Assembly: GCA_018829205.1 (NCBI GenBank)
Contig: JAHJUE010000005.1
Span: 62,001 to 126,000, forward strand
Length of the DNA: 64,000 nucleotides
DNA from: Bacteroidota bacterium
GTDB taxonomy: Bacteria; Bacteroidota; Ignavibacteria; Ignavibacteriales; Melioribacteraceae
Direction of reading: 5' to 3'
The notes under the pieces are model-generated. The model was not told the DNA's origin. It was given only the letters and a program-made list of their open reading frames with translations, and searched no databases. Numbering within the stretch: position 1 is the stretch's first letter; each line of letters begins with the position of its first letter. A program made the translations under genes and the position numbers. This document shows positions 1-64,000 of the stretch, one piece after another.

Positions 1-443
1 ATATTAATCATTTTGACCGTTCTATGAGCCGAGCGGTTGCCAGAGAAATCTCTGAAATTAATTCTAAACTTGTAAATATTGGAAAAGGATATTTACTGAT
101 TGGAGTTGGAAGATGGGGAACATTGGACCCGTGGTTGGGTATTCCGGTGACCTGGGAAAATATTTCCGGCGCAAGAGCAATTGTTGAATCTAATTTTAAA
201 GATTTTAACGTAACACCTTCTCAAGGCACTCATTTCTTCCAGAATTTAACTTCATTTAAAGTGGGATATTTTACAATCAACAATTTTGTGAATCAGGGTT
301 TTATTGACTGGACATGGCTTGAGGAAAGACCAGACGTAGAAATGCATGAATATACGAGGCATGTAATGCTAGACAATCCAATAACTATTAAGATAAACGG
401 ACAGCAGAATAAAGGGGTGATTTTAAAGCCTGGTACAAAATAA
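1..443 (+). CDS. PEP/pyruvate-binding domain protein, C-terminal part (5' truncated)
   Basis: This is the tail of a larger gene. The frame is open to the left edge of the window, so the ATG at 24 is probably internal. The visible part carries GKGYLLIGVGRWGTLDPWLG followed by SQGTHFFQNL and FKVGYFTIN. I associate these motifs with the end of PEP-synthase/pyruvate phosphate dikinase-like nucleotide-binding proteins common in Bacteroidota and Ignavibacteria. The assignment rests on memory of these motifs; catalytic residues lie outside the window. It ends convergently with the minus-strand gene at 497-727, and I see no strong hairpin terminator in the 53-bp gap. Confidence 0.6.
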   Translation, partial: INHFDRSMSRAVAREISEINSKLVNIGKGYLLIGVGRWGTLDPWLGIPVTWENISGARAIVESNFKDFNVTPSQGTHFFQNLTSFKVGYFTINNFVNQGFIDWTWLEERPDVEMHEYTRHVMLDNPITIKINGQQNKGVILKPGTK

Positions 444-496
444 AATATTAATTATAGATATAAATAATGTAATTAAGATATTAAATTTCAGCGGTT

Positions 497-727
497 TCAT
501 TTAAAATTTAAATAAGTATACTTATTTTGATACTGGTTTAATAAGAAATTTAAATCTTTAAAATAGTTTAATACACTGTCCCTATTATCCGTTATAGCTT
601 TTGATCGCATTTCGGAAAAAATTATTGATGCTTTTGCTTCCATTCCCATAATATCATTAAGCAGTTCTTTATTATCTATTTCCTGGAAGGCTTCAATGGT
701 ATTATGCAAAACATTTTCATCTCTCAT
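497..727 (-). CDS. Small hypothetical protein (76 aa), last gene of the candidate sigma-54 operon
   Basis: I do not recognise this protein. It is mostly hydrophilic and predicted helical, has no signal peptide or membrane segment, and ends in an aromatic-rich stretch (NQYQNKYTYLNFK). It is probably real because a strong Shine-Dalgarno (AAAGGAG) sits about 7 bases upstream of its ATG, and it follows the zinc-ribbon gene on the same strand with a 69-bp gap. Its position suggests co-expression with the NifX-like, TonB and zinc-ribbon genes. No function can be inferred beyond that. Confidence 0.6.
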   Translation of the reverse strand: MRDENVLHNTIEAFQEIDNKELLNDIMGMEAKASIIFSEMRSKAITDNRDSVLNYFKDLNFLLNQYQNKYTYLNFK

Positions 728-796
728 AAAGCACTCCTTTTATAATTTTATATTAATTAAATAATGAACATTAATAATTCAGCTTGTTGAATGTTA

Positions 797-1051
797 TTAA
801 AAGTAACCGATTTTAACATCGTTATTAATTAATTCAGAATGCTTGTTAAATATACTTGAAGGCTTTTTTTTATCAGCATTGTATTGGGAAATATCCCAAG
901 GTACCATAAAACGGTAAGCGGGATTTTTTTCCTCAGATACAAGCTGTAGAATATTATTATTGCATACCGGGCATCTGCAAGGTTTTACTTTGCCTTCAAA
1001 AACAGTAATCATATTTCCACATGAAATACAAATATACTTTTCACTTTTCAT
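797..1051 (-). CDS. Zinc-ribbon/rubredoxin-like small protein (84 aa)
   Basis: The N-terminal third holds two cysteine knuckles, CISCG at about residues 8-12 and CRCPVC at about 25-30, spaced as in zinc ribbons or rubredoxin-like metal sites. The C-terminal half has no recognisable domain. An excellent Shine-Dalgarno (GGGAGGTGA) precedes the ATG. The gene lies 24 bp downstream of the TonB gene, so translation is probably linked to it. A metal (Zn or Fe) is expected to bind the four cysteines. The role is unknown, but the neighbourhood (NifX-like protein, TonB, sigma-54 control) points to metal or redox physiology. Confidence 0.65.
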   Translation of the reverse strand: MKSEKYICISCGNMITVFEGKVKPCRCPVCNNNILQLVSEEKNPAYRFMVPWDISQYNADKKKPSSIFNKHSELINNDVKIGYF

Positions 1052-1075
1052 TTCGTCACCTCCCTCATCATCTCA

Positions 1076-1744
1076 CTATGTTGAAATTAATTTAAATAAT
1101 ACAGGCACGGTTACCTGAACTTTAACAGGTTTGCCTCTTTGTTTTCCTGGTTTAAATTCTGTTAGTTTCACGGCATCCATTGCGGCTTCATCACATCCGG
1201 CGCCAATTCCTTTAATTAATTCTACCTTTGTAACATTACCTTTTTCATTTACATAAGCTTTAACATAAACTCGTCCCTGAATTCCCGCTCTTTGCGCAAT
1301 TTCAGGATACACGATTCTTTTTTGTATTGCTTCAATGCCTCCAATAGGTTCGGGCATTTCTTCAACCGCTACAAAAAAGACCGGCTCGCTTTCCTCATCT
1401 TCCTCTTTTTCGGCAGCCGGAGGAGGAGCAGGCGGAGCTACCTGTTCTTCAACATTTAACTCAGTATTGGCAATTTCAATATCTTCCAGCAGGTCTTCAA
1501 CCGGCGCTTCAATTGGAATTAAGGGCCGGGGCGGCGGCGGGGGTGATGATTCATGCTTGGTTTTAATTATGTCTTCAACATTTATTAGTTCCTGCGGTGC
1601 TTCAATTACAACTCTTTCTGACTCAAAAGAAGGCATATATTTAAATGCCAGAATTGTTAGAATTAAAGATAGAATGAGACCTAATTCAAAGGTTCTATAA
1701 TATTTTTTTCTTAAGTCAAATTTCGGATTTTTTTTAAGTGCCAT
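1076..1744 (-). CDS. tonB: Energy transducer TonB
   Basis: A 222-residue protein with the classic TonB layout. A short cytoplasmic N-terminus is followed by one membrane anchor (about residues 20-38, ELGLILSLILTILAF). Next comes a proline/glutamate-rich periplasmic spacer with SPPPPPRPLIP near residue 70 and PPAPPP near 105. The C-terminal TonB fold (about 135-222) contains YPEIAQRAGIQGRVYV and ends VTVPVLFKL. TonB couples the proton-motive force, through ExbB/ExbD (not in this window), to outer-membrane receptors such as those at 12017 and 29239. It lies 56 bp after the NifX-like gene and is likely in the same transcript. Confidence 0.92.
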   Translation of the reverse strand: MALKKNPKFDLRKKYYRTFELGLILSLILTILAFKYMPSFESERVVIEAPQELINVEDIIKTKHESSPPPPPRPLIPIEAPVEDLLEDIEIANTELNVEEQVAPPAPPPAAEKEEDEESEPVFFVAVEEMPEPIGGIEAIQKRIVYPEIAQRAGIQGRVYVKAYVNEKGNVTKVELIKGIGAGCDEAAMDAVKLTEFKPGKQRGKPVKVQVTVPVLFKLIST

Positions 1745-1800
1745 TTTATGCCTCTAAACATTAATCCTATGAAGTATCAAATAAATTTTTCAATTTATCA

Positions 1801-2139
1801 TTATTCCTTTGTGATAAGGTTTTCTGTATGACTGTAAAGTTTACCTGTCAAATATTTGTTAATTATATCCTTGCTGTTGCCTTGAATCCAAGGTATTACA
1901 TTTATATTTTTTTCCGCTAGTTTTATATTGCATATTTCCGTTATGCCGTCGCAGATAACCGTGTCGGGATTAATCTGAATAAGCAGATTAATTTTTTCAA
2001 GCTGGTTATCGTTGTACATTTTTACTACTTCCTGTTTAACAATTTTATTATTGTCTATTTCAGTAACCTGAATGTTTTCGGCACAATCAAGCCTGTTTGA
2101 AATTCTATCGCCGAAAACCGGCATTGCGATTTTTATCAT
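1801..2139 (-). CDS. NifX/NifB-type dinitrogenase iron-molybdenum cofactor domain protein
   Basis: A 112-residue single-domain protein of the NifX/NafY/NifB C-terminal fold. It opens with MIKIAMPVFGDRISNRLDCA, which is the family's usual first strand and loop, and has VICDGITEICNIKLAE in the middle, where this family often carries a similar glycine/isoleucine-rich segment. Relatives bind or carry Fe-S/Mo cofactors, but many occur outside nitrogen fixation, and no nif genes are visible here. A candidate sigma-54 promoter lies about 40 bp upstream of the start codon. It is the first gene of the set that includes tonB and the zinc ribbon. Confidence 0.8.
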   Translation of the reverse strand: MIKIAMPVFGDRISNRLDCAENIQVTEIDNNKIVKQEVVKMYNDNQLEKINLLIQINPDTVICDGITEICNIKLAEKNINVIPWIQGNSKDIINKYLTGKLYSHTENLITKE

Positions 2140-2178
2140 AAAATTTCCAAACGTTAAAATTTATATATAATTTAGTAA

Positions 2179-2195
2179 TACAAAATGCGGGCCAG
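2179..2195 (-). promoter_or_regulatory. Candidate sigma-54 (-24/-12) promoter of the NifX-like/tonB operon
   Basis: On the minus strand this reads CTGGCCCGCATTTTGTA, close to the sigma-54 consensus TGGCAC-N5-TTGCW. The GG is present, with 10 bases to a GT where GC is usual. It sits about 40 bp upstream of the NifX-like ATG and directly downstream of a gene encoding a sigma-54 activator. The match is by eye, with a C-for-A change in the -24 box and a T-for-C change in the -12 box. Confidence 0.6.
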
Positions 2196-2288
2196 GAAAG
2201 AAGGATTTTAATACTTATGAATCGGCTTAAAAAGAAGATTAATATAAAACAAGGCCGATTATGACGATGCGGTTTTTCAACACTTATT

Positions 2289-2303
2289 TTGCAACAGTTG
2301 CAA
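2289..2303. promoter_or_regulatory. Perfect 15-bp palindrome, candidate enhancer (UAS) for the adjacent sigma-54 activator
   Basis: TTGCAAC-A-GTTGCAA is a perfect 7+1+7 dyad. It lies immediately beyond the stop codon of the activator gene and about 100 bp upstream of the candidate -24 box, the usual distance for enhancer sites of bacterial enhancer-binding proteins. A second looser dyad (AATCGGC/GCCGATT, about 2223-2263) lies between it and the promoter. Confidence 0.5.
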
Positions 2304-3719
2304 TTATGAAACGAAATTTATTTTATATTTATTTAATTTTCGCCAAAGAGTTGAACGGTTAATCCCGAGTTCTTCGGCGGTATTAATTTTATTATAATTG
2401 TTTTTTTTAAGGGCTGTAATAATAATTTCTCTTTCAGCTATTTCTTTTGGTTTAAGATGTATGTTATTTGTCCCGGTTGTTTTGGAATTACTTGTAATTT
2501 CTAAAGGCAGGTCGCGCGTTTGAATTACATCTTCCTTGCACATAACAAATGAATGTTCAATAATATTTTCAAGCTCTCTAATATTTCCAGGAAAATCATG
2601 ACTCATTAATATTTCAATCACCTCATCGCTTACTCCTGAAATTAATTTCCCCATTTTGTTATTAAGTTTTTCAATGAAGTGAGAAATCAAAAAAGGAATA
2701 TCCTGTTTTCTTTCAACCAGCGGAGGCAATACAATTTTAAGCACATCCAATCTGTAAAAAAGATCGTCCCGGAATTTATTTAACAAAATTAATTCCTTTA
2801 AATCTACTTTTGAAGCGGCTATTATTCTAACATCTGTTTTAATAGAATCGTTTGCTCCCAAAGGCTCAAATTCTTTTTCCTGCAGAACTCGCAGAAGTTT
2901 TACCTGGGTTGACTGAGAAAGTGATTCCACCTCATCAAGAAAAAGTGTGCCCCCTTTTGCGATGGTGAATCTGCCAGGTTTGTTTTTTTTTGCGTCTGTA
3001 AATGCGCCTTTAACATATCCGAACAGTTCGCTTTCCAGTAATGAATCCGGCAAAGCGCCGCAGTTGACGGCAATAAAAGGGCCTTTTTTTCTATTACTCA
3101 AATTATGAATTGCGCGGGCGAAAAGTTCCTTGCCCGAGCCGCTTGGGCCTTGAATTAAAACTGTGCTTTCGCTTTCGGCAATTGTCGGTAGAGTATCAAA
3201 TATTTTTAATATGTTATGATTTTTTGATACAATATCCTGATATGTATAACTGCTGTTTATTTCTTTTCTTAGTTGTACAATCGGTGATAAATCGGTAAAA
3301 GTTTCAACGCCTGCTATTGGATTCCCTTTTTCGTCTTTAATTACCGAAGTACTTATTCTTACCGCAATTTCTTTTCCTCTTGAAGTTAGGATGTTTTGAT
3401 ATTGATTTATAATATCTTTCCCAGTATTTAAGCTAATTTTCATAGGGCAGGAGTTTTCGCAAATATTGGATCTAAATACTTCATAACAATATTTGCCTAG
3501 CGCATTTTCTTTTTTAACGCCTGTTAATTTTTCGGCGGATTTGTTGAAATAGGTAATGATAAGATTTTTATCTACCACCAAAACAGAATCAACAATATTA
3601 TCTAAGATAATTTCCGCGTAATTTGAAGGCAGTTTCTTTTTTAATCTTTCATTCATTTTAATATGAATTTGTTTGCTGCTTATTAAACTATACTCACGAT
3701 TTCTGCCTAAAGATAGCAA
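2304..3719 (-). CDS. Sigma-54-dependent transcriptional activator (PAS-AAA+-Fis)
   Basis: A 471-residue enhancer-binding protein. Residues about 35-145 form a PAS sensor with a cysteine cluster (C78, C87, C91 in [15 protein letters not shown]). Residues about 160-395 are the AAA+ domain, with Walker A GPSGSGKE (191-198), the sigma-54-contacting loop GAFTDA (238-243) and Walker [11 protein letters not shown]. The C-terminus is a Fis-type helix-turn-helix ([15 protein letters not shown]). An internal ATG at residue 22 is an alternative start. It probably controls the downstream minus-strand set through the palindrome at 2289-2303 and the -24/-12 element. The ligand is unknown; the cysteines suggest a metal or redox signal. 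Confidence 0.93.
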
Positions 3720-3817
3720 AATTATTAGTCTGTTGTAAAGTTTGTGAGAATTGATAATAACCTTTATTTAAGCTAAATTTTCATCTGTAAATAAAAATAC
3801 TAAGCACGGAGAAAGTA

Positions 3818-5023
3818 ATGTCTAATTTTATTGTTAAACCTGCCGTAAGAACTGAAAATATAACCTACGCCGTAAGAGATATTATTGGATTGGCAAATGA
3901 AGTTGCGAAGAGCGGAAAAGAAATGTTGTATTTAAATATTGGCGACCCCAATCTTTACGATTTTGTTCCCCCGAAACATATGATCGATGCAACATATGAG
4001 GCGATGCTAAAAAATTATAACGGTTACGCGCCTTCTTCAGGTATAAAAAGCGCAGTAGCTTCAATTGAAAGAGAAGCCGTAAGAAAAGGAATATCAAATA
4101 TTCATGATATTTTTATTACAACAGGCGCAAGCGAAGCCATTGACGTTTGTTTGACCGCGCTGGTAAACGACGGCGAAAATGTTTTAACACCAACTCCCGG
4201 GTACCCTTTATATACGGCTATTGCAAGCAAATTGCAGATGATGGAAAATCCTTATTATCTGGATGAAAGCAACGGGTGGCAGCCTGATATTGAGGATATT
4301 AAATCTAAGGTTAATGAAAAAACCAAGGCCATTATTATAATTAATCCCAATAACCCCACTGGCTCAAACGGAAGTTATGAAACATTAAAACAATTGGTGG
4401 ATTTTGCGGTTGAAAACAACCTTGTTATTTTTGCCGACGAAATTTATGATAAACTATTAATGGACGGAAAAAAACATGTCTCAATTGCCTCTATTAATAA
4501 AGACGCTTCTGTTGTTACTTTCGGCGGACTTTCAAAAAATTATATGGTCCCGGGATTTAGAATTGGCTGGGGAATTGTAAGCGGACAGAAAGAAGTTCTT
4601 AAGGATTACATTGAAGCTATTAATAAATTATTGCGTGCGCGGCTCTCGGCAAATCATCCCGAACAATACGGAATTCCCGCGGCTCTTGAAGGTGATCAAT
4701 CGCATATAACCGTTGCGATGGAAAAACTTACACGCCGCAGAAATTTAACTTATGAGATGCTGAACTCTGTGCCGGGTCTTTCATGCGTTAAACCTGAAGG
4801 TGCTTTTTATGCTTTCCCAAAGGTTGAAGTTAAAAACGATAATCATTTTGTTGCCGAATTAATTAAAGAAACAGGCGTTGTTGTGGTTCCTGGGACAGGA
4901 TTTGGTCAAAAACCCGGAACAAGTCATTTCAGAGTTGTTTTTCTTCCGCAGGATGAAGTGCTCGAAAAAGCATATAAAAGCATAACGCTTTTTTACGAAA
5001 AATATAAAAATGAATTTGAATAG
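3818..5023 (+). CDS. PLP-dependent class I/II aminotransferase (aspartate/alanine aminotransferase type)
   Basis: A 401-residue fold-type I aminotransferase. Visible signatures are YLNIGDPN near the N-terminus, TTGASEAID for phosphate binding, PTPGYPLY, INPNNPTG, the aspartate in FADEIYD and the PLP lysine in GGLSKNYMVPGFRIGW. The C-terminal small domain ends at EGAFYAFPK...FRVVFLP. The NPNNPTG and GFRIGW motifs fit alanine/aspartate-type enzymes that transfer an amino group to 2-oxoglutarate, but the exact substrate cannot be read. The start is supported by GGAGAAAGTA just upstream. It is transcribed divergently from the sigma-54 activator and followed by a clear terminator. Confidence 0.92.
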   Translation: MSNFIVKPAVRTENITYAVRDIIGLANEVAKSGKEMLYLNIGDPNLYDFVPPKHMIDATYEAMLKNYNGYAPSSGIKSAVASIEREAVRKGISNIHDIFITTGASEAIDVCLTALVNDGENVLTPTPGYPLYTAIASKLQMMENPYYLDESNGWQPDIEDIKSKVNEKTKAIIIINPNNPTGSNGSYETLKQLVDFAVENNLVIFADEIYDKLLMDGKKHVSIASINKDASVVTFGGLSKNYMVPGFRIGWGIVSGQKEVLKDYIEAINKLLRARLSANHPEQYGIPAALEGDQSHITVAMEKLTRRRNLTYEMLNSVPGLSCVKPEGAFYAFPKVEVKNDNHFVAELIKETGVVVVPGTGFGQKPGTSHFRVVFLPQDEVLEKAYKSITLFYEKYKNEFE

Positions 5024-5054
5024 GTAACAACTTAAAAAATAAAATTTTTTATTG

Positions 5055-5080
5055 AACCGGCTCTAGTGCCGGTTTTTTTA
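5055..5080 (+). terminator. Rho-independent terminator of the aminotransferase gene
   Basis: AACCGGC and GCCGGTT form a 7-bp stem around a six-base loop, followed directly by a T run (GGTTTTTTTA). It lies 32 bp after the stop codon. Confidence 0.88.
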
Positions 5081-5361
5081 TATGGATGGCGGTGATATTG
5101 TTAAGATTTTGGCTTATAAATAAACGAGAACTTAAAACTAAACTTAAGAATTAAATAACTGCTGTAATATAATTTTCGCTAATCGTCAAATAGAGGCTGA
5201 TGAATCTTTTTAAAAAGTAAATCATTTTCGAACGTAAATTCTTATTGTAATTTGGATAATAATTTATTTGCATATATGCAGATAAAAAAATGAAGTAAGA
5301 AGGGGTGAATAGATAAATAAATATATTTTTAATTTCAATTCTAATATCTTCGTTATAATTT
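5081..5361. other. Non-coding AT-rich spacer
   Basis: I see no convincing gene between the terminator and the AlkZ-like gene. The minus-strand open frame here (about 5151-5459) overlaps the true gene, and its composition (F, N, Y, I rich) is what AT-rich non-coding DNA produces. Confidence 0.5.
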
Positions 5362-5367
5362 GTGTTT

Positions 5368-6618
5368 ATGAACAATGAAAAAATATCAAAAGCAAATGCC
5401 GTTAAATTAGTATTAAATTCGCAATTGCTTACCGGTAAAAATAAAATTTCGAAAGGCAAAAAAGGCTTTGCGAAAATTATTGAAACACTTGGCTATATAC
5501 AGATTGATACAATCTCTGTTATCAACCGCGCCCATCACCATATTATTTGGTCACGACGCAATGATTATTCTGAAAAATATCTTCATGATTTGCAGACAAA
5601 GGATAAATTAGTATTTGAGTATTGGACCCACGCGATGTCCTACGTTCCTATGAAAGATTACAGGTTTTGCCTGCAGCGCATGAAAAATTTTGAGAATCCT
5701 CAAAGCAGCTGGCTTAAATACAGATTCAATCAATCTCAAAAATACTTTAAACCGGTGCTCGAAAAAATTAAAAATGAAGGGATGCAAAGTTCAAGCAATT
5801 TTGAAAATGAAGATGGATATGAAGCCGGAAACTGGTGGCAGTGGAAACCAGTTAAAACCGCTCTGGAATATTTATTCTGGAAAGGAGATTTAATGGTAGC
5901 CGAAAGGCGCGGTTTCCAAAAATATTATGATTTAACTGAAAGAGTGCTTCCGCAAAATATTGATACTTCGTTTCCCGATGAAGCTGAGCTGAACCGGTAT
6001 TTTATAAATAGAGCTGTCTCTTCACTTGGAATCGTAACCGAAAAAGAAATTCAAAAATTTATGCAGCCCGGTAAGGCTGATATTTCGGATCTTCAGGTAA
6101 CTCAAAGAAAAACAATGCACAGAATTATTAATGAAATGTGCGAAGCAGGAGAGTTGATTCCGCTATTAGTTGAAAATGACCATAAGTTAGTTAATTATGC
6201 TTTACCGGATTCGATTAAGAACATTTATAAAAAAGATTACACCGATGAAACGGTTTATATACTCTCACCGTTTGACAATCTAATTATTCAGCGTGATAGA
6301 ACTAAAAGGCTTTTTGATTTTGATTATACTATTGAATGTTATCTTCCCGAATCTAAAAGAAAATACGGCTACTTTACACTTCCAATTCTATGGAAAAATA
6401 ACTTAATCGGAAGAATGGACACTAAGGCTGACCGTAAATCAAAAATGTTTATAATTAATAACATCGTCTTTGAAGAAGGATTTAATGATTTTAAAAATTT
6501 TATTCCGCATTTTAATGAAAAGTTAAAAAGTTTCGCTGAGTTTAACAATTGTGAAAAAATTGAAGTAAAAAAATGTTCTCCGAATAAGGTAAAAAAAATG
6601 CTGAATACCAAATTCTGA
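5368..6618 (+). CDS. AlkZ/YcaQ-family winged-helix DNA glycosylase-like protein
   Basis: About 416 residues. The N-terminal part has GYIQIDTISVINRAHHHIIW. The Q-I-D corresponds to the catalytic QxD/QxQ motif of the AlkZ/YcaQ family, which removes alkylated bases or unhooks interstrand crosslinks. Later features typical of the family are the WTHAMSYVP segment, EYLFWKGDLMVAERRGFQK, and a C-terminal YILSPFDNLIIQRDRTKRLFDFDYTIECY block. The frame also opens at a GTG six bases earlier; the ATG at 5368 is preferred. It stands alone between spacer regions. Function is inferred from the family. Confidence 0.87.
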   Translation: MNNEKISKANAVKLVLNSQLLTGKNKISKGKKGFAKIIETLGYIQIDTISVINRAHHHIIWSRRNDYSEKYLHDLQTKDKLVFEYWTHAMSYVPMKDYRFCLQRMKNFENPQSSWLKYRFNQSQKYFKPVLEKIKNEGMQSSSNFENEDGYEAGNWWQWKPVKTALEYLFWKGDLMVAERRGFQKYYDLTERVLPQNIDTSFPDEAELNRYFINRAVSSLGIVTEKEIQKFMQPGKADISDLQVTQRKTMHRIINEMCEAGELIPLLVENDHKLVNYALPDSIKNIYKKDYTDETVYILSPFDNLIIQRDRTKRLFDFDYTIECYLPESKRKYGYFTLPILWKNNLIGRMDTKADRKSKMFIINNIVFEEGFNDFKNFIPHFNEKLKSFAEFNNCEKIEVKKCSPNKVKKMLNTKF

Positions 6619-6700
6619 TTTGAAGCGGAAGAATAAACCTTGCAGAACCAAATAATTTTTAATTATAAAATCTGATTGTTATTTTTATAAGGAGATCAAA

Positions 6701-6988
6701 TTGAGCATTACAAGAATAAATGAATTTCAGGCACGCGACAGCGAAGGCCGAGCGCTATATGAATTTCTTAAATCGGTTCTGCCTCTTGTGCAGGAAGCCG
6801 ACGGAAACATATCCTGCAAAATTCTGCAGAATGAGGAAGATCCGACACAAATAATTGTTATTGAAGTGTGGGAAAACAAGGAGGCTCATAAAGAGTCGGT
6901 TAATACAATCCCTTCCGATCTGTTGATGGAAGCTATGCAGTATATTGCCGTTCCGCCTAAAGGTGCTTATTATAAGAGCGAATACTAA
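6701..6988 (+). CDS. Antibiotic biosynthesis monooxygenase (ABM)-fold protein
   Basis: A 95-residue dimeric alpha/beta-barrel type protein. It has ITRINEFQARDSEGRALYEFLKSVLP at the N-terminus and IIVIEVWENKEAHKESV in the middle, where family members typically have a similar WENKEAHxxH-like motif. The last histidine of that motif is not obvious here, so haem-degrading activity should not be assumed. The start codon is TTG at 6701, supported by a good Shine-Dalgarno (AAGGAG) about 8 bases upstream. Family members range from monooxygenases to uncharacterised stress proteins. Confidence 0.8.
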   Translation: MSITRINEFQARDSEGRALYEFLKSVLPLVQEADGNISCKILQNEEDPTQIIVIEVWENKEAHKESVNTIPSDLLMEAMQYIAVPPKGAYYKSEY

Positions 6989-7101
6989 TAAATTTTATTA
7001 ATATTCAGAATTCAATTGAAAGATATTCTATTGTAATAGCTGAGAATTTAGTTGTAATTATTTGTAATATTTTTCTATTAAAATTTGAGTATCTAAAATA
7101 T

Positions 7102-7683
7102 ATGGATCCTTTATTTTTTAGAAATAAAAATGAATTAAGAAAGTGGTTCGATAAAAATCATAATTTATTAACCGAACAATGGATTGGCTATTACAAAGTT
7201 AATTCCGGCAAGGAAAGCGTAACATGGTCGGAGTCGGTTGATGAAGCTCTCTGTTTCGGATGGATTGACGGGATAAGAAAATCGATTGATGATAAAAGTT
7301 ATAAAATACGATTTACACCCCGCAAACCAAGTAGCAGCTGGAGCGCCGTAAATATAAGTAAAATAGAAAAACTTACACAACTTGGATTAATGAAGCCAGA
7401 AGGCATATCGGCATTTAATAAAAGAAAGGATAATAAATCTAAGTTGTATAGTTATGAGCAGAAATCAATTAAGCTCGATAAAAAATACATAGATATTTTC
7501 AAATCAAATAAAAAAGCATGGCAATTCTTTGATGAAAAACTCGCCGTTTCTTATCAAAAAATTTCAATTAGATGGGTAATGAGCGCTAAAAGAGAAGAAA
7601 CAAGATTAGGCAGACTCCGCAAATTAATAAATTCATCTTCAGTAGAAGAAAAAATTCCGGAACTTCAAAAGTATAAAAAATAA
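7102..7683 (+). CDS. YdeI/OmpD-associated (bacteriocin-protection-like) family protein
   Basis: A 193-residue cytosolic protein with the family's typical opening: F(K/R)NKNELRKWFDKNHN, then EQWIGYYKVNSGKESVTWSESVDEALCFGWIDG, and RFTPRKPSSSWSAVNISKIEKL. The C-terminus is lysine-rich. These conserved blocks define the YdeI/OmdA group, whose biochemical role is poorly known despite the name. It stands alone, with AT-rich spacers on both sides. I see no signal peptide. Confidence 0.85.
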   Translation: MDPLFFRNKNELRKWFDKNHNLLTEQWIGYYKVNSGKESVTWSESVDEALCFGWIDGIRKSIDDKSYKIRFTPRKPSSSWSAVNISKIEKLTQLGLMKPEGISAFNKRKDNKSKLYSYEQKSIKLDKKYIDIFKSNKKAWQFFDEKLAVSYQKISIRWVMSAKREETRLGRLRKLINSSSVEEKIPELQKYKK

Positions 7684-7923
7684 TTAGTTAAACGAGTTAT
7701 AAGTTCATTGCATTCTTATTATAGTCTGCTTATCCCAAAAAAACTTATCTGTAAATATCCGTTGGATATTAAGTATAATTAAGTTATTTTTACAATGTAA
7801 TTATTTGTAATGCTTCAGTAACATGCTTTTGTTTGTAATTCTTTCATAAGATATTCATTCATCCAACCGCTGATCCAGAACATAATAAACTTTAAAAACA
7901 GAACCAAAAGGAAAAACGGATAA

Positions 7924-9213
7924 ATGTCATTCGCAAATATCAATCTTATTAAACCAATACAAAACGCATTAGCCGAAGAAGGCTATACTGTTCCAACACC
8001 AATTCAGAAACAAGCAATTCCTATTATACTTGAAGGCAAAGATCTTTTAGGCTGCGCTCAAACCGGCACCGGAAAAACTGCGGCGTTTGCCGTACCAATT
8101 CTTCAGCTGCTTTATAACGAAAAAACAGCCGGATTCAAAAGAAGAACAATACGTTCATTAATTGTTACTCCTACAAGAGAACTAGCTATTCAAATAGGCG
8201 AAAGTTTTGCAGCCTACGGAAAACATACGGGACTTAAATGCGCGGTTGTTTTCGGGGGAGTAAAACAAAAATCGCAGACTGATAAATTATTAGCCGGAGT
8301 TGATATTTTAATAGCAACGCCGGGAAGATTATTAGATTTAATGAATCAGAATTATATTATACTTAATCATATAAAATTATTTGTGCTTGATGAAGCCGAC
8401 CGTATGCTTGATATGGGCTTTATAAATGACGTTAAAAAAATTATTGCAAAATTGCCGGTAAAAAGACAATCATTGTTCTTTTCGGCTACCATGCCTCCTG
8501 AAATTGTAAAATTAGCCAGGACAATTTTAGACAGACCTGTTAAAGTGGAAGTAACTCCTGAATCCTCAACTGTTGAAGCCATTAAACAGAGCCTTTATTA
8601 TGTTGAGAAATCCGAAAAGAAAAATCTGCTTATTCATTTATTAAATGATCCGGCAATTTCATCGGCGCTGGTTTTTACCCGTACAAAACACGGAGCGGAT
8701 ATTGTGGCTAAAGTTTTAAATAAAGCGAAAATTTTTGCCGAAGCAATTCACGGAAACAAATCCCAGAACGCACGTCAGCGCGCTTTAAGTAATTTTAAGT
8801 CCAAGCAGACAAGGGTACTTGTAGCAACAGATATTGCCGCGCGTGGTATTGATATTGACGAACTTTCGCATGTAATAAATTTTGAAATACCTAATATCCC
8901 CGAAACCTATGTTCATAGAATAGGAAGAACAGGCCGCGCCGGTCTTGGCGGAACAGCTATATCTTTATGCGACACTGAGGAAAAAGCATATTTAAGGGAT
9001 ATTAACAAATTGATTTTAAAGCCGATTCCCGTAGTTGAAAATCATGACTTTTTATCCCGTGCAATTAATTCTGAAAAACCCAAACAGGCGGTTGTTACAC
9101 CTGAAAGACGTAAAACTAACATAAACAGAAATAATAAACCTGCAAAAATACATCACGCTAAAAGAAGCAACAAAGATACAAATATGGTTTGGACTAACTG
9201 GGAGAGAAATTAA
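7924..9213 (+). CDS. DEAD-box RNA helicase (RhlE-like)
   Basis: A 429-residue helicase with all superfamily 2 motifs. The Q motif ([10 protein letters not shown]) is near residue 20, Walker [12 protein letters not shown] near 43, then [21 protein letters not shown] at about 156-159, SATMP, the RGIDID motif V and [10 protein letters not shown] motif VI. A basic, low-complexity tail after about residue 385 ([25 protein letters not shown]) is probably for RNA binding. Such enzymes remodel RNA in ribosome assembly, cold adaptation and mRNA decay. The YwbE-like gene follows after 4 bp. A paralogue with a longer basic N-terminus lies at 22704-24299. Confidence 0.95.
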
Positions 9214-9217
9214 TCTT

Positions 9218-9412
9218 TTGCCTGCCGGAATGAGAAAAAATATTATTATAGGATCATTTGTTGCTATTGTTAAGAAAGAAGATCAGCGTACAAATAATTT
9301 AACGGAAGGACTAGTAAAAGATATACTTACTAAAACTTCCGTTCATCCGCATGGAATAAAGGTGCGCCTTGAATCCGGTGAAATTGGCAGGGTAAAAAAA
9401 ATATTGGATTAA
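9218..9412 (+). CDS. YwbE-family small protein
   Basis: A 64-residue protein with the YwbE family signature IVKKEDQRTNNLTEGLVKDILTK...HPHGIKVRLESGEIGRVKKIL. The family is short, conserved and of unknown function, and is often found beside translation or RNA genes. The frame opens at TTG 9218, but the ATG at 9230 is an equally plausible start. It is almost certainly translated with the DEAD-box helicase just upstream. Confidence 0.82.
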   Translation: MPAGMRKNIIIGSFVAIVKKEDQRTNNLTEGLVKDILTKTSVHPHGIKVRLESGEIGRVKKILD

Positions 9413-9928
9413 TTACTAAAACTTTTTACGCGTCGAAATAGTTTTTCAATATTGATTTGTAATATAAATTCAAAGCACATTATTCTATGAATCAATTCTT
9501 TTCAATCACATCCTTTTTAAAGTTCATTAATTTAATCTACATACTTATAAAGCAATTATACTTTAGATTGCATTTATTTAGTTATGGTAATACTTTGTAA
9601 TCAAAACTACACATTTGTGTAGTATATTTTATCTCTATAGTTAACAAATTGTTTTTAGGCTGTAAATTTCAAATAAATCTATTTATTCGGGGTAAAAATA
9701 TGTAAATTGTTGTTCGTATGGTAACTACCCAATTTAAATTTACGGGACAAACAATACGGCTCACAGATTACCTTAAAATAATTACAATAAAAATAATTTC
9801 CCAAAATGTTTTTGTGATTTTGACATTACATAATGCTTAATTAAATTTTAATAAAATTTTTACTTTCATTTAATACAGGTAGTCTTTATTTTACAAAAAA
9901 TTAATTCTCATAAAAAAAGGAAGGTCCG
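9413..9928. other. 516-bp non-coding region upstream of the surface-protein block
   Basis: No open frame of coding character is present on either strand. The DNA is very AT-rich. It contains a CTACACATTTGTGTAG palindrome (about 9607-9622) that could be an operator, and no obvious riboswitch. The promoter for the downstream FG-GAP protein should lie here. Confidence 0.5.
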
Positions 9929-11836
9929 ATGAAAAAAACATTTTTACTATTTTCCCTAGTTTTATTATTTGCGGCTGTACTTCACGCCCAGTCTTCAATT
10001 GATGTAGTTAATATGGCTACATATAATGCTTATTCTTCCGCGACAGCTGATACATCAGTCCCTTATTACAAAGATCTTGGCGTAAGAAGAGTAATTGTTG
10101 CCGATGCTAACGGCGACGGCTCACAAGAAATTTTAACTACAGATTACTCAAACGGTGGTAGGGTTCATGTTATGAAATATGACGGCGCCGGCAATCTTGA
10201 AGTAATCTGGTCTTCACCTATTTCACCGACCTCAAGCGGATCAACACCCAGATTTCCGCGCGTTGGCGATTGCGACGGTGACGGAAACCCTGAAATTATT
10301 TTTGAACAAAACGGCGAAAAAAGAATTGTGTTTTATGAATGGGACGGAACCTCATGGGGAACAGCACCTGTTTTTGAAATTACAAATGATATGTTCCGCG
10401 CGGCCGGATCTCTTGAGGATTTAAGATTTACAAGAGAAGTATTCCAGGCTTATGATTTTGACGGCGACGGCAAAACTGAAATTATCGCTTATGGAAATTC
10501 ACCAAGAAGAGATGTTTATGTTCTTGGAATTGTTGACGTATTCCCGGGTTTCGCGTCTTTGGAAATCGAAGGCGGACATCCTGACAATTCAACCAACGGT
10601 CGTTTATGGGTTACCGGTTCTCAGTGGAGTTCTACTCCCGCTGATATTGACGGCGACGGCAAAATTGAAATTATCAACCACCATTGGGACAGATTCGGTG
10701 TTTGGGGTATTCAGGTAAACGGACCTAATTCTTATACATATCCTGATACTTCTAAAGCCGGCGTTTATAACAGATATACTACTCCAGATGCGTTAAGCTA
10801 TTTCGGATTAACAGCCGCTGATGTTAACGGCGACGGAAGAGACGAAATTGCCGGTACAATGTATACTAATAATTTTGATATGTGCTTAATGCAGTTCCCG
10901 GGCGTTGATCCTAACAGCGCAAACTTATTCCATAGCGATCCTGATTCTGTTGCAAACAGATTTGGCGTTATTGCTTTAAAGAGTGAATTAGCTGCCTTGG
11001 GCGGAAAAACTGCTGCTGAATTCTGGCCATGCGTAAGCGGTGATGTTAATCAGGACGGAAAAGATGAAATCTATACAGGCGGCGGAAGAGGATTAAATGT
11101 TATTGCGGTTCAGTATAAAGGAACCGGCAGTTTACTTGACAAAGATAATTATACATCCAATTTGGTTTATACCGGTGAAGGCGGAGACGTATTCGCTACA
11201 ATGAAAATTTATCACGGAAAAATTGATACCGTTGTTTCAGGCGTCGATACTTCATACGTTCTTGATCCTTCTGTTGTTGACACAACTTATGAAGAAACAC
11301 CTTTTACAGCCTATGTTTTTGCAGACGGCGTTGATATTGACAAAGACGGCAACATGGAAATCGTTATTTCTGAACAAAGCGTTTATGACTCTACAACAGT
11401 TATTGAATATGTTTGGGCTGACTCAACTAAATCATGGGAACGCGATAACGCGGCCGAACATAAAATTGTTAATACTTACCGTAAAACCGTTAGAGTACTT
11501 GAATATTCGGGTACAACAGGATTTAATGACCAGGAATATAATGTTGTAACTCCCGACGATTATAAATTGGAAAACAATTATCCTAATCCATTTAATCCTA
11601 GCACTGTTATCAGTTTTACACTTCCTTTGCAGAAAGCTGTTTCACTTAAAGTTTATGATATGCTTGGCAGAGAAGTAGCTACTTTAATAAATAACGAAGT
11701 CTACGGAGCCGGTAATTTTGAGGTAACCTGGAACGGTACCAATAACAGCGGCGTTAGAGTAGCAAGCGGAAATTATATAGCTACGCTTACTTACGGAAAT
11801 TTCGCTAAATCCATAAAAATGACTTTATTGAAATAA
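9929..11836 (+). CDS. Secreted FG-GAP/VCBS-repeat protein with type IX secretion sorting domain
   Basis: A 635-residue exported protein with a signal peptide (MKKTFLLFSLVLLFAAVLHA, cut near QSS). The body holds at least seven calcium-loop-like FG-GAP elements such as DANGDGSQEI, DCDGDGNPEI, DFDGDGKTEI and DVNGDGRDEI, suggesting a beta-propeller. The last 85 or so residues are a T9SS C-terminal sorting domain (LENNYPNPFNPSTVISF...KVYDMLGREVATL). It should cross the outer membrane by T9SS and be surface-attached or released. The Shine-Dalgarno is AAGGAAGG. A hairpin terminator follows. Confidence 0.9.
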   Translation: MKKTFLLFSLVLLFAAVLHAQSSIDVVNMATYNAYSSATADTSVPYYKDLGVRRVIVADANGDGSQEILTTDYSNGGRVHVMKYDGAGNLEVIWSSPISPTSSGSTPRFPRVGDCDGDGNPEIIFEQNGEKRIVFYEWDGTSWGTAPVFEITNDMFRAAGSLEDLRFTREVFQAYDFDGDGKTEIIAYGNSPRRDVYVLGIVDVFPGFASLEIEGGHPDNSTNGRLWVTGSQWSSTPADIDGDGKIEIINHHWDRFGVWGIQVNGPNSYTYPDTSKAGVYNRYTTPDALSYFGLTAADVNGDGRDEIAGTMYTNNFDMCLMQFPGVDPNSANLFHSDPDSVANRFGVIALKSELAALGGKTAAEFWPCVSGDVNQDGKDEIYTGGGRGLNVIAVQYKGTGSLLDKDNYTSNLVYTGEGGDVFATMKIYHGKIDTVVSGVDTSYVLDPSVVDTTYEETPFTAYVFADGVDIDKDGNMEIVISEQSVYDSTTVIEYVWADSTKSWERDNAAEHKIVNTYRKTVRVLEYSGTTGFNDQEYNVVTPDDYKLENNYPNPFNPSTVISFTLPLQKAVSLKVYDMLGREVATLINNEVYGAGNFEVTWNGTNNSGVRVASGNYIATLTYGNFAKSIKMTLLK

Positions 11837-11855
11837 GCTGGTTTATAATTTTTTA

Positions 11856-11914
11856 TAAGAGGCTGTAGCAAAAGTGATAATGGATTTTTATTATTGCTTT
11901 GAAACAGCCTCTTA
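11856..11914 (+). terminator. Long inverted repeat, probable terminator
   Basis: TAAGAGGCTGT (11856-11866) and ACAGCCTCTTA (11904-11914) form a perfect 11-bp outer stem around 37 bases that can fold further. The position 20 bp after the stop codon and the T-rich flank favour a terminator. A small mobile-element remnant cannot be excluded because GAGGCTGT-type ends occur on some insertion sequences. Confidence 0.65.
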
Positions 11915-12016
11915 TTTTATAAGTAATTTCTTTTTATCTAAATGTTTTGTGTTTTATTTTGGACTATGTTTTTATAAGAAAAAACATGTATTAAAATACT
12001 TTTAAGAGGCGCGCTA

Positions 12017-14863
12017 ATGCAGAAAGTTTTTTTACTATTTATTATTGCGGCAATTTTCTTATTCAATTCCAATCCTGTTTATTCCCAATCCACCGGCAAA
12101 ATTATGGGCAAAATTATCGATGTTTCCTTAAACGAAGGAATCCCTTTTGCAAATGTACTGGTTGAAGGAACTACCCTGGGCGCCGCGTCGGATTTGGAAG
12201 GCAATTATGTAATATTAAATGTACCTCCCGGCAGATATAATGTAACGGCTTCGTATATCGGGTACCAGAAAGTCACAATTAAGGATGTTAATGTTAATGT
12301 CGGTTTTACTTCTTCAATTAATTTTCAATTATCGCCAGGCGAAGTTTCTTTGGATGCCGTTGTTGTGCAGGGGGAAAGAAATCCTCTTATAAGGCAGGAT
12401 TTGACTAATCCTACCGTTGCTATAACATCGGAATCATTAGATATTCTTCCTGTTGATAATATAAGCGATGTGATAAAGCTGCAGGCCGGAGTCGTTACCG
12501 GTGATGACGGAAAAATACACGTTAGAGGAGGTTACGGTAATGAAGTCTCATATACATTAAACGGACTTTCATTAAACGATCCCTTCGGAAACTCAAGGTC
12601 TGTAGGCCTTGCGTCAAACGCCGTTCAGGAAGCATCGGTTTCAACCGGTACCTTCAGCGCTGAGTTCGGTAACGCTTTAAGCGGTGTAGTAAACTATGTT
12701 ACTAAGGAAGGGTCTGATAAATTTACTTTCAGCTTAAGAGCTTACGGCGGTGATTATACAACATCTAGAACCGATCTATTTACCAACCTTGATCAAATTG
12801 AGGCTTTAAATAGAGGTAGAGTTGAAGCTACATTAGGCGGACCTATTCCTATTACCGAATCAACAAGATTTTTCTTTTCGGGAGTTTATGAGGATTTTAA
12901 AGGAAGCTATTACGGATACAGAATGTACAATCCGAGCGATTCATATTTAACCCCAGATAATTTCAAGAGCACTGACCCGAGGTACGGCGATGCTACCGGG
13001 GCTTTTATTTTTAACCCCTTTGATAAAAACGGAAACGGGATGCCTACCGGCGACAAAGAATTTGTGGCTATGAACCCGAATAACACTTTGAACCTTCAGT
13101 TTAATATAAGCCAGAGATTCGGTTCATTGGTAAAATTAAAATATGAATTTGTTTATGACAAAGCTAAATCCAAAGATTTTGACAGAGACTATTTATTTAA
13201 TCCAGATGGTGTCAGCTGGGATTACAGCAGCGGAGTTATAAATACATTGGATTTTACGCATACGTTAAATGATAAAACTTTTTATACGTTAAAAGGATCT
13301 TACTCATTTAACAGAGGCGAATCTTATCTTTATGAAGACCCGAACGATCCGGGGTATCTCCCAAGTTTTTATAGAAAAACAATCGGCAATACGACTTATT
13401 ACGCTGGCGGAACTGAAAATGATATCGTAAAAAGAACTACAACAACATATAGCGTTAAAGGAGACATTGTTTCACAGATGTTCGGTGTGCATGAAATAAG
13501 GGCCGGATTCGAATTCAGAAAACATAATGTTAATAGAAACGGATTTACATTAGAATTTTTTAAGTATAAAGATATTAACGGCATGCCTTCCATTACATCC
13601 TTAAGCGTTAATGATGTTTTGTATGATTCTTCATTGTCAATATTTAGAGGCGGCATTCAAAGTGTTTCTACATACGAAAAAGAACCGGTTCAAGGATCAA
13701 TTTATATTCTTGATAAAATGGAACTTGCCAAAACTTTAATTCTTAATATAGGTTTCAGATATGAATTCTTTGACGCGGCTTCTGACTATAGTTACGATAT
13801 CTCAAAAGATATTACTGAAACTCAGTCCGGTTTTATGAATAATTACATTAAACCTGCCGAAGTTAAACATATGTTCTCGCCAAGATTCAGCGTTTCTTAT
13901 CCGATAACGGACAGAGGCGTTATCAGGTTTTCTTACGGGCATTTTTATCAAATTGGTAATTTAGAAGAATTATACAGAAATGATGTAAGATGGGTTGCAA
14001 ACGTAGCAACAATACCAAGATTCGGAAATCCGAATGTTAATCCCCAAAAATCAGTACAGTATGAAATAGGGCTTCAGCAGCAGTTAACAGATGATTTCAA
14101 AATGGATCTTACCGCATATTATAAAGATGTAAGAGATTATATTTTTACTCAGAATGTGTATACGGAGAAAGCAAGACAATATAGAATTTTAACAAATTTG
14201 GCATATTCAAATGTTAGAGGCGTTACTCTTTCTCTCTTAAAAAGACGTTCACCCGGAAGTTTGTTCGCAGCAACTCTTGATTATACATTCCAGATTGCCG
14301 AAGGCAATAGAACGGAACCTGAAGTCGATTTGTTCTTCAGCGAAGCGGCGGGAAAACAAACGGAAACTTTTCTTGTTCCGCTTAGTTTTGACAGATCTCA
14401 TTTAATCAACGGTACTTTTAGTCTCTCCGATCCAAACTCATGGTCATTGGGTGTAATTTATAATATTCAAGCAGGAACTCCTTATACTGTATCCTTGCCG
14501 CCGAGTTTATCTACAATTACTTATGAACAGCATTCGGCTACTAAATCAATGCAGTGGGAAGTAGACTTAAAATTTGAAAAGTTCTTTTCAATAGGAGCAT
14601 TAAAATACTCGGTGTTTATTAATGTAAACAACGTATTTGATACGCAGAACGACAGATCGGTATACGCGAGTTCAGGTAAAGCATTATCCAATGTTGAACA
14701 GGAACTGAACGCTAATCAGTTTAATGATTTGCGCAGCAGGATAAGCAGAGGCGATCAGGGTATGATTGATGAAAGCTATCTTGATAATTATTATTCACAG
14801 CGCTCGGAACGCGTAAACAGGCCAAGAGAAGTAAGACTCGGATTCTCTATTATCTTTAACTAA
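12017..14863 (+). CDS. TonB-dependent outer-membrane receptor (carboxypeptidase-regulatory-like domain + plug + barrel)
   Basis: A 948-residue receptor. A signal peptide (to about residue 24) leads into a carboxypeptidase-regulatory-like domain (about 27-110; GKIMGKIIDVSLNEGIPFANVLVEG, ASDLEGNYVILNVPPGRYNV). A TonB plug follows (about 130-235; KLQAGVVTGDDGKIHVRGGYGNEVSYTLNGL), then a 22-stranded-type barrel ending in FSIIFN with a terminal aromatic. It should import or export-couple with energy from TonB. It is directly followed (17 bp) by the 1181-residue secreted protein and then the PorV-like protein, suggesting that the three act together at the surface. Confidence 0.93.
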   Translation: MQKVFLLFIIAAIFLFNSNPVYSQSTGKIMGKIIDVSLNEGIPFANVLVEGTTLGAASDLEGNYVILNVPPGRYNVTASYIGYQKVTIKDVNVNVGFTSSINFQLSPGEVSLDAVVVQGERNPLIRQDLTNPTVAITSESLDILPVDNISDVIKLQAGVVTGDDGKIHVRGGYGNEVSYTLNGLSLNDPFGNSRSVGLASNAVQEASVSTGTFSAEFGNALSGVVNYVTKEGSDKFTFSLRAYGGDYTTSRTDLFTNLDQIEALNRGRVEATLGGPIPITESTRFFFSGVYEDFKGSYYGYRMYNPSDSYLTPDNFKSTDPRYGDATGAFIFNPFDKNGNGMPTGDKEFVAMNPNNTLNLQFNISQRFGSLVKLKYEFVYDKAKSKDFDRDYLFNPDGVSWDYSSGVINTLDFTHTLNDKTFYTLKGSYSFNRGESYLYEDPNDPGYLPSFYRKTIGNTTYYAGGTENDIVKRTTTTYSVKGDIVSQMFGVHEIRAGFEFRKHNVNRNGFTLEFFKYKDINGMPSITSLSVNDVLYDSSLSIFRGGIQSVSTYEKEPVQGSIYILDKMELAKTLILNIGFRYEFFDAASDYSYDISKDITETQSGFMNNYIKPAEVKHMFSPRFSVSYPITDRGVIRFSYGHFYQIGNLEELYRNDVRWVANVATIPRFGNPNVNPQKSVQYEIGLQQQLTDDFKMDLTAYYKDVRDYIFTQNVYTEKARQYRILTNLAYSNVRGVTLSLLKRRSPGSLFAATLDYTFQIAEGNRTEPEVDLFFSEAAGKQTETFLVPLSFDRSHLINGTFSLSDPNSWSLGVIYNIQAGTPYTVSLPPSLSTITYEQHSATKSMQWEVDLKFEKFFSIGALKYSVFINVNNVFDTQNDRSVYASSGKALSNVEQELNANQFNDLRSRISRGDQGMIDESYLDNYYSQRSERVNRPREVRLGFSIIFN

Positions 14864-14880
14864 ATCTATATAGGGTATTA

Positions 14881-17800
14881 ATGAAAACAATGAAAAATAT
14901 TGCGGTCCTCCTATTCTTGCTGCTTCTATCTGGTTTTGCTTCAGCACAGGTAAAGGATACCATTGATGATTATTATTATAAAAACTTAAGTCCTGAACAA
15001 TCCTTAAAAGTATTCGGTCCGATTAAAGGATCAAAATTAAATAAGGTCGCAGGTGATAGAAGAGAAATAAAAGATATTACAATTAAAGGGAATAAGATTA
15101 CAACCATCATGTATAATTACGGGTCGGTATGCGCGCCAAGCGTATTAGCGAATGTTGAGGATTTAGTTTGGGATGGTTTGGGTTACGGATTTGAATTCGG
15201 TTTAATTGCAGGTGCTGAAGTTATTGATGTTAACGGTGACACACTTCATATTATAAGTGATTCGCATGTAAGATCGACCGAAGGTGATTACAGTCCGGAC
15301 GCTTCCTTAAAGTACGGCTGGCTTCCGAGAGCAGGATATTCTGATAATACTCAGGATAATCTTGCGTCATTAAACGCTGAAGATAAAAACGGCGACGGTA
15401 AACCCGACTCATGGCCGGAACAATGGTATTCGCCGGGCGCAGGTAAATATTTGTGGCCGGCATTTTTAGGCGATATGGCCACAGCGCCGGACGAAGAAGT
15501 ATTTTACGCGATTGATGATTATACAAATTATGAATTTATTGATAGATATCAGCCCTTTCCAAGCGACCTTTCAAAAGGTGGATTGGGACTTGAAGCTACT
15601 GTAAGAATACTTCAGTTCAACAATCCTTTGGCCGAAGATATAATCTTTATGGTTTATCAGATTACAAACGCTTCAGAAAAAGATTTGGAAAAAGTTTATG
15701 TCGGTATGTTCGGTGATCCGCATGTAGGCGGTGCGGCCGATTATAATGACGACCGCGCTTTTTTTATTCCGCCTTCAGGCCCGCTTGCGGAATCATATGA
15801 CCAAAGGGCAAGAAGCATGGTATATGCTTGGGATGCCGATTTTAAAGGATCAGGCGGTAAAAAACCAGGCTACTTCGGTTGGAAATTTTTGGAGTCACCT
15901 TCGTTTGATAATAATTTAACAGACGATGACGATGACGGTATTATGGACGAAAGCCCGTTTAATGATAAAGGAATTTTTATTGACGGTGTTGGAACAAATG
16001 TTAATTCCGGTATTTATGACGTTGAAAAATATACAAGAGTTTACGGCGCTCCTAAAGCCAGATGGTCCGGCGACGAAGACGGCGACTGGGATCAGGAAAA
16101 ACATGATATAGGTATTGACGGTATCGGTCCCGATTCCCCGAATTATCCGGGTCCCGATTACGGAGAAGCGGACGGTGTTCCATCTCAAGCCTTTTATATG
16201 GATTTAAATAATAACGGAATATATGATAATACCGAACTTGGTACATTAAGCGATACACAGCTGCCCGGCTATAAATGGGCCGGATCAGAACCTAATTTTG
16301 GCTATAGAGATATATCCGAATCGGATATGCTGGGATTAACTGGATTTACAGCCGCAAGATTCGGCGCTCCTAATTATCCTAAAGAAGATGAGTTAATATG
16401 GCAGTGGATCAGCAAAGCTGAAATTGATCCTGAACAGGCTTTGTTAAAAGAAGAAGGCGATAACGTTTTCTGCTTTTCTACAGGTCCTATGACATTAAAA
16501 AAAGGAGAATCACAAAGATTTTCAATGGCTATTATTATGGGAGAAAATAGAGATGATTTAATTCTTAACTCTATTACGTCTGTAAGAATACTTGAAGCAG
16601 ATTACAGATTCGCCCAGCCTCCAGCAAAACCTATTGTTAAAGCAGTGGCCGAAGACGGTAAAGTGCGTTTATACTGGGACGCTAAATCGGAAGATTCAAT
16701 CGATCCTTTAACACAGGATAAGGATTTTGAAGGTTATAAAATCTATAGAAGCAGGGACTTTAATTTTTCTGATGTTTATACAATTACAGACGCGAACGGT
16801 GTGCCATTTCTCGGACAGGCACTGCAGGATCCTAATACCGGTCAGCGCGCCCAATTTGATTTAATTGATGATTATTCAGGATTAGCAGAAAGAGAATATG
16901 ACGGACGCGGAGTAAAATATTATTTGGGAGATAACAGCGGACTTCAGCACGAGTATGTTGATTCAACAGTGCAGAACGGAATTACTTATTATTATGCTGT
17001 TGTAGCTTATGATCACGGTTCGCCGGACTTGCCTCCAACCGAAACTCAATCGGTTATTCAGCAGGATCCTTTAACCGGACAATTAATTTTTGATGTTAAT
17101 ACCGTAGAAGTTACACCGGGACCTGTATCAAGAGGAATTGAATCTCCTGAAGTAGGACTAGGCGGAACACCCACATCAATAAATTCTGACGCCACAGGGA
17201 AAATATTTGTAAAAGTTATGGACGATTTGGCAGTTGAAGATAAGTTTTACCAGATTAAATTTAATGAAGATGAATTTTACAGCATACTGGATTCTACCGG
17301 AAAAGAATCTACGTTTAGAGCGAAAGATACGGTGCTTGTAAATCTGCCGGATAAAAATATTCAGCCCGGAAGCCTTGAAGTTTATAACCAGGCTAATGTA
17401 AAAATTGATACCTCAAAATATTTTGTTAATTATATATCGGGTCAAATTTCAGGTAAAAAACCGGGCGACCTGGTACAGGGAGAAACATATAATGTTAAAT
17501 ACAGGTATTACCCTGTATTCAAAAGCAGCCTGCTTAACAGCGAAGATGCAAATCCTTCGTTCGACGGCTTAAGAGTGTTTGTTCAGAATGATGAACTTAA
17601 TATCGATCCGGAAAATTCGAAGTTTATTCATAACGCCGATGTTACCGTTATCGATACCGTATTTTATCCGGCATTAATTGGTGTTGTAAGCCTAAGAACA
17701 AAAATCAGCGCGGATTGGGAAATAAGATGGAATGATACCGATACCTTATCTGACGGAAGCTGGATGTATGCTGATACGGCTAAGACATTAACAGGCACAT

Positions 17801-18426
17801 TCACAATGCCATTCAAAATTTATAACGTAACTGCCGACGCTCCGGCTACATTCGTTATTGACGAACTTGTACAGGGCAAAAAGAATAATAAAAGATGGGA
17901 TTGGGGAGAAGGAATTGTACTCCAGCCTCAAGGCGCTACAAACGCGGCGACAAGTTACGAAGTTATTATTGCATTGGATAAATCTGCATCAGTTCAAAAA
18001 CTTCCGAAAGAAGGGGATGTTTATCAGATCAAAACTACCAAACCTTTTGAAAAAAATGATGAGTTTGTTTTTGAATCGAAAAAAGCTGAAATAAAAAATG
18101 AAATTGTACAGCAAAGTTTAAATGAAATTTACGTTGTTCCTAATCCTTACGTTGCATATTCTATCTCGGAAAATCCGGGCAGAACTTTTACAAATCGCGG
18201 TGATAGGGAATTACAATTCAGAAATCTTCCGCAGACTTGTACCATAAGGATTTACACTATTACAGGTGAATTGGTTGATACAATTGAAAAAGATGATTTC
18301 ACAAGCATGGCAAGCTGGGATCTTTTAAGCTCCGAAGGAATGAGAATAGCATACGGAGTTTATATATATCATGTTGATATTCCAAAAATCGGAGAGAAAA
18401 TAGGAAAGTTTGCTGTAATAAAATAA
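14881..18426 (+). CDS. Giant secreted surface protein with C-terminal sorting-like domain
   Basis: A 1181-residue exported protein (signal peptide MKTMKNIAVLLFLLLLSGFASA). The body contains calcium-binding-like Asp-rich loops (DKNGDGKPDSW, DDDDDGIMDESP, DLNNNGIYDN). A fibronectin-III-like segment lies near 580-740 (KVRLYWDAKSEDSIDP...GYKIYRS...YYYAVVAYDHGS). The final ~100 residues resemble a T9SS-type sorting domain with the variant VVPNPYV instead of NYPNPFNP. It lies between a TonB receptor and a PorV-like protein. I do not know its substrate; the architecture is typical of large Ignavibacteria surface proteins. Confidence 0.82.
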   Translation: MKTMKNIAVLLFLLLLSGFASAQVKDTIDDYYYKNLSPEQSLKVFGPIKGSKLNKVAGDRREIKDITIKGNKITTIMYNYGSVCAPSVLANVEDLVWDGLGYGFEFGLIAGAEVIDVNGDTLHIISDSHVRSTEGDYSPDASLKYGWLPRAGYSDNTQDNLASLNAEDKNGDGKPDSWPEQWYSPGAGKYLWPAFLGDMATAPDEEVFYAIDDYTNYEFIDRYQPFPSDLSKGGLGLEATVRILQFNNPLAEDIIFMVYQITNASEKDLEKVYVGMFGDPHVGGAADYNDDRAFFIPPSGPLAESYDQRARSMVYAWDADFKGSGGKKPGYFGWKFLESPSFDNNLTDDDDDGIMDESPFNDKGIFIDGVGTNVNSGIYDVEKYTRVYGAPKARWSGDEDGDWDQEKHDIGIDGIGPDSPNYPGPDYGEADGVPSQAFYMDLNNNGIYDNTELGTLSDTQLPGYKWAGSEPNFGYRDISESDMLGLTGFTAARFGAPNYPKEDELIWQWISKAEIDPEQALLKEEGDNVFCFSTGPMTLKKGESQRFSMAIIMGENRDDLILNSITSVRILEADYRFAQPPAKPIVKAVAEDGKVRLYWDAKSEDSIDPLTQDKDFEGYKIYRSRDFNFSDVYTITDANGVPFLGQALQDPNTGQRAQFDLIDDYSGLAEREYDGRGVKYYLGDNSGLQHEYVDSTVQNGITYYYAVVAYDHGSPDLPPTETQSVIQQDPLTGQLIFDVNTVEVTPGPVSRGIESPEVGLGGTPTSINSDATGKIFVKVMDDLAVEDKFYQIKFNEDEFYSILDSTGKESTFRAKDTVLVNLPDKNIQPGSLEVYNQANVKIDTSKYFVNYISGQISGKKPGDLVQGETYNVKYRYYPVFKSSLLNSEDANPSFDGLRVFVQNDELNIDPENSKFIHNADVTVIDTVFYPALIGVVSLRTKISADWEIRWNDTDTLSDGSWMYADTAKTLTGTFTMPFKIYNVTADAPATFVIDELVQGKKNNKRWDWGEGIVLQPQGATNAATSYEVIIALDKSASVQKLPKEGDVYQIKTTKPFEKNDEFVFESKKAEIKNEIVQQSLNEIYVVPNPYVAYSISENPGRTFTNRGDRELQFRNLPQTCTIRIYTITGELVDTIEKDDFTSMASWDLLSSEGMRIAYGVYIYHVDIPKIGEKIGKFAVIK

Positions 18427-18443
18427 TTAATGCCGATTTTAAA

Positions 18444-18465
18444 GGGACAGGTAATAACCTGTCCC
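18444..18465 (+). other. Perfect 9-bp hairpin between the giant surface protein and the PorV-like gene
   Basis: GGGACAGGT and ACCTGTCCC pair around a four-base AATA loop. No T run follows, so it is more likely an mRNA-stabilising or processing hairpin than a full terminator, allowing read-through into the PorV-like gene. Confidence 0.6.
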
Positions 18466-18504
18466 GTACATAATTGAAAATGAATTTTACGGAGAAAACC
18501 GGGT

Positions 18505-19542
18505 ATGAGAAAGTTTTTCTTACTAATAATATTTAGCGTCTTCTTTCTTTTTAGTAATACAAATTTGTACTCACAAATATTTAGAGATATTACAAAGGTC
18601 GGCACCACAGCAGGCCAGTTCTTAAAAATAGGCCCGGGCGCAAGAGCTCTTGCAATGGGCGGAACCTATGTCGGAATCAGCGATGACATATATTCGGTAT
18701 ATTATAATCCGGCCGGATTAGCGATAAGCAAGGGAAACGGACAGGTAGCATTCAGCCATACAAATTGGCTTGCCGATATTAATTATGATTTTGCCGCGGC
18801 TTCGTTAAATATTGAAACTCTGGGATCAATATTTGTATCTGTTACTTCTTTACGCGTGCCTGAAGAGAAAGTAAGAACTTTTGATTTCCCGGAAGGCAAC
18901 GGCCAAACCTGGGATGCCGGATCGGTTTCATTCGGCGTTGGATTTGCGAGAAGTTTGACCGACAGATTCTCAATCGGCTTTCATGCCAAATATATTCATG
19001 AATCCGTTTGGAGCAGTTCCGCAAGCGGTTTCGCTTTAGATGTGGGAACTTACTACATTACTCCTTTTAATGATTTGATAATTGGCGCCAGCGTATCCAA
19101 CTTCGGAACAAAAATGGAACTTGACGGCAGGGATATTCAGTTAAACTACGATCCCGATAACGACCCGTTTACTGGTCCCAATAATATCCCTTCAAAATAT
19201 GAAATGGATAAGTATGATCTTCCTCTTACGTTTAGAATCGGATTTTCAATGGATGTTATTAAATCAAGATACGTAAGAGTTAAAACAGCTTTCGATGCTA
19301 CTCATCCGAACGATAACGTTGAATATATTAATGCCGGAGTTGAAGTGGCTTATGACGAAATGCTCTTTTTAAGAGGTGGTTATAAATCTCTTTTTCTCAA
19401 CAACAGCGAACAGAGTTTTACATTGGGAGCCGGATTAAATTATGAATTAAACTCGGGTTTAAACCTGAAAATAAATTATGCCTACGGTGATTACGGAAGA
19501 TTAAAAAACATACAGTATTTTGATATAGGAATAGTATTTTAA
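18505..19542 (+). CDS. PorV/PorQ-type outer-membrane beta-barrel protein
   Basis: A 345-residue barrel with a signal peptide (to about residue 23). The family N-terminus is clear: ITKVGTTAGQFLKIGPGARALAMGGTYVGISDDIYSVYYNPAGLA, shared with PorV and FadL-like/UPF0164 barrels. The C-terminus ends YFDIGIVF. In T9SS organisms PorV shuttles cargo from the translocon to the attachment complex. Its place directly after a receptor and a giant cargo-like protein supports a cargo-specific PorV-like role, but a general transport barrel is possible. The ATG is preceded by ACGGAGAAAA. Confidence 0.85.
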   Translation: MRKFFLLIIFSVFFLFSNTNLYSQIFRDITKVGTTAGQFLKIGPGARALAMGGTYVGISDDIYSVYYNPAGLAISKGNGQVAFSHTNWLADINYDFAAASLNIETLGSIFVSVTSLRVPEEKVRTFDFPEGNGQTWDAGSVSFGVGFARSLTDRFSIGFHAKYIHESVWSSSASGFALDVGTYYITPFNDLIIGASVSNFGTKMELDGRDIQLNYDPDNDPFTGPNNIPSKYEMDKYDLPLTFRIGFSMDVIKSRYVRVKTAFDATHPNDNVEYINAGVEVAYDEMLFLRGGYKSLFLNNSEQSFTLGAGLNYELNSGLNLKINYAYGDYGRLKNIQYFDIGIVF

Positions 19543-19647
19543 TTTTTTCTAAAATAAATTAGATCAAACATTTGATGTGTTTTGGTTTATTTAAAATAAA
19601 AATGTAATTGTTGTTATAATATTTTTTATATATCTCTGAGTTTTCAG

Positions 19648-20322
19648 GTGGCTGAAAAAATTAAGGTGTTATTTCTATTTCTGCTTTTTCCTTTTGTTTA
19701 TTCGGCGGGACAAGAAGCTGATAATGAACTGGTAAATCCGAAAGATTTAATACCCGACATAATAATTGATTTGAAGTATGCCTCTTCTGATCATAAATTC
19801 CGGAACCTTCCCGAAGGGGATCTTGCTCTTCCGAAATTTTATACGTCCAATGAGTGTCTTGTTCTAAGTATAGCCGCAAAGATGCTTAAAACCGCCCAGG
19901 ATTCGTTAAGAAATATTAGAGAGTTTAACGGTAAATCATACCCCAAAGGGATCGGATTAAAAATTTGGGACGGCTACCGTCCACGTTCCGTTCAGTATCT
20001 GTTTTGGGATATTTATCCAAATGCCACATATATTGCCAATCCCGAAAACGGCAGTAAACATAACAGAGGCGGGGCGGTTGACCTTACTCTTGTGGATCTT
20101 GATACCGGAATTGAATTAAGAATGCCCACCGCTTTTGATGACTTCAGTGAAAAAGCATCGCATAGTTATAATTCTCTCCCGTCGGATATTTTAATCAACA
20201 GAGCTCTCCTAAAATCTGTAATGTCGCAGGTTGCAGGCATGTTAGTTTATGATGCCGAATGGTGGCATTATGAAGTTCCGGGCGCGGGTAATTATCCTCT
20301 TTTAGATTTCCAGATGAAATAG
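19648..20322 (+). CDS. D-Ala-D-Ala dipeptidase (VanX/DdpX type, peptidase family M15D)
   Basis: A 224-residue exported zinc dipeptidase with a signal-like N-terminus. The metal-site motifs are present: SKHNRGGAVDLTL (SxHxxGxAxD) near residues 133-145 and AEWWHYE (ExxH) near 208-214. GLKIWDGYRPRSVQ fits the family's substrate-binding arginine region. It cleaves D-Ala-D-Ala and similar dipeptides. Here, without other van genes, peptidoglycan dipeptide recycling is more likely than glycopeptide resistance. The start is GTG at 19648, shortly after TTTCAGG. The next T9SS cargo gene begins 9 bp after its stop. Confidence 0.9.
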   Translation: MAEKIKVLFLFLLFPFVYSAGQEADNELVNPKDLIPDIIIDLKYASSDHKFRNLPEGDLALPKFYTSNECLVLSIAAKMLKTAQDSLRNIREFNGKSYPKGIGLKIWDGYRPRSVQYLFWDIYPNATYIANPENGSKHNRGGAVDLTLVDLDTGIELRMPTAFDDFSEKASHSYNSLPSDILINRALLKSVMSQVAGMLVYDAEWWHYEVPGAGNYPLLDFQMK

Positions 20323-20331
20323 GTTTTAACG

Positions 20332-22614
20332 ATGAAAATTTATTCTTTATTTTGGTTTATACTTATCCCGCTTCAGTTAATCGGACAGAATGAAATTAAA
20401 ATCAATTCTTATAGTGAGAACCATCAGTATGATCCGCACATAGTTACTGATAACCAAGGTCAATTCCTGGCTATCTGGACTTCCTTTAATCAGGTAAGTG
20501 TTAATTCTGAAGAGGACATTTTTATGCAATATCTTAATGCAGATCTTGTTAAAACCGGAGATGAAATTCAGGTTAACGATATAACCGCAAAAGATCAGAT
20601 TAGACCTGATGCTGCGCTAAATGAAAAAGGGAATCTTATTGTAACATGGGCTTCAAACTGCGGTCCCGATTCTTTATACGATATTAAAGCAAAATTATTT
20701 TTAAACGGTTCAGCCGTTTCGCATGAATTTCTTGTTAATACTGAAACAGCACACTCGCAAACCAAACCATCTGTTGATATTTATAACGACGGCTCATTTG
20801 TTATAGTTTGGGAATCCTGGTTTGAAGACGGAAGCGACCGCGGAATATATGCGCAAAAATTTTTTAACGACGGAAATAAAAACGGCATTCCTTTTCAAGT
20901 AAACGTAAATGCCAAATTCAGTCAAGCCAAACCTGTAATAAAATATTTCCCGGATGGAAAGTTTATTGTTGTTTGGGAATCTTGGAATCAGGAATCTCCT
21001 TCTTCATCGGGATACGGTTTGTTCGGAAGAATTTATGATTCTGAAGGTCAGCCCCTCAGCGGTGAAATCCAAATTAATGATTATACCCCCGATTACCAAT
21101 GGTATGCGGATGTAGTTACGTTTGATAATGAAAGTTTTGCCGTTGCCTGGTGCAGCTGGGAGCAGGACGGATCCGACGGTGGAATATATATCAAACGGTT
21201 TAATACTAATTGGGAATCTTTAAGCTCGGAAATAAGGGTTAATTCAAACAGGCGGTATTATCAATGGCTTCCCAAACTAGCGCTTTTGCCGGGAGGCAAT
21301 ATTGCTGTTGTTTGGTCAAGCTGGCAGCAGGACGGTAGTAGGGAAGGAATATACGCTAAAATTTTAGACGGCAAATTAAACGAAAGAAGTTTTGAGTTTA
21401 GATTAAACGATACAACTGAAAATTTTCAATGGGAGCCGGATATTGCTGTTTTGGATGATTCGACATTAATTGCAGTATGGTCTAATTACAATGAAGCTGA
21501 AAAAAATTACGATGTAATCGGAAAACAATGTAAAATATTAATCAAAGAAACACTTTCGGTTAAATCAAGTTATGATCATCCCTCAGGTTTATCCACTACT
21601 TCTTTTATTGTTAATGTGGTTGATTCAGCCTTGCTGACCGGAGATACTTATGAAATTACATTTGGAGAAAACAGTTCAAACCGCCTTTACTCATCAATTA
21701 AAAATATAAACCAAGGCATTGTAAAAGTACCGGAATTGTCCCTGGATCAGGGTGAAGACGTTTATTACCTAAGTCAAGTTTTTGACGGTGTTGCTGTTGA
21801 AATACGCCCCGTATTTTCACTTGAAGTGGATTTTACGAAATCATTATTTATTAATAATTCAGGCTCAAATATTAATTTTAATTTTATTAATCCAAGCGGT
21901 AAAACCGTTGTGGCTCCTATTGATTTGTTTATTGAGTGGGGAGATTTTTCTAAAAATCCGGACGGGACATATAGCGCACCGCTTGACAGTGCATACAGTT
22001 CTTCGGGAAAAATTGAAATTAAAACACCTTTTAAAGCATGGGATTTAACCAATAATAAAAAATTGAACTGCTATATTATTGAACCGTCGTCGGGTAAAAA
22101 TAAACAATGGGACCCGGGTGAAAGTATTGTAATCCTTACGCCCGAAGAATATCAGTTATCGTTTCCTAACTTTCATGTTCAGATAAATAACACAGTTCCC
22201 GCCGGAAGTATTAATTATCCCGCGCCGTGGGATTCAATATTTATTTTTACAAAAAGACCATTAACTGTAAATGATGTTTATACTTTTTCTACATCGGCTC
22301 AATTTATTACAGACGTAAAAAATGAAAAAATAATTCCCGGTCAGTTTTTGTTAGAACAGAATTATCCGAATCCTTTTAATCCATCAACCACTATTTCTTT
22401 TTCAATTGCTGAAGATAGTAATGTAAAATTAAAAGTTTATAATATTTTGGGTCAACTGGTAAAGACACTTAAAGATGAATATATGCAAAAAGGAAATCAC
22501 AGAATATTATTCAGCTCCGGCACTAATGATTTTAATCTATCCAGCGGTGTTTATTTCTATTCGCTTGAATCTAATAATAAATTCATTACAAGGAAAATGC
22601 TTCTTGTAAAGTAA
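20332..22614 (+). CDS. Secreted repeat protein with type IX secretion sorting domain
   Basis: A 760-residue exported protein (signal peptide ending near LIGQ). The first 400 residues are a tandem repeat with recurring blocks such as VWESWFEDGSDRGIYAQ, AWCSWEQDGSDGGIYIK and VWSSWQQDGSREGIYAK, probably blades of a beta-propeller. A beta-rich middle follows. The last ~85 residues are a T9SS sorting domain (LEQNYPNPFNPSTTISF...KVYNILGQLVKTL). It starts 9 bp after the VanX-type gene, so the two are probably co-transcribed. The ligand is unknown. Confidence 0.88.
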   Translation: MKIYSLFWFILIPLQLIGQNEIKINSYSENHQYDPHIVTDNQGQFLAIWTSFNQVSVNSEEDIFMQYLNADLVKTGDEIQVNDITAKDQIRPDAALNEKGNLIVTWASNCGPDSLYDIKAKLFLNGSAVSHEFLVNTETAHSQTKPSVDIYNDGSFVIVWESWFEDGSDRGIYAQKFFNDGNKNGIPFQVNVNAKFSQAKPVIKYFPDGKFIVVWESWNQESPSSSGYGLFGRIYDSEGQPLSGEIQINDYTPDYQWYADVVTFDNESFAVAWCSWEQDGSDGGIYIKRFNTNWESLSSEIRVNSNRRYYQWLPKLALLPGGNIAVVWSSWQQDGSREGIYAKILDGKLNERSFEFRLNDTTENFQWEPDIAVLDDSTLIAVWSNYNEAEKNYDVIGKQCKILIKETLSVKSSYDHPSGLSTTSFIVNVVDSALLTGDTYEITFGENSSNRLYSSIKNINQGIVKVPELSLDQGEDVYYLSQVFDGVAVEIRPVFSLEVDFTKSLFINNSGSNINFNFINPSGKTVVAPIDLFIEWGDFSKNPDGTYSAPLDSAYSSSGKIEIKTPFKAWDLTNNKKLNCYIIEPSSGKNKQWDPGESIVILTPEEYQLSFPNFHVQINNTVPAGSINYPAPWDSIFIFTKRPLTVNDVYTFSTSAQFITDVKNEKIIPGQFLLEQNYPNPFNPSTTISFSIAEDSNVKLKVYNILGQLVKTLKDEYMQKGNHRILFSSGTNDFNLSSGVYFYSLESNNKFITRKMLLVK

Positions 22615-22703
22615 AGTATCTCGGGTTTATTAATTACATCCTTAGTTATTTTCTATTATATTTGACACATAATTAAATTATAACATTTATAAAGCAGAAG
22701 ACA

Positions 22704-24299
22704 TTGATAAAAAAGATTGCCGCAAAACTGAAAAAAATTCTTGGAAACAAATCTAAAGTAAAAGAAATTTCCTCTGAAAAGGAAGTTGCCAAAGTTTCTA
22801 AAGTACATAAAGTCACAAAAACAGAAAGCTTAAAGAGAGAAAAAACTCCATCCCAAAAGGTGAAAGCTCCGGCGCAGAATACGTCCGTTAAAAGTCCGGC
22901 ACGTAAACCATATAAAAAAGAAACACGTGAAGAATATAGAATAAGTCACGAAAAACGTCAGAAGAACAATCCGGTAAATACTCCAACACCTGATATAATT
23001 GCAGATGTAGAATGGGATTCCTCTTTATATAATGTTCCCCCGGCCGAAGGCAAAACCCGTTTTTATGACATTGATGTATCTAAAGAAATTCTTCACGCAG
23101 TTTATGATTTGGGATTTCAGTATTGCACACAAGTTCAAGCCGAAGTGCTTCCGAAAGCAATCACGGGACAGGATGTAACCGCTCAGGCTCAGACAGGAAC
23201 CGGTAAAACAGCGGCGTTTCTTGTTACAATTTTTGATCATATACTTAAAAATCCAATAAATGAAAAACGCAGACCCGGAACCCCGCGCGCGCTCATACTG
23301 GCTCCCACGCGTGAACTTGTTCTGCAGATTGAAAAAGACGCAAAAGGTCTGGGTAAATATATTAATCTTTCCATCCTTTCAATTTTAGGGGGAATGGATT
23401 ATAGAAAACAGCAGAACATTCTCCGCAAAGACAATTGCGACATACTTATATGTACGCCGGGCAGACTTATAGATTTTATGGATAAGAAATTTGTGAATTT
23501 GAGTAAGGTCGAAATTCTTATTATTGATGAGGCCGACAGAATGCTTGATATGGGTTTTATCCCCGCGGTTAAAAAAATTGTTGTAAATACTCCGCCTAAG
23601 GCTAAACGCCAGACAATGTTTTTCAGCGCAACACTTACAGGGGATGTAAAACGACTTGCCGAATCATGGACCAAGGATGCTTGTGAAATAATTATAAAAC
23701 CTGATGATGTGGCGGTTGAAAGCATTGAACAGATTACCTACATAACAACCATAGAAGAAAAGCCGACTTTACTTTATAACATTATTATGCATAAAAATTT
23801 GGAACGCGTTCTTGTATTTGTTAACCGTAAGGTTGACGCGAAACGCCTTAAAGAAAAATTTGAAGCTTACGGTATTAGCTGCGCTTTGCTTTCTGGCGAT
23901 ATAGAACAGAACCAAAGAATAAAAAGACTTGAAAATTTCAGGGAAGGAAAAATTCGTGTTTTAGTAGCTACCGATGTAGCTTCGCGAGGAATTCATGTTG
24001 AGGCAATTTCACATGTGATTAATTATAATATGCCTCAGGATGTTGAGGAATATGTACACCGCATAGGAAGAACAGGGCGCGCTGGTGCTTCGGGCATATC
24101 AATTAGTTTTGCCGATGAAGATGATGGTCATGAAATACAAAAACTGGAAGAATACCTCGGTAAGAAAATAGAATTTAAATATCCCGAAGCAGAACTGCTT
24201 GTTTCAATTCCAGTTGAACATAGAAATATTCCTCATAAAAGACCTGAAAGAAAACCTGCTTACAAGAAAACTTTTAATGGTCCGCACAGGAAAAAATAG
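22704..24299 (+). CDS. DEAD-box RNA helicase with basic N-terminal extension
   Basis: A 531-residue helicase. The first ~110 residues are lysine-rich and low in complexity (KVSKVHKVTKTESLKREK...). The core follows with [51 protein letters not shown] in [39 protein letters not shown] and [10 protein letters not shown]. The tail is again basic. The start is TTG at 22704, with no strong ribosome site. The basic arm probably anchors it on structured RNA or ribosomes. It is a paralogue of the helicase at 7924-9213, sharing the core but not the N-terminal arm. Confidence 0.94.
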   Translation: MIKKIAAKLKKILGNKSKVKEISSEKEVAKVSKVHKVTKTESLKREKTPSQKVKAPAQNTSVKSPARKPYKKETREEYRISHEKRQKNNPVNTPTPDIIADVEWDSSLYNVPPAEGKTRFYDIDVSKEILHAVYDLGFQYCTQVQAEVLPKAITGQDVTAQAQTGTGKTAAFLVTIFDHILKNPINEKRRPGTPRALILAPTRELVLQIEKDAKGLGKYINLSILSILGGMDYRKQQNILRKDNCDILICTPGRLIDFMDKKFVNLSKVEILIIDEADRMLDMGFIPAVKKIVVNTPPKAKRQTMFFSATLTGDVKRLAESWTKDACEIIIKPDDVAVESIEQITYITTIEEKPTLLYNIIMHKNLERVLVFVNRKVDAKRLKEKFEAYGISCALLSGDIEQNQRIKRLENFREGKIRVLVATDVASRGIHVEAISHVINYNMPQDVEEYVHRIGRTGRAGASGISISFADEDDGHEIQKLEEYLGKKIEFKYPEAELLVSIPVEHRNIPHKRPERKPAYKKTFNGPHRKK

Positions 24300-24620
24300 G
24301 TTCATTAAAAAAAACTACTATGCTGTTTTATGAGATTAATATGATTTAATAATAAAGTCCGGACAATTATCCGGATTTTATTAATTTCTAAAACCAACAG
24401 ATTATTATAATTGTTTTGAAACTATGCGTTTGCAATTCAACTTCTGTTAGACCTAAAAGATTAATTACTCAAAGCGAATAATAACCGTAACAAAATTGCC
24501 GCCGCATAAATAGATCTTAAATAAAGATGCAATAAAAAGGAAATATTAAAATTTTATTTAAGGGAACTTAATACTACTTTATAATCGTTTATTAAGATAA
24601 TCAAGTTCAGTGGAATTTAT
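24300..24620. other. 321-bp intergenic region with a short terminator
   Basis: A hairpin at about 24358-24375 (TCCGGA repeated around CAATTA, then TTTTATTAATTT) is a plausible terminator for the helicase gene. The rest is AT-rich with no coding frame and no recognisable RNA element. Confidence 0.55.
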
Positions 24621-26036
24621 ATGAAAATTTTGTTAACCGGAGTTACCGGATACATCGGCAAAAGGCTTTTGCCTGCTTTAATCAATGATGGTCACCAGGT
24701 AGTTTGCTGCGTTAGAGATAAGAAACGTTTCACCCCTCCGGAATCAATGAAGGATAAAATTGAAGTAATTGAGACTGATTTTCTTGATAGGAAATCCCTT
24801 AAGAATATTCCGGCTGATATTGACGGTGCGTACTACTTGATGCATTCAATGTCTACTTCAAATGATTATGAAAGCCTTGAATTGCTGTCTGCCCGCAACT
24901 TTACCGAAGAATTAAAAAGGACAAATGTAAAACACGTAATTTATTTGGGCGGCATAATTAATGAAAAAACTTTATCAAAACATCTAACTTCAAGAAAAGC
25001 AGTTGAAGTAGAATTGGGCAAAGGGAGTTTTAATTTCACATCGTTAAGAGCGGGTATTATTATTGGATCGGGGAGCGCGTCGTTCCAGATTATTATGGAT
25101 CTTGTTGAAAAACTGCCAGTAATGATTGCTCCAAAATGGCTTAATACAAAATGCCAGCCTATTGGAATTAGAGATGTAATCAGTTTTCTGTCAGGCTCTT
25201 TCTTTAATCCCGTCACTTACAATAAAGATTTTGATATCGGCGGACCGGATATCCTTTCATATAAAGAAATGCTGCTGGGATATGCTAGAGTAAGGGGACT
25301 TAAAAGAAAGATATATATTGTGCCTATCATGACGCCCAAACTTTCTTCATACTGGCTTTATTTTGTAACCGCTATTTCATTTAAACTCGCTTCGGCTCTT
25401 GTTAGCAGTATGAAGGTTGAAGTAGTTTGCAGAAACAATAATATCAATAAATTATTAAACATTACTCCCACCTGTTATGAAGAGGCATTATCAAGAACGC
25501 TTTTAAAAATTGAAGAAAATCAAGTTGTTTCCAGCTGGAAAGACGCGTGGATTAGCGGCAGATTTAATCAGAATATTTCAGAGTTTTTAATAGTACCTTC
25601 GCACGGATGCCTTATTGATACGAGAAATAAACCGGCAGCAGATATAAAAAAATGCGCGGATAAAATTTGGCGTATAGGCGGAAATTCAGGTTGGTATTAC
25701 GCGAATTGGCTGTGGATTATTAGGGGTCATATTGATAAACTTTACGGCGGAGTAGGTTTAAGAAGAGGAAGAAGATCGCCTGACGAAATATCGGCCGGCG
25801 ACGCGATTGATTTCTGGCGTGTATTATACGCCGATAAAAAGGAAGTTAGACTTCTTCTTTACGCAGAGATGAAACTTCCGGGAGAAGCTTGGCTTGAATT
25901 TAAATTGAATGAAGGAATTCTTATTCAAACGGCTACGTTCCGTCCCAAAGGGCTTTTAGGCAGATTGTACTGGTATTCTGTTTATCCGCTGCATGTAATA
26001 GTATTTAAAGGTATGCTCAAAAATATAGCCGGGTAA
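24621..26036 (+). CDS. NAD(P)-binding SDR-type oxidoreductase with DUF2867 C-terminal domain
   Basis: A 471-residue two-part protein. The N-terminal ~230 residues are an extended/atypical short-chain dehydrogenase-like Rossmann domain: TGVTGYIGKRLLPAL nucleotide motif, YYLMHSM, VIYLGGI, and LRAGIIIGSGSASF. The C-terminal ~200 residues (after about 300) match the DUF2867 type, with a W-rich GGNSGWYYANWLWIIRGHIDKLYGGVGLRRGRR block. The substrate is unknown. Similar fusions are widespread and are often annotated as NAD-dependent epimerase/dehydratase. It stands alone. Confidence 0.88.
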   Translation: MKILLTGVTGYIGKRLLPALINDGHQVVCCVRDKKRFTPPESMKDKIEVIETDFLDRKSLKNIPADIDGAYYLMHSMSTSNDYESLELLSARNFTEELKRTNVKHVIYLGGIINEKTLSKHLTSRKAVEVELGKGSFNFTSLRAGIIIGSGSASFQIIMDLVEKLPVMIAPKWLNTKCQPIGIRDVISFLSGSFFNPVTYNKDFDIGGPDILSYKEMLLGYARVRGLKRKIYIVPIMTPKLSSYWLYFVTAISFKLASALVSSMKVEVVCRNNNINKLLNITPTCYEEALSRTLLKIEENQVVSSWKDAWISGRFNQNISEFLIVPSHGCLIDTRNKPAADIKKCADKIWRIGGNSGWYYANWLWIIRGHIDKLYGGVGLRRGRRSPDEISAGDAIDFWRVLYADKKEVRLLLYAEMKLPGEAWLEFKLNEGILIQTATFRPKGLLGRLYWYSVYPLHVIVFKGMLKNIAG

Positions 26037-26166
26037 TTCTCTGTTGTCAAATCTTTTGCATTTAGTATTAGTGATTATTGCCGAATCATGTTTAATATAT
26101 TATTTTGATTCATGGTAATATTAAACTATTAAAAACTTCCCTTACATTTTAACCCGGATTTATTAA

Positions 26167-26622
26167 ATGAATATTGATACAAAAAAGAAATTATATAAAC
26201 TTTGTCTGGATTATATAGAAAACAAAATCGACGGCGAAATGTTCGCGATGAACGCCGCGCAGGAATCCGCGAACTCAGAAGATAAAAACAGCGCGGGAGA
26301 TAAACATGAAGCCGGGGTAGCAATGGCGCATCTCGAAAACGAAAAGTACGCCAAACAAATAGCGGTTTCATACGAACTTAAAAAAGTTCTTCATCAAATA
26401 AATGTTGAAAAAAATTATTCCGAAGTAATGCAGGGAAGTATTGTTTCTACAAATCACGGCAATTTTTTTATAGCAATTAATATAGGGAATTTAACACTGG
26501 AAGGAGAAACGTATACTACTATTTCTTTAGCCTCTCCTCTCGGCAAAGAATTATTTAATAAGAAGAAAGGTGATTCATTTTATTTCAGGGACAAGTTTTA
26601 TAAAATTATTTCTGTTATTTAA
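26167..26622 (+). CDS. GreA/GreB-like (transcription factor fold) small protein
   Basis: A 151-residue protein. The N-terminal half is helical with the conserved run AAQESANSEDKNSAGDKHEAGVAMAHLENEK. The C-terminal half (GSIVSTNHGNFFIAINIGNL...ISLASPLGKELFNKKKGDSFYF) resembles the GreA/GreB C-terminal domain. In Bacteroidota such proteins are often mis-named 3-oxoacyl-ACP synthase. The N-terminal coiled coil looks shorter than in a true Gre factor, so RNA-polymerase secondary-channel activity is not assured. It stands alone, with about 130 bp upstream. Confidence 0.7.
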   Translation: MNIDTKKKLYKLCLDYIENKIDGEMFAMNAAQESANSEDKNSAGDKHEAGVAMAHLENEKYAKQIAVSYELKKVLHQINVEKNYSEVMQGSIVSTNHGNFFIAINIGNLTLEGETYTTISLASPLGKELFNKKKGDSFYFRDKFYKIISVI

Positions 26623-26866
26623 TGATTTATTAAGTAAGGGATATAATAAAAGGAATACACGAAAACTCGAAAATATGAATTACCAAAGTTAAATAAGCAA
26701 TAACCTTCCCGAATACTCATTAGATGTTAATAGAATTGCAATTTGGAATTTGTTATCCGCTAATTTATTTATATAACAATTCTGAAATTCTTTTACCCGC
26801 ATAGTTATATTAACCCGGTTAGTTAAATAATAAATTTGTTATATTCGTTTTCAAAAAAAGAAAAAT

Positions 26867-27724
26867 ATGAATAGTGATAATAACATATTCACAGTAATAC
26901 TTTCTTGTCCCGATCGTATCGGACTTGTCGCGAAAATATCACAATTTTTTTATCAGCGAGAGATGAATATAACCGATCTGGATGAACATGTGGACAAAGA
27001 AAATAAAATGTTTTTTATTAGACTGGAAATCGACAGGTCCGGAGCAAAAAACAAGAATTTTAAAAAAGACTTTGACAATCTTGCATTAAGTGTAAACGCA
27101 AATTGGACAATGAAGAAAAACAGCGAGAAGGTTAAACTTGCAGTATTTGTATCAAAGCAGGTCCATTGTCTCCACGAAATATTATGGCTTACTAAAATCG
27201 GCGAACTGAACGCCGATATAAAAGTTATTATTTCGAACCACGAGGATTTAAGAAAAATTGCCGAAGAATATGAAATTCCATTTTATCATCTCGCAGTAAA
27301 TGAACAAAATAAAATAGAGCAGGAAAATGCACAGTTAAGAATTTTAAAAGATAATAAGGTAGAAGGCATAGTGCTTGCAAGATATATGCAGATATTATCA
27401 AGTAAGTTTGTAAAAAAGTTTGAGAATAAGATTATTAATATTCACCATTCTTTTCTGCCTGCATTTAAGGGAGCAGACCCCTATAGAAAAGCTTTTGAAA
27501 GAGGAGTTAAACTAATCGGCGCGACCAGCCATTTTGTTACCGAGTCGCTTGACGACGGGCCAATAATTGAACAGGAAGTTACAAGAATAACTCATAAGGA
27601 CTCGTTATTCAGTTTAAAACGTAAAGGCAAGGATCTTGAGCGTAAGGTGCTTGCGCGTGCTGTATATCTTTTCGCCGAGAATAAAATACTTTCTTATGAA
27701 AATAAAACTATAATTTTTGACTAG
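26867..27724 (+). CDS. purU: Formyltetrahydrofolate deformylase
   Basis: A 285-residue protein with an N-terminal ACT domain (TVILSCPDRIGLVAKISQFFYQREMNITDLDEHVD) and a C-terminal formyltransferase-fold hydrolase domain. The latter contains VLARYMQILS, NIHHSFLPAFKGADPYRKAFERGVKLIGATSHFVTESLDDGPII and the following QEV. PurU hydrolyses 10-formyl-tetrahydrofolate to formate and tetrahydrofolate, supplying formate for PurT and balancing one-carbon units. The catalytic N-H-D set (Asn/His in NIHHSF, Asp in LDDGPI) is present. The gene stands alone. Confidence 0.94.
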   Translation: MNSDNNIFTVILSCPDRIGLVAKISQFFYQREMNITDLDEHVDKENKMFFIRLEIDRSGAKNKNFKKDFDNLALSVNANWTMKKNSEKVKLAVFVSKQVHCLHEILWLTKIGELNADIKVIISNHEDLRKIAEEYEIPFYHLAVNEQNKIEQENAQLRILKDNKVEGIVLARYMQILSSKFVKKFENKIINIHHSFLPAFKGADPYRKAFERGVKLIGATSHFVTESLDDGPIIEQEVTRITHKDSLFSLKRKGKDLERKVLARAVYLFAENKILSYENKTIIFD

Positions 27725-27730
27725 TTAATT

Positions 27731-27766
27731 AGTTTATAAAGTTTATAAAGTTTATAAAGATTGTAA
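27731..27766 (+). repeat. 9-bp tandem repeat (AGTTTATAA, three perfect copies and one or two degenerate)
   Basis: Three exact copies of AGTTTATAA (27731-27757) are followed by AGATTGTAA and a more degenerate unit. The array lies between purU and the serine hydrolase gene and could alter promoter spacing for the latter if its copy number changes. Confidence 0.8.
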
Positions 27767-27794
27767 AGTTGATATAGTTCTTAAAGAGGTAAAT

Positions 27795-28733
27795 ATGAAA
27801 TCAATATTTTTAATCTTCGCATTTTTATCAGGAATTGTTCTTGCTCAAAATACTGCCGTTCCTAAATATTATCTTATTGATTCTGAACTTTCATATGATC
27901 TTAAAACTATAATTGATTCACTTGAACTTGCTAAAGATTTTGATGTTGGAGAAGACGGGATAGAGCAAATTTCTCTTGCTGTTATTGATATGAACAGCGG
28001 CATACCAAAATTAGGCGGAGTGAATTTTGAGAATTTTATATACCCTGCTTCTGTATATAAAATGTACGTTGCTGCCGAAGTATTAAATCAAATTTCAAAT
28101 GGCAAATATTTTCTATATTCTCCCTATATAGTAAAATCTCCGAATGATGTGGACAGAACAAAAGAAATTAAATCAGATCCTAGAAAACTTCTGCGCGACG
28201 GTGATACTGTAAGCGTAAATTATCTGCTGGATTTAATGATTACTAGAAGCGATAATTCGGCGGCTAATTGTCTCATTGATCTGGCGGGACGTGAAAATAT
28301 TAATGCTCTAATTCATAAATACGGGTGGCACGGCAGTGAGGTTACGCGCAAGTTTCTAAGCCGTAAATATGAAGACCCCGGTTATGAAAAAATAAGAGGA
28401 ACAGAAACAAACGCTCTTCATGCCGCCGATTTTATGTATAAAATTTATAAAAATGAACTTGTGAATCCGTGGGTTAGCAAACAGTTAAAAACTTATTTAG
28501 GCCGTCAGCTGGATGATTCAAAATATTCGGCAGGACTGCCTGCAAACGTAATGTTTTATCATAAAACAGGTTGGTTCTCATATTGGACAAATGATGTAGG
28601 AATTATAGACGACGGCGAAACCAAATATATTATTTCCTGTTTTATGCCCCTTAAGGAAGAATTTGCCCTTTCAAAATATAAAGAGCTTGCGCCGCGGATT
28701 CATAAACTTTTAAGTGAACGAATAATAAAATAG
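27795..28733 (+). CDS. Serine hydrolase of the class A beta-lactamase/PBP-like fold
   Basis: A 312-residue exported protein (signal peptide MKSIFLIFAFLSGIVLA). The active-site triad motifs are S86-V-Y-K89 (SxxK), S152-D-N154 (SDN) and H256-K-T-G259 (KTG), as in class A beta-lactamases. I cannot identify a convincing ExxLN omega-loop glutamate, so hydrolysis of beta-lactams should not be assumed; a peptidase or esterase role is possible. A Shine-Dalgarno (AAAGAGG) precedes the ATG. The SMR transporter gene follows 12 bp after the stop and is likely co-transcribed. Confidence 0.82.
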   Translation: MKSIFLIFAFLSGIVLAQNTAVPKYYLIDSELSYDLKTIIDSLELAKDFDVGEDGIEQISLAVIDMNSGIPKLGGVNFENFIYPASVYKMYVAAEVLNQISNGKYFLYSPYIVKSPNDVDRTKEIKSDPRKLLRDGDTVSVNYLLDLMITRSDNSAANCLIDLAGRENINALIHKYGWHGSEVTRKFLSRKYEDPGYEKIRGTETNALHAADFMYKIYKNELVNPWVSKQLKTYLGRQLDDSKYSAGLPANVMFYHKTGWFSYWTNDVGIIDDGETKYIISCFMPLKEEFALSKYKELAPRIHKLLSERIIK

Positions 28734-28745
28734 AAGGACAATTTA

Positions 28746-29072
28746 ATGGCGTGGATATTATTAATTATAGGCGGTTTTTTTGAAGTTGGTTTTACCACAT
28801 GTTTAAATAAAGCAAAAGAAACAGTCGGAACCGAATCTGTATTATGGATTGCCGGGTTTTTTGTAAGTCTTTCTTTAAGTATGTATCTGCTTTATAAAGC
28901 TACCCAGACCTTGCCTATGGGGACGGCTTACGCGGTATGGACGGGGATTGGCGCCGTTGGTACTGCTATTATCGGAGTAGTCTTTTTTAAGGAGCCGGCT
29001 GATTTTCTTAGACTATTTTTTATTTTTACCCTTATAGCCTCAATAATCGGATTAAAATTTGTAACTAATTGA
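28746..29072 (+). CDS. Small multidrug resistance (SMR) transporter, Gdx/SugE-like
   Basis: A 108-residue protein with four predicted membrane helices. It contains the conserved helix-1 glutamate (GGFFEVGFTTCLNKA), TLPMGTAYAVWTGIGAVG in helix 3 and a polar loop FFKEPAD. The AYAVWTGIGAVG block and short length are typical of SMR proteins. The residues near the N-terminal glutamate favour the SugE/Gdx (guanidinium exporter) side over EmrE, but I cannot be certain. No guanidine riboswitch is visible in the 12-bp upstream gap, and transcription probably comes from the serine hydrolase gene. Confidence 0.88.
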   Translation: MAWILLIIGGFFEVGFTTCLNKAKETVGTESVLWIAGFFVSLSLSMYLLYKATQTLPMGTAYAVWTGIGAVGTAIIGVVFFKEPADFLRLFFIFTLIASIIGLKFVTN

Positions 29073-29238
29073 AATTATTTTTATTGCACGGATATAATAT
29101 AAATATTTATAACACCATGAAATTTTTTGCGTTGCTAAAATCATCTATCCAAACTATATTTAAGCCGTAAATTAGACTTAGGAGTGAAATATAGAATAAA
29201 CTTTATACAGTTATTTAATTATCCGGAAAGTATATTCT

Positions 29239-31599
29239 ATGAAAAAGCTTTTAATTTTATTTCTTCTTTTTATTTATCCTTTCATTTTATTTTCTCAGTC
29301 CGAAAAAGGTATTATAACAGGCAAGGTACTAATTCATTCAAACGGCGAACCTCTTTATAACTGCAATATTTTTATTGAAGATATTTTCAGAGGAACTGTT
29401 TCGGATTCATTAGGTAAATTTTCTTTTGAACTTCCGCATAATTTATACAAAATTAGATTCAGTTATGTCGGGTTTGAAACGGTTATAAAAGAAGTAAAAT
29501 TAAATAAGGAAAATCCCGGAGTTCAATTTATTGTATACATGAAGCACAAATCCTACAATGAAAAAGAAGTCACGGTTACTGCTGAAAAAAATACTCCTTC
29601 AACAATTATTCAAAATATAAAATCAAAAGACATTCAGAAAATGCCCAATATGTTTAGTGATCCTGTCCGGAGTGTTCAGGTATTTTCGGGGGTTGCAACA
29701 AACAACGAATTAAGCAGCAGCTACAATGTACGCGGCGGAAGCTACGAAGAAAATCTAATTTATTTAAATGGATTTGAAATTTACAGACCGTTTCTTTTAC
29801 GAAGCGGCGCAGAAGAGAATCAGTCGCTGATTAATCCCGATATGGTGGATGAACTTTCATTCTTTAACGGAGCTTTTCCCGCAGGATACGGGGATAAAAT
29901 GTCATCAGCTCTCGAAGTATCTTACAAAAATGAGCATTCAGAAACGTTAAACGGAAAGTTAAGATTCGATTTTCTGAACAGCGGTATTACGATTTCTAAA
30001 AAACAAAACGGTATAAATTTTTCGGCAGGTATTAGATACGCATACCCTAATTTATTTTTAAATAATCTTCAGACTCAAGGAGACTACCGTCCGTCATTCT
30101 CTGACTTTCAGCTTCTGGCTAATTATAAAATAGATGAAAATGAAAAATTTGAGACTTTCTTTCTGTACGCTAATAATAAATATGATTTAACTCCCAGCGA
30201 ATGGATTGGACATTTAAAAACAGACCGCGGTGCCGAGTATAATCAAATTACAATTGATTACGAAGGCGAAAGAAATTATAATTTTAACACCGGACTGGCA
30301 GGAGTAAAATTTTTAAAATCCATAAGCGGTGAATTAAATTTTAATATAGCCGCTTCATTATTTTTTACCGATGAAAATGAAGGAACAAATTTAACAGGGG
30401 ATATATTTTACAGCCCGGATGCGAACAGGCCCGAGGAAAATAAAGAGTTTGTAAAAACCAGATATGAAAGAAATGATAATTCACTGAAATTTTTGTCATA
30501 TAATTTTAAACCGGAATTGATTTATTCATTCGGCAGCAATAAAATTATTTTTGGTGCCGATTTAAGATTAGTAAATGTTAAAAATAATGTTGACGAAAAA
30601 TTGTTTGAAATATCCGAAAACTCTTATCAAAAATTCCCCGAAATAAAAAATACAGATCACTCATATAACATTAATTCATTTGCTCTTTATTCGCAGAGCA
30701 AAATTCAATTATTAAATAATTTATCGGCCGATATAGGTTTAAGATACTTGTACTATAATTTCACAAAGGAAAGTCTGATTAGTCCAAGATTAAGTTTCTC
30801 TTATTATGCAGATTCGAGTCAAACATTTAGTTTCAGCTGGGGGTATTACTATCAGCCTCCATTTGTAAACGAGTTAAAATACAGATCTAATCCTGAAAGC
30901 GGCAATATGAAATCACAGCTTGCGGTACATTACGTTTTCGGATGGGAATATTATTTTAAAGAAAAAGTAAACCTTCAGGTTGAGGCTTATTATAAAATGC
31001 TTGAAAATATTTACCCGTTTTATTTCGAAAACATTAAAATGATATATTTAGATAAATACAGCACTGAAGGTTATTCATTCGGGTTTGATGTAATGTTTAA
31101 AGGGGAAATTGTTAGAGGAATTCAAAGCTGGCTCGGTTACAGTTACTTGAACTCACAGGAAAAGTTTACTGGAAGTGATATGCCGTATAGAAGAAGACTT
31201 CTCGACCAGACGCATACATTTCAGATTTATCTTCAGGACAGATTCCCGAAACACTCTAACTGGCAGTCCCACTTAAAATTTCTATTCGGCAGCGGATATT
31301 TATTTAATCAAAGAAGAATTGAAACGAATCAGGAAACAGGGCAGAATCAGCTTGTTGTCGCTTTCGACAATCCGCAGGAATACCTGATTTATCTTCGCGT
31401 GGATATGGGATTATCGGCTGAGTTTGAAATAGCGGGCAATAAATTAATGTTTATGGCAGAAGTGCTTAATGTTTTTAACCAGTATAATATAGCGGGTTAC
31501 GAATGGATTCAAATATTCAGCGATTATAATCAGCCGCTGCGGATTCCGCAGGTGTTAAGTAAAAGATTTTTTAATATTAGAGCAGAATACAGTTTTTAA
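29239..31599 (+). CDS. TonB-dependent outer-membrane receptor
   Basis: A 786-residue receptor with a signal peptide (MKKLLILFLLFIYPFILFSQ). A carboxypeptidase-regulatory-like domain spans about 23-110 (GIITGKVLIHSNGEPLYNCNIFIE, RFSYVGFETVIKEV). The TonB plug follows (MPNMFSDPVRSVQVFSGVATNNELSSSYNVRGGSYEENLIYLNGFEIY), then a barrel ending RAEYSF with a terminal phenylalanine. The substrate is unknown. About 165 bp precede it without a gene. It differs from the receptor at 12017 in length and in lacking an adjacent PorV-like gene. Confidence 0.93.
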   Translation: MKKLLILFLLFIYPFILFSQSEKGIITGKVLIHSNGEPLYNCNIFIEDIFRGTVSDSLGKFSFELPHNLYKIRFSYVGFETVIKEVKLNKENPGVQFIVYMKHKSYNEKEVTVTAEKNTPSTIIQNIKSKDIQKMPNMFSDPVRSVQVFSGVATNNELSSSYNVRGGSYEENLIYLNGFEIYRPFLLRSGAEENQSLINPDMVDELSFFNGAFPAGYGDKMSSALEVSYKNEHSETLNGKLRFDFLNSGITISKKQNGINFSAGIRYAYPNLFLNNLQTQGDYRPSFSDFQLLANYKIDENEKFETFFLYANNKYDLTPSEWIGHLKTDRGAEYNQITIDYEGERNYNFNTGLAGVKFLKSISGELNFNIAASLFFTDENEGTNLTGDIFYSPDANRPEENKEFVKTRYERNDNSLKFLSYNFKPELIYSFGSNKIIFGADLRLVNVKNNVDEKLFEISENSYQKFPEIKNTDHSYNINSFALYSQSKIQLLNNLSADIGLRYLYYNFTKESLISPRLSFSYYADSSQTFSFSWGYYYQPPFVNELKYRSNPESGNMKSQLAVHYVFGWEYYFKEKVNLQVEAYYKMLENIYPFYFENIKMIYLDKYSTEGYSFGFDVMFKGEIVRGIQSWLGYSYLNSQEKFTGSDMPYRRRLLDQTHTFQIYLQDRFPKHSNWQSHLKFLFGSGYLFNQRRIETNQETGQNQLVVAFDNPQEYLIYLRVDMGLSAEFEIAGNKLMFMAEVLNVFNQYNIAGYEWIQIFSDYNQPLRIPQVLSKRFFNIRAEYSF

Positions 31600-31626
31600 T
31601 AAAATGAGGAATAATAAATTATTACA

Positions 31627-32022
31627 TTAGTTGCGCATTAAAGCTACACGAAATGGGAATAATTCAGCGCTCATAATTTTTTCTTTTACGGCCGGATCTT
31701 CATTCATAAAAATTTCGGCTTCTTTAATGTTTGCAGCTTCAAATATAACAATGCCAAATTGACTTTCATCCGAGTTTATAGTTCTTCCCGCAATTATAAC
31801 GGTTCCTTTTTCCGTTAATTCTTTAAGCCTTTCAAAATGAATTTTTACAATATTGTTTTCTCTTTCCGTCCAATTATTTTCATCCAGCAATGAAGGAATT
31901 AATTTTAATTTATAAATAAACTGATTATTGCCGTTAAGGTTTGTTTGTCCGCAAATTTCTGAAGAAAGAAGTGTGCTGAATGTAATAAATAGTGCTGTAA
32001 CTAATAGAATTTTCTTATTCAT
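31627..32022 (-). CDS. Exported YciI-like domain protein
   Basis: About 131 residues from the preferred ATG at 32022 (the frame opens eight codons earlier). An N-terminal signal peptide (MNKKILLVTALFITFSTLLS) is followed by a YciI/dimeric-barrel domain: VKIHFERLKELTEKGTVIIAGRT, FGIVIFEAANIKEAEIFMNEDPAV, and AELFPFRVAL. The histidine and aspartates typical of the fold are present. The signal peptide is unusual for YciI proteins, which are mostly cytosolic, but periplasmic versions exist in this group. Function is unknown. It is convergent with the TonB receptor gene. Confidence 0.8.
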   Translation of the reverse strand: MNKKILLVTALFITFSTLLSSEICGQTNLNGNNQFIYKLKLIPSLLDENNWTERENNIVKIHFERLKELTEKGTVIIAGRTINSDESQFGIVIFEAANIKEAEIFMNEDPAVKEKIMSAELFPFRVALMRN

Positions 32023-32273
32023 TTTTTTCTCTTTTATTTTGTGCAAAGTTTCAATAAGCTTTTTATCAGGTTTAATATATTGAAAATGCGGAAAAATTAG
32101 AAATCAATTCAACTTCGGCCAGGGCTGGGCAACTGGTAAAAGAATTAAATAATTTTGGTAAACTAAAAATTGAACTTAATATTAATAATTATTTTTAGAT
32201 AGAAATTCTTAATCACAATTGAAAAAATGAGAGAGAAAACAACTTAATAATATTTTTATTAAAAATGCCTTTC

Positions 32274-32304
32274 TTGACACCCGCTGCTTGTTTCTATATA
32301 TTTG
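32274..32304 (+). promoter_or_regulatory. FCB-type promoter of the M16 peptidase gene
   Basis: TTG at 32274-32276 and TATATTTG at 32297-32304 are separated by 20 bases, matching the Bacteroidota sigma consensus TTG-N17-23-TAnnTTTG. The promoter ends 23 bp before the peptidase ATG. Confidence 0.75.
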
Positions 32305-32327
32305 TCCCTCAAAATTGAAAGTAATAA

Positions 32328-33569
32328 ATGCATAATGTACAAATAACAAGACTTCACAACGGTATCCGGGTAATATCCGAAAACGTAACTCATATAAAAT
32401 CTTTTTCACTTGGATTCTGGTTTGATACCGGATCTCGCGATGAAAACCCGCGTAATAACGGTATAAGCCACTTTATTGAGCATATGCTTTTTAAAGGCAC
32501 AAAAAACAGAACGGCGCGTAAAATATCCGATGAAATTGAATCTTTAGGCGGTTATTTAAATGCATTTACATCAAAAGAACAAACATGTTATTACGGAAGA
32601 GGGTTAGCTCAAAATATGCCCAAAACATTCGAAGTATTGGCCGATATGGTATTAAATCCTCTTTTTAAAAATAAAGATATTAAAAAAGAAGCAAATGTTA
32701 TTATCGACGAACTGAAAGATATTGAGGATTCTCCGGAAGAACTTATATTTGACAAGTTCGAAGAATCCATATTCAGAGGCAATTCTCTTCATTATCCGAT
32801 TATAGGAACGGAAAAAAATATACGGGCTTTTTCGCAGAATGATTTATTTGATTATATAAGCAAGCAGTACGGATTTAATAACTTGTATATTGTTGCTTCC
32901 GGACTTGTGGATCATGATAAGCTTGTATCTTTAACGGAAAAATATTTCGGGAAACTTTCGCATAAAATAAGCAAGAAGAGAAAAAACTTCGGAGGCGCTG
33001 TACCTGAATCTAAATTTGTATATAAAGATATTCAGCAGGTGCATGTTATTTTAGGAAGAACATCATACGGATTCAACAGCAGAGAAAGAACTGCGGTAAG
33101 CGTGTTATCCCAGATTTTGGGAGAAGGGAGCAGTTCTCGGCTTTTTCAGGCGTTGCGCGAAAGAAACGGAATTACTTATTCAATAAATTCTTTCCTTAAT
33201 TCATTTTATGATGTTTCAACCTTTGGTTTATACTTTTCAACAAACGAGAAACTTGTAAAAAAAGCTTTAAATATTGTCAGCTCAGAATTTGAAAAAATGA
33301 AAAATAAAAAAATAAGCGATAAAGAATTGAAACGCGCAAAAGAGTCGTTAAAAGGAAGTATCCTAATGAGCCTTGAAAATACGACAAATAGAATGATGCG
33401 TATTGCTCAATCGGTTATTTTATTTAATCGCCTTAAGACTGTTGAAGAAACAGTATCTGAAATTGAAGCCGTAAATAAAGAAAAAATTCTGGAACTCTCC
33501 AATTTGCTTCTTGTAGAAAACAACATGAACAAAATTATGATCAGTTCTAAAAATCATTTAATTAACTAG
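32328..33569 (+). CDS. M16-family zinc metallopeptidase (processing-peptidase type)
   Basis: A 413-residue protein with the inverted zinc motif H48-F-I-E51-H52 (ISHFIEHMLFKGT) and the third-ligand region KKEANVIIDELKDIEDSPEE downstream. The C-terminal half (LSQILGEGSSSRLFQALRERNGITYSI) is the second M16 domain with the conserved substrate-contact R/Y. No signal peptide is apparent, so it is likely cytosolic or peripherally located. Relatives include mitochondrial processing peptidase beta and B. subtilis MlpA; substrates are peptides. It has its own promoter and no Shine-Dalgarno. Confidence 0.93.
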   Translation: MHNVQITRLHNGIRVISENVTHIKSFSLGFWFDTGSRDENPRNNGISHFIEHMLFKGTKNRTARKISDEIESLGGYLNAFTSKEQTCYYGRGLAQNMPKTFEVLADMVLNPLFKNKDIKKEANVIIDELKDIEDSPEELIFDKFEESIFRGNSLHYPIIGTEKNIRAFSQNDLFDYISKQYGFNNLYIVASGLVDHDKLVSLTEKYFGKLSHKISKKRKNFGGAVPESKFVYKDIQQVHVILGRTSYGFNSRERTAVSVLSQILGEGSSSRLFQALRERNGITYSINSFLNSFYDVSTFGLYFSTNEKLVKKALNIVSSEFEKMKNKKISDKELKRAKESLKGSILMSLENTTNRMMRIAQSVILFNRLKTVEETVSEIEAVNKEKILELSNLLLVENNMNKIMISSKNHLIN

Positions 33570-33655
33570 CCTATATTTTTACAAAGAATTGCGGACAGCA
33601 AGTCCTTATTAACCGAATATTTAATTGGGAACTGACAATTAGATTTTTTAAATTT

Positions 33656-35350
33656 ATGCCCCTCAAAAATGTTATGGATAAAATTATTAATAAATATCTA
33701 CAATTATTATTGTTAACGGTATTGCTTGTCTCTTCTGCCCAAAGCCAGAGGATGCCGTTGTATTTAAAAGCAAAAGCGCCGGAATATATTCTTTCCGATA
33801 GCGAATTTGAAGTTTCTCTGCTGTTAAGAATGTTTGATCTTAACGCAGATGAAATTGTGCTTCATATTCTTACTTCGGATGCTGTTGATTTGAGAGGAGT
33901 AAAAGTTAACGGCAAACAAAAAATATTCAGCTTAAATAAAAGCGGCAGATTTAAAAAAAGTTTTGATATAAGATTCGATTTAAAAGACAATTTTACAAAT
34001 TATGAATCCTTTTTAAACATCGGTTTAAATTTAATCTCGGCCAAATACGAAAGTTCGAAAATAGATTTTAAAGTAGACTATGTTAAAAATAAAAAAATAA
34101 TCCGCACATACTCAGCCGATGATTTCGGAAGTTCTGAAAAAGCAATAAATAAAGTTAATTTTAACTTTTATAAACCTCAGAAAACCCCGGGCAAGTCAAT
34201 ATTATTAAAACAAGATTCGGAAATTAAATTTTCATTTAATGATAAAAAAGAAACATCAAACTTTTTGGTCGAATTCTGGGGAAGAATTGATAATCCTTCA
34301 GATAAATTTTTAAGTTTTATAAACGGAAGCGGTAAAGATACAATCGTATCAATTAACATAAATGAAAACAAAATTTTATCCGTTAAGGATATTGATAAGA
34401 TTAAGTTTATTAAAGAATATTTTGTTTCAAAGAACGCTTGGTATCATTTTTCTTTGTTTATTAATATTAATAACTCATCAGCCGATATATATATTAATGA
34501 TGATCTGATCCTATCAATAGAAATAGGCAGTGCGTTTGTCGTTAATAATTTCGAAGTGATGTTTAATAATTCTTCGGCTGGTAAAATTGAAATTGACCAG
34601 CTTAAAATATGGGAGTTTAATAACACGCCCAGATTATCATTAGCCAATAAGAATTATGAATACTATGCGGCAGATAGTTCCAGATTATTTTTAAATCTTT
34701 CATTTAATGATGAAAATCAGATTAGAAATTTTAATTCCGCCGAAGCATCGCTAAGTTTTAAAGGTATTTCTTTTAAAAATTCAACGGCTCCTATATTTTC
34801 AAGGGCACCGGAATTAAACGCGTATTTATATAACGGAATATATCAGTTAGAATGGAAAAACAATTCGAGAAAAGACGCTGATTATTTTGAACTCGAAAAA
34901 TCAATTGACGGAAATAATTATAAGAAAATTTTTGAAACATTTGCTTCAAACGATCCAGAAAAAATTTATTACTTTTCGGATCATAAAGATGTATCAAATG
35001 ACGTAATATATTATAGAGTTAAACAAATAAATAAAGACCGCTCCTTTGTTTATTCGGTAAGTCTCAAAATCGGTCAAGGCGAAATTAAACTATTTAATCT
35101 TGGTCAAAACTATCCCAACCCTTTTAATCCCCAAACTACAATATCAATTGAAATGCTTGAAGCGTTTGAAGTTGATATTTATGTTTATGACATAGTCGGC
35201 GAAAAAGTCGCCGTACTTAATAAAGGTGTATTAAGTCAGGGTATTCATACCTTTGCATTTGACGGATCAAACCTTCCCTCCGGTATATATTTCTGCGAAG
35301 CAAAATCGGAAAAATCTACAGATGTTAGAAAAATGATTTTGGCAAAATAG
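33656..35350 (+). CDS. Secreted protein with LamG-like domain and type IX secretion sorting domain
   Basis: A 564-residue exported protein. The likely true signal peptide begins at residue 6 (MDKIINKYLQLLLLTVLLVSSAQ), so the start may be 33671. A concanavalin/LamG-like sandwich (about 190-320; FLVEFWGRIDNPSDK, WYHFSLFININNSSADIYIN) follows. A fibronectin-like segment spans about 385-475. The final part is a T9SS sorting domain (LGQNYPNPFNPQTTISIEM...YVYDIVGEKVAVL). It lies immediately upstream of comM (57-bp gap) and has no obvious functional link to it. Confidence 0.85.
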   Translation: MPLKNVMDKIINKYLQLLLLTVLLVSSAQSQRMPLYLKAKAPEYILSDSEFEVSLLLRMFDLNADEIVLHILTSDAVDLRGVKVNGKQKIFSLNKSGRFKKSFDIRFDLKDNFTNYESFLNIGLNLISAKYESSKIDFKVDYVKNKKIIRTYSADDFGSSEKAINKVNFNFYKPQKTPGKSILLKQDSEIKFSFNDKKETSNFLVEFWGRIDNPSDKFLSFINGSGKDTIVSININENKILSVKDIDKIKFIKEYFVSKNAWYHFSLFININNSSADIYINDDLILSIEIGSAFVVNNFEVMFNNSSAGKIEIDQLKIWEFNNTPRLSLANKNYEYYAADSSRLFLNLSFNDENQIRNFNSAEASLSFKGISFKNSTAPIFSRAPELNAYLYNGIYQLEWKNNSRKDADYFELEKSIDGNNYKKIFETFASNDPEKIYYFSDHKDVSNDVIYYRVKQINKDRSFVYSVSLKIGQGEIKLFNLGQNYPNPFNPQTTISIEMLEAFEVDIYVYDIVGEKVAVLNKGVLSQGIHTFAFDGSNLPSGIYFCEAKSEKSTDVRKMILAK

Positions 35351-35407
35351 AATTAATTTATTAATTTCAAATAGTTTTAGTTCAATATAAAGATATTTGA
35401 AAATTAT

Positions 35408-36265
35408 ATGTTTTCTAAAATCATTTCAGCAGCTACTTACGGTATTAACGGTTATATAATTGAAGTTGAAACCCACTGTGAAAAGCAGATACCCGGTTTC
35501 ACCGTAGTAGGGTTACCCGATAGCGCGGTAAAAGAAAGCCGTGAAAGAGTAACCGCAGCAATTAAAAACAGCAATATTGAATTTCCCCTAAGAAAGATAA
35601 CTGTAAATTTAGCGCCTGCCGATTTAAAAAAGGAAGGCAGCGGGTTTGATCTTGCAATTGCTATAGGAATACTTTCTGCCGGTGAAAAAATAAACTTCGA
35701 TAATTTGAGTGAGTATTTATTTATAGGAGAACTTTCACTTGACGGTTCTCTTAGGAGAGTGAAAGGTGTTTTGCCTGTTGTGCTGAAAGCTAAACAGGAA
35801 GGAATAAAAAAAATTATACTACCGGTTGATTCGGTTAAAGAGGGTTCAATTGTTGACGATGTTTTAGTATTCGGCTTAAAAAATCTTGTTGAAGTTATTG
35901 ACTTCTTAAAAGGTAAAATATTAATTCAGCCTTCCAAATCGGATAAGAACAAACTTTTCTCGCAGATAAATAGGTACAAGCTAAATTTTTCGGATGTTAA
36001 GGGACAGGAAAATGTAAAACGAGCCTTGGAAGTGGCCGCCGCTGGCGGGCATAATATATTAATGATCGGTCCGCCCGGATCGGGAAAAACAATGCTGGCA
36101 AAAAGATTTCCTTCAATACTTCCTCCGCTTTCTTTTGATGAAGCTATTGAAACGACTAAAATTCATTCAATTGCAGGAATACTGCCTAAAGAAATTCCAA
36201 TAATAACCGAGAGGCCTTTCCGCAGTCCGCATCACACGGTATCCGATGCTACACTGTCACAATAG
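35408..36265 (+). pseudogene. comM: comM/yifB 5' part, interrupted by the integrative element
   Basis: This is the first 281 codons of a YifB/ComM-type Mg-chelatase-like AAA+ ATPase, ending in four element-encoded residues and a stop. It has the N-terminal domain ([44 protein letters not shown]). Walker A is [13 protein letters not shown] at about 222-234, and [14 protein letters not shown] follows. Native sequence stops at 36249. Walker B and everything after it lie beyond the insertion at 47906-48602. ComM is a hexameric helicase that extends branch migration during natural transformation. The truncated product lacks the residues needed for ATP hydrolysis. Confidence 0.95.
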
Positions 36266-36266
36266 G
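36245..36266. other. attL: left junction of the integrative element
   Basis: comM sequence runs up to the shared core GATGC (36245-36249). Element sequence begins at 36250 with a T, followed by the arm ACACTGTCACAATAGG (36251-36266). The arm is the inverted partner of a sequence at the other end of the element (47881-47896), which marks this as half of an attP-type site. Confidence 0.85.
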
Positions 36267-36497
36267 AATTCGATTTTGTTGCTTTCCTTACTGTTTTACT
36301 ACAAATTCGAGCCTTTTAGGAGAATAGATAAAACTTATACCCAGAGAAATGTATAGCTACTTGAAAAACTATTGTTGGATCTCGGCTAATGATTAAATAA
36401 GGCGGTTCAGAAATGTTTTTGATTGATTTTTGAATTTTAGAATCATCGTTCAATATCAGATGCAAAAAAGTAGAACAATGTTTATTTCTAAATAAAA
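36266..36497. other. Left-end non-coding region of the element
   Basis: A 232-bp region without a supported gene. In the excised circle the recombinase frame would continue through 36250 to about 36355 before meeting a stop. Otherwise I see only AT-rich sequence. Confidence 0.5.
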
Positions 36498-36935
36498 CTA
36501 TCTCCTGTTTTTACCTATTTCAAAATGATTGCCTTTTATAGCAACTATATATATTGTTTTAACCGATTCAATTAAAAAAAAGAATATCCTATCACTACCC
36601 GTTAATTTAATTTCGTACAGTTCAATATCATTATCTAAACCCTTAAAAAGTTTTTGATATTCTCCAAGATTATAAATAGGTTGAATTGTAAATTTTAGAT
36701 TTCTAAAATCTTCAAAAGTGTACAATTTCATCCCTACGTCTTTTATTGTGGAGAGTACTTTTATTGAACGGTTACCATGTAAAGACTCAATTTCACATAA
36801 TCTTTTATTATATTTTTCAAAAGAAAATACATAGGGTTTTGTTTCGTCGGATTCTTGATCTGAAGGTAATTGAGTTACAGAATCAGGGATAACTCCATCA
36901 TCTGATCTTTCAGCGACTTGTTGTGGGATTTCCAT
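36498..36935 (-). CDS. Putative toxin partner of the Panacea-domain protein (RelE-like C-terminus)
   Basis: A 145-residue protein encoded 7 bp downstream of the Panacea-domain gene on the same strand. The first ~45 residues are polar and acidic (SDDGVIPDSVTQLPSDQESDETK), probably disordered. The C-terminal half has a RelE/ParE-type look: GLDNDIELYEIKLTGSDRIFFFLIESVKTIYIVAIKG followed by a basic GKNRR end. This suggests an mRNA-cleaving toxin, but key catalytic residues cannot be assigned with confidence. The order antitoxin-like then toxin-like fits known Panacea pairs. The function is inferred from context and a partial motif. Confidence 0.55.
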   Translation of the reverse strand: MEIPQQVAERSDDGVIPDSVTQLPSDQESDETKPYVFSFEKYNKRLCEIESLHGNRSIKVLSTIKDVGMKLYTFEDFRNLKFTIQPIYNLGEYQKLFKGLDNDIELYEIKLTGSDRIFFFLIESVKTIYIVAIKGNHFEIGKNRR

Positions 36936-36942
36936 TTCAGTC

Positions 36943-37452
36943 TTATTTTGGTTCTGGTAATAAGCTAGAGTAATATTTTTTCATCTTTTTTCGAGTTATA
37001 ACATTATCAGAACTCTGATGAACGGATAATCCATCCCTAGCGTCAATCCATGGTTTTTCGGCATGAGTTAAGAGTTCTAAATAATTTGCATCTTTGCTTC
37101 CGTATACTCTCCAAACTTCATCTAATATTTTTTTTGTATCATTAGATATTTTAAAAGATTCATTTTCATCAACTTCGGTTATTGGATTATATCCAAATTT
37201 TTTGTATTTCTTATATACTGATCTTATTGCGGGTCCATGAACCCATGCTTCAAATGAATCATCGAACAATCTTTTATTTCTTAATACTAAAGACCATGCT
37301 TGAGCATAATAAAGCAGTTTTTGTAATTTTTTATTCGAAATTGGACGTTTTGAATTAATTCCTTTCTCAATAAAATAATCGCAAATACTATTAACACCAG
37401 GTATTTTTTTTACTTTTGTATTCATATCTATTTTTAGGGTTTCGTTTAACAC
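36943..37452 (-). CDS. Panacea (SocA/DUF4065)-domain antitoxin-like protein
   Basis: A 169-residue protein (a second ATG at 37425 is possible). It shows the Panacea core: ICDYFIEKG...PISNKKLQKLLYYAQAWSLVLRNKRLFDDSFEAWVHGPAIRSVYKKYKKFG, then ELLTHAEKPWIDAR. The KLQKLLYYAQ and E(A/V)W.HGP blocks are diagnostic of SocA/DUF4065. In toxin-antitoxin systems this domain neutralises many unrelated toxins. Other members work as proteolytic adaptors or phage proteins. The adjacent small gene makes the antitoxin role likely here. In a mobile island such a pair would help retain the element. Confidence 0.85.
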   Translation of the reverse strand: MLNETLKIDMNTKVKKIPGVNSICDYFIEKGINSKRPISNKKLQKLLYYAQAWSLVLRNKRLFDDSFEAWVHGPAIRSVYKKYKKFGYNPITEVDENESFKISNDTKKILDEVWRVYGSKDANYLELLTHAEKPWIDARDGLSVHQSSDNVITRKKMKKYYSSLLPEPK

Positions 37453-38048
37453 ATTGTCAAAACTACTGTAAATATTAAATTTTACCTCTTTAATACTATC
37501 TTTTGTCTATTTTTGTTTCATTTTAGAAAAATTTTTCCAAAAAAGTTAAATAAAAAATGATAACTTATTTAAATAATTTTATATTTTGCTTTAAGTAATT
37601 GCTAATAAAAGGAGGTAATTTGTATTAACACAGATTCAAAACCTATATTACCAGACACTCTATTGTAGCTAGAACTACGAAATAATTTCTCCCGACTGAA
37701 TTTCTTTTTTAATACAAATATTTCAATGCACCTATTTTATAAATGCAAAGCTGTCATAATAATAACCACTAATATCAACTTTCGCAAGAAAAAAATCAAA
37801 AAACTGATTTGTGGCAAGCAAGATATATTATTTGATTTGTTTTTTACAAGTCTTCGCTATTTCACCAACTTTTAAAAGGGATTTGACCGAAATTCTCTTT
37901 ATTAATTTTAAGTAGGAAGGTTAAGGAAACTATGAAAATGTTGCTTATAAAGTAAATTAAGTCATAAGAAATATTGAATAAATTTTAATTACACTAAGCT
38001 CAGTGTGTAGGAAATAAAATAATTCTGCTGTTTGTCTTTATTTTTTAC

Positions 38049-38094
38049 TTGACTTTTATCAAAAAACAATTTGCCCTATTGACTTTTATTAAAA
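38049..38094 (+). repeat. Direct repeat TTGACTTTTATYAAAA, 30 bp apart (operator-like)
   Basis: TTGACTTTTATCAAAA (38049-38064) recurs as TTGACTTTTATTAAAA (38079-38094). The start-to-start distance is 30 bp, close to three helical turns. The second copy contains the promoter's TTG box, so the repeat may be a binding site for a regulator such as the ParB-like protein encoded downstream. Confidence 0.6.
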
Positions 38095-38109
38095 TTTTTT
38101 TTATATTTG
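38079..38109 (+). promoter_or_regulatory. FCB-type promoter inside the element
   Basis: TTG at 38079-38081 and TATATTTG at 38102-38109 with 20 bases between, the same spacing as at 32274 and 48625. It would transcribe the hairpin region and the ParB-like gene. Confidence 0.7.
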
Positions 38110-38129
38110 TACTTTAAGTATAGTAATAT

Positions 38130-38345
38130 ATATGCTGACAATGTGACTGATCAACTCAGTCCTACCCAAATTTGAGATTTACACAAATCTTTAATTTGAG
38201 TGCCGTAAGACTTCTAAGAATCTGCACAAAGATTTTTAAGAAGTAGTAAACAAAACATTTGAGAGAGATAGTATTTACAATCAAGGCAGTATTGCGTCTT
38301 ATTTGTAAATCAAACAGAGTAAATATTATTCTGTAATTGGATAGT
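38130..38345 (+). ncRNA. Candidate structured leader or small RNA (four consecutive hairpins)
   Basis: Downstream of the promoter four hairpins occur in about 165 bases: ACTGA/TCAGT (38146-38160), AGATTT-ACAC-AAATCT (38175-38190), an imperfect CTTCTAAGAATCT/AGATTTTTAAGAAG pair (38211-38243), and ATTTACAA/TTGTAAAT (38273-38310). It matches no RNA family I recognise. It could be a long structured 5' leader of the ParB-like gene, an antisense-type RNA, or iteron-like DNA structure. Confidence 0.4.
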
Positions 38346-38448
38346 TATATCTTCTTTGACGTATTGATTGATTTCGCATCTAGAAAGAAAGTTGATTGCT
38401 AAAACAAGATAATTTGTTTATGTGTGACTTCTGATGAACTCATTTGCG

Positions 38449-38496
38449 AAAAGAAAAAAGAAAAAAGAAAAAAGAAAACAGAAAAAAGAAAAAAGA
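38449..38496 (+). repeat. Heptanucleotide (AAAAAAG-type) polypurine tract upstream of the ParB-like gene
   Basis: Roughly six to seven consecutive 7-bp units of AAAAAAG/GAAAAAA, one with an internal C, end about 30 bp before the ATG. Such a tract can slip during replication and change spacing. The real Shine-Dalgarno AAAGGAGG (38514-38520) lies after it. Confidence 0.75.
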
Positions 38497-38525
38497 AATA
38501 TGAAAAATAAATAAAGGAGGAAAAT

Positions 38526-39641
38526 ATGAATCAATCTAATTCTATCGAATTACAAATAAATGATGAATTTAAAAACCTAATTCCACCACTTTCTTATAAT
38601 GAGTATGCTCAGCTAGAAGAGAGTATAAAAAACGATAATTGTTTAATGCCAATTATCGTTTGGGGAAATAAAAACATTATTGTTGATGGTCACAATCGAT
38701 ACGCAATTTGTAAAAAGAATAATCTTAGTTTTAATATAATTAGAAATGAATTCAGTTCGGATATAGAAGTAAAGTCATGGATCATTAAAAATCAAATTGG
38801 AAGACGAAACCTAAACAATTTTCAAAAATCGTTTCTAGTTCTGAAATATCAAGAATTGTTTTTATCAAAGGGACTTAAAAAGAAGTTAAGTTGTCTAAAA
38901 CAATATCAATCTTCCGAAAATCAGATTTCTGACGAACGAGCAGGTATTGAAATTAATACTAATAGAGAAATTGGTCTAATAGTAGGTTTAAGTCACGAAA
39001 CAATTTCAAGAGTAAGAACTTTATTAAAGAAAGCAGATTCAGATACAATAAGTAAACTCCATGCTTCAAAATGTAGTATCAATAGTGCATACACTGAACT
39101 AATTGAAAAAGAAAGACTAGAAAAAGAAAGACTAGAAAAAGAAATAGCGAATTCAAAAAATAAAAACAAAATGGTTAATCAATCAAATATTCAATATGAT
39201 ATTATTTATTATAAATCTAAAATTTGCCCCAGCAGAGAAAATTCATTATTAATTAAAACTAAACTAAAACAAGATGGTGCATTATTCTTTTGGTCTGATT
39301 CTTGTCTGTTAAGTGAAAATATAACCAAAATTAAAAAGCTTGGATTCACTATTGTTAGAAATTATTTCTGGTTTAACGACAAATTTCAAAATAAAATGAA
39401 TATTCTAATACTTGCAAAAAAAGGGAATCCAAATATTCCTGATGATAAGAATTCAATTCTTTATTGTAAAGATGACTTACCTAGTCATATGTTTCCTGAA
39501 TATTACTATAATTTGATAGAAAATATTTTCCCTAATATGAAATATTATGAAATAAATCATGGAGATTTAGAATCTTTTAACAACAAATGGACAACAAAAT
39601 ATGGCGAAAGATATAATAGTATAGTAAAAAAAGTTGCATAA
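38526..39641 (+). CDS. ParB-like nuclease/DNA-binding domain fused to a degenerate MT-A70-type methyltransferase domain
   Basis: A 371-residue protein. Residues about 18-75 are a ParB N-terminal-like domain (LSYNEYAQLEESIKND, IIVDGHNRYAI), followed by a helix-turn-helix (NREIGLIVGLSHETISRVRTLL, 146-167) and a charged repeat ERLEKERLEKE (195-205). Residues about 223-371 align by eye with MT-A70 adenine methyltransferases (ALFFWSDSCLLSENITKIKKLGF, MNILILAKKGNP, FPEYYYNLIENIFP). The catalytic DPPW after YDVIYA is absent: the segment reads YDIIYYKSKICPSRENS. It is therefore probably a non-catalytic DNA-binding relative acting in regulation or partition. A strong Shine-Dalgarno supports the start. 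Confidence 0.75.
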   Translation: MNQSNSIELQINDEFKNLIPPLSYNEYAQLEESIKNDNCLMPIIVWGNKNIIVDGHNRYAICKKNNLSFNIIRNEFSSDIEVKSWIIKNQIGRRNLNNFQKSFLVLKYQELFLSKGLKKKLSCLKQYQSSENQISDERAGIEINTNREIGLIVGLSHETISRVRTLLKKADSDTISKLHASKCSINSAYTELIEKERLEKERLEKEIANSKNKNKMVNQSNIQYDIIYYKSKICPSRENSLLIKTKLKQDGALFFWSDSCLLSENITKIKKLGFTIVRNYFWFNDKFQNKMNILILAKKGNPNIPDDKNSILYCKDDLPSHMFPEYYYNLIENIFPNMKYYEINHGDLESFNNKWTTKYGERYNSIVKKVA

Positions 39642-39699
39642 TAATTTTGTTAAGTAAATGAACTTAATCATTCATTAAATTTCTTGCATATTTATAATT

Positions 39700-39733
39700 G
39701 GACACAAGCCACTCGTCTTGTGTCCTTTTTTCT
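39700..39733 (+). terminator. Rho-independent terminator after the ParB-like gene
   Basis: GGACACAAG (39700-39708) and CTTGTGTCC (39717-39725) form a perfect 9-bp stem with an eight-base loop, then TTTTTTC. It shows that the longer reading frame upstream of the recombinase ATG at 39792 is not translated. Confidence 0.92.
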
Positions 39734-39791
39734 TGCCAATTTGAATAGGAACCAATTAGTTCCAACCAGAAATAATTATGGTAAGTATAAA

Positions 39792-40475
39792 ATGAAAAAG
39801 ACAATTATATACATTCGTGTTTCAACCGAAAATCAAACAGTTAGAGGAATTTCACTAGATAACCAAGAAGATAGATGTAAATCTTATTGTTTGTTACATC
39901 AATTTGATAATATAGAAGTTATTTCTGACAAAGGAGTTTCAGCAAAAAATACTAATCGAGAAGGATTTCAAAAAATGTTGTCAATGATAAAAAAGAATGA
40001 AGTGGGTAATGTCGTGGTATATAGTCTGAGCAGATTCGCAAGAAGTGTCAAGGATACTCTTTCTGTTTTAGAAATGTTGAATAAACAAAAAGTTAATTTC
40101 CATTCCTTGTCGGAAGCAATTGATTCTGGTTCGGCTGTCGGGAGGTTCTTCCTTACTACACTTTCAGCCATATCTCAATATGAAAGAGAGTTAACGTCAG
40201 AAAGGACTTCATCAGTTCTTCAATACAAGAAAAAACAAGGGTATAGAGTTGGCTCGGTAATGTTCGGATTTGATTTAGATATAGATGGTAAGTCACTAAT
40301 TAAAAATCAAGAAGAACAAAAGACTATTAAAATTATTAAAGACTATAAAAAAAAAGGACTTTCATTTAATGAAATTGCAAAACAATTAATCGATTTGAAA
40401 AGAAATAATAAAAAAGGTAAATGTATTTGGCATAAAACTCAAATTATACGTTTATATAATAGGGATTATAATTAA
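39792..40475 (+). CDS. Small serine recombinase (resolvase/invertase type)
   Basis: A 227-residue protein from the ATG at 39792; the frame extends to 39684, but that stretch contains a terminator. The N-terminal resolvase domain has IIYIRVSTENQ with catalytic Ser11, the YSLSRFARSVKDTLSVLEML arginine motif and a SAISQYERELTSERTSSVL linker helix. The C-terminal part (GLSFNEIAKQLIDLKRNNKKGKCIWHKTQIIRLYN) is a short recombinase/HTH region, much smaller than in the large recombinase at 46201. It might act as a resolvase or invertase within the element, or be a remnant of an older insertion. Confidence 0.88.
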   Translation: MKKTIIYIRVSTENQTVRGISLDNQEDRCKSYCLLHQFDNIEVISDKGVSAKNTNREGFQKMLSMIKKNEVGNVVVYSLSRFARSVKDTLSVLEMLNKQKVNFHSLSEAIDSGSAVGRFFLTTLSAISQYERELTSERTSSVLQYKKKQGYRVGSVMFGFDLDIDGKSLIKNQEEQKTIKIIKDYKKKGLSFNEIAKQLIDLKRNNKKGKCIWHKTQIIRLYNRDYN

Positions 40476-40510
40476 ATTATTCTTTCATTTATTAAAAATA
40501 AGGAATCTTG

Positions 40511-41449
40511 ATGAGTATAAAAGTAGAAAATGATAAAGTTGTTAAGCCATTTCTAAAATGGGCGGGAGGGAAGACTCAATTATTAACAAAACTTGAAAAG
40601 AGATTCCCAGGCGAATTGATTAATGGGGAAATTGAAAATTATTACGAACCATTTTTAGGTGGAGGTGCTGTATTCTTTTTTATTAAGTCGAAATATAAGT
40701 CCCTAAAGAATTTTTATTTATATGATATTAATCCAGAACTTTTCATTGCGTATTCTGTAATTCAGAAAAATGTTGATAACCTTATAGAAAGTCTTGGAAT
40801 TATAAAAGAAGAATATCTTTCTTCAAAAAATCGCAAAGATTATTTTCTAGAAATACGTTCAAAATTTAACTCAAGCTTAGATTCAATTAATTTTCAAGAA
40901 TATAATAACACTTGGATTGAAAGAACATCTCAAATAATCTTTCTAAATAAAACGTGTTTCAATGGATTGTTCAGAGTTAATAAAAAAGGTCATTTTAATG
41001 TACCTTTTGGTGCTTATAAAAATCCTGCCATTTATGATAAGACAGCATTAATCAACTCTTCTCAATTATTAGATAATGTTAAATTATTTTTAGGAGATTT
41101 TGAACTCATTAATGATCATATTAAAGAGAATTCATTTGTTTATTTTGACCCACCATATAAAGCTTTGAGCTCTTCTTCAAATTTCACTTCTTATTCTAGG
41201 GATAATTTTGATGACCACGCCCAAATAAGATTGGCAAATCTATTCAAGCAGTTTGCAAAAACAAAGTCTATTAAATTAATGTTAAGTAATTCTGATACTA
41301 AAGATGGTTATTTTGATTCATTATATAATTTTGATCAAATCGAAATAAAAAGAATTCTTGCAAAAAGAATGATTAATAGTGTCTCAAATAAAAGAGGAGA
41401 GATAAATGAATTAGTCATAACTAATTATTCTCAAAATTTATTTGACTAA
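40511..41449 (+). CDS. DNA adenine methyltransferase, Dam/DpnM type (M1 of a DpnII-like system)
   Basis: A 312-residue alpha-class N6-adenine methyltransferase. SAM motif: KPFLKWAGGKTQLL and YYEPFLGGGAVFF. Target-recognition region: LNKTCFNGLFRVNKKGHFNVPFGAYKNP. Catalytic motif: D213-P-P-Y216 in VYFDPPYKAL. A typical Dam C-terminus NKRGEINELVITNY follows. Dam, DpnM and MboIA share these motifs and methylate GATC. The start is taken as the ATG at 40511, seven bases after AAGGA. It converges on the restriction operon and is separated from it by a perfect hairpin. Confidence 0.93.
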   Translation: MSIKVENDKVVKPFLKWAGGKTQLLTKLEKRFPGELINGEIENYYEPFLGGGAVFFFIKSKYKSLKNFYLYDINPELFIAYSVIQKNVDNLIESLGIIKEEYLSSKNRKDYFLEIRSKFNSSLDSINFQEYNNTWIERTSQIIFLNKTCFNGLFRVNKKGHFNVPFGAYKNPAIYDKTALINSSQLLDNVKLFLGDFELINDHIKENSFVYFDPPYKALSSSSNFTSYSRDNFDDHAQIRLANLFKQFAKTKSIKLMLSNSDTKDGYFDSLYNFDQIEIKRILAKRMINSVSNKRGEINELVITNYSQNLFD

Positions 41450-41487
41450 AAAAATGAAACAGAAATTTTTAGTGATTAGTTGACCGT

Positions 41488-41535
41488 ATTCAAAATCAAA
41501 TAAGAACAATAATTGGATTTTATTTGATTTTGAAT
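41488..41535. terminator. Bidirectional terminator with 15-bp perfect arms
   Basis: ATTCAAAATCAAATA (41488-41502) and TATTTGATTTTGAAT (41521-41535) are exact inverted repeats. They lie between the convergent methyltransferase and restriction operon and are A/T-rich on both flanks, as expected for termination in both directions. Confidence 0.75.
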
Positions 41536-41542
41536 TCAATAA

Positions 41543-42070
41543 TTAGATTTCCAATAATGCGTTCATTAACATAAATCTTCCAGAATAATTCCAATATGCA
41601 CAGTCTTGTTCAATAAATAACCATTTTAATACGCCCAAAAGTAAATCAATTTCAAGGCCACCATTTGTAAATCCGAAATTTGTATTTGAATTTTGGTTTA
41701 AATGCCTACAATTGAATATGTCTTCAATTAAAGTAAAAAGGAGATTGTAATTATTTAGATTATTTGTTTTTTTGTTAGTTAAATCGTTAATAATATCAAG
41801 GTGTCTTGGAGCATTTTTTGTTCTGACAGGATAAATAAAGATAGTATTTTCTACATGAACTTTGAAATCAAACCCACCATGCTGTTGAGGTCTTGTCAAA
41901 TAAATTCGATTACCATTGTTAAGTGTTTCAACAAAGTAAATGTATTTTGAAGTATTATTTCCTTTTCCAGTTCCAGGTACCTCATTTAAAAAATGTGTTA
42001 TTACATTATCTCTAACTGTACTTCTTGTTCCAATATTTGAAACATTAATTGAAAGTTCTGTAATTGGCAT
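41543..42070 (-). CDS. Restriction-operon protein of unknown fold (third gene)
   Basis: A 175-residue protein, the last of three minus-strand genes; its start lies 2 bp after the stop of the PD-(D/E)XK gene, so translation is coupled. I do not recognise its fold. It begins ITELSINVSNIGTRSTVRDNVITHFLNEVPG and contains YIYFVETLNNGNRIYLTRPQQHGGFDFKVHVEN. The last third is aromatic-rich (LKWLFIEQDCAYWNYSGRFMLMNALLEI). No signal peptide, helix-turn-helix or catalytic motif is obvious. It probably supplies a subunit or specificity partner for the nuclease. Confidence 0.7.
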   Translation of the reverse strand: MPITELSINVSNIGTRSTVRDNVITHFLNEVPGTGKGNNTSKYIYFVETLNNGNRIYLTRPQQHGGFDFKVHVENTIFIYPVRTKNAPRHLDIINDLTNKKTNNLNNYNLLFTLIEDIFNCRHLNQNSNTNFGFTNGGLEIDLLLGVLKWLFIEQDCAYWNYSGRFMLMNALLEI

Positions 42071-42072
42071 AA

Positions 42073-42597
42073 TTATTCTCCTAATCCAATTTCACAAAGA
42101 GGTATTTCATTAAAAAAATATTTACAACCGACACTTATAATATATTCATGTACATCACGATAGACATCTTGTCTAAACCAGTCATTTAACACATAGATAT
42201 ATTCAACAGAAATATTTACAGTGGCTAAAAGTTTTGCATATTGTTTCTTTTTAAAATCACAAGTCTGTAATTTTTCATCAACTGAACCTGCACCACCTTG
42301 GAATTTTTTTTCAATTATATACAGACAATTGTTAACTAATATTGCTTCATCAGGTAATAATTTTTTGGAAATAATATCTTTATAGTCAATATTTCGGGGT
42401 GTCAATAAATATTTATAAAGCTTATGTTTTTCACACAGTAAACCAACACGATTTCCATTTTTAATTAGATAATCATTATCTAAGGAATATTCTCGATGGG
42501 TTCTAAAAATAGTATGTAAATCTGTTGTTTGCTCAAAGTGTAATCCATTTTCATTGGTGCGCGCGCCACCACCTACTTCATTTCTTTGTCTTGCCAA
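42073..42597 (-). CDS. PD-(D/E)XK restriction endonuclease candidate
   Basis: A 174-residue protein with a canonical nuclease core: P82-D83 in LLPDEAILVNN, twelve residues to E96-K-K98 in YIIEKKFQGGAGSVDEKLQT. That is PD-x12-ExK, the metal-binding and catalytic residues of the superfamily. Its N-terminus (RQRNEVGGGARTNENGLHFEQTTDL) has a Glu in a helix as in many restriction enzymes. It sits between two unknown operon partners and opposite GATC-type methyltransferases, so it is the likely endonuclease. It shows no resemblance that I can see to DpnII. Confidence 0.75.
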   Translation of the reverse strand: MARQRNEVGGGARTNENGLHFEQTTDLHTIFRTHREYSLDNDYLIKNGNRVGLLCEKHKLYKYLLTPRNIDYKDIISKKLLPDEAILVNNCLYIIEKKFQGGAGSVDEKLQTCDFKKKQYAKLLATVNISVEYIYVLNDWFRQDVYRDVHEYIISVGCKYFFNEIPLCEIGLGE

Positions 42598-42612
42598 AAT
42601 TATCTCCCTTTA

Positions 42613-43098
42613 TTAAATTCCTTTTTCTATCATTATAGCATCTAATTCGCGCCATTTTTTCCCTTTAGAAAAATTTGCAGCAGTATTAAATGGTAAACTA
42701 TCAATTAGAACTTGGTAAACACCTAAATTTTTAATTCTTTTCCCAAGTTTAGTAAAAGCCTTATTTTCTTCAGCAACCATCCCAGCATAGATTGTTGTCA
42801 AAAGTTTATCAATCTCTAAGCTGTCATTCCCATAATTTTGAGAAATGGTTGTTATTAGATTTAAAACCTTTGTTTCTATTTTGCCATTTGTTGCGTTGTA
42901 AATTTGAAGAAAATCTTGATACAATTTTTTACTACTATGAACTTTACCAAGTTGTTGAAGTCTATCGAAATATTGTGCATCTTTAGGGGCATATCGAGGT
43001 ATGTTGGGCTGAGTTAAATAAACGCAAAAATTATCAAACTTCCCTTTGTCGAATTCTAGCACACTATTATCAGAAAATGTTTTAATTAAAATCGGCAT
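42613..43098 (-). CDS. Restriction-operon protein, unknown family (first gene)
   Basis: About 161 residues from the ATG at 43098 (the frame opens at a TTG four codons earlier). It starts MPILIKTFSDNSVLEFDKGKFDNFCVYLTQPN and has RYAPKDAQYFDRLQQLGKVHSSKKLYQDFLQIY, YAGMVAEENK, and FSKGKKWRELDAIMIEKGI. I think it belongs to a recurrent restriction-associated domain of unknown function but cannot name it with certainty. It is first in the operon, 63 bp from the divergent second methyltransferase, so its promoter must be shared with, or back-to-back to, that of the methyltransferase. Confidence 0.72.
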   Translation of the reverse strand: MPILIKTFSDNSVLEFDKGKFDNFCVYLTQPNIPRYAPKDAQYFDRLQQLGKVHSSKKLYQDFLQIYNATNGKIETKVLNLITTISQNYGNDSLEIDKLLTTIYAGMVAEENKAFTKLGKRIKNLGVYQVLIDSLPFNTAANFSKGKKWRELDAIMIEKGI

Positions 43099-43161
43099 TT
43101 TTATTCCCAAAATTATTGTTTATGTTTTAAACTTAGCGAAAAACATTTTGAGATTCCAGAT

Positions 43162-43959
43162 ATGACTTATTATTCAGATAAAGACTTTAAATTATTTAAG
43201 GGAGATTGTTTAGATATATTGAAAACAATTGATACTAATTCAATTGATATGATATTTGCAGACCCTCCATATAATTTGTCGAATGACGGATTTACATGTC
43301 AATCAGGCAAAATGGTAAGTGTTAATAAAGGGAAATGGGATGTTAGTAAAGGAATTGAAAATGATTTTGAGTTTAATAAAACATGGTTATTAGAATGTCA
43401 GAGAGTTCTTAAATCTACGGGTAGTATTTGGGTTTCTGGAACATATCATTCTATTTATTCGTGTGGTTTTGCGATGCAATTGTTAGGATTTCATATTCTA
43501 AATGATATAATTTGGTTTAAACCAAATGCATCTCCGAATTTAAGTGGTAGATTCTTTACAGCAAGTCACGAATCAATTATTTGGGCACGAAAGGATAAAA
43601 AAGCAAAACATACATTTAATTATAATCTTATGAAGGAAATAAATGATTCAGATGATTTCTTAAAGAATCCAGGTAAACAAATGAGAAGTGTATGGGCTAT
43701 GACAGTAGGCAGTAAAAAAGAAAAATTATTTGGAAAGCATCCAACTCAAAAACCTGAAAAACTGCTTTCAAGAATTATTTCTGCATCAACAAATGAAGGT
43801 GATTTAATTCTTGATGTTTTTAATGGTTCCGGTACAACAGGTATTATTGCTACAAAATTAGGTCGAAAATATCTGGGTATTGATATCAATGAATCATTTT
43901 TAGATATAACTATTAAACGTTACAAGAACCTAAAATTTAATTCTAATACCTTATTTTAA
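43162..43959 (+). CDS. DNA adenine methyltransferase, DpnA-like (M2 of a DpnII-like system)
   Basis: A 265-residue beta-class enzyme: D34-P-P-Y37 comes first (MIFADPPYNLSNDG) and the SAM motif DVFNGSGTTG near the C-terminus. The segments SVNKGKWD, IIWFKPNASPNLSGRFFTASHESIIWARK, NYNLMKEIN and GKHPTQKPEKLL strongly recall DpnA (M2.DpnII) from memory. DpnA can methylate single-stranded GATC and protects incoming transforming DNA. It is divergent from the restriction operon. The 106-residue gene follows 10 bp after its stop. Confidence 0.9.
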   Translation: MTYYSDKDFKLFKGDCLDILKTIDTNSIDMIFADPPYNLSNDGFTCQSGKMVSVNKGKWDVSKGIENDFEFNKTWLLECQRVLKSTGSIWVSGTYHSIYSCGFAMQLLGFHILNDIIWFKPNASPNLSGRFFTASHESIIWARKDKKAKHTFNYNLMKEINDSDDFLKNPGKQMRSVWAMTVGSKKEKLFGKHPTQKPEKLLSRIISASTNEGDLILDVFNGSGTTGIIATKLGRKYLGIDINESFLDITIKRYKNLKFNSNTLF

Positions 43960-43969
43960 GGAATTTCTA

Positions 43970-44290
43970 ATGATTTATACTGATGAATTGATATCTGAAA
44001 TTAGTCAATTTCTACAAATTTATTTAGAAGAAAACGAAATTGAATTTTTATCTGCAATTGATAGTGCTTCAATTCTTGATAAAGCAAATATTTTAAAAGA
44101 TAATATTTTTGTTGTTCCGGGTGGAAGATTTACAGAAGTTCTAAGACGAGGTCGCAAAGGATTAATTCCAATGGTTCGTGGAGCTTACCAAAGTAGCCCT
44201 GGAAAAAGTTGGAAGATATTTTTAGAAAAAAGAATGCCAATTAAATTCAAAAATGAGATGATTTCAATTGGTGTCAGATATGTTAAATAA
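43970..44290 (+). CDS. Small hypothetical protein after the DpnA-like gene (106 aa)
   Basis: I do not recognise this protein. It is 10 bp downstream of the methyltransferase stop and likely co-translated. The first half is acidic and helical (IYTDELISEISQFLQIYLEENEIEFLSAID); the second is basic (FTEVLRRGRKGLIPMVRGAYQSSPGKSWKIFLEKRMP), as in a small nucleic-acid-binding protein. It could be an accessory or regulatory subunit of the restriction module. No catalytic motif is visible. Confidence 0.6.
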   Translation: MIYTDELISEISQFLQIYLEENEIEFLSAIDSASILDKANILKDNIFVVPGGRFTEVLRRGRKGLIPMVRGAYQSSPGKSWKIFLEKRMPIKFKNEMISIGVRYVK

Positions 44291-44460
44291 TAATTTTTTA
44301 AAAATTGATAAACTCGAAATCTCACTTCCAAACGTTGTTTTTCTTCTACCTAATATAATTGTTAATTATTAATAGTAAATTAAAGGAGTGGTGCTTTCCG
44401 TTCGTCCTAATAGCTTTGGATAAACAATCTCAGTATTATTTTATCATATAATGGTATATT

Positions 44461-44991
44461 CTATTTGTTGCATCCTTTTTTGATAAATTTTAAGTGATTA
44501 TGTAAACTTCTATTTCTAATCTTCATAATATTGATTTGGTCTTTTAGTTTTTGAATCTGATAATCTTTCACTTCATTTTTCATATTCTCAATCACTACTT
44601 CTTTTAATTTCTTTTTAGGAATTGGATTTGAACGGTTAATATTCCTCAAAATAAATTCGTTTATGAATTTGATTCTTTTCATAGCGTTGCCATTGAAATT
44701 AATTCGGTGAAATGTTTTATTCTTGTATCTCTGAACATCATACAATACTAAAGAACGAGTGTAAACAAATATCAGACAGTGTAATACAGAAGATCTACTT
44801 AGCTCGACTACTATAAATGTTATTCTTTGATTCTGAGAATAACTAACAGAGAAGTTAACTATACCGTCATAAGATAGTTTTTCACCAAGTAATTCAATTA
44901 CTTCTTTCCTTAATTCAGAATTTTTTGTTATAAAATTCAATTCGTTTCTCCTTTTTTGTAATAAATATCCCCGAAAAGATTTAATAGCCAA
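44461..44991 (-). CDS. Hypothetical protein of the element (176 aa)
   Basis: An unrecognised, very basic protein. The N-terminal two thirds is mixed beta-rich (FSVSYSQNQRITFIVVELSRSSVLHCLIFVYTRSLVLYDVQRYKNKTFHRI); the C-terminus is a lysine-rich helix (ENMKNEVKDYQIQKLKDQINIMKIRNRSLHNHLKFIKKG), probably a coiled coil. It lies between the restriction module and the replisome-organiser-like gene in opposite orientation to both. No promoter was identified and no function can be assigned. Confidence 0.5.
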   Translation of the reverse strand: MAIKSFRGYLLQKRRNELNFITKNSELRKEVIELLGEKLSYDGIVNFSVSYSQNQRITFIVVELSRSSVLHCLIFVYTRSLVLYDVQRYKNKTFHRINFNGNAMKRIKFINEFILRNINRSNPIPKKKLKEVVIENMKNEVKDYQIQKLKDQINIMKIRNRSLHNHLKFIKKGCNK

Positions 44992-45389
44992 TTTTAATTA
45001 AGTAGGTGGTCAAATTTGGTTGTGAATCGAAGAGATAAAAAAATATTTTTTCTATAGGATTGATGTGTTTATATAGAGGTCAATTCCACAGATATGAAGA
45101 AAAACTATTTTATATGAATCAAATAGATATATAAAGAAATAACTTTTCTGATACATAGTAAATAATAAGAGTTTACATCAACAGATTTTGTTTCTAATGG
45201 CTGTGGATGAATAATATAAAAAAAAATGTTAGAAAATGAATTTTAGGTTTTTTATTCCATATTTATCCTTACAAAAGAATTGATGAAAAAGATGTAAATG
45301 TTCAAAATATTTTAAATAAAAGTCAGCCTTGCGAAGCATCAACTTTCATCAGTTCGAACATTTTTCGTGAGACTGATTTTTTATTTTAA
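44992..45389. other. 398-bp AT-rich region upstream of the replisome-organiser-like gene
   Basis: No gene is visible. The last 70 bp before the gene can form a weak hairpin set (CGAAGC...AGTTCG, CAGCC/...ACTGAT). In plasmids and phages, origins often sit next to genes like the neighbour, so this is a candidate origin region, but no iterons are evident. Confidence 0.4.
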
Positions 45390-45401
45390 ATGGGGTTATA
45401 T

Positions 45402-45941
45402 ATGACAAGGAAAAACTTAACCAATGAAATGAAGAATAATTATATGGTATTTTCACCAATCTTGGCAGAAAAACTAGGCATCAATGAAGCAATTATTTTA
45501 GATAAAATTCACAAGTTTATGAATGGCCCTAAGAATAAGAATATTCATTCGGGAAAACACTATGTCTATAATTCCTATAAAAATTGGCATACATATATAT
45601 TCCCATTTCTTAGTGAATCCACTATAAAAAGAGCAATTACTAGACTTGAAAACCTGAAAATATTAGAATCAGATAATTTCAATAAATTGAAGTTTGATAA
45701 GACTAAACACTATACGATTAACTATTTAAAAATTGATAAAATAATTAATGATTATGAATCAGAAACTGAAAATTCTGTAATAAAAGTATTAAACGATAAA
45801 TCAGAACAGTTTATTCGAATAGCTAAAAATGAACTAGGTAGTAACTCAAATATATCCAATGAACATATCAATAAGCACCAGCAAGAGAGCCAATTTGAAC
45901 AAGACAATACCAATATGGAGTACAATATAATTTCAAAATGA
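45402..45941 (+). CDS. Replisome-organiser-like winged-helix protein
   Basis: About 179 residues from the ATG at 45402 (GGGG six bases upstream); the frame opens 12 bases earlier. The N-terminal 110 residues fit the winged-helix replication-initiation proteins of phages and plasmids: MVFSPILAEKLGINEAIILDKIHKFM, HYVYNSYKNWHTYIFPFLSESTIKRAITRLENLKIL and DKTKHYTINYLKI. The C-terminal third is polar and low in complexity (HINKHQQESQFEQDNTN). Such proteins bind origins and recruit helicase loaders. Presence of this gene suggests the element, or its ancestor, could replicate after excision. Confidence 0.65.
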   Translation: MTRKNLTNEMKNNYMVFSPILAEKLGINEAIILDKIHKFMNGPKNKNIHSGKHYVYNSYKNWHTYIFPFLSESTIKRAITRLENLKILESDNFNKLKFDKTKHYTINYLKIDKIINDYESETENSVIKVLNDKSEQFIRIAKNELGSNSNISNEHINKHQQESQFEQDNTNMEYNIISK

Positions 45942-45988
45942 AATTCCAAAATAGAAAATCCTTTTTGTAAATTTTCTAGAGAAAATTT

Positions 45989-46018
45989 ACCCGAAGATAA
46001 ATCTTCGGGTTTCATTTC
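45989..46018 (+). terminator. Rho-independent terminator after the winged-helix gene
   Basis: ACCCGAAGAT and ATCTTCGGGT form a perfect 10-bp stem with a two-base loop, followed by a T-rich tail. It separates the gene from the recombinase that follows. Confidence 0.85.
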
Positions 46019-46200
46019 AGCGAATTATAAGAAAAGTATTGCAAATAGTTTTGATGGCATACAGCATAAGTTAAAAGGTGTAGGCTTGTATTAAAGAATT
46101 TCAAAAAGAATAATTCTCTCAGCTTAATCCACAGCCAGCCCAAAAAATAAATACTAATTATAATTTTAAATTAATACCTTAAGCAAAATTTGGAGGAAAC

Positions 46201-47913
46201 ATGGACACTTTATACATTTATACAAGAGTAAGTACAAGTCAGCAAGCAGAAAAAGGGCATTCTTTAGAAGCGCAAAGAAAAGCCGGAATTGTAAAAGCAA
46301 AACAGCTTAATATGGAATATAAAGTTTTTGTTGAACCAGCAAAATCAGCTGCAAATGAAGAGATAAGCAATAGGCCAGAATTACAAGAATTATTGAAACT
46401 TATAGAAAATAATACAGCTAAAAATATTTTTGTAATTGAGGATTCACGCCTTGCAAGAAATTTAACTGTTTCAAATATTATCGCAACTATGTTTATTAAA
46501 TATCAATGTGTGTTATATACACAATATGATAGAACTGATTATGGAAATATTGATTATCAGACTAAATTTATAAAAGGTCTAAATGCATTGTTATCGGTAC
46601 TTGAAAATGACCAACGAGTGGAGAGAAGTAAGAGAGGGAAGTTAGAAGCTGTAAAAAAAGGGAAGTGGGGTGGAGCAATGTGTCCTTACGGTTTTGCTGT
46701 AGATGAAGAAAACTATTTAATTGTTAATAAAGAAGAACTAATATGGTATAAAAAGATGATTGAATTAAGCTTGAAAGGCAGTGGGGTAGCAAAAATTGCT
46801 CAATTCTTAAATGAAAATGGAGTTAAAACAAAAGCAAGCTCTTTCTATAAAAAGGGGATGAGAATCACAGACAAACACACAAAGAAAGAAAGATTTATTG
46901 ATAAAAATAAGTTTATTTGGAAGCCGAATACAGTATTATCTATTTTAAAAAATCCAGTATACAAAGGGGAAAGAATATTTAATGGAGAAAAAATTAAATG
47001 TCTTTCGTTAATAGATGCAAATCTTTGGCAAACTGTACAAGAAAATCTTGTTAAAAATAAAATTAATTCACCAAGACACAATGTTAAACATTTTTATCTC
47101 CTAAGAAATCTTCTAGTTTGTAATAGATGTGGACAAAGTTTGCTGGGCTATATTAAACCAAAAGAAGGTATGAGGGTTTATTATTGTGGCTCTAAAAGAA
47201 GAGATCCCACACCACATTTTTGCGGTATGAAGTCAATAAACATTGATAAATTAAATGAATTAGTCTGGGACAATTTAATGTATGTTCTTACAAATGGAGA
47301 TATCGCAAGAAGAGAGTTGAAAAGAATATTTTCTAAAACAGAAATTGATAAAGTAAAAATAGATAATGAAAATAAGTCTATTAGTAATAAAATATTAGAT
47401 ATAGAATTTCAAAAGAAAAATCTTATTAGATTTACTTCTCAGGGAACAATAACAGAAGAAGATTTGCAAAAACAATTAATTGATATAGAAAATGAAATAT
47501 TTGAATTACAATGTGTAATTAATTCTAACCAAAGAAAGATTGAGATATCGAATAATCAAAAATGTGCTTTTTCATGGATTTTAGAAGCTGAAAAAGAAGC
47601 AAAAAGGATAGTCAATACTACTGATAATGAAACAAAAAGAGATATTGTTAATCGATTCATAGATAAAATATTTGTCGATTATTTAGATAATGAAAAAATA
47701 CATGTAATTGAATTGAAACTAAAATATAATATATTTAACGACGAAACAGACACGATGTCATTTTTGCTTGATAGTAATGACCAGTCTTATAATGTAAGTG
47801 AAGAAAAAGAAACATCTATCGAGCTATCAAAAAATGAAATACAAGAGCTTGAATTCGATGGTGATTCTCATCAAGTTTCTCCTATTGTAACAGAGTCAGA
47901 GATGCCGCATTAA
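46201..47913 (+). CDS. Large serine recombinase (integrase) of the element
   Basis: A 570-residue integrase. The resolvase domain (1-150) has catalytic Ser11 in YTRVSTSQQ and the arginine-rich [10 protein letters not shown]. The recombinase domain (about 155-290) has [18 protein letters not shown] and [20 protein letters not shown] zinc ribbon (about 300-345; [25 protein letters not shown]) and a coiled coil follow. The C-terminus extends across attR: its last residues and the TAA stop lie in comM sequence. In the excised circle the frame would continue past the junction. A GGAGG Shine-Dalgarno precedes the ATG. Confidence 0.95.
47881..47905. other. attR: right junction of the integrative element
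   Basis: The element ends with the arm CCTATTGTAACAGAGT (47881-47896), then CAGA and the shared core GATGC (47901-47905). comM resumes at 47906. Joined to the left arm at 36251-36266, this forms a 42-bp dyad whose arms match at 14 of 16 positions, the form expected for an attP site of a serine recombinase. Confidence 0.85.
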
Positions 47914-48602
47914 TCGGCGGAGGAACATTTCCGCGTCCGGGTGAAGTATCGTTCGCTCATCACGGAGTTTTATTTTTGGATGAACTTCCCGAATTCAAAA
48001 AAAATGTTCTTGAAGTTATGCGTCAGCCGATGGAAGATTACAAAGTGACAATAAGCCGGTCAAAAATGAGTTTGGATTTTCCTGCTAATTTTATGCTAGC
48101 CGCGGCTATGAATCCATGTCCCTGCGGATTTTATACCGATCCGAACAAAGAATGCACCTGCTCAAGCGTGAACATACAAAAATATATGGCAAAAATATCT
48201 GGACCTCTTTTAGACAGAATCGATATTCATATTGAAGTTCCTGCTGTTAATTATAAAGATCTGTCATCAGATGTAAAAGGGGAATCGTCCGATAAAATTA
48301 GGGAAAGAGTAATTGAAGCACGAAAAATTCAGCAGAAAAGATTTGAAGAAACGAAACATATTCATAACAATTCGGATATGGGAACGCGCGAAGTTAGAAT
48401 TTATTGCAGTTTAAATAAAGCGTGTTCTGATTTATTATCTATGGCAATGAATAAATTAAACCTATCAGCGCGGGCTTACGACAGGATATTAAAAGTAAGC
48501 CGTACAATAGCCGACCTGGATAATTCCTCGGAAATTCAGCCGCAGCATATAAGCGAAGCGATTCAGTACAGAAGTTTGGATAGAGAGCTGTGGAAACATT
48601 AA
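47906..48602 (+). pseudogene. comM: comM/yifB 3' part, separated by the integrative element
   Basis: The last 231 or so codons of comM. The part contains [43 protein letters not shown] (Walker B LFLDE), a zinc-like cluster [30 protein letters not shown] (sensor/arginine-finger region) and the C-terminal [16 protein letters not shown]. It has no start codon of its own that would give a functional protein. It overlaps the last residues of the recombinase frame. Together with 35408-36249 it forms a full-length, in-frame gene. Confidence 0.95.
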
Positions 48603-48624
48603 GAATTTATTTTAAATAAGATTC

Positions 48625-48655
48625 TTGCTTTTTTAAAATAAAGCTCCTATTTTTG
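48625..48655 (+). promoter_or_regulatory. FCB-type promoter of the tRNA/ribosomal supercluster
   Basis: TTG at 48625-48627 and TATTTTTG at 48648-48655, with 20 bases between, match TTG-N20-TAnnTTTG. The box ends 40 bp before tRNA-Tyr. Confidence 0.72.
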
Positions 48656-48695
48656 TTGCTCGTCTATTTGACGTGAAGTTTATTGAAATTCTGAA

Positions 48696-48778
48696 GGGCA
48701 GGCGCCAAAGTAGGAGAGTTGGGGCGGACTGTAAATCCGTTGGCACAGCCTGAGGGGGTTCGATTCCCTCCCTGCCCA
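48696..48778 (+). tRNA. tRNA-Tyr (GTA)
   Basis: A class II tRNA. Acceptor stem GGGCAGG/CCTGCCC, anticodon GTA in GGACTGTAAATCC, a long variable arm, and TTCGATT T-loop. CCA is not encoded. It begins the tRNA set that precedes secE. Confidence 0.96.
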
Positions 48779-48872
48779 CATACTCTAAAAATTGATTAAG
48801 GAGAATTCGAAGCCTATTCGCGTTCGCACTTCGTCGATTTTATTCAATTTTATATATAGATTTTTGTTACAA

Positions 48873-48946
48873 GCGGGAGTAACTCAGTTGGCTAGAGTCA
48901 CAGCCTTCCAAGCTGTTGGTCGCCGGTTCGAGTCCGGTCTCCCGCT
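48873..48946 (+). tRNA. tRNA-Gly (TCC)
   Basis: Acceptor GCGGGAG/CTCCCGC, D-arm with ACTCAGTTGGCTAGAGT, anticodon TCC in CCTTCCAAG and a TTCGAGT T-loop; 74 nt without encoded CCA. Confidence 0.96.
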
Positions 48947-48968
48947 CGCATGTTTTTTGACAAACCGC

Positions 48969-48987
48969 GGAGGTTTTTAAAACCTCC
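48969..48987. other. Perfect 9-bp palindromic hairpin between tRNA genes
   Basis: GGAGGTTTT and AAAACCTCC pair with a one-base loop. It may be a processing or termination signal, or a copy of a dispersed palindromic repeat. No T run sits directly behind it. Confidence 0.5.
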
Positions 48988-49002
48988 AAGGTTTTAAGCA
49001 CA

Positions 49003-49035
49003 TTTTGTTCTAAAATTATTGAAATATAAGCTGAC
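49003..49035 (+). repeat. 33-bp direct repeat, first copy (tRNA 5' flank)
   Basis: The 33 bases here are identical to 49145-49177 and include the first six bases of the tRNA-Thr acceptor (GCTGAC). The copies are 142 bp apart. Confidence 0.95.
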
Positions 49036-49103
49036 AAAGCTCTATTAGTAGAGCATCCCGCCTTGGCGGGAAGGTTATTATGGTTAGATAAAAGTTCCAA
49101 GTT
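49030..49103 (+). pseudogene. Decayed tRNA copy (related to tRNA-Thr)
   Basis: The 5' half matches the tRNA-Thr at 49172 (GCTGAC, then AGCTC...GAGC D-arm). The anticodon region is replaced by a perfect hairpin TCCCGCC-TT-GGCGGGA. T-arm and 3' acceptor are unrecognisable. It cannot fold as a normal tRNA, so I call it a pseudogene produced by duplication. Confidence 0.75.
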
Positions 49104-49144
49104 TAAGATAACCGAAATCAAGCAGATAATTTATTTAAGTTAGT

Positions 49145-49177
49145 TTTTGTTCTAAAATTATTGAAATATAAGCTGAC
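49145..49177 (+). repeat. 33-bp direct repeat, second copy (tRNA-Thr 5' flank)
   Basis: Identical to 49003-49035; overlaps the start of the intact tRNA-Thr. Shows that the region was duplicated together with the leader sequence. Confidence 0.95.
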
Positions 49178-49244
49178 GTAGCTCAGTTGGTAGAGCACAT
49201 CCTTGGTAAGGATGAGGTCACCGGTTCAATCCCGGTCGTCAGCT
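49172..49244 (+). tRNA. tRNA-Thr (GGT)
   Basis: Acceptor GCTGACG/CGTCAGC, D-arm AGCTCAGTTGGTAGAGC, anticodon loop TTGGTAA (GGT) and TTCAATC T-loop; 73 nt. Confidence 0.96.
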
Positions 49245-49369
49245 CAGATGTTTAACAATCTGAATTTGACAATTTGGGAAAGATAAAGACTAGTTTTAAT
49301 TTTTTGAAACGTCAGATTAAACAAAATTAGGAAACTAATACAGCCCAAAGGGCAATATTGGAGTAAAAG

Positions 49370-49537
49370 ATGGCAAAGAGTAAAAATTTAAGACAGACAA
49401 TCATACTTGAAAGTACAGAAGGTACCGGATACCGTTATACTACAAAAAAGAATAAAAGAGAGCATCCGGCAAGAGTTGAATATAAAAAATACGATCCCGT
49501 TGTTCGTAAACACGTAATATTTAAGGAAACTAAATAA
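49370..49537 (+). CDS. rpmG: Ribosomal protein L33
   Basis: A 55-residue protein: [16 protein letters not shown], then [24 protein letters not shown] and [12 protein letters not shown]. This is the classic L33 sequence, of the cysteine-free type: YDPVVRKH stands where zinc-binding versions have a CPKC. A GGAG ribosome site precedes the ATG by about 6 bases. The tRNA-Trp gene starts 1 bp beyond the stop codon. It is in the usual place before secE in this operon. Confidence 0.96.
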
Positions 49538-49538
49538 T

Positions 49539-49611
49539 ACGTCAGTGGCTCAATTGGTAGAGCAGCGGTCTCCAAAACCGCAGGTTGGGGGTTCGAGTCC
49601 CTCCTGACGTG
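49539..49611 (+). tRNA. tRNA-Trp (CCA)
   Basis: Acceptor ACGTCAG/CTGACGT, anticodon CCA in GTCTCCAAAAC, TTCGAGT T-loop; 73 nt. The rpmG-trnW-secE order is common. Confidence 0.96.
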
Positions 49612-49637
49612 CAAATTGAATTTTCCGGTGGTAAACT

Positions 49638-49820
49638 ATGAAAGAGAAAATAGTAAATTTTGTTAACGATGTTGTTAAAGAAATGAAAAAAGTTACCTGG
49701 CCTACAAGGGAGGAACTTAAAGAATCGACTACAATTGTAATTGTTGTTTGTATTCTTATCGCAATTTTTACATATGTAATTGATATGTCTGTTTCACAGA
49801 TATTAAAAGGAATTTATTAA
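49638..49820 (+). CDS. secE: Preprotein translocase subunit SecE
   Basis: A 60-residue protein in the short bacterial form. An N-terminal amphipathic region ending VKEMKKVTWPTREELKESTTIVI carries the conserved KKVTWPTRxE motif. A single membrane helix (about 33-52) follows. SecE clamps SecY in the SecYEG channel. It is followed by nusG after 2 bp. Confidence 0.95.
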   Translation: MKEKIVNFVNDVVKEMKKVTWPTREELKESTTIVIVVCILIAIFTYVIDMSVSQILKGIY

Positions 49821-49822
49821 GA

Positions 49823-50368
49823 TTGGAAAACTCCGAAGCAAAATGGTATGTTGTCAGAACTTTTTCCGGTCACGAAAATAAGGTTAAAAACCTTATTGAT
49901 GCCGAATTAAGGGACAACGAAGAATTACGCGCAAGAATTTTCGATGTACTTGTTCCTACTGAAAAAGTATTTGAAGTTAAAGACGGAAAAAAGAAAACGA
50001 AAACTAAAAACTTTTTCCCGGGTTATATACTTATTCAAGTCGATCTTGACAACAGAGCAAAAGATTTTATTGTAAATACACCTTCGGTTATGGGATTTTT
50101 GGGTACTCAGAACAATCCGGTGCCTCTTCAGCCTTCCGAAGTGAAAAGAATCGTTGGAAGAATAACTCAAAACGACGAAACAGAAAGAACAGAAACAATA
50201 TTCAGATCCGGCGATGTTGTTAAAATTATAGATGGTCCATTCAATAACTTCACCGGTTATGTTGAAGAAGTTAGCGAAGAAAAAATGAAATTAAAAGTTA
50301 TGGTTTCAATTTTCGGAAGAAAAACTCCGGTTGAAATCGATTTTGTACAAGCTGAATTAGAAAAATAA
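49823..50368 (+). CDS. nusG: Transcription termination/antitermination factor NusG
   Basis: A 181-residue protein with an NGN domain (KWYVVRTFSGHENKVKNLI, VFEVKDGKKKTKTKNFFPGYILIQ) and a C-terminal KOW domain (GDVVKIIDGPFNNFTGYVEEV). NusG binds RNA polymerase and couples it to Rho or the ribosome. The start is TTG at 49823, only 2 bp after secE, so it is translationally coupled. Length and domain order are normal. Confidence 0.96.
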   Translation: MENSEAKWYVVRTFSGHENKVKNLIDAELRDNEELRARIFDVLVPTEKVFEVKDGKKKTKTKNFFPGYILIQVDLDNRAKDFIVNTPSVMGFLGTQNNPVPLQPSEVKRIVGRITQNDETERTETIFRSGDVVKIIDGPFNNFTGYVEEVSEEKMKLKVMVSIFGRKTPVEIDFVQAELEK

Positions 50369-50395
50369 GTTAAAATTAAATATCTAGGTTAAGTC

Positions 50396-50821
50396 ATGGC
50401 AAAGAAAATTAGCGGTTACATTAAGTTACAGATTCCAGCCGGAGCAGCAAATCCTTCTCCGCCCGTAGGACCGGCACTTGGTCAAAAAGGCGTTAACATC
50501 ATGGAATTTTGTAAGCAGTTTAATGCTAAGACTGCGGATAAATCCGGATACATTATTCCGGTAGTAATTACTGTATATTCTGATAAATCGTTTACGTTTA
50601 TTACAAAAACTCCTCCTGCGGCAGTTTTACTTAAAAAAGCCGTAAAAATTGAAAAAGGTTCTGCTGAACCTAACAAAACAAAAATAGCGACTATTACTTC
50701 TGCTCAAATTAAAGAAATCGCTGTAACTAAAGCTCCAGATTTGAATGCAAATGATGTTGAACATGCTATGAGCATGATCGCCGGAACTGCACGCAGCATG
50801 GGCATAACTGTTAAAGACTAA
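50396..50821 (+). CDS. rplK: Ribosomal protein L11
   Basis: A 141-residue protein with the L11 signature [35 protein letters not shown], the [28 protein letters not shown] block and the C-terminal rRNA-binding end ([11 protein letters not shown]). L11 binds the GTPase-associated 23S rRNA region. It is in the standard nusG-rplK-rplA order. Confidence 0.97.
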
Positions 50822-50844
50822 GAAAACAAATATTTGGTAAAGAA

Positions 50845-51543
50845 ATGAAAGTGACTAAAAGAACAAAAGCTTTACGCGAAAAAATTGACGTTAACAAAGA
50901 TTATTCAATAGCTGATGCAATAAAGCTTCTTAAAGATAACTCAAAAGTTAAATTTATTGAAACCTTAGACTGCGCTATTAGATTAGGCGTTGACCCAAGA
51001 CATGCCGATCAAATGGTAAGAGGAACAGTTACTTTGCCGCACGGAACAGGTAAGGAAGTTAAAGTACTTGTTATTGCTCAAGGCGCAAAGGTTGAAGAAG
51101 CCTTAGCTGCCGGAGCCGATCATGCGGGAATGGAATATCTTGAAAAAATTCAAGGCGGATGGGCAGATATTGACGTGATTATAGCTACCCCCGATACAAT
51201 GGCGCAGCTTGGAAAACTAGGACGCGTTTTAGGACCAAAAGGTTTAATGCCTAATCCTAAAAGCGGAACTGTAACAATGGATGTTGCCAAAGCCGTTAAA
51301 GAAGTTAAAGCCGGTAAAATTGAATTTAGAGTTGATAAAACGGGAATTGTACATTCATCACTCGGAAAAATTTCTTTCAGTGTTGAACAGTTAACTGAAA
51401 ATACAATAACGTTTCTTCAAACAATTATTAAGATGAAACCTTCTTCGGCAAAAGGTCAATATTTGAAAAGCTTTTATCTTTCAAGTACAATGGGACCTGG
51501 CTTACAGATTTCAAAAGAAGAAACATCTGTTTATATTAAATAA
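50845..51543 (+). CDS. rplA: Ribosomal protein L1
   Basis: A 232-residue protein. L1 signatures include [61 protein letters not shown] and [19 protein letters not shown]. It binds 23S rRNA at the L1 stalk. In many bacteria L1 also represses the rplKA mRNA. It starts 23 bp after rplK. Confidence 0.97.
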
Positions 51544-51579
51544 AGTTTACGCACTCATTATCAATTAAATGCTTCTACG

Positions 51580-51598
51580 TTTCCAAATATTTTGGAAA
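51580..51598 (+). other. Hairpin in the rplA-rplJ leader
   Basis: TTTCCAAA and TTTGGAAA pair around TAT in the 94-bp gap before rplJ. The L10 mRNA leader is the normal site of feedback by the L10(L12)4 complex, so this may be part of it, but I cannot identify the binding motif. Confidence 0.5.
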
Positions 51599-51637
51599 TT
51601 CATTTATTGATTGTTTTATAATTAGGTATGGTGAAAG

Positions 51638-52159
51638 ATGAACAAAACCGAAAAGCAAGAATCAGTTGCCGAGATTAAAGAGGTTATAAGCAACGCTTCA
51701 GCCATTTTCCTTGTTGATTATAAAGGCGTTAATGTTGATAACATTAACAAACTTCGCAAGGAATTTATTAAAGAAGGCATTACTTATAAAGTCTTTAAGA
51801 ACTCATTGGCAAAAAGAGCTTTTGCTGAAATTGGCGGTTTTGATAAGTTTAACGATCTGCTTGTTGGAATGACAGGTTTTGCTTTTGTTGGGGAAAATTT
51901 TGTATCCCTTCCTAAAATCATTAAAAAACAAAATGATGAAAAGAAAAACTTCGAGTTCAAAGGCTGCTACATCGATGCTCAATTCTTCGGTGCAGATCAG
52001 TTGGAAACTTTATCAAAAATGCCCACCAAGGAAGAAATTATGTCCGGAATTATCGGCAGTATTGCAGCCCCGGCCTCAAATCTTGTTGGTGTTGTCAGTG
52101 CTTTACATAGAGATATTGTTAGCATTGTTGATCAAATTAGTAAGCAAAAAGCAGCATAA
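51638..52159 (+). CDS. rplJ: Ribosomal protein L10
   Basis: A 173-residue protein that begins NKTEKQESVAEIKEVISNASAIFLVDYKGVNVDNINKLRKEFIKEG and carries FKNSLAKRAFAE. The C-terminal helix ends in HRDIVSIVDQISKQ, where L7/L12 dimers attach. L10 forms the stalk base with L12. rplL follows after 35 bp. Confidence 0.96.
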   Translation: MNKTEKQESVAEIKEVISNASAIFLVDYKGVNVDNINKLRKEFIKEGITYKVFKNSLAKRAFAEIGGFDKFNDLLVGMTGFAFVGENFVSLPKIIKKQNDEKKNFEFKGCYIDAQFFGADQLETLSKMPTKEEIMSGIIGSIAAPASNLVGVVSALHRDIVSIVDQISKQKAA

Positions 52160-52194
52160 AAATTTTAAGAAAATAAATTATTAGGAGAAATAAA

Positions 52195-52572
52195 ATGTCA
52201 GAGAAAATAGCTGAGATCGTTGAGAAGATCAAAGGATTAACATTAGTTGAAGCATCTGAATTAAAGACAGCTTTAGAAGAAGAATTTGGTGTTACTGCTG
52301 CAGCGCCTATGATGATGGGAGCCGCTTCGGCTGCCGCACCAGCAGCTGCCGCTGAAGAAAAAACTGAATTTGATGTTGTTTTAGCAGCTCACGGCGAGAA
52401 AAAAATCAACGTAATTAAAGTTGTTCGCGCTCATACTGGTTTAGGATTAAAAGAAGCTAAAGATTTAGTTGACGGCGCTCCTAAAACTGTTAAAGAACAA
52501 GTTAGCAAGGATGAAGCAGATAAAATTAAGAAAGAATTAGAAGAAGCTGGCGCGACAGTAGAATTAAAATAA
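52195..52572 (+). CDS. rplL: Ribosomal protein L7/L12
   Basis: A 125-residue protein with an N-terminal dimerisation domain ([26 protein letters not shown]), an alanine-rich hinge ([14 protein letters not shown]) and the C-terminal factor-binding domain ([31 protein letters not shown]). A strong ribosome site TTAGGAG precedes the ATG. L7/L12 is the multi-copy stalk protein, and the strong ribosome site fits its need for higher synthesis. Confidence 0.97.
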
Positions 52573-52608
52573 GTCTTTTCTTAAAAAGAATAAATTTAAA
52601 GAATGCCC

Positions 52609-52642
52609 AAGTGGTAAGACGGTGTAGTCCGCCTTACCACTT
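52609..52642 (+). other. Long hairpin between rplL and rpoB (attenuator candidate)
   Basis: AAGTGGTAAG (52609-52618) and CTTACCACTT (52633-52642) pair over 10 bp, with an inner CGG/CCG extension. A second hairpin (TCTTTCAT/ATGAAAGA) follows immediately. In many bacteria this gap holds an attenuator or processing site that lowers rpoBC expression relative to rplJL. Confidence 0.7.
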
Positions 52643-52694
52643 TCTTTCATTTATGAAAGAATAAAAAAGTTTAATATTTAACCGGAGGTTGGGA

Positions 52695-55600
52695 TTGGAT
52701 AACCGAAAAATTAATAAGAAAACAAACAGAATTACTTTTGCATCCATTACTCCCGCGATAGAATTACCAGATTTATTGAATATTCAGTTGGAATCTTTTG
52801 AAGAATTTCTTCAATTGAAAGTTGCTCCTTCCAAAAGAAAACCTTTTGGACTTCAAGCAGTTTTTCTTGATAATTTCCCGATTTTGGACAATAAAGAATA
52901 TTATAGATTAGATTTTCTTGACTATCATGTTGAAAAACCACGTTTTTCAATGGCTGAATGCGAAGAAAGGGGATTAACATATTCTGCTCCTATGAAAGCT
53001 AAATTAAGACTTTCAACAAAGGATGACGAAACAGGTGAATATGTAAATACTGTTGAACAGGAAGTATATCTTGGCAATCTCCCTTTTATGACCAATAGAG
53101 GGACTTTTATCATTAATGGTGCCGAACGAGTAATTGTAAGTCAGCTCCACAGATCACCCGGCGTGGCTTTCGCTCAAACTGTTCACCCTAATGGTACACC
53201 AATTTATTCAGCGAGAATCATTCCTTTTAGAGGTTCATGGGTCGAGTTCGCAACTGATATTAACCATATATTATATGTTTATATAGATAGAAGAAAAAAA
53301 TTCCCTGCCACCACATTGTTAAGAGCCTTAAATTATACAACTGATGAGGAAATCTTAAACCTATTCAAATTAATTGAAGAAGTTAAGGTTAAAGATTTGG
53401 ATGTTGAAACGCACCTTGGAAGAATTGCAGCCGACGATGTTATAGATTTGGCAACCGGTGAAATCCATGTGCCGAAAGACGGTGAGTTTACTGAAGAAGT
53501 TATTTATAATGTTAAAGCTTCCTCAATCGAAAAAGTGAAATTAATTAGTTCTGATGCATCCGTTGAACAGGATCTTATTTTAAATACTATTAGAAAAGAC
53601 TTAGCTAAAACTAAAGAAGAAGCATTATTCGCAATTTACAGACAATTAAGATCGGGTGAAGCTCCGGATGCGGAGACTGCACAGGCCCTGCTTGAAAAAT
53701 TATTCTTTAATGAAAAAAGATATGATTTGGGAGAAGTTGGCCGTTTTAGAATGAATGATAAGTTAGGACTTGATATCCCTATGGATACTAGAGTTCTGAC
53801 AATTGAAGATATAATATCTATTATGAAAAACATTATCAAACTTAAAAACGGAAACGTTCAAGTTGATGATATTGATCATTTAGGAAACAGAAGAGTTAGA
53901 ACTGTTGGTGAACAGCTTCAGCAGCAGTATAATGTTGGATTGGCGAGAATGTCGCGTACTATACGCGAACGTATGAATGTGCGCGATACGGAAAATATGC
54001 AGCCTCAGGATTTGGTAAATGCCCGTACGATAAGCAGCGTTATTAATGCTTTCTTCGGAACTAACCAATTGTCCCAATTTATGGATCAGACAAATCCTCT
54101 TTCGGAATTGACTCATAAAAGAAGAATTTCGGCATTAGGACCTGGCGGTTTAACCAGGGAAAGAGCCGGTTTTGAAGTGCGTGACGTTCATCATTCGCAT
54201 TACGGCCGCTTATGTCCAATTGAAACTCCTGAAGGACCGAATATCGGTTTGATTTCCTCGTTGACAATTTTTGCAAGAGTTAATAATTACGGATTTCTTG
54301 AAACTCCTTACAGAAGAGTTGCTAAAAGCAAGGTATCTAAAACAGTAGATTATTTAAGCGCTGATCAGGAAGACGAATTTACAATAGCACAGGCAAATGC
54401 TCCGATTACCGAGCAGGGATTATTCGTTAGAGACAGAGTAAAATGCCGTCATAAAGGCGAATTTCCGGTAGTAACTCCGGAAAACCTACAGTATATGGAT
54501 GTGGCTCCGGCTCAAATTGTTAGCGCCGCAGCGGCTTTAATTCCTTTCCTTGAACATGATGATGCTAACAGAGCGCTTATGGGATCGAACATGCAGCGTC
54601 AAGCTGTTCCATTACTTGTTCCTGAAGCTCCGATTGTCGGAACCGGAATGGAGAAGAAATTAGCTACGGATTCAAGATCTACAATTCTTGCAGAGGATAA
54701 CGGCGTTGTTGAATATATTGACGCAAAAAGAATTGTAGTTAAATATGTTGTTGATGAAAATAGTTTCCAATCTCTTACAAGTTTTGATGATGAAAGAAGA
54801 GTTGAATATATACTTACTAAATTTTCAGGTACCAACCAGGAAACATGTTTTAATCAGAAACCTGTTGTTGTTACCGGTCAAAAAGTTAAAAAAGATGATG
54901 TTCTTGCCGACGGATCCGCTGTTGATAACGGCGAATTAGCATTAGGTAAAAACGTTTCCGTTGCATTCATGCCTTGGCGCGGATACAACTTTGAAGATGC
55001 GATTGTTATTAGCGAGAAACTTGTTGCAGAAGATGTTTTTACTTCAATCCATATTGAAGAGTTTGAACTTCAGGTTAGAGAAACAAAACGCGGTGAAGAA
55101 GAATTAACACGCGATATTCCTAACGTTAGTGAAGAAGCTACAAAAAATCTTGACGATAACGGTATTATCAGGGAAGGAGCCGAAGTTAAAGAAGGAGATA
55201 TACTAATTGGTAAAATTACTCCTAAAGGCGAAACCGACCCTACACCCGAAGAAAAATTGTTAAAAGCTATATTCGGGGATAAAGCCGGCGACGTAAAAGA
55301 CGCTTCATTAAAGGCGCCTCCCGGATTAAAAGGAACTGTTATTAAAACAAGATTATTCAGCAGAAAGAAAAAAGACGCTGAATCCAAGAAAATTGAGAAA
55401 AAACAATTAGATACTCTTGAACATGATTTCGGTAAAAAAAGGAAAGATCATTACGAAAGATTAGTTAAAAAATTAACTAAAATTTGTGATGGAAAAACTA
55501 CTACCGGAATTAGAGACTTGGACGGTACTGTTGTTTTAAGAAATAATACGGCTATTAAAGAAAATACTTTGTCCGATATTGAAGACGTAACTAAACTTGA

Positions 55601-56474
55601 TTATACTCAGGAATGGTTCGGCGATAGCAACGTAAACGAAATGATCAAAACTCTTTTTTCAAATTACTTTACTATCTTAGCCGATCACGAAGAAAACTAT
55701 AAAAGAGAAAAATTAAAGATAACAAGCGGCGATGAACTTCCTCCCGGAATTGTTCAGTTAGCTAAAGTTTATGTCGCTAAAAAAAGAAAACTTTCGGTCG
55801 GTGATAAAATGGCCGGACGTCACGGCAACAAAGGTGTCGTCGCCAAACTTGTGCCTGCAGAAGATATGCCTTATCACGAAGACGGAACACCTGTTGATAT
55901 AGTATTAAATCCGCTTGGCGTGCCTTCCCGTATGAACCTTGGCCAGCTTTATGAAACAGCTTTAGGATGGGCTGGTAAGGTATTAGGATTAAAATTTGAA
56001 ACACCGATTTTTGACGGCGCCGGATACAAAGACGTTGATGAGTATTTAACAGCGGCCGGATTGCCTGTAGGAAGCAAAACAACATTATATGATGGCAGAA
56101 GCGGCGAAAAATTCCATCAAAAAGTTACATGCGGATATATTTATATGCTCAAACTTGGGCATATGGTTGACGACAAAATTCATGCTCGCTCAATTGGACC
56201 ATATTCTTTAATTACTCAGCAGCCTTTGGGCGGTAAAGCTCAGTTCGGCGGTCAGAGATTCGGAGAAATGGAAGTTTGGGCTCTTGAAGGTTATGGGGCA
56301 GCTCATGTTCTTCAGGAAATTTTAACTATTAAAAGTGATGATGTTTCAGGTCGTGCTAAAGCTTATGAATCTATTGTTAAAGGTGAAAATTTACAGCAGC
56401 CTAATATTCCTGAATCTTTTAATGTATTAATTAAAGAGCTTCAAGGTTTAGGTCTGGATGTTAAAATTAATTAG
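52695..56474 (+). CDS. rpoB: RNA polymerase beta subunit
   Basis: About 1259 residues from the preferred TTG start at 52695, six bases after the Shine-Dalgarno GGAGG. The frame also opens at the TTG at 52689, but that touches the Shine-Dalgarno. RpoB landmarks: rifampicin region [34 protein letters not shown] in wild-type form, [31 protein letters not shown], and the C-terminal [20 protein letters not shown]. It forms the catalytic core with beta-prime. Confidence 0.97.
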   Translation: [1259 protein letters not shown]

Positions 56475-56603
56475 AGTGAATGTTTCATATTTAGTTAAAG
56501 TAACAGCGGTTTCATTTACTGAATTTTGCAGAAAGAGAAAAATCTCTTGTCCCGCTTAAACGGGATTTAAAAATTTAAATAAAGGTTTAGGAGAAAAATT
56601 ATT

Positions 56604-59600
56604 ATGAGATTTAGAGCTCAAGAACAGAAAACAAAAGAGATTGAAAAACTGACCATAAGTTTAGCAAGTCCTGACGATATTCTGTCTAGATCTCATGGCG
56701 AGGTTACCAAACCGGAAACAATAAACTATCGGTCTTTCAGACCTGAAAAAGATGGTTTATTCTGCGAGAAAATTTTTGGTCCGGTAAAAGATTGGGAATG
56801 CGCCTGCGGAAAATATAAAGGTATTAGATATAAAGGCATTGTTTGCGATAGATGCGGTGTTGAAGTTACTTTAAAGAGCGTAAGACGTGAAAGAATGGGA
56901 CATATTGCTCTTGCTGTTCCGGTTGTTCATATTTGGTTCTTCAAAGCGCTTCCTTCAAAAATCGGCAACATTATTGGAATTACAACAAAAGAACTCGAAA
57001 AAATTATTTATTATGAGTCGTATGTTGTTATCAACCCGGGTCCTACCGGTCTTAATATTAAGGATTTAATTTCTGAAGACCAGTATTTCGAGATTCTGAA
57101 CTCTCTGCCGCACGATAACGACGCTTTGGAAAATAATGATCCGAATAAATTTGTTGCTAAAATTGGCGGCGATGCAGTTAAAGAACTGTTAAAAACTACT
57201 CCAATTGAAGATACTTTTAGAGAATTAAAAGAAAAATTAAAAACTGAGACTTCACAGCAAAGACGTAATGATACTCTTAAAAGATTAAGAGTACTTGAAG
57301 CTTTTAGAGAACACGAATGGAAAGTTCCTAATAAACCTGAATGGATGGTGCAAAGTGTGGTTCCTGTAATTCCTCCGGAACTGCGTCCTTTAGTTCCTCT
57401 TGAAGGCGGTAGATTTGCTACTTCTGATTTAAATGATTTATACAGAAGAGTAATTATCAGAAATAACAGATTAAAAAGATTAATAGATATTAAGGCTCCT
57501 GAAGTTATTTTAAGAAATGAAAAAAGAATGCTTCAGGAAGCAGTTGACGCTTTATACGATAACTCAAGAAGAGCAAGTGCCGTAAGATCGGATGGAAACA
57601 GACCTCTAAAATCTTTAAGCGATATGCTTAAAGGTAAACAAGGACGATTCCGCCAGAACCTGCTTGGTAAACGTGTTGATTATTCCGGCCGTTCGGTTAT
57701 TGTCGTAGGTCCCGAATTAAAACTGCACCAGTGCGGTTTGCCGAAAGATATGGCAGTTGAACTTTTTAAACCTTTCATAATCAGAAAACTTATTGAAAGA
57801 GGCGTTTACAAAACTGTAAAAAGCGCGAGAAAAGCTGTTGATAGAAAAGATCCCGTAATATGGGAAATTCTCGAAAAGCTGATCGAAGGTCATCCAGTTA
57901 TGCTTAACCGTGCCCCTACGCTGCACAGGTTGGGCATCCAGGCATTCCAACCAATACTTATTGACGGTAAAGCAATTCAGCTCCACCCAATGGTTTGTAC
58001 CGCGTTTAACGCGGATTTTGACGGCGATCAAATGGCAGTTCACGTTCCACTTTCATATGAAGCGCAGCTTGAGGCTTCAATGTTGATGCTGTCAAGTCAT
58101 AACATCCTTTCACCGCAGAACGGTAGCCCCATAGTTGTTCCTACTCAGGATATTGTTCTGGGCTGTTATTACCTTACAAAGGTAAGACCCGGAGCTAAAG
58201 GCGAAGGTATGATATTTAATGATTTTGAAGAAGTTATAATTGCTTATGATAATAAGGTGGTTGACCTTCATGCGAAAATAAAGGTTAGGATTAACGGAGA
58301 GTTTATCCAAGCGACTACAGGACGCGTAATTTTTAATCAGATTGTGCCTAAAGAACTCGGATTCTTTAACGAACTTTTGGTTAAAAAAATATTCAGCGGA
58401 TTTATTTATAAAATGTTTATTAAACTAGGCAATGCTAGAACAGCCCAATTCCTTGATGATCTTAAAGCATTAGGTTATAGATATGCTACTGCAGCGGGAA
58501 TTTCAATCAGTTTTAGTGATATGCTTGTTCCCGAAGAAAAAGAACAGTTAATTAAAGACTCAAACGCAAAAGTTGCTTCAATTTTAAGCGAACACGAACA
58601 GGGTCTTATTACCGATGCCGAAAGATATAACAAGATTATTGACGTCTGGACACATACAACCAACAACGTTTCAAAAACCTTAATGGATAAAATTAAAACA
58701 GACCAATTCGGCTTTAACTCACTGCATATGATGGTTGATTCTGGTGCGAGAGGCTCGCAGGAACAGGTTCGTCAGTTGGCCGGTATGCGCGGATTGATGA
58801 TGAAACCGCAAAAGACTTTAAAAGGGTCTTCCGGTGAAATTATCGAAAATCCGATTGTTGCTAACTTTAAAGAAGGTCTTTCGGTTCTTGAATACTTTAT
58901 TTCAACTCACGGTGCAAGAAAAGGTCTTGCCGATACAGCGTTAAAAACTGCTGATGCCGGATATCTAACAAGAAGATTATGCGACGTTGCTCAGGATGTT
59001 ATTATTTCTGAGAATGATTGCGGTACCATCAGAGGTGTTTATATTTCTGCTCTTAAAGATGTTGAACTTGAAAGAGAACCGCTTGCCGAAAGAATTACAG
59101 GTCGTTCAGCTCAAGAAGATATTTATGACCCAAGAAACGATGAAATTATTGTTGAAGCCGGCGACGTTATTACAGAAGAAATTGCCGAAAGAATTGACGA
59201 CGCAAACATAGATTCTGTATATATTAGAACAGTTTTAACATGCGAATCGAAAAAAGGCGTTTGTGCAAAATGCTACGGACGTAATTTAACAACCGGACAT
59301 TTGGTTGAACCGGGCGAAGCTGTAGGTATTATTGCTGCTCAGTCAATCGGTGAACCGGGTACTCAGCTTACTCTTCGTACATTCCATTTGGGCGGTACAT
59401 CTTCGCGTATTGCTAGTCAGTCCCAGGTTGATACAAACGTCGAAGGAAGAATCGGATTCGACAAAATTAACTATGTTGAAAAAACCGATTTCTTCGGTAC
59501 GGTTAAAGTTGTAATAGGACGCCGCGGGGCAATAGGTATTTATGATAATGATGATAGACAAATTAAAAAATATGATATTCCTTACGGTGCCGAACTTTTA

Positions 59601-60848
59601 GTTGATGATAATAAACCTGTTAAAAAAGGTCAGCCTCTTTATAATCACGATCCGTATAACGCTTTAATATTAACAGATATTGCGGGTCGCGTTTCATTTA
59701 GAGATCTTGAAGATAAAAGCACAATTCAGCAGGTTGCCGATGAACAGACCGGCCACGTGCAAAAAGTTGTAATCGACTCGAAAGATAAAACTCTTACACC
59801 AAGTATTGTTATTACTGACTCAAACGGAAAGGAAAAAGTGTTTAACCTTCCAACCGGGGCATATCTTTCTGTAGAAGAAAATGATAATATTCAAGCCGGT
59901 ACTATTTTGGCAAAGATTTCAAAACAAGTATCCAAATCAAGAGATATAACAGGCGGTCTGCCTAGAGTTACAGAATTATTTGAAGCTAGAAGCCCTCATG
60001 ATCCGGCAGTTGTATCTGAAATTGAAGGCGTTATTAAATTCGGCGCAAGAAAAAAAGGTTCAAGAGAAATTATAGTTGAATCTTTCGATAAAGTGGATCA
60101 AAAAGTATATAACGTTCCTTATGGTAAACATATTCTTGTTCAGGAAGGGGATGAAATTCCGGCAGGTGAAAAAATAACTGACGGTCCAATTGATCCTCAC
60201 GATATCTTAAAAATTAAAGGAACAAATGCAGTTCAGGAATATCTTGTTAACGAAATTCAGGACGTTTACAGATTGCAGGGTGTGAAAATTAACGATAAAC
60301 ACATCGAAGTAATTGTTCGCCAGATGCTTCAAAAACTAAGAGTTATCTCTTCGGGAGAAACCAAGTTTATTGAAGAGGATTATGTTGACAGAATTAAATT
60401 CTATGAAGAAAATGATAAAGTAAAAAATATGGTTTATGTTGATGATCCGGGTCAATCGAAAATTTTAACCGGACAATTATTAACCAAAGCAAAATTCAGA
60501 GAATTAAATTCTGAATTAGCAAGAAAAAGCAAAACAGAAATGCAGGTAAGAGATGCCGATCCGGCAACATTTGAAAACGTTTTGCTTGGAATAACTCAAG
60601 CCGCGCTTTCAACTGAGAGTTTTATATCCGCGGCATCGTTCCAGGAAACAACAAAAGTATTAACTAATGCGGCTACTGAAGCAAAGGTTGATATACTAAG
60701 TGGTTTAAAAGAAAACGTGGTTATGGGTCACCTAATTCCGGCAGGAACAGGGCTTAAAAAATACAAAAAAATCATTTTAACTAATGAAGATAAGCAGGAA
60801 GTAGCACCTATAACTGAAGAAGTTGATCAAACTAAAGAAATAGCCTAA
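56604..60848 (+). CDS. rpoC: RNA polymerase beta-prime subunit
   Basis: A 1414-residue protein. The N-terminal zinc site is [23 protein letters not shown]. The active-site aspartates lie in [12 protein letters not shown], the second zinc cluster is [16 protein letters not shown], and the [18 protein letters not shown] trigger-loop region follows. It has the usual C-terminal insert arrangement for this phylum. A small CCCG/CGGG hairpin (56550-56565) lies in the 129-bp gap after rpoB; the ribosome site TTAGGAGAA precedes the ATG. Confidence 0.97.
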
Positions 60849-60886
60849 TTATTTATGAAAATAGATAAAAATACGAATTAGTTTGC

Positions 60887-60916
60887 TTGACAAAAAAATA
60901 TAATATCTCTATATTG
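60887..60916 (+). promoter_or_regulatory. Promoter for the rpsL-rpsG-fusA-tuf operon
   Basis: TTGACA (60887-60892) and TATATTGA (60910-60917) lie 20 bases apart counting from the TTG, a weaker variant of the FCB-type promoter at 48625. It lies about 45 bp upstream of the rpsL start. Confidence 0.62.
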
Positions 60917-60960
60917 AGAGTCTGAATTTTATTGAACTAAAATTTTTTGGAGGCGTTTAA

Positions 60961-61338
60961 GTGCCTACTATAAATCAGCTTGTAAGAAAAGGTAGAAAAG
61001 TAATAATAACTAAGAGTAAAGCTCCTGCTATGCAGAACTGTCCTCAAAAAAGAGGCGTATGTACCAGGGTTTACACTACAACACCTAAAAAACCGAATTC
61101 GGCTTTAAGGAAAGTTGCCAGAGTACGTTTAACAAACCATATTGAAGTAACTGCTTACATACCGGGTGAAGGTCATAACTTGCAGGAACACTCTATTGTG
61201 ATGATTAGAGGCGGAAGAGTTAAAGATTTACCGGGTGTTCGTTATCATATTATTAGAGGCACGTTGGATACAGCAGGTGTTGAAGATAGGAAAAAAGGCA
61301 GATCAAAATACGGTACAAAAAAACCAAAGGCTAAATAA
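60961..61338 (+). CDS. rpsL: Ribosomal protein S12
   Basis: A 125-residue protein beginning [12 protein letters not shown]. The [13 protein letters not shown] stretch carries the wild-type lysine at the streptomycin-sensitive position, and [25 protein letters not shown] follows. The start is GTG at 60961, preceded by GGAGG. S12 is a decoding-centre protein. rpsG starts 5 bp downstream. Confidence 0.97.
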
Positions 61339-61343
61339 ACACT

Positions 61344-61811
61344 ATGAGAAAAAGAAGAGCGGAAAAAAGGTTTGTAAAACCTGATCCAAAGTATAACGAA
61401 GTAATGGTGACAAAGTTTATTAACTATTTGATGTGGGATGGTAAAAAATCAACCGCACGTGAAATGGTTTATGCTGCGTTTGAATTAATTGAACAGAAAA
61501 CTAAAAAACCTGCTATGGAAGTATTCAAAAAAGCAGTTAGCAATGTTCAGCCTTTAGTTGAAGTTAGAAGCCGTAGAGTTGGCGGAGCTACTTATCAAGT
61601 GCCTATGGAAGTTAGACCCGCAAGAAGAAATGCTCTTGCTTTCAGATGGATTAAAAATTACTCTAGAGACAGAAAAGACAAATCGATGGCCTCCAAATTA
61701 GCAGCTGAATTATTAGCCGCTTCTAATGGCGAAGGTTCGTCAGTTAAAAAGAAAGATGATACACACAGAATGGCCGAAGCTAATAAAGCTTTTGCTCACT
61801 TTAAATGGTAA
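61344..61811 (+). CDS. rpsG: Ribosomal protein S7
   Basis: A 155-residue protein with the S7 signature [25 protein letters not shown], the [24 protein letters not shown] block and a C-terminal [15 protein letters not shown]7 nucleates the 30S head; in several bacteria it also represses its operon. It lies 5 bp after rpsL and 27 bp before fusA. Confidence 0.97.
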
Positions 61812-61838
61812 TGGGTTCGAAAGGATAATATATATACA

Positions 61839-63938
61839 ATGGCTAAAAGAGTTGACATAAATCAAGTTAGAAACATCGGAATCATGGCCCATATAGATGC
61901 TGGCAAGACTACGACTACTGAGAGAATTTTGTACTATACCGGTAAACTTCACAGAATGGGTGAAGTTCACGACGGCGGCGCAACAATGGATTGGATGGAA
62001 CAGGAAAAAGAAAGAGGAATCACGATTACTAGTGCTGCTACTACCGCTGCATGGAAAGATCATCAGATTAATATTATTGATACACCGGGACACGTTGATT
62101 TTACAGTGGAAGTTGAAAGATCTTTAAGAGTTCTTGACGGAGCAATTGCTTTGTTCTGTGCCGTTGGTGGTGTTGAACCTCAGTCGGAAACTGTTTGGCG
62201 TCAAGCTGATAAATATAAAGTGCCAAGACTTGCATTTGTTAACAAAATGGACAGAGTTGGAGCTGATTTTTATCACGCGGTAGACATGATGAAAGAACGT
62301 CTCGGAGCGAATGCTGTTCCTATTACTTTGCCTATTGGCGAAGGTGATATTTTCGCAGGCGTTATTGATTTAATCGATATGAAAGCCAGAATGTATCATG
62401 ATGAAACCTTAGGCGCTACATTCGAAGATGTAGATATTCCTTCCGATTTGAAGGCTGTGTCAAACAAATACAGAACTATGATGCTTGAAGCTGTTTCTGA
62501 TGTTGACGATACCTTGCTTGAGAAATATTTGGAAGGTCAGGAAATTACTCCTGCAGAAATTAGAAAAGTTTTAAGACAAGCTACTATTGAATTAAAAATT
62601 ATTCCTGTTCTTTGCGGCTCATCGTTTAAGAATAAAGGTGTACAGAAATTATTGGATTGTGTTGTTGAACTGCTTCCTTCACCTGTTGATGTAGGAGAAG
62701 TTCATGCTCACCATATCCACTTGAACGACGATGTTGTTAGAAGACCGGATCCGAATGATAAATTTACCGGGTTAGCATTTAAAATAATGACTGATCCGTA
62801 TGTGGGAAAATTAACATTTTTCAGAGTTTATAGCGGAACTCTTAAATCTGGCTCTTATGTTCATAATTCCGTATCCGATAAAAAGGAAAGAGTAGGAAGA
62901 ATTCTTCAAATGCATGCTAATGTAAGAGAAGATCTTGATGAAATTAGAGCTGGGGATATTGCAGCTATAGTTGGATTAAAATATACAAGAACAGGCGATA
63001 CCCTTTGTACGGAAGATGATCTGGTCGTACTCGAAAAAATGATATTTCCTGAACCTGTTATTCAAATTGCAATTGAACCAAAAACTAAAAATGATCAGGA
63101 TAAGTTATCGGACGCGTTGGTTAAGTTGTCTGATGAAGATCCGACATTTAAAGTTAAAGTTGATGATGAAACCGGGCAGACATTAATTAGCGGTATGGGC
63201 GAACTTCATCTAGAAATTCTTGTTGATAGAATGAGAAGAGAGTTTAAAGTTGAAGCTAATATTGGTAAACCTCAGGTTGCTTATAGAGAAAGTATTACAA
63301 AAACAGTCCAAAGCGAAGGTAAATTCGTTAAACAAAGCGGCGGACGCGGTAAATTTGGACATGTTTGGATTGAGTTGTCGCCAAATGAACCTGGAAAAGG
63401 ATTTGAATTTGAAAATGCAATTGTTGGCGGCGTTGTTCCTAAAGAATATATTCCTGCTGTATCAAAAGGTATTGAAGAGTCGATGAGAAACGGTGTTATT
63501 GCGGGTTATCCTGTTGTTGACATCAAAGCGAAAATTTACGATGGTTCTTATCATGATGTTGACTCTGATGAAATTTCTTTTAAAGTTGCAGGTTCTATGG
63601 CTTTCAGAAGCGGCGCATTAAAAGCTAACCCTGTTTTATTGGAACCTGTTATGGCTGTCGAAGTTACTACTCCGGAAGAATATTTGGGTGATGTAATGGG
63701 CGACTTAAACTCCAGAAGAGGAAAAATTGAAGGCTTTAATGCCAGAAGAGATGCGCAAGTTATTAAAGCAAATGCTCCTTTGGCGGAAATGTTCGGTTAT
63801 GCTACTAAGATGCGTTCAATGACACAAGGACGCGCTATTTACTCAATGCAGTTTTCGCATTATGCCGAAGTGCCTAGAGCCATTGCAGATGAAATTGCGG
63901 AAAAAACTCAATCAAAAAAATCATTAGAAACAGTTTAA
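61839..63938 (+). CDS. fusA: Elongation factor G
   Basis: A 699-residue translational GTPase. G1 [16 protein letters not shown]2 [12 protein letters not shown]3 DTPGHVDF and G4 NKMDRVG are present. The remaining domains are of normal length and the C-terminus ends in the family-typical SFSHYAEVP-like QFSHYAEVP. The enzyme catalyses ribosomal translocation. The str-operon order rpsL-rpsG-fusA-tuf is conserved here. Confidence 0.97.
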
Positions 63939-63976
63939 TATAAAATAATAAGCAATAAAACAACAAGGAGAATTCG

Positions 63977-64000
63977 ATGGCAAAAGAAAAATTTGATAGG
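63977..64000 (+). CDS. tuf: Elongation factor Tu, first 8 codons (3' truncated by window end)
   Basis: The sequence MAKEKFDR after an AAGGAG ribosome site, 38 bp downstream of fusA, is the usual start of tuf in the str operon. Only the first eight codons are inside the window; the identification relies on these residues and on gene order. Confidence 0.85.

Follow-up and report, generated by a model that had tools for sequence, protein, structure and literature searches.

The DNA analysed here, a 64-kb stretch that we call the window, probably contains an OrpR-type sigma-54 control unit with apparently one target and swapped cargo, for which a mechanism of activation can be proposed. The unit is well supported as anatomy and by conservation; its signal and its purpose we infer. 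We regard it as a variant of OrpR-type control that carries a TonB cargo and not as a new kind of system.

Results

Layout of the locus

A first-pass annotation of this DNA had described an activator gene, a palindrome, a promoter-like box and genes for a NifX-like protein, TonB, a zinc ribbon and a 76-residue protein, and all of these were recovered in place on the minus strand (Table 1). Its proposal of a local sigma-54 unit holds; the relationship to the regulators of orange-protein (ORP) genes and the second half of the enhancer were absent from it and are described below. All the genes point in the same direction. The gap between the activator and NifX-like genes is 164 bp, the box lies 94 bp beyond the palindrome, and the spacers that separate the NifX-like gene, tonB, the zinc-ribbon gene and the 76-codon ORF are 56, 24 and 69 bases, in that order. 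An alternative TTG start would add 21 codons to the activator.

Table 1. Features of the putative control unit and its operon, numbered from the first base of the window.
Feature	Position	Strand	Basis
PAS-AAA+-Fis sigma-54 activator, 450 aa from ATG	2304-3656	-	Pfam
Enhancer site 1, perfect 15-bp palindrome TTGCAACTGTTGCAA	2289-2303 (core 2290-2302)	-	sequence
Enhancer site 2, degenerate, GTTGAAAAACCGCATC	2266-2281	-	place and spacing as in relatives
-24/-12 (sigma-54) promoter-like box TGGCCCGCATTTTGTA	2179-2194	-	motif scoring and relatives
Predicted NifX/ORP-fold protein, 112 aa	1801-2139	-	AlphaFold2 and Foldseek
TonB, 222 aa	1076-1744	-	PF03544
Small zinc-ribbon-like protein (CISC...CPVC), 84 aa	797-1051	-	sequence; Pfam/NCBIfam matches below cut-off
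76-codon ORF	497-727	-	weak homologue in sister locus

The activator and its relationship to OrpR

The activator matches the Pfam families Sigma54_activat (221.6 bits), HTH_8 (50.2 bits) and PAS_9, and GAFTDA is present in its translation. Judged by its sequence it is a sigma-54 enhancer-binding protein, with the AAA+ domain, the GAFTGA-type loop and the Fis-type HTH that define this class. Its predicted model has a pLDDT of 85.7. The domain order is that of the NifA/PrdR-type PAS sigma-54 activators, and PrdR is the top NCBIfam match, at 374.9 bits and thus far under the cut-off of 795.

Relatives were collected by scanning genome contigs with a PAS-domain alignment and taking the best 80 of 258 loci, which span Ignavibacteriota, Calditrichota, KSB1, Thermodesulfobacteriota, Bacillota, Cloacimonadota, Lentisphaerota and others. 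An activator ORF was located by script in 72 of them (the exceptions being L093, L104, L107, L109, L114, L120, L130 and L132). The motif C-x8-C-x3-C is present in the PAS domain of all 72, a count that is biased for the first cysteine, because one of the two patterns used for retrieval contains it, but not for the other two. In an alignment of 32 chosen rows, consisting of the window and 31 of the 62 listed, C57, C66 and C70 are invariant (32/32). Beyond the set of 72, one activator of the order (L187) has a changed cysteine spacing, as judged by eye, and an activator on contig C3 of this same genome lacks the motif. The latter belongs to an activator-NifX pair (L060:5720-7852) with a TGGTCTGATTATTGTT box (0.70) in its 84-bp gap and, by eye, an integrase-like gene near it. 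Switches of this kind elsewhere adjoin genes for metal-sulfur-cluster proteins in anaerobes. Of the 66 related activators placed in the tree discussed below, 33 lie near Mrp/ORP genes, as assigned by a loose similarity label.

The combination of C-x8-C-x3-C in the PAS domain with GAFTDA marks the window activator as OrpR-type by sequence, OrpR (DVU2106) being known here by description. A 2021 study of OrpR reportedly found that redox is sensed through an Fe-S cluster in the PAS domain. OrpR of Desulfovibrio vulgaris is described as a single-component sigma-54 activator with GAFTDA (PMC4641369), and the sites at which it acts are palindromes that lie at -88 and -131 as counted from its sigma-54 promoters (PMC3897727). 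A sigma-54 activator, GAFTDA and palindromic sites are common to the orp operons and the window unit. The two differ in what they control, since OrpR governs ORP/Mrp genes whereas the window cargo consists of tonB, the zinc-ribbon gene and the small ORF. They differ also in the nature of the evidence, which is experimental for orp regulation and comes from sequence for the window. No ORP/Mrp genes are present in the window operon; this genome has its own ORP/Mrp-like cluster by another activator, on contig C7. There (L062, C7:130000-144638, and L005) the cluster is divergent from a 600-aa activator. By eye, the C7 activator has two PAS-like segments, the second with C-x8-C-x3-C, and the cluster includes several Mrp-like ATPases. 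Three of the cluster's genes are of the NifX type and exceed the Pfam cut-off.

MrpORP matches over the cut-off were found in seven genomes of the order of L140 (titled Desulfovibrionales). Six of the clusters were fetched. C-x8-C-x3-C and GAFTDA occur together in the activators of two; a third cluster has an activator of another sort, lacking the motif, and no activator is seen in the stretches around the other three, of which one is a short contig. The seventh genome has a cysteine-motif activator with GAFTGA, followed by a NifX-like gene and then ORP/Mrp genes. Downstream of the activator in two MrpORP clusters, a protein that resembles the NifX-like one and has a CGA motif can be read by eye from DNA where no ORF was called.

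The first-pass annotation had called the operon metal- or redox-responsive. The second of these terms is a reasonable one, because the activator has an OrpR-type cysteine-bearing PAS domain, and by analogy this protein would sense redox or Fe-S. For the first, the sequence evidence consists of the NifX fold and of metal-transport cargo in a few distant loci.

The NifX-like protein

The product of the first gene in the operon scores 15.9 bits against PF02579, under the gathering cut-off of 26.3, and weakly matches the Di-Nase end of the MrpORP model (E 1.8e-9). AlphaFold2, run on 28 sequences, gave a model with a mean pLDDT of 88.7 for which Foldseek returned TM values of 0.86 with 2yx6, 0.74 with the ORP structure 2wfb and 0.73 with the NifX structure 9ian. 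Fourteen PDB chains were matched at E ≤0.001; four are PH0822 and the other ten are, by title, dinitrogenase-cofactor, NifB, NafY, ORP, NifX, TM1816 or MTH1175 proteins. The model thus predicts a NifX/ORP fold, a likeness to the NifX/NafY/orange-protein (Di-Nase) family that is one of fold, the sequence match being below cut-off.

C63 and G87 are invariant in 28/28 aligned NifX-like proteins. This set was restricted to proteins of <200 aa with E <1e-8, picked by similarity to Ignavibacterial members; it omits L067, which has no such cysteine, as well as L082, L098 and L126, and a truncated (L108) and a short (L118) sequence were also left aside, giving 28 of 30 listed rows. The cysteine, in the motif IC[DGN]G, is invariant across the aligned activator-linked group and sets it apart from the PF02579 family. 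Proteins of the NifX/ORP type bind metal-sulfur clusters (PMC6345978). The window protein probably binds a metal or an Fe-S cluster.

A putative two-part enhancer

The palindrome TTGCAACTGTTGCAA has no second exact copy, either in the window or elsewhere in the 4.59-Mb genome. As a 7+1+7 palindrome it is unremarkable and alone proves little: 24 such palindromes of any sequence are found in the window, and one arises in 235 of 5000 shuffles (4.7%) of the AT-rich gap. Conservation in relatives is what raises the palindrome and the box above chance; for the enhancer, its absence behind 20 further activators of this genome adds to this. In the gaps between activator and NifX-like genes a recurrent layout is apparent, in which TGCAACTGTTGCA (or TGCGACTGTCGCA) is followed, 20-22 bp after its start, by GTTGCA-N4-TGCAAC. 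This two-part enhancer beats all 200 shuffles in 17 of the 33 gaps scored, the window included (three of 36 gaps were omitted, two as too short and one as containing N). The exact 13-mer of site 1 is shared by the window, L078, L095 and L129. Site 2 of the window, although degenerate, matches 9 of 12 specified positions and starts exactly 21 bp from the start of the site 1 core, and so agrees in position and spacing with the second site of its relatives, which is well formed.

The motif was derived from the scored sequences themselves, and the independent control is provided by the other activators of this genome alone. The genome has 30 Sigma54_activat matches, of which 25 are strong. Among the 20 regions scored, out of 23 other activator loci supplied, the top composite was 15 versus 22 for the window, and none (0/20) carries the enhancer. 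Within the window itself there is no composite match of at least 20 besides the enhancer.

The first-pass annotation had staked its reading in part on conservation of the palindrome near orthologous operons. This expectation is borne out in the same regulator clade, where, with the window not counted, 10 of 12 scored gaps beat all 200 shuffles for the enhancer, but not in the nearest sister locus. The latter (L064, which also encodes TonB) has a different palindrome and a composite at chance (70/200 shuffles). The window operator resembles those of other family members, and it is absent from the two Desulfovibrionales clusters with a cysteine-motif, GAFTDA activator.

A palindrome whose first base directly follows the TAA of the activator gene might instead be the terminator or an RNA hairpin of that gene, and its abutment on the stop codon favors such a role. 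The predicted stem has only 6 pairs (-3.8 kcal/mol) with no T run, the palindrome is not listed by a terminator scan, and the palindromes of relatives are arranged as two operator-like sites. The weak stem and the missing T run led us to reject the terminator, which we consider extremely improbable, and we continue to treat the palindrome as half of a putative enhancer.

The promoter-like box

The box TGGCCCGCATTTTGTA has the GG, a GT for GC at -12 and one mismatch at -24, for a total of 2 mismatches to the GG-N10-GC-type consensus; similar variants are present in some relatives. A single RpoN is encoded in the genome. Among 2000 shuffled versions of the gap, 14 reach the score of the box; over both strands of the entire window three sites do so, TGGCCCGCATTTTGTA being one of them. 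A plain scan for the consensus with ≤3 mismatches found 33 sites against 49 expected and thus no enrichment. In 23 of 36 gaps, again counting the window, no more than one shuffle in 100 equalled the best sigma-54 box, and in the relatives the boxes occupy similar places. Since the best box among the 20 control regions scored 0.83, nearly the 0.85 of the window, the box alone is not discriminating. Measured from start to start, site 1 and the box are 98-126 bp apart in the ten same-clade gaps just described and 108 bp apart in the window. The 100 bp that separate the enhancer from the box contain no exact IHF site.

Alternatively, transcription that starts at a housekeeping promoter, or that continues out of the activator gene, could also, or mainly, express the NifX-like gene and tonB, with the palindrome and box as minor elements. 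Consistent with this are the shared direction of the genes and the 164-bp gap, and sigma-70-like matches are common in such AT-rich DNA (22 found vs 16.6 expected). We nevertheless judge it improbable, since enhancer and box are kept at a near-fixed spacing across phyla and the enhancer is missing behind the 20 other activators, observations that fit sigma-54 control of the operon.

Conservation and probable exchange of cargo

Besides its own genome, the NifX-like gene was found in 4 of 57 near relatives, at five loci, all five with an orthologous activator (58-63% identical) just upstream. In a class-wide draw, 23 of 391 genomes, the own genome included, gave a NifX match at E ≤0.001. Six further NifX loci were fetched from the class, and four of these have such an activator in the stretch, including L187 with its changed cysteine spacing; no activator lies within the stretches fetched for the other two, L185 and L186. 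Their NifX-like genes are at L185:6334-6678 and L186:5162-6692, and L185 has an NrfD operon.

Viewed from the activator, 32 of the 62 loci with enough downstream DNA have a NifX-like gene among the three genes that follow and no more than 1 kb away; this count leaves out 10 of the 72 loci because they have <1.5 kb downstream. Handles that stand for the same DNA (e.g. L038 and L064) were treated as one locus. By this rule the remaining 30 have no NifX-like gene; the ORF picker can miss such genes, and in L070 the NifX gene is 1.08 kb off, beyond the distance limits.

In a tree of activators of at least 400 aa, chosen by similarity, the window activator pairs with that of L064, the other NifX-TonB locus (99/95), and both fall within a clade of 16 rows (100/100). 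The cargo of this clade is diverse: six rows have ferredoxin, NrfD and cytochrome, one has a cytochrome only, three have TonB, two have no NifX neighbor and the other four differ from these: L065 has ZnuA/ABC-3, L071 has ArsP_2, L069 has what by eye is a thioredoxin-reductase-like gene, and L108 runs into a contig end. In L067, TonB is three genes after a different NifX. At L039, L068, L072, L075, L078 and L091 the activator-NifX pair is followed by a Tat-type ferredoxin, an NrfD-like membrane protein and a multiheme cytochrome, and several of these six loci also have, by eye, a kinase-like and a response-regulator-like gene. In the KSB1/Calditrichota loci L065, L067 and L071 the module lies upstream of ZnuA plus an ABC-3 permease or of an ArsP_2 heavy-metal permease. 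Because the nearest branches outside the clade mostly carry ORP/Mrp genes, an exchange of cargo appears to be the simplest reading of this tree, whose rows were chosen by similarity.

The cargo also bears on the signal. The unit may be real, yet the PAS cysteines may bind another metal (e.g. zinc or molybdenum), and the operon would then be a response to metal scarcity. The ZnuA and ABC-3 permease cargo of one sister module (L065) and the ArsP_2 cargo of others (L071 and, by similarity, L067) point this way, as does the binding of metal-sulfur clusters by NifX/ORP-type proteins (PMC6345978). We think it unlikely all the same. Electron transfer, with the six ferredoxin/NrfD/cytochrome c rows and the one with a cytochrome alone, is the commonest cargo in the clade, and OrpR is reported to be an Fe-S redox sensor.

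Other potential targets in the genome

Sites with ≤2 mismatches from TTGCAACNGTTGCAA number 41 in the genome, versus 12 for the reversed pattern. Nearly all of this excess is in coding-like frames, and we found no explanation for it: 39 of the 40 other near-palindromes are in stop-free frames of at least 130 codons, and the only exception lies where a gene begins that by eye resembles secF. A wider regulon was considered and rejected, as only 4 of the 40 (L205, L209, L210 and L224) have a box-like sequence (score ≥0.78) 60-200 bp downstream. The second halves at these four match at 4-6 of 12 positions. Three of the four are in stop-free frames that span 202-233 codons, and the other is the site at the secF-like start. 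A search that combined genomic near-palindromes, box and second half did not find a second target, and by this sequence evidence the activator apparently has one.

TonB and the remaining genes

With 75.6 bits against PF03544 (cut-off 24.6), the TonB of the operon has the family's C-terminal domain, and a hydrophobic N-terminal segment and a proline-rich linker can be read from its sequence. TonB energizes the uptake of nutrients across the outer membrane. This copy is distinguished by its position in a putative sigma-54 operon in which there is neither an ExbD match nor a receptor gene. Among the loci examined, only the window and L064 have TonB directly after NifX. The genome has 11 TonB_C matches, three ExbD matches, all outside the operon, and a TonB paralogue with 64% identity (L236:2563-3222, contig C39), and for these reasons the window protein is probably a second, condition-specific TonB. 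By eye, the C39 paralogue adjoins a 660-aa receptor-like gene and has a sigma-factor-like gene near it. The earlier proposal that the operon supplies TonB energy to receptors is an ordinary inference from such a gene.

The zinc-ribbon protein has weak Pfam and NCBIfam matches under the cut-offs and a homologue with 35% identity in the sister locus. The 76-codon ORF has no NCBIfam match, and its two Pfam matches are weak and fall under the cut-off. A weak homologue (31%, E 3e-4) encoded far downstream in the sister locus (L038:12856-13116) suggests that the ORF may be genuine. Among the papers searched, none combines TonB, sigma-54 and Ignavibacteri-, and none combines orange protein, NifX and TonB.

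Discussion

We propose that the activator would bind the palindrome and the weaker partner site 21 bp on, and that, so bound, it would reach the sigma-54 RNA polymerase on the box through a DNA loop and open the promoter. By analogy to OrpR, opening would take place when the PAS domain is reduced or loaded with its cluster. The NifX-like protein would be made first and may serve as the metal handler of the operon or in feedback on the activator, and expression of the operon would increase the amount of a TonB paralogue dedicated to this purpose. Uptake across the outer membrane might thereby be boosted if the cell is anoxic or limited for metal or Fe-S.

A more speculative idea, which we hold only tentatively and think somewhat doubtful, is that the activator and the NifX-like protein form a portable sensor cassette. 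The NifX cysteine would load or remove the PAS cluster, thereby exerting feedback, and the cassette with its paired enhancer would have moved before unrelated operons, which in the loci described here are ORP/Mrp, ferredoxin-NrfD-cytochrome, zinc importer, heavy-metal permease and TonB operons.

If the proposed control is correct, anaerobic redox (or metal-cluster) status would be tied directly to the energy supply of the outer membrane, and OrpR-type control would reach past the orange-protein genes. The NifX-like protein would become a testable partner of the regulator, and the predicted operator TGCRACTGTYGCA, with a second site about 21 bp on, would offer a search handle for the targets of this family in uncultured anaerobes.
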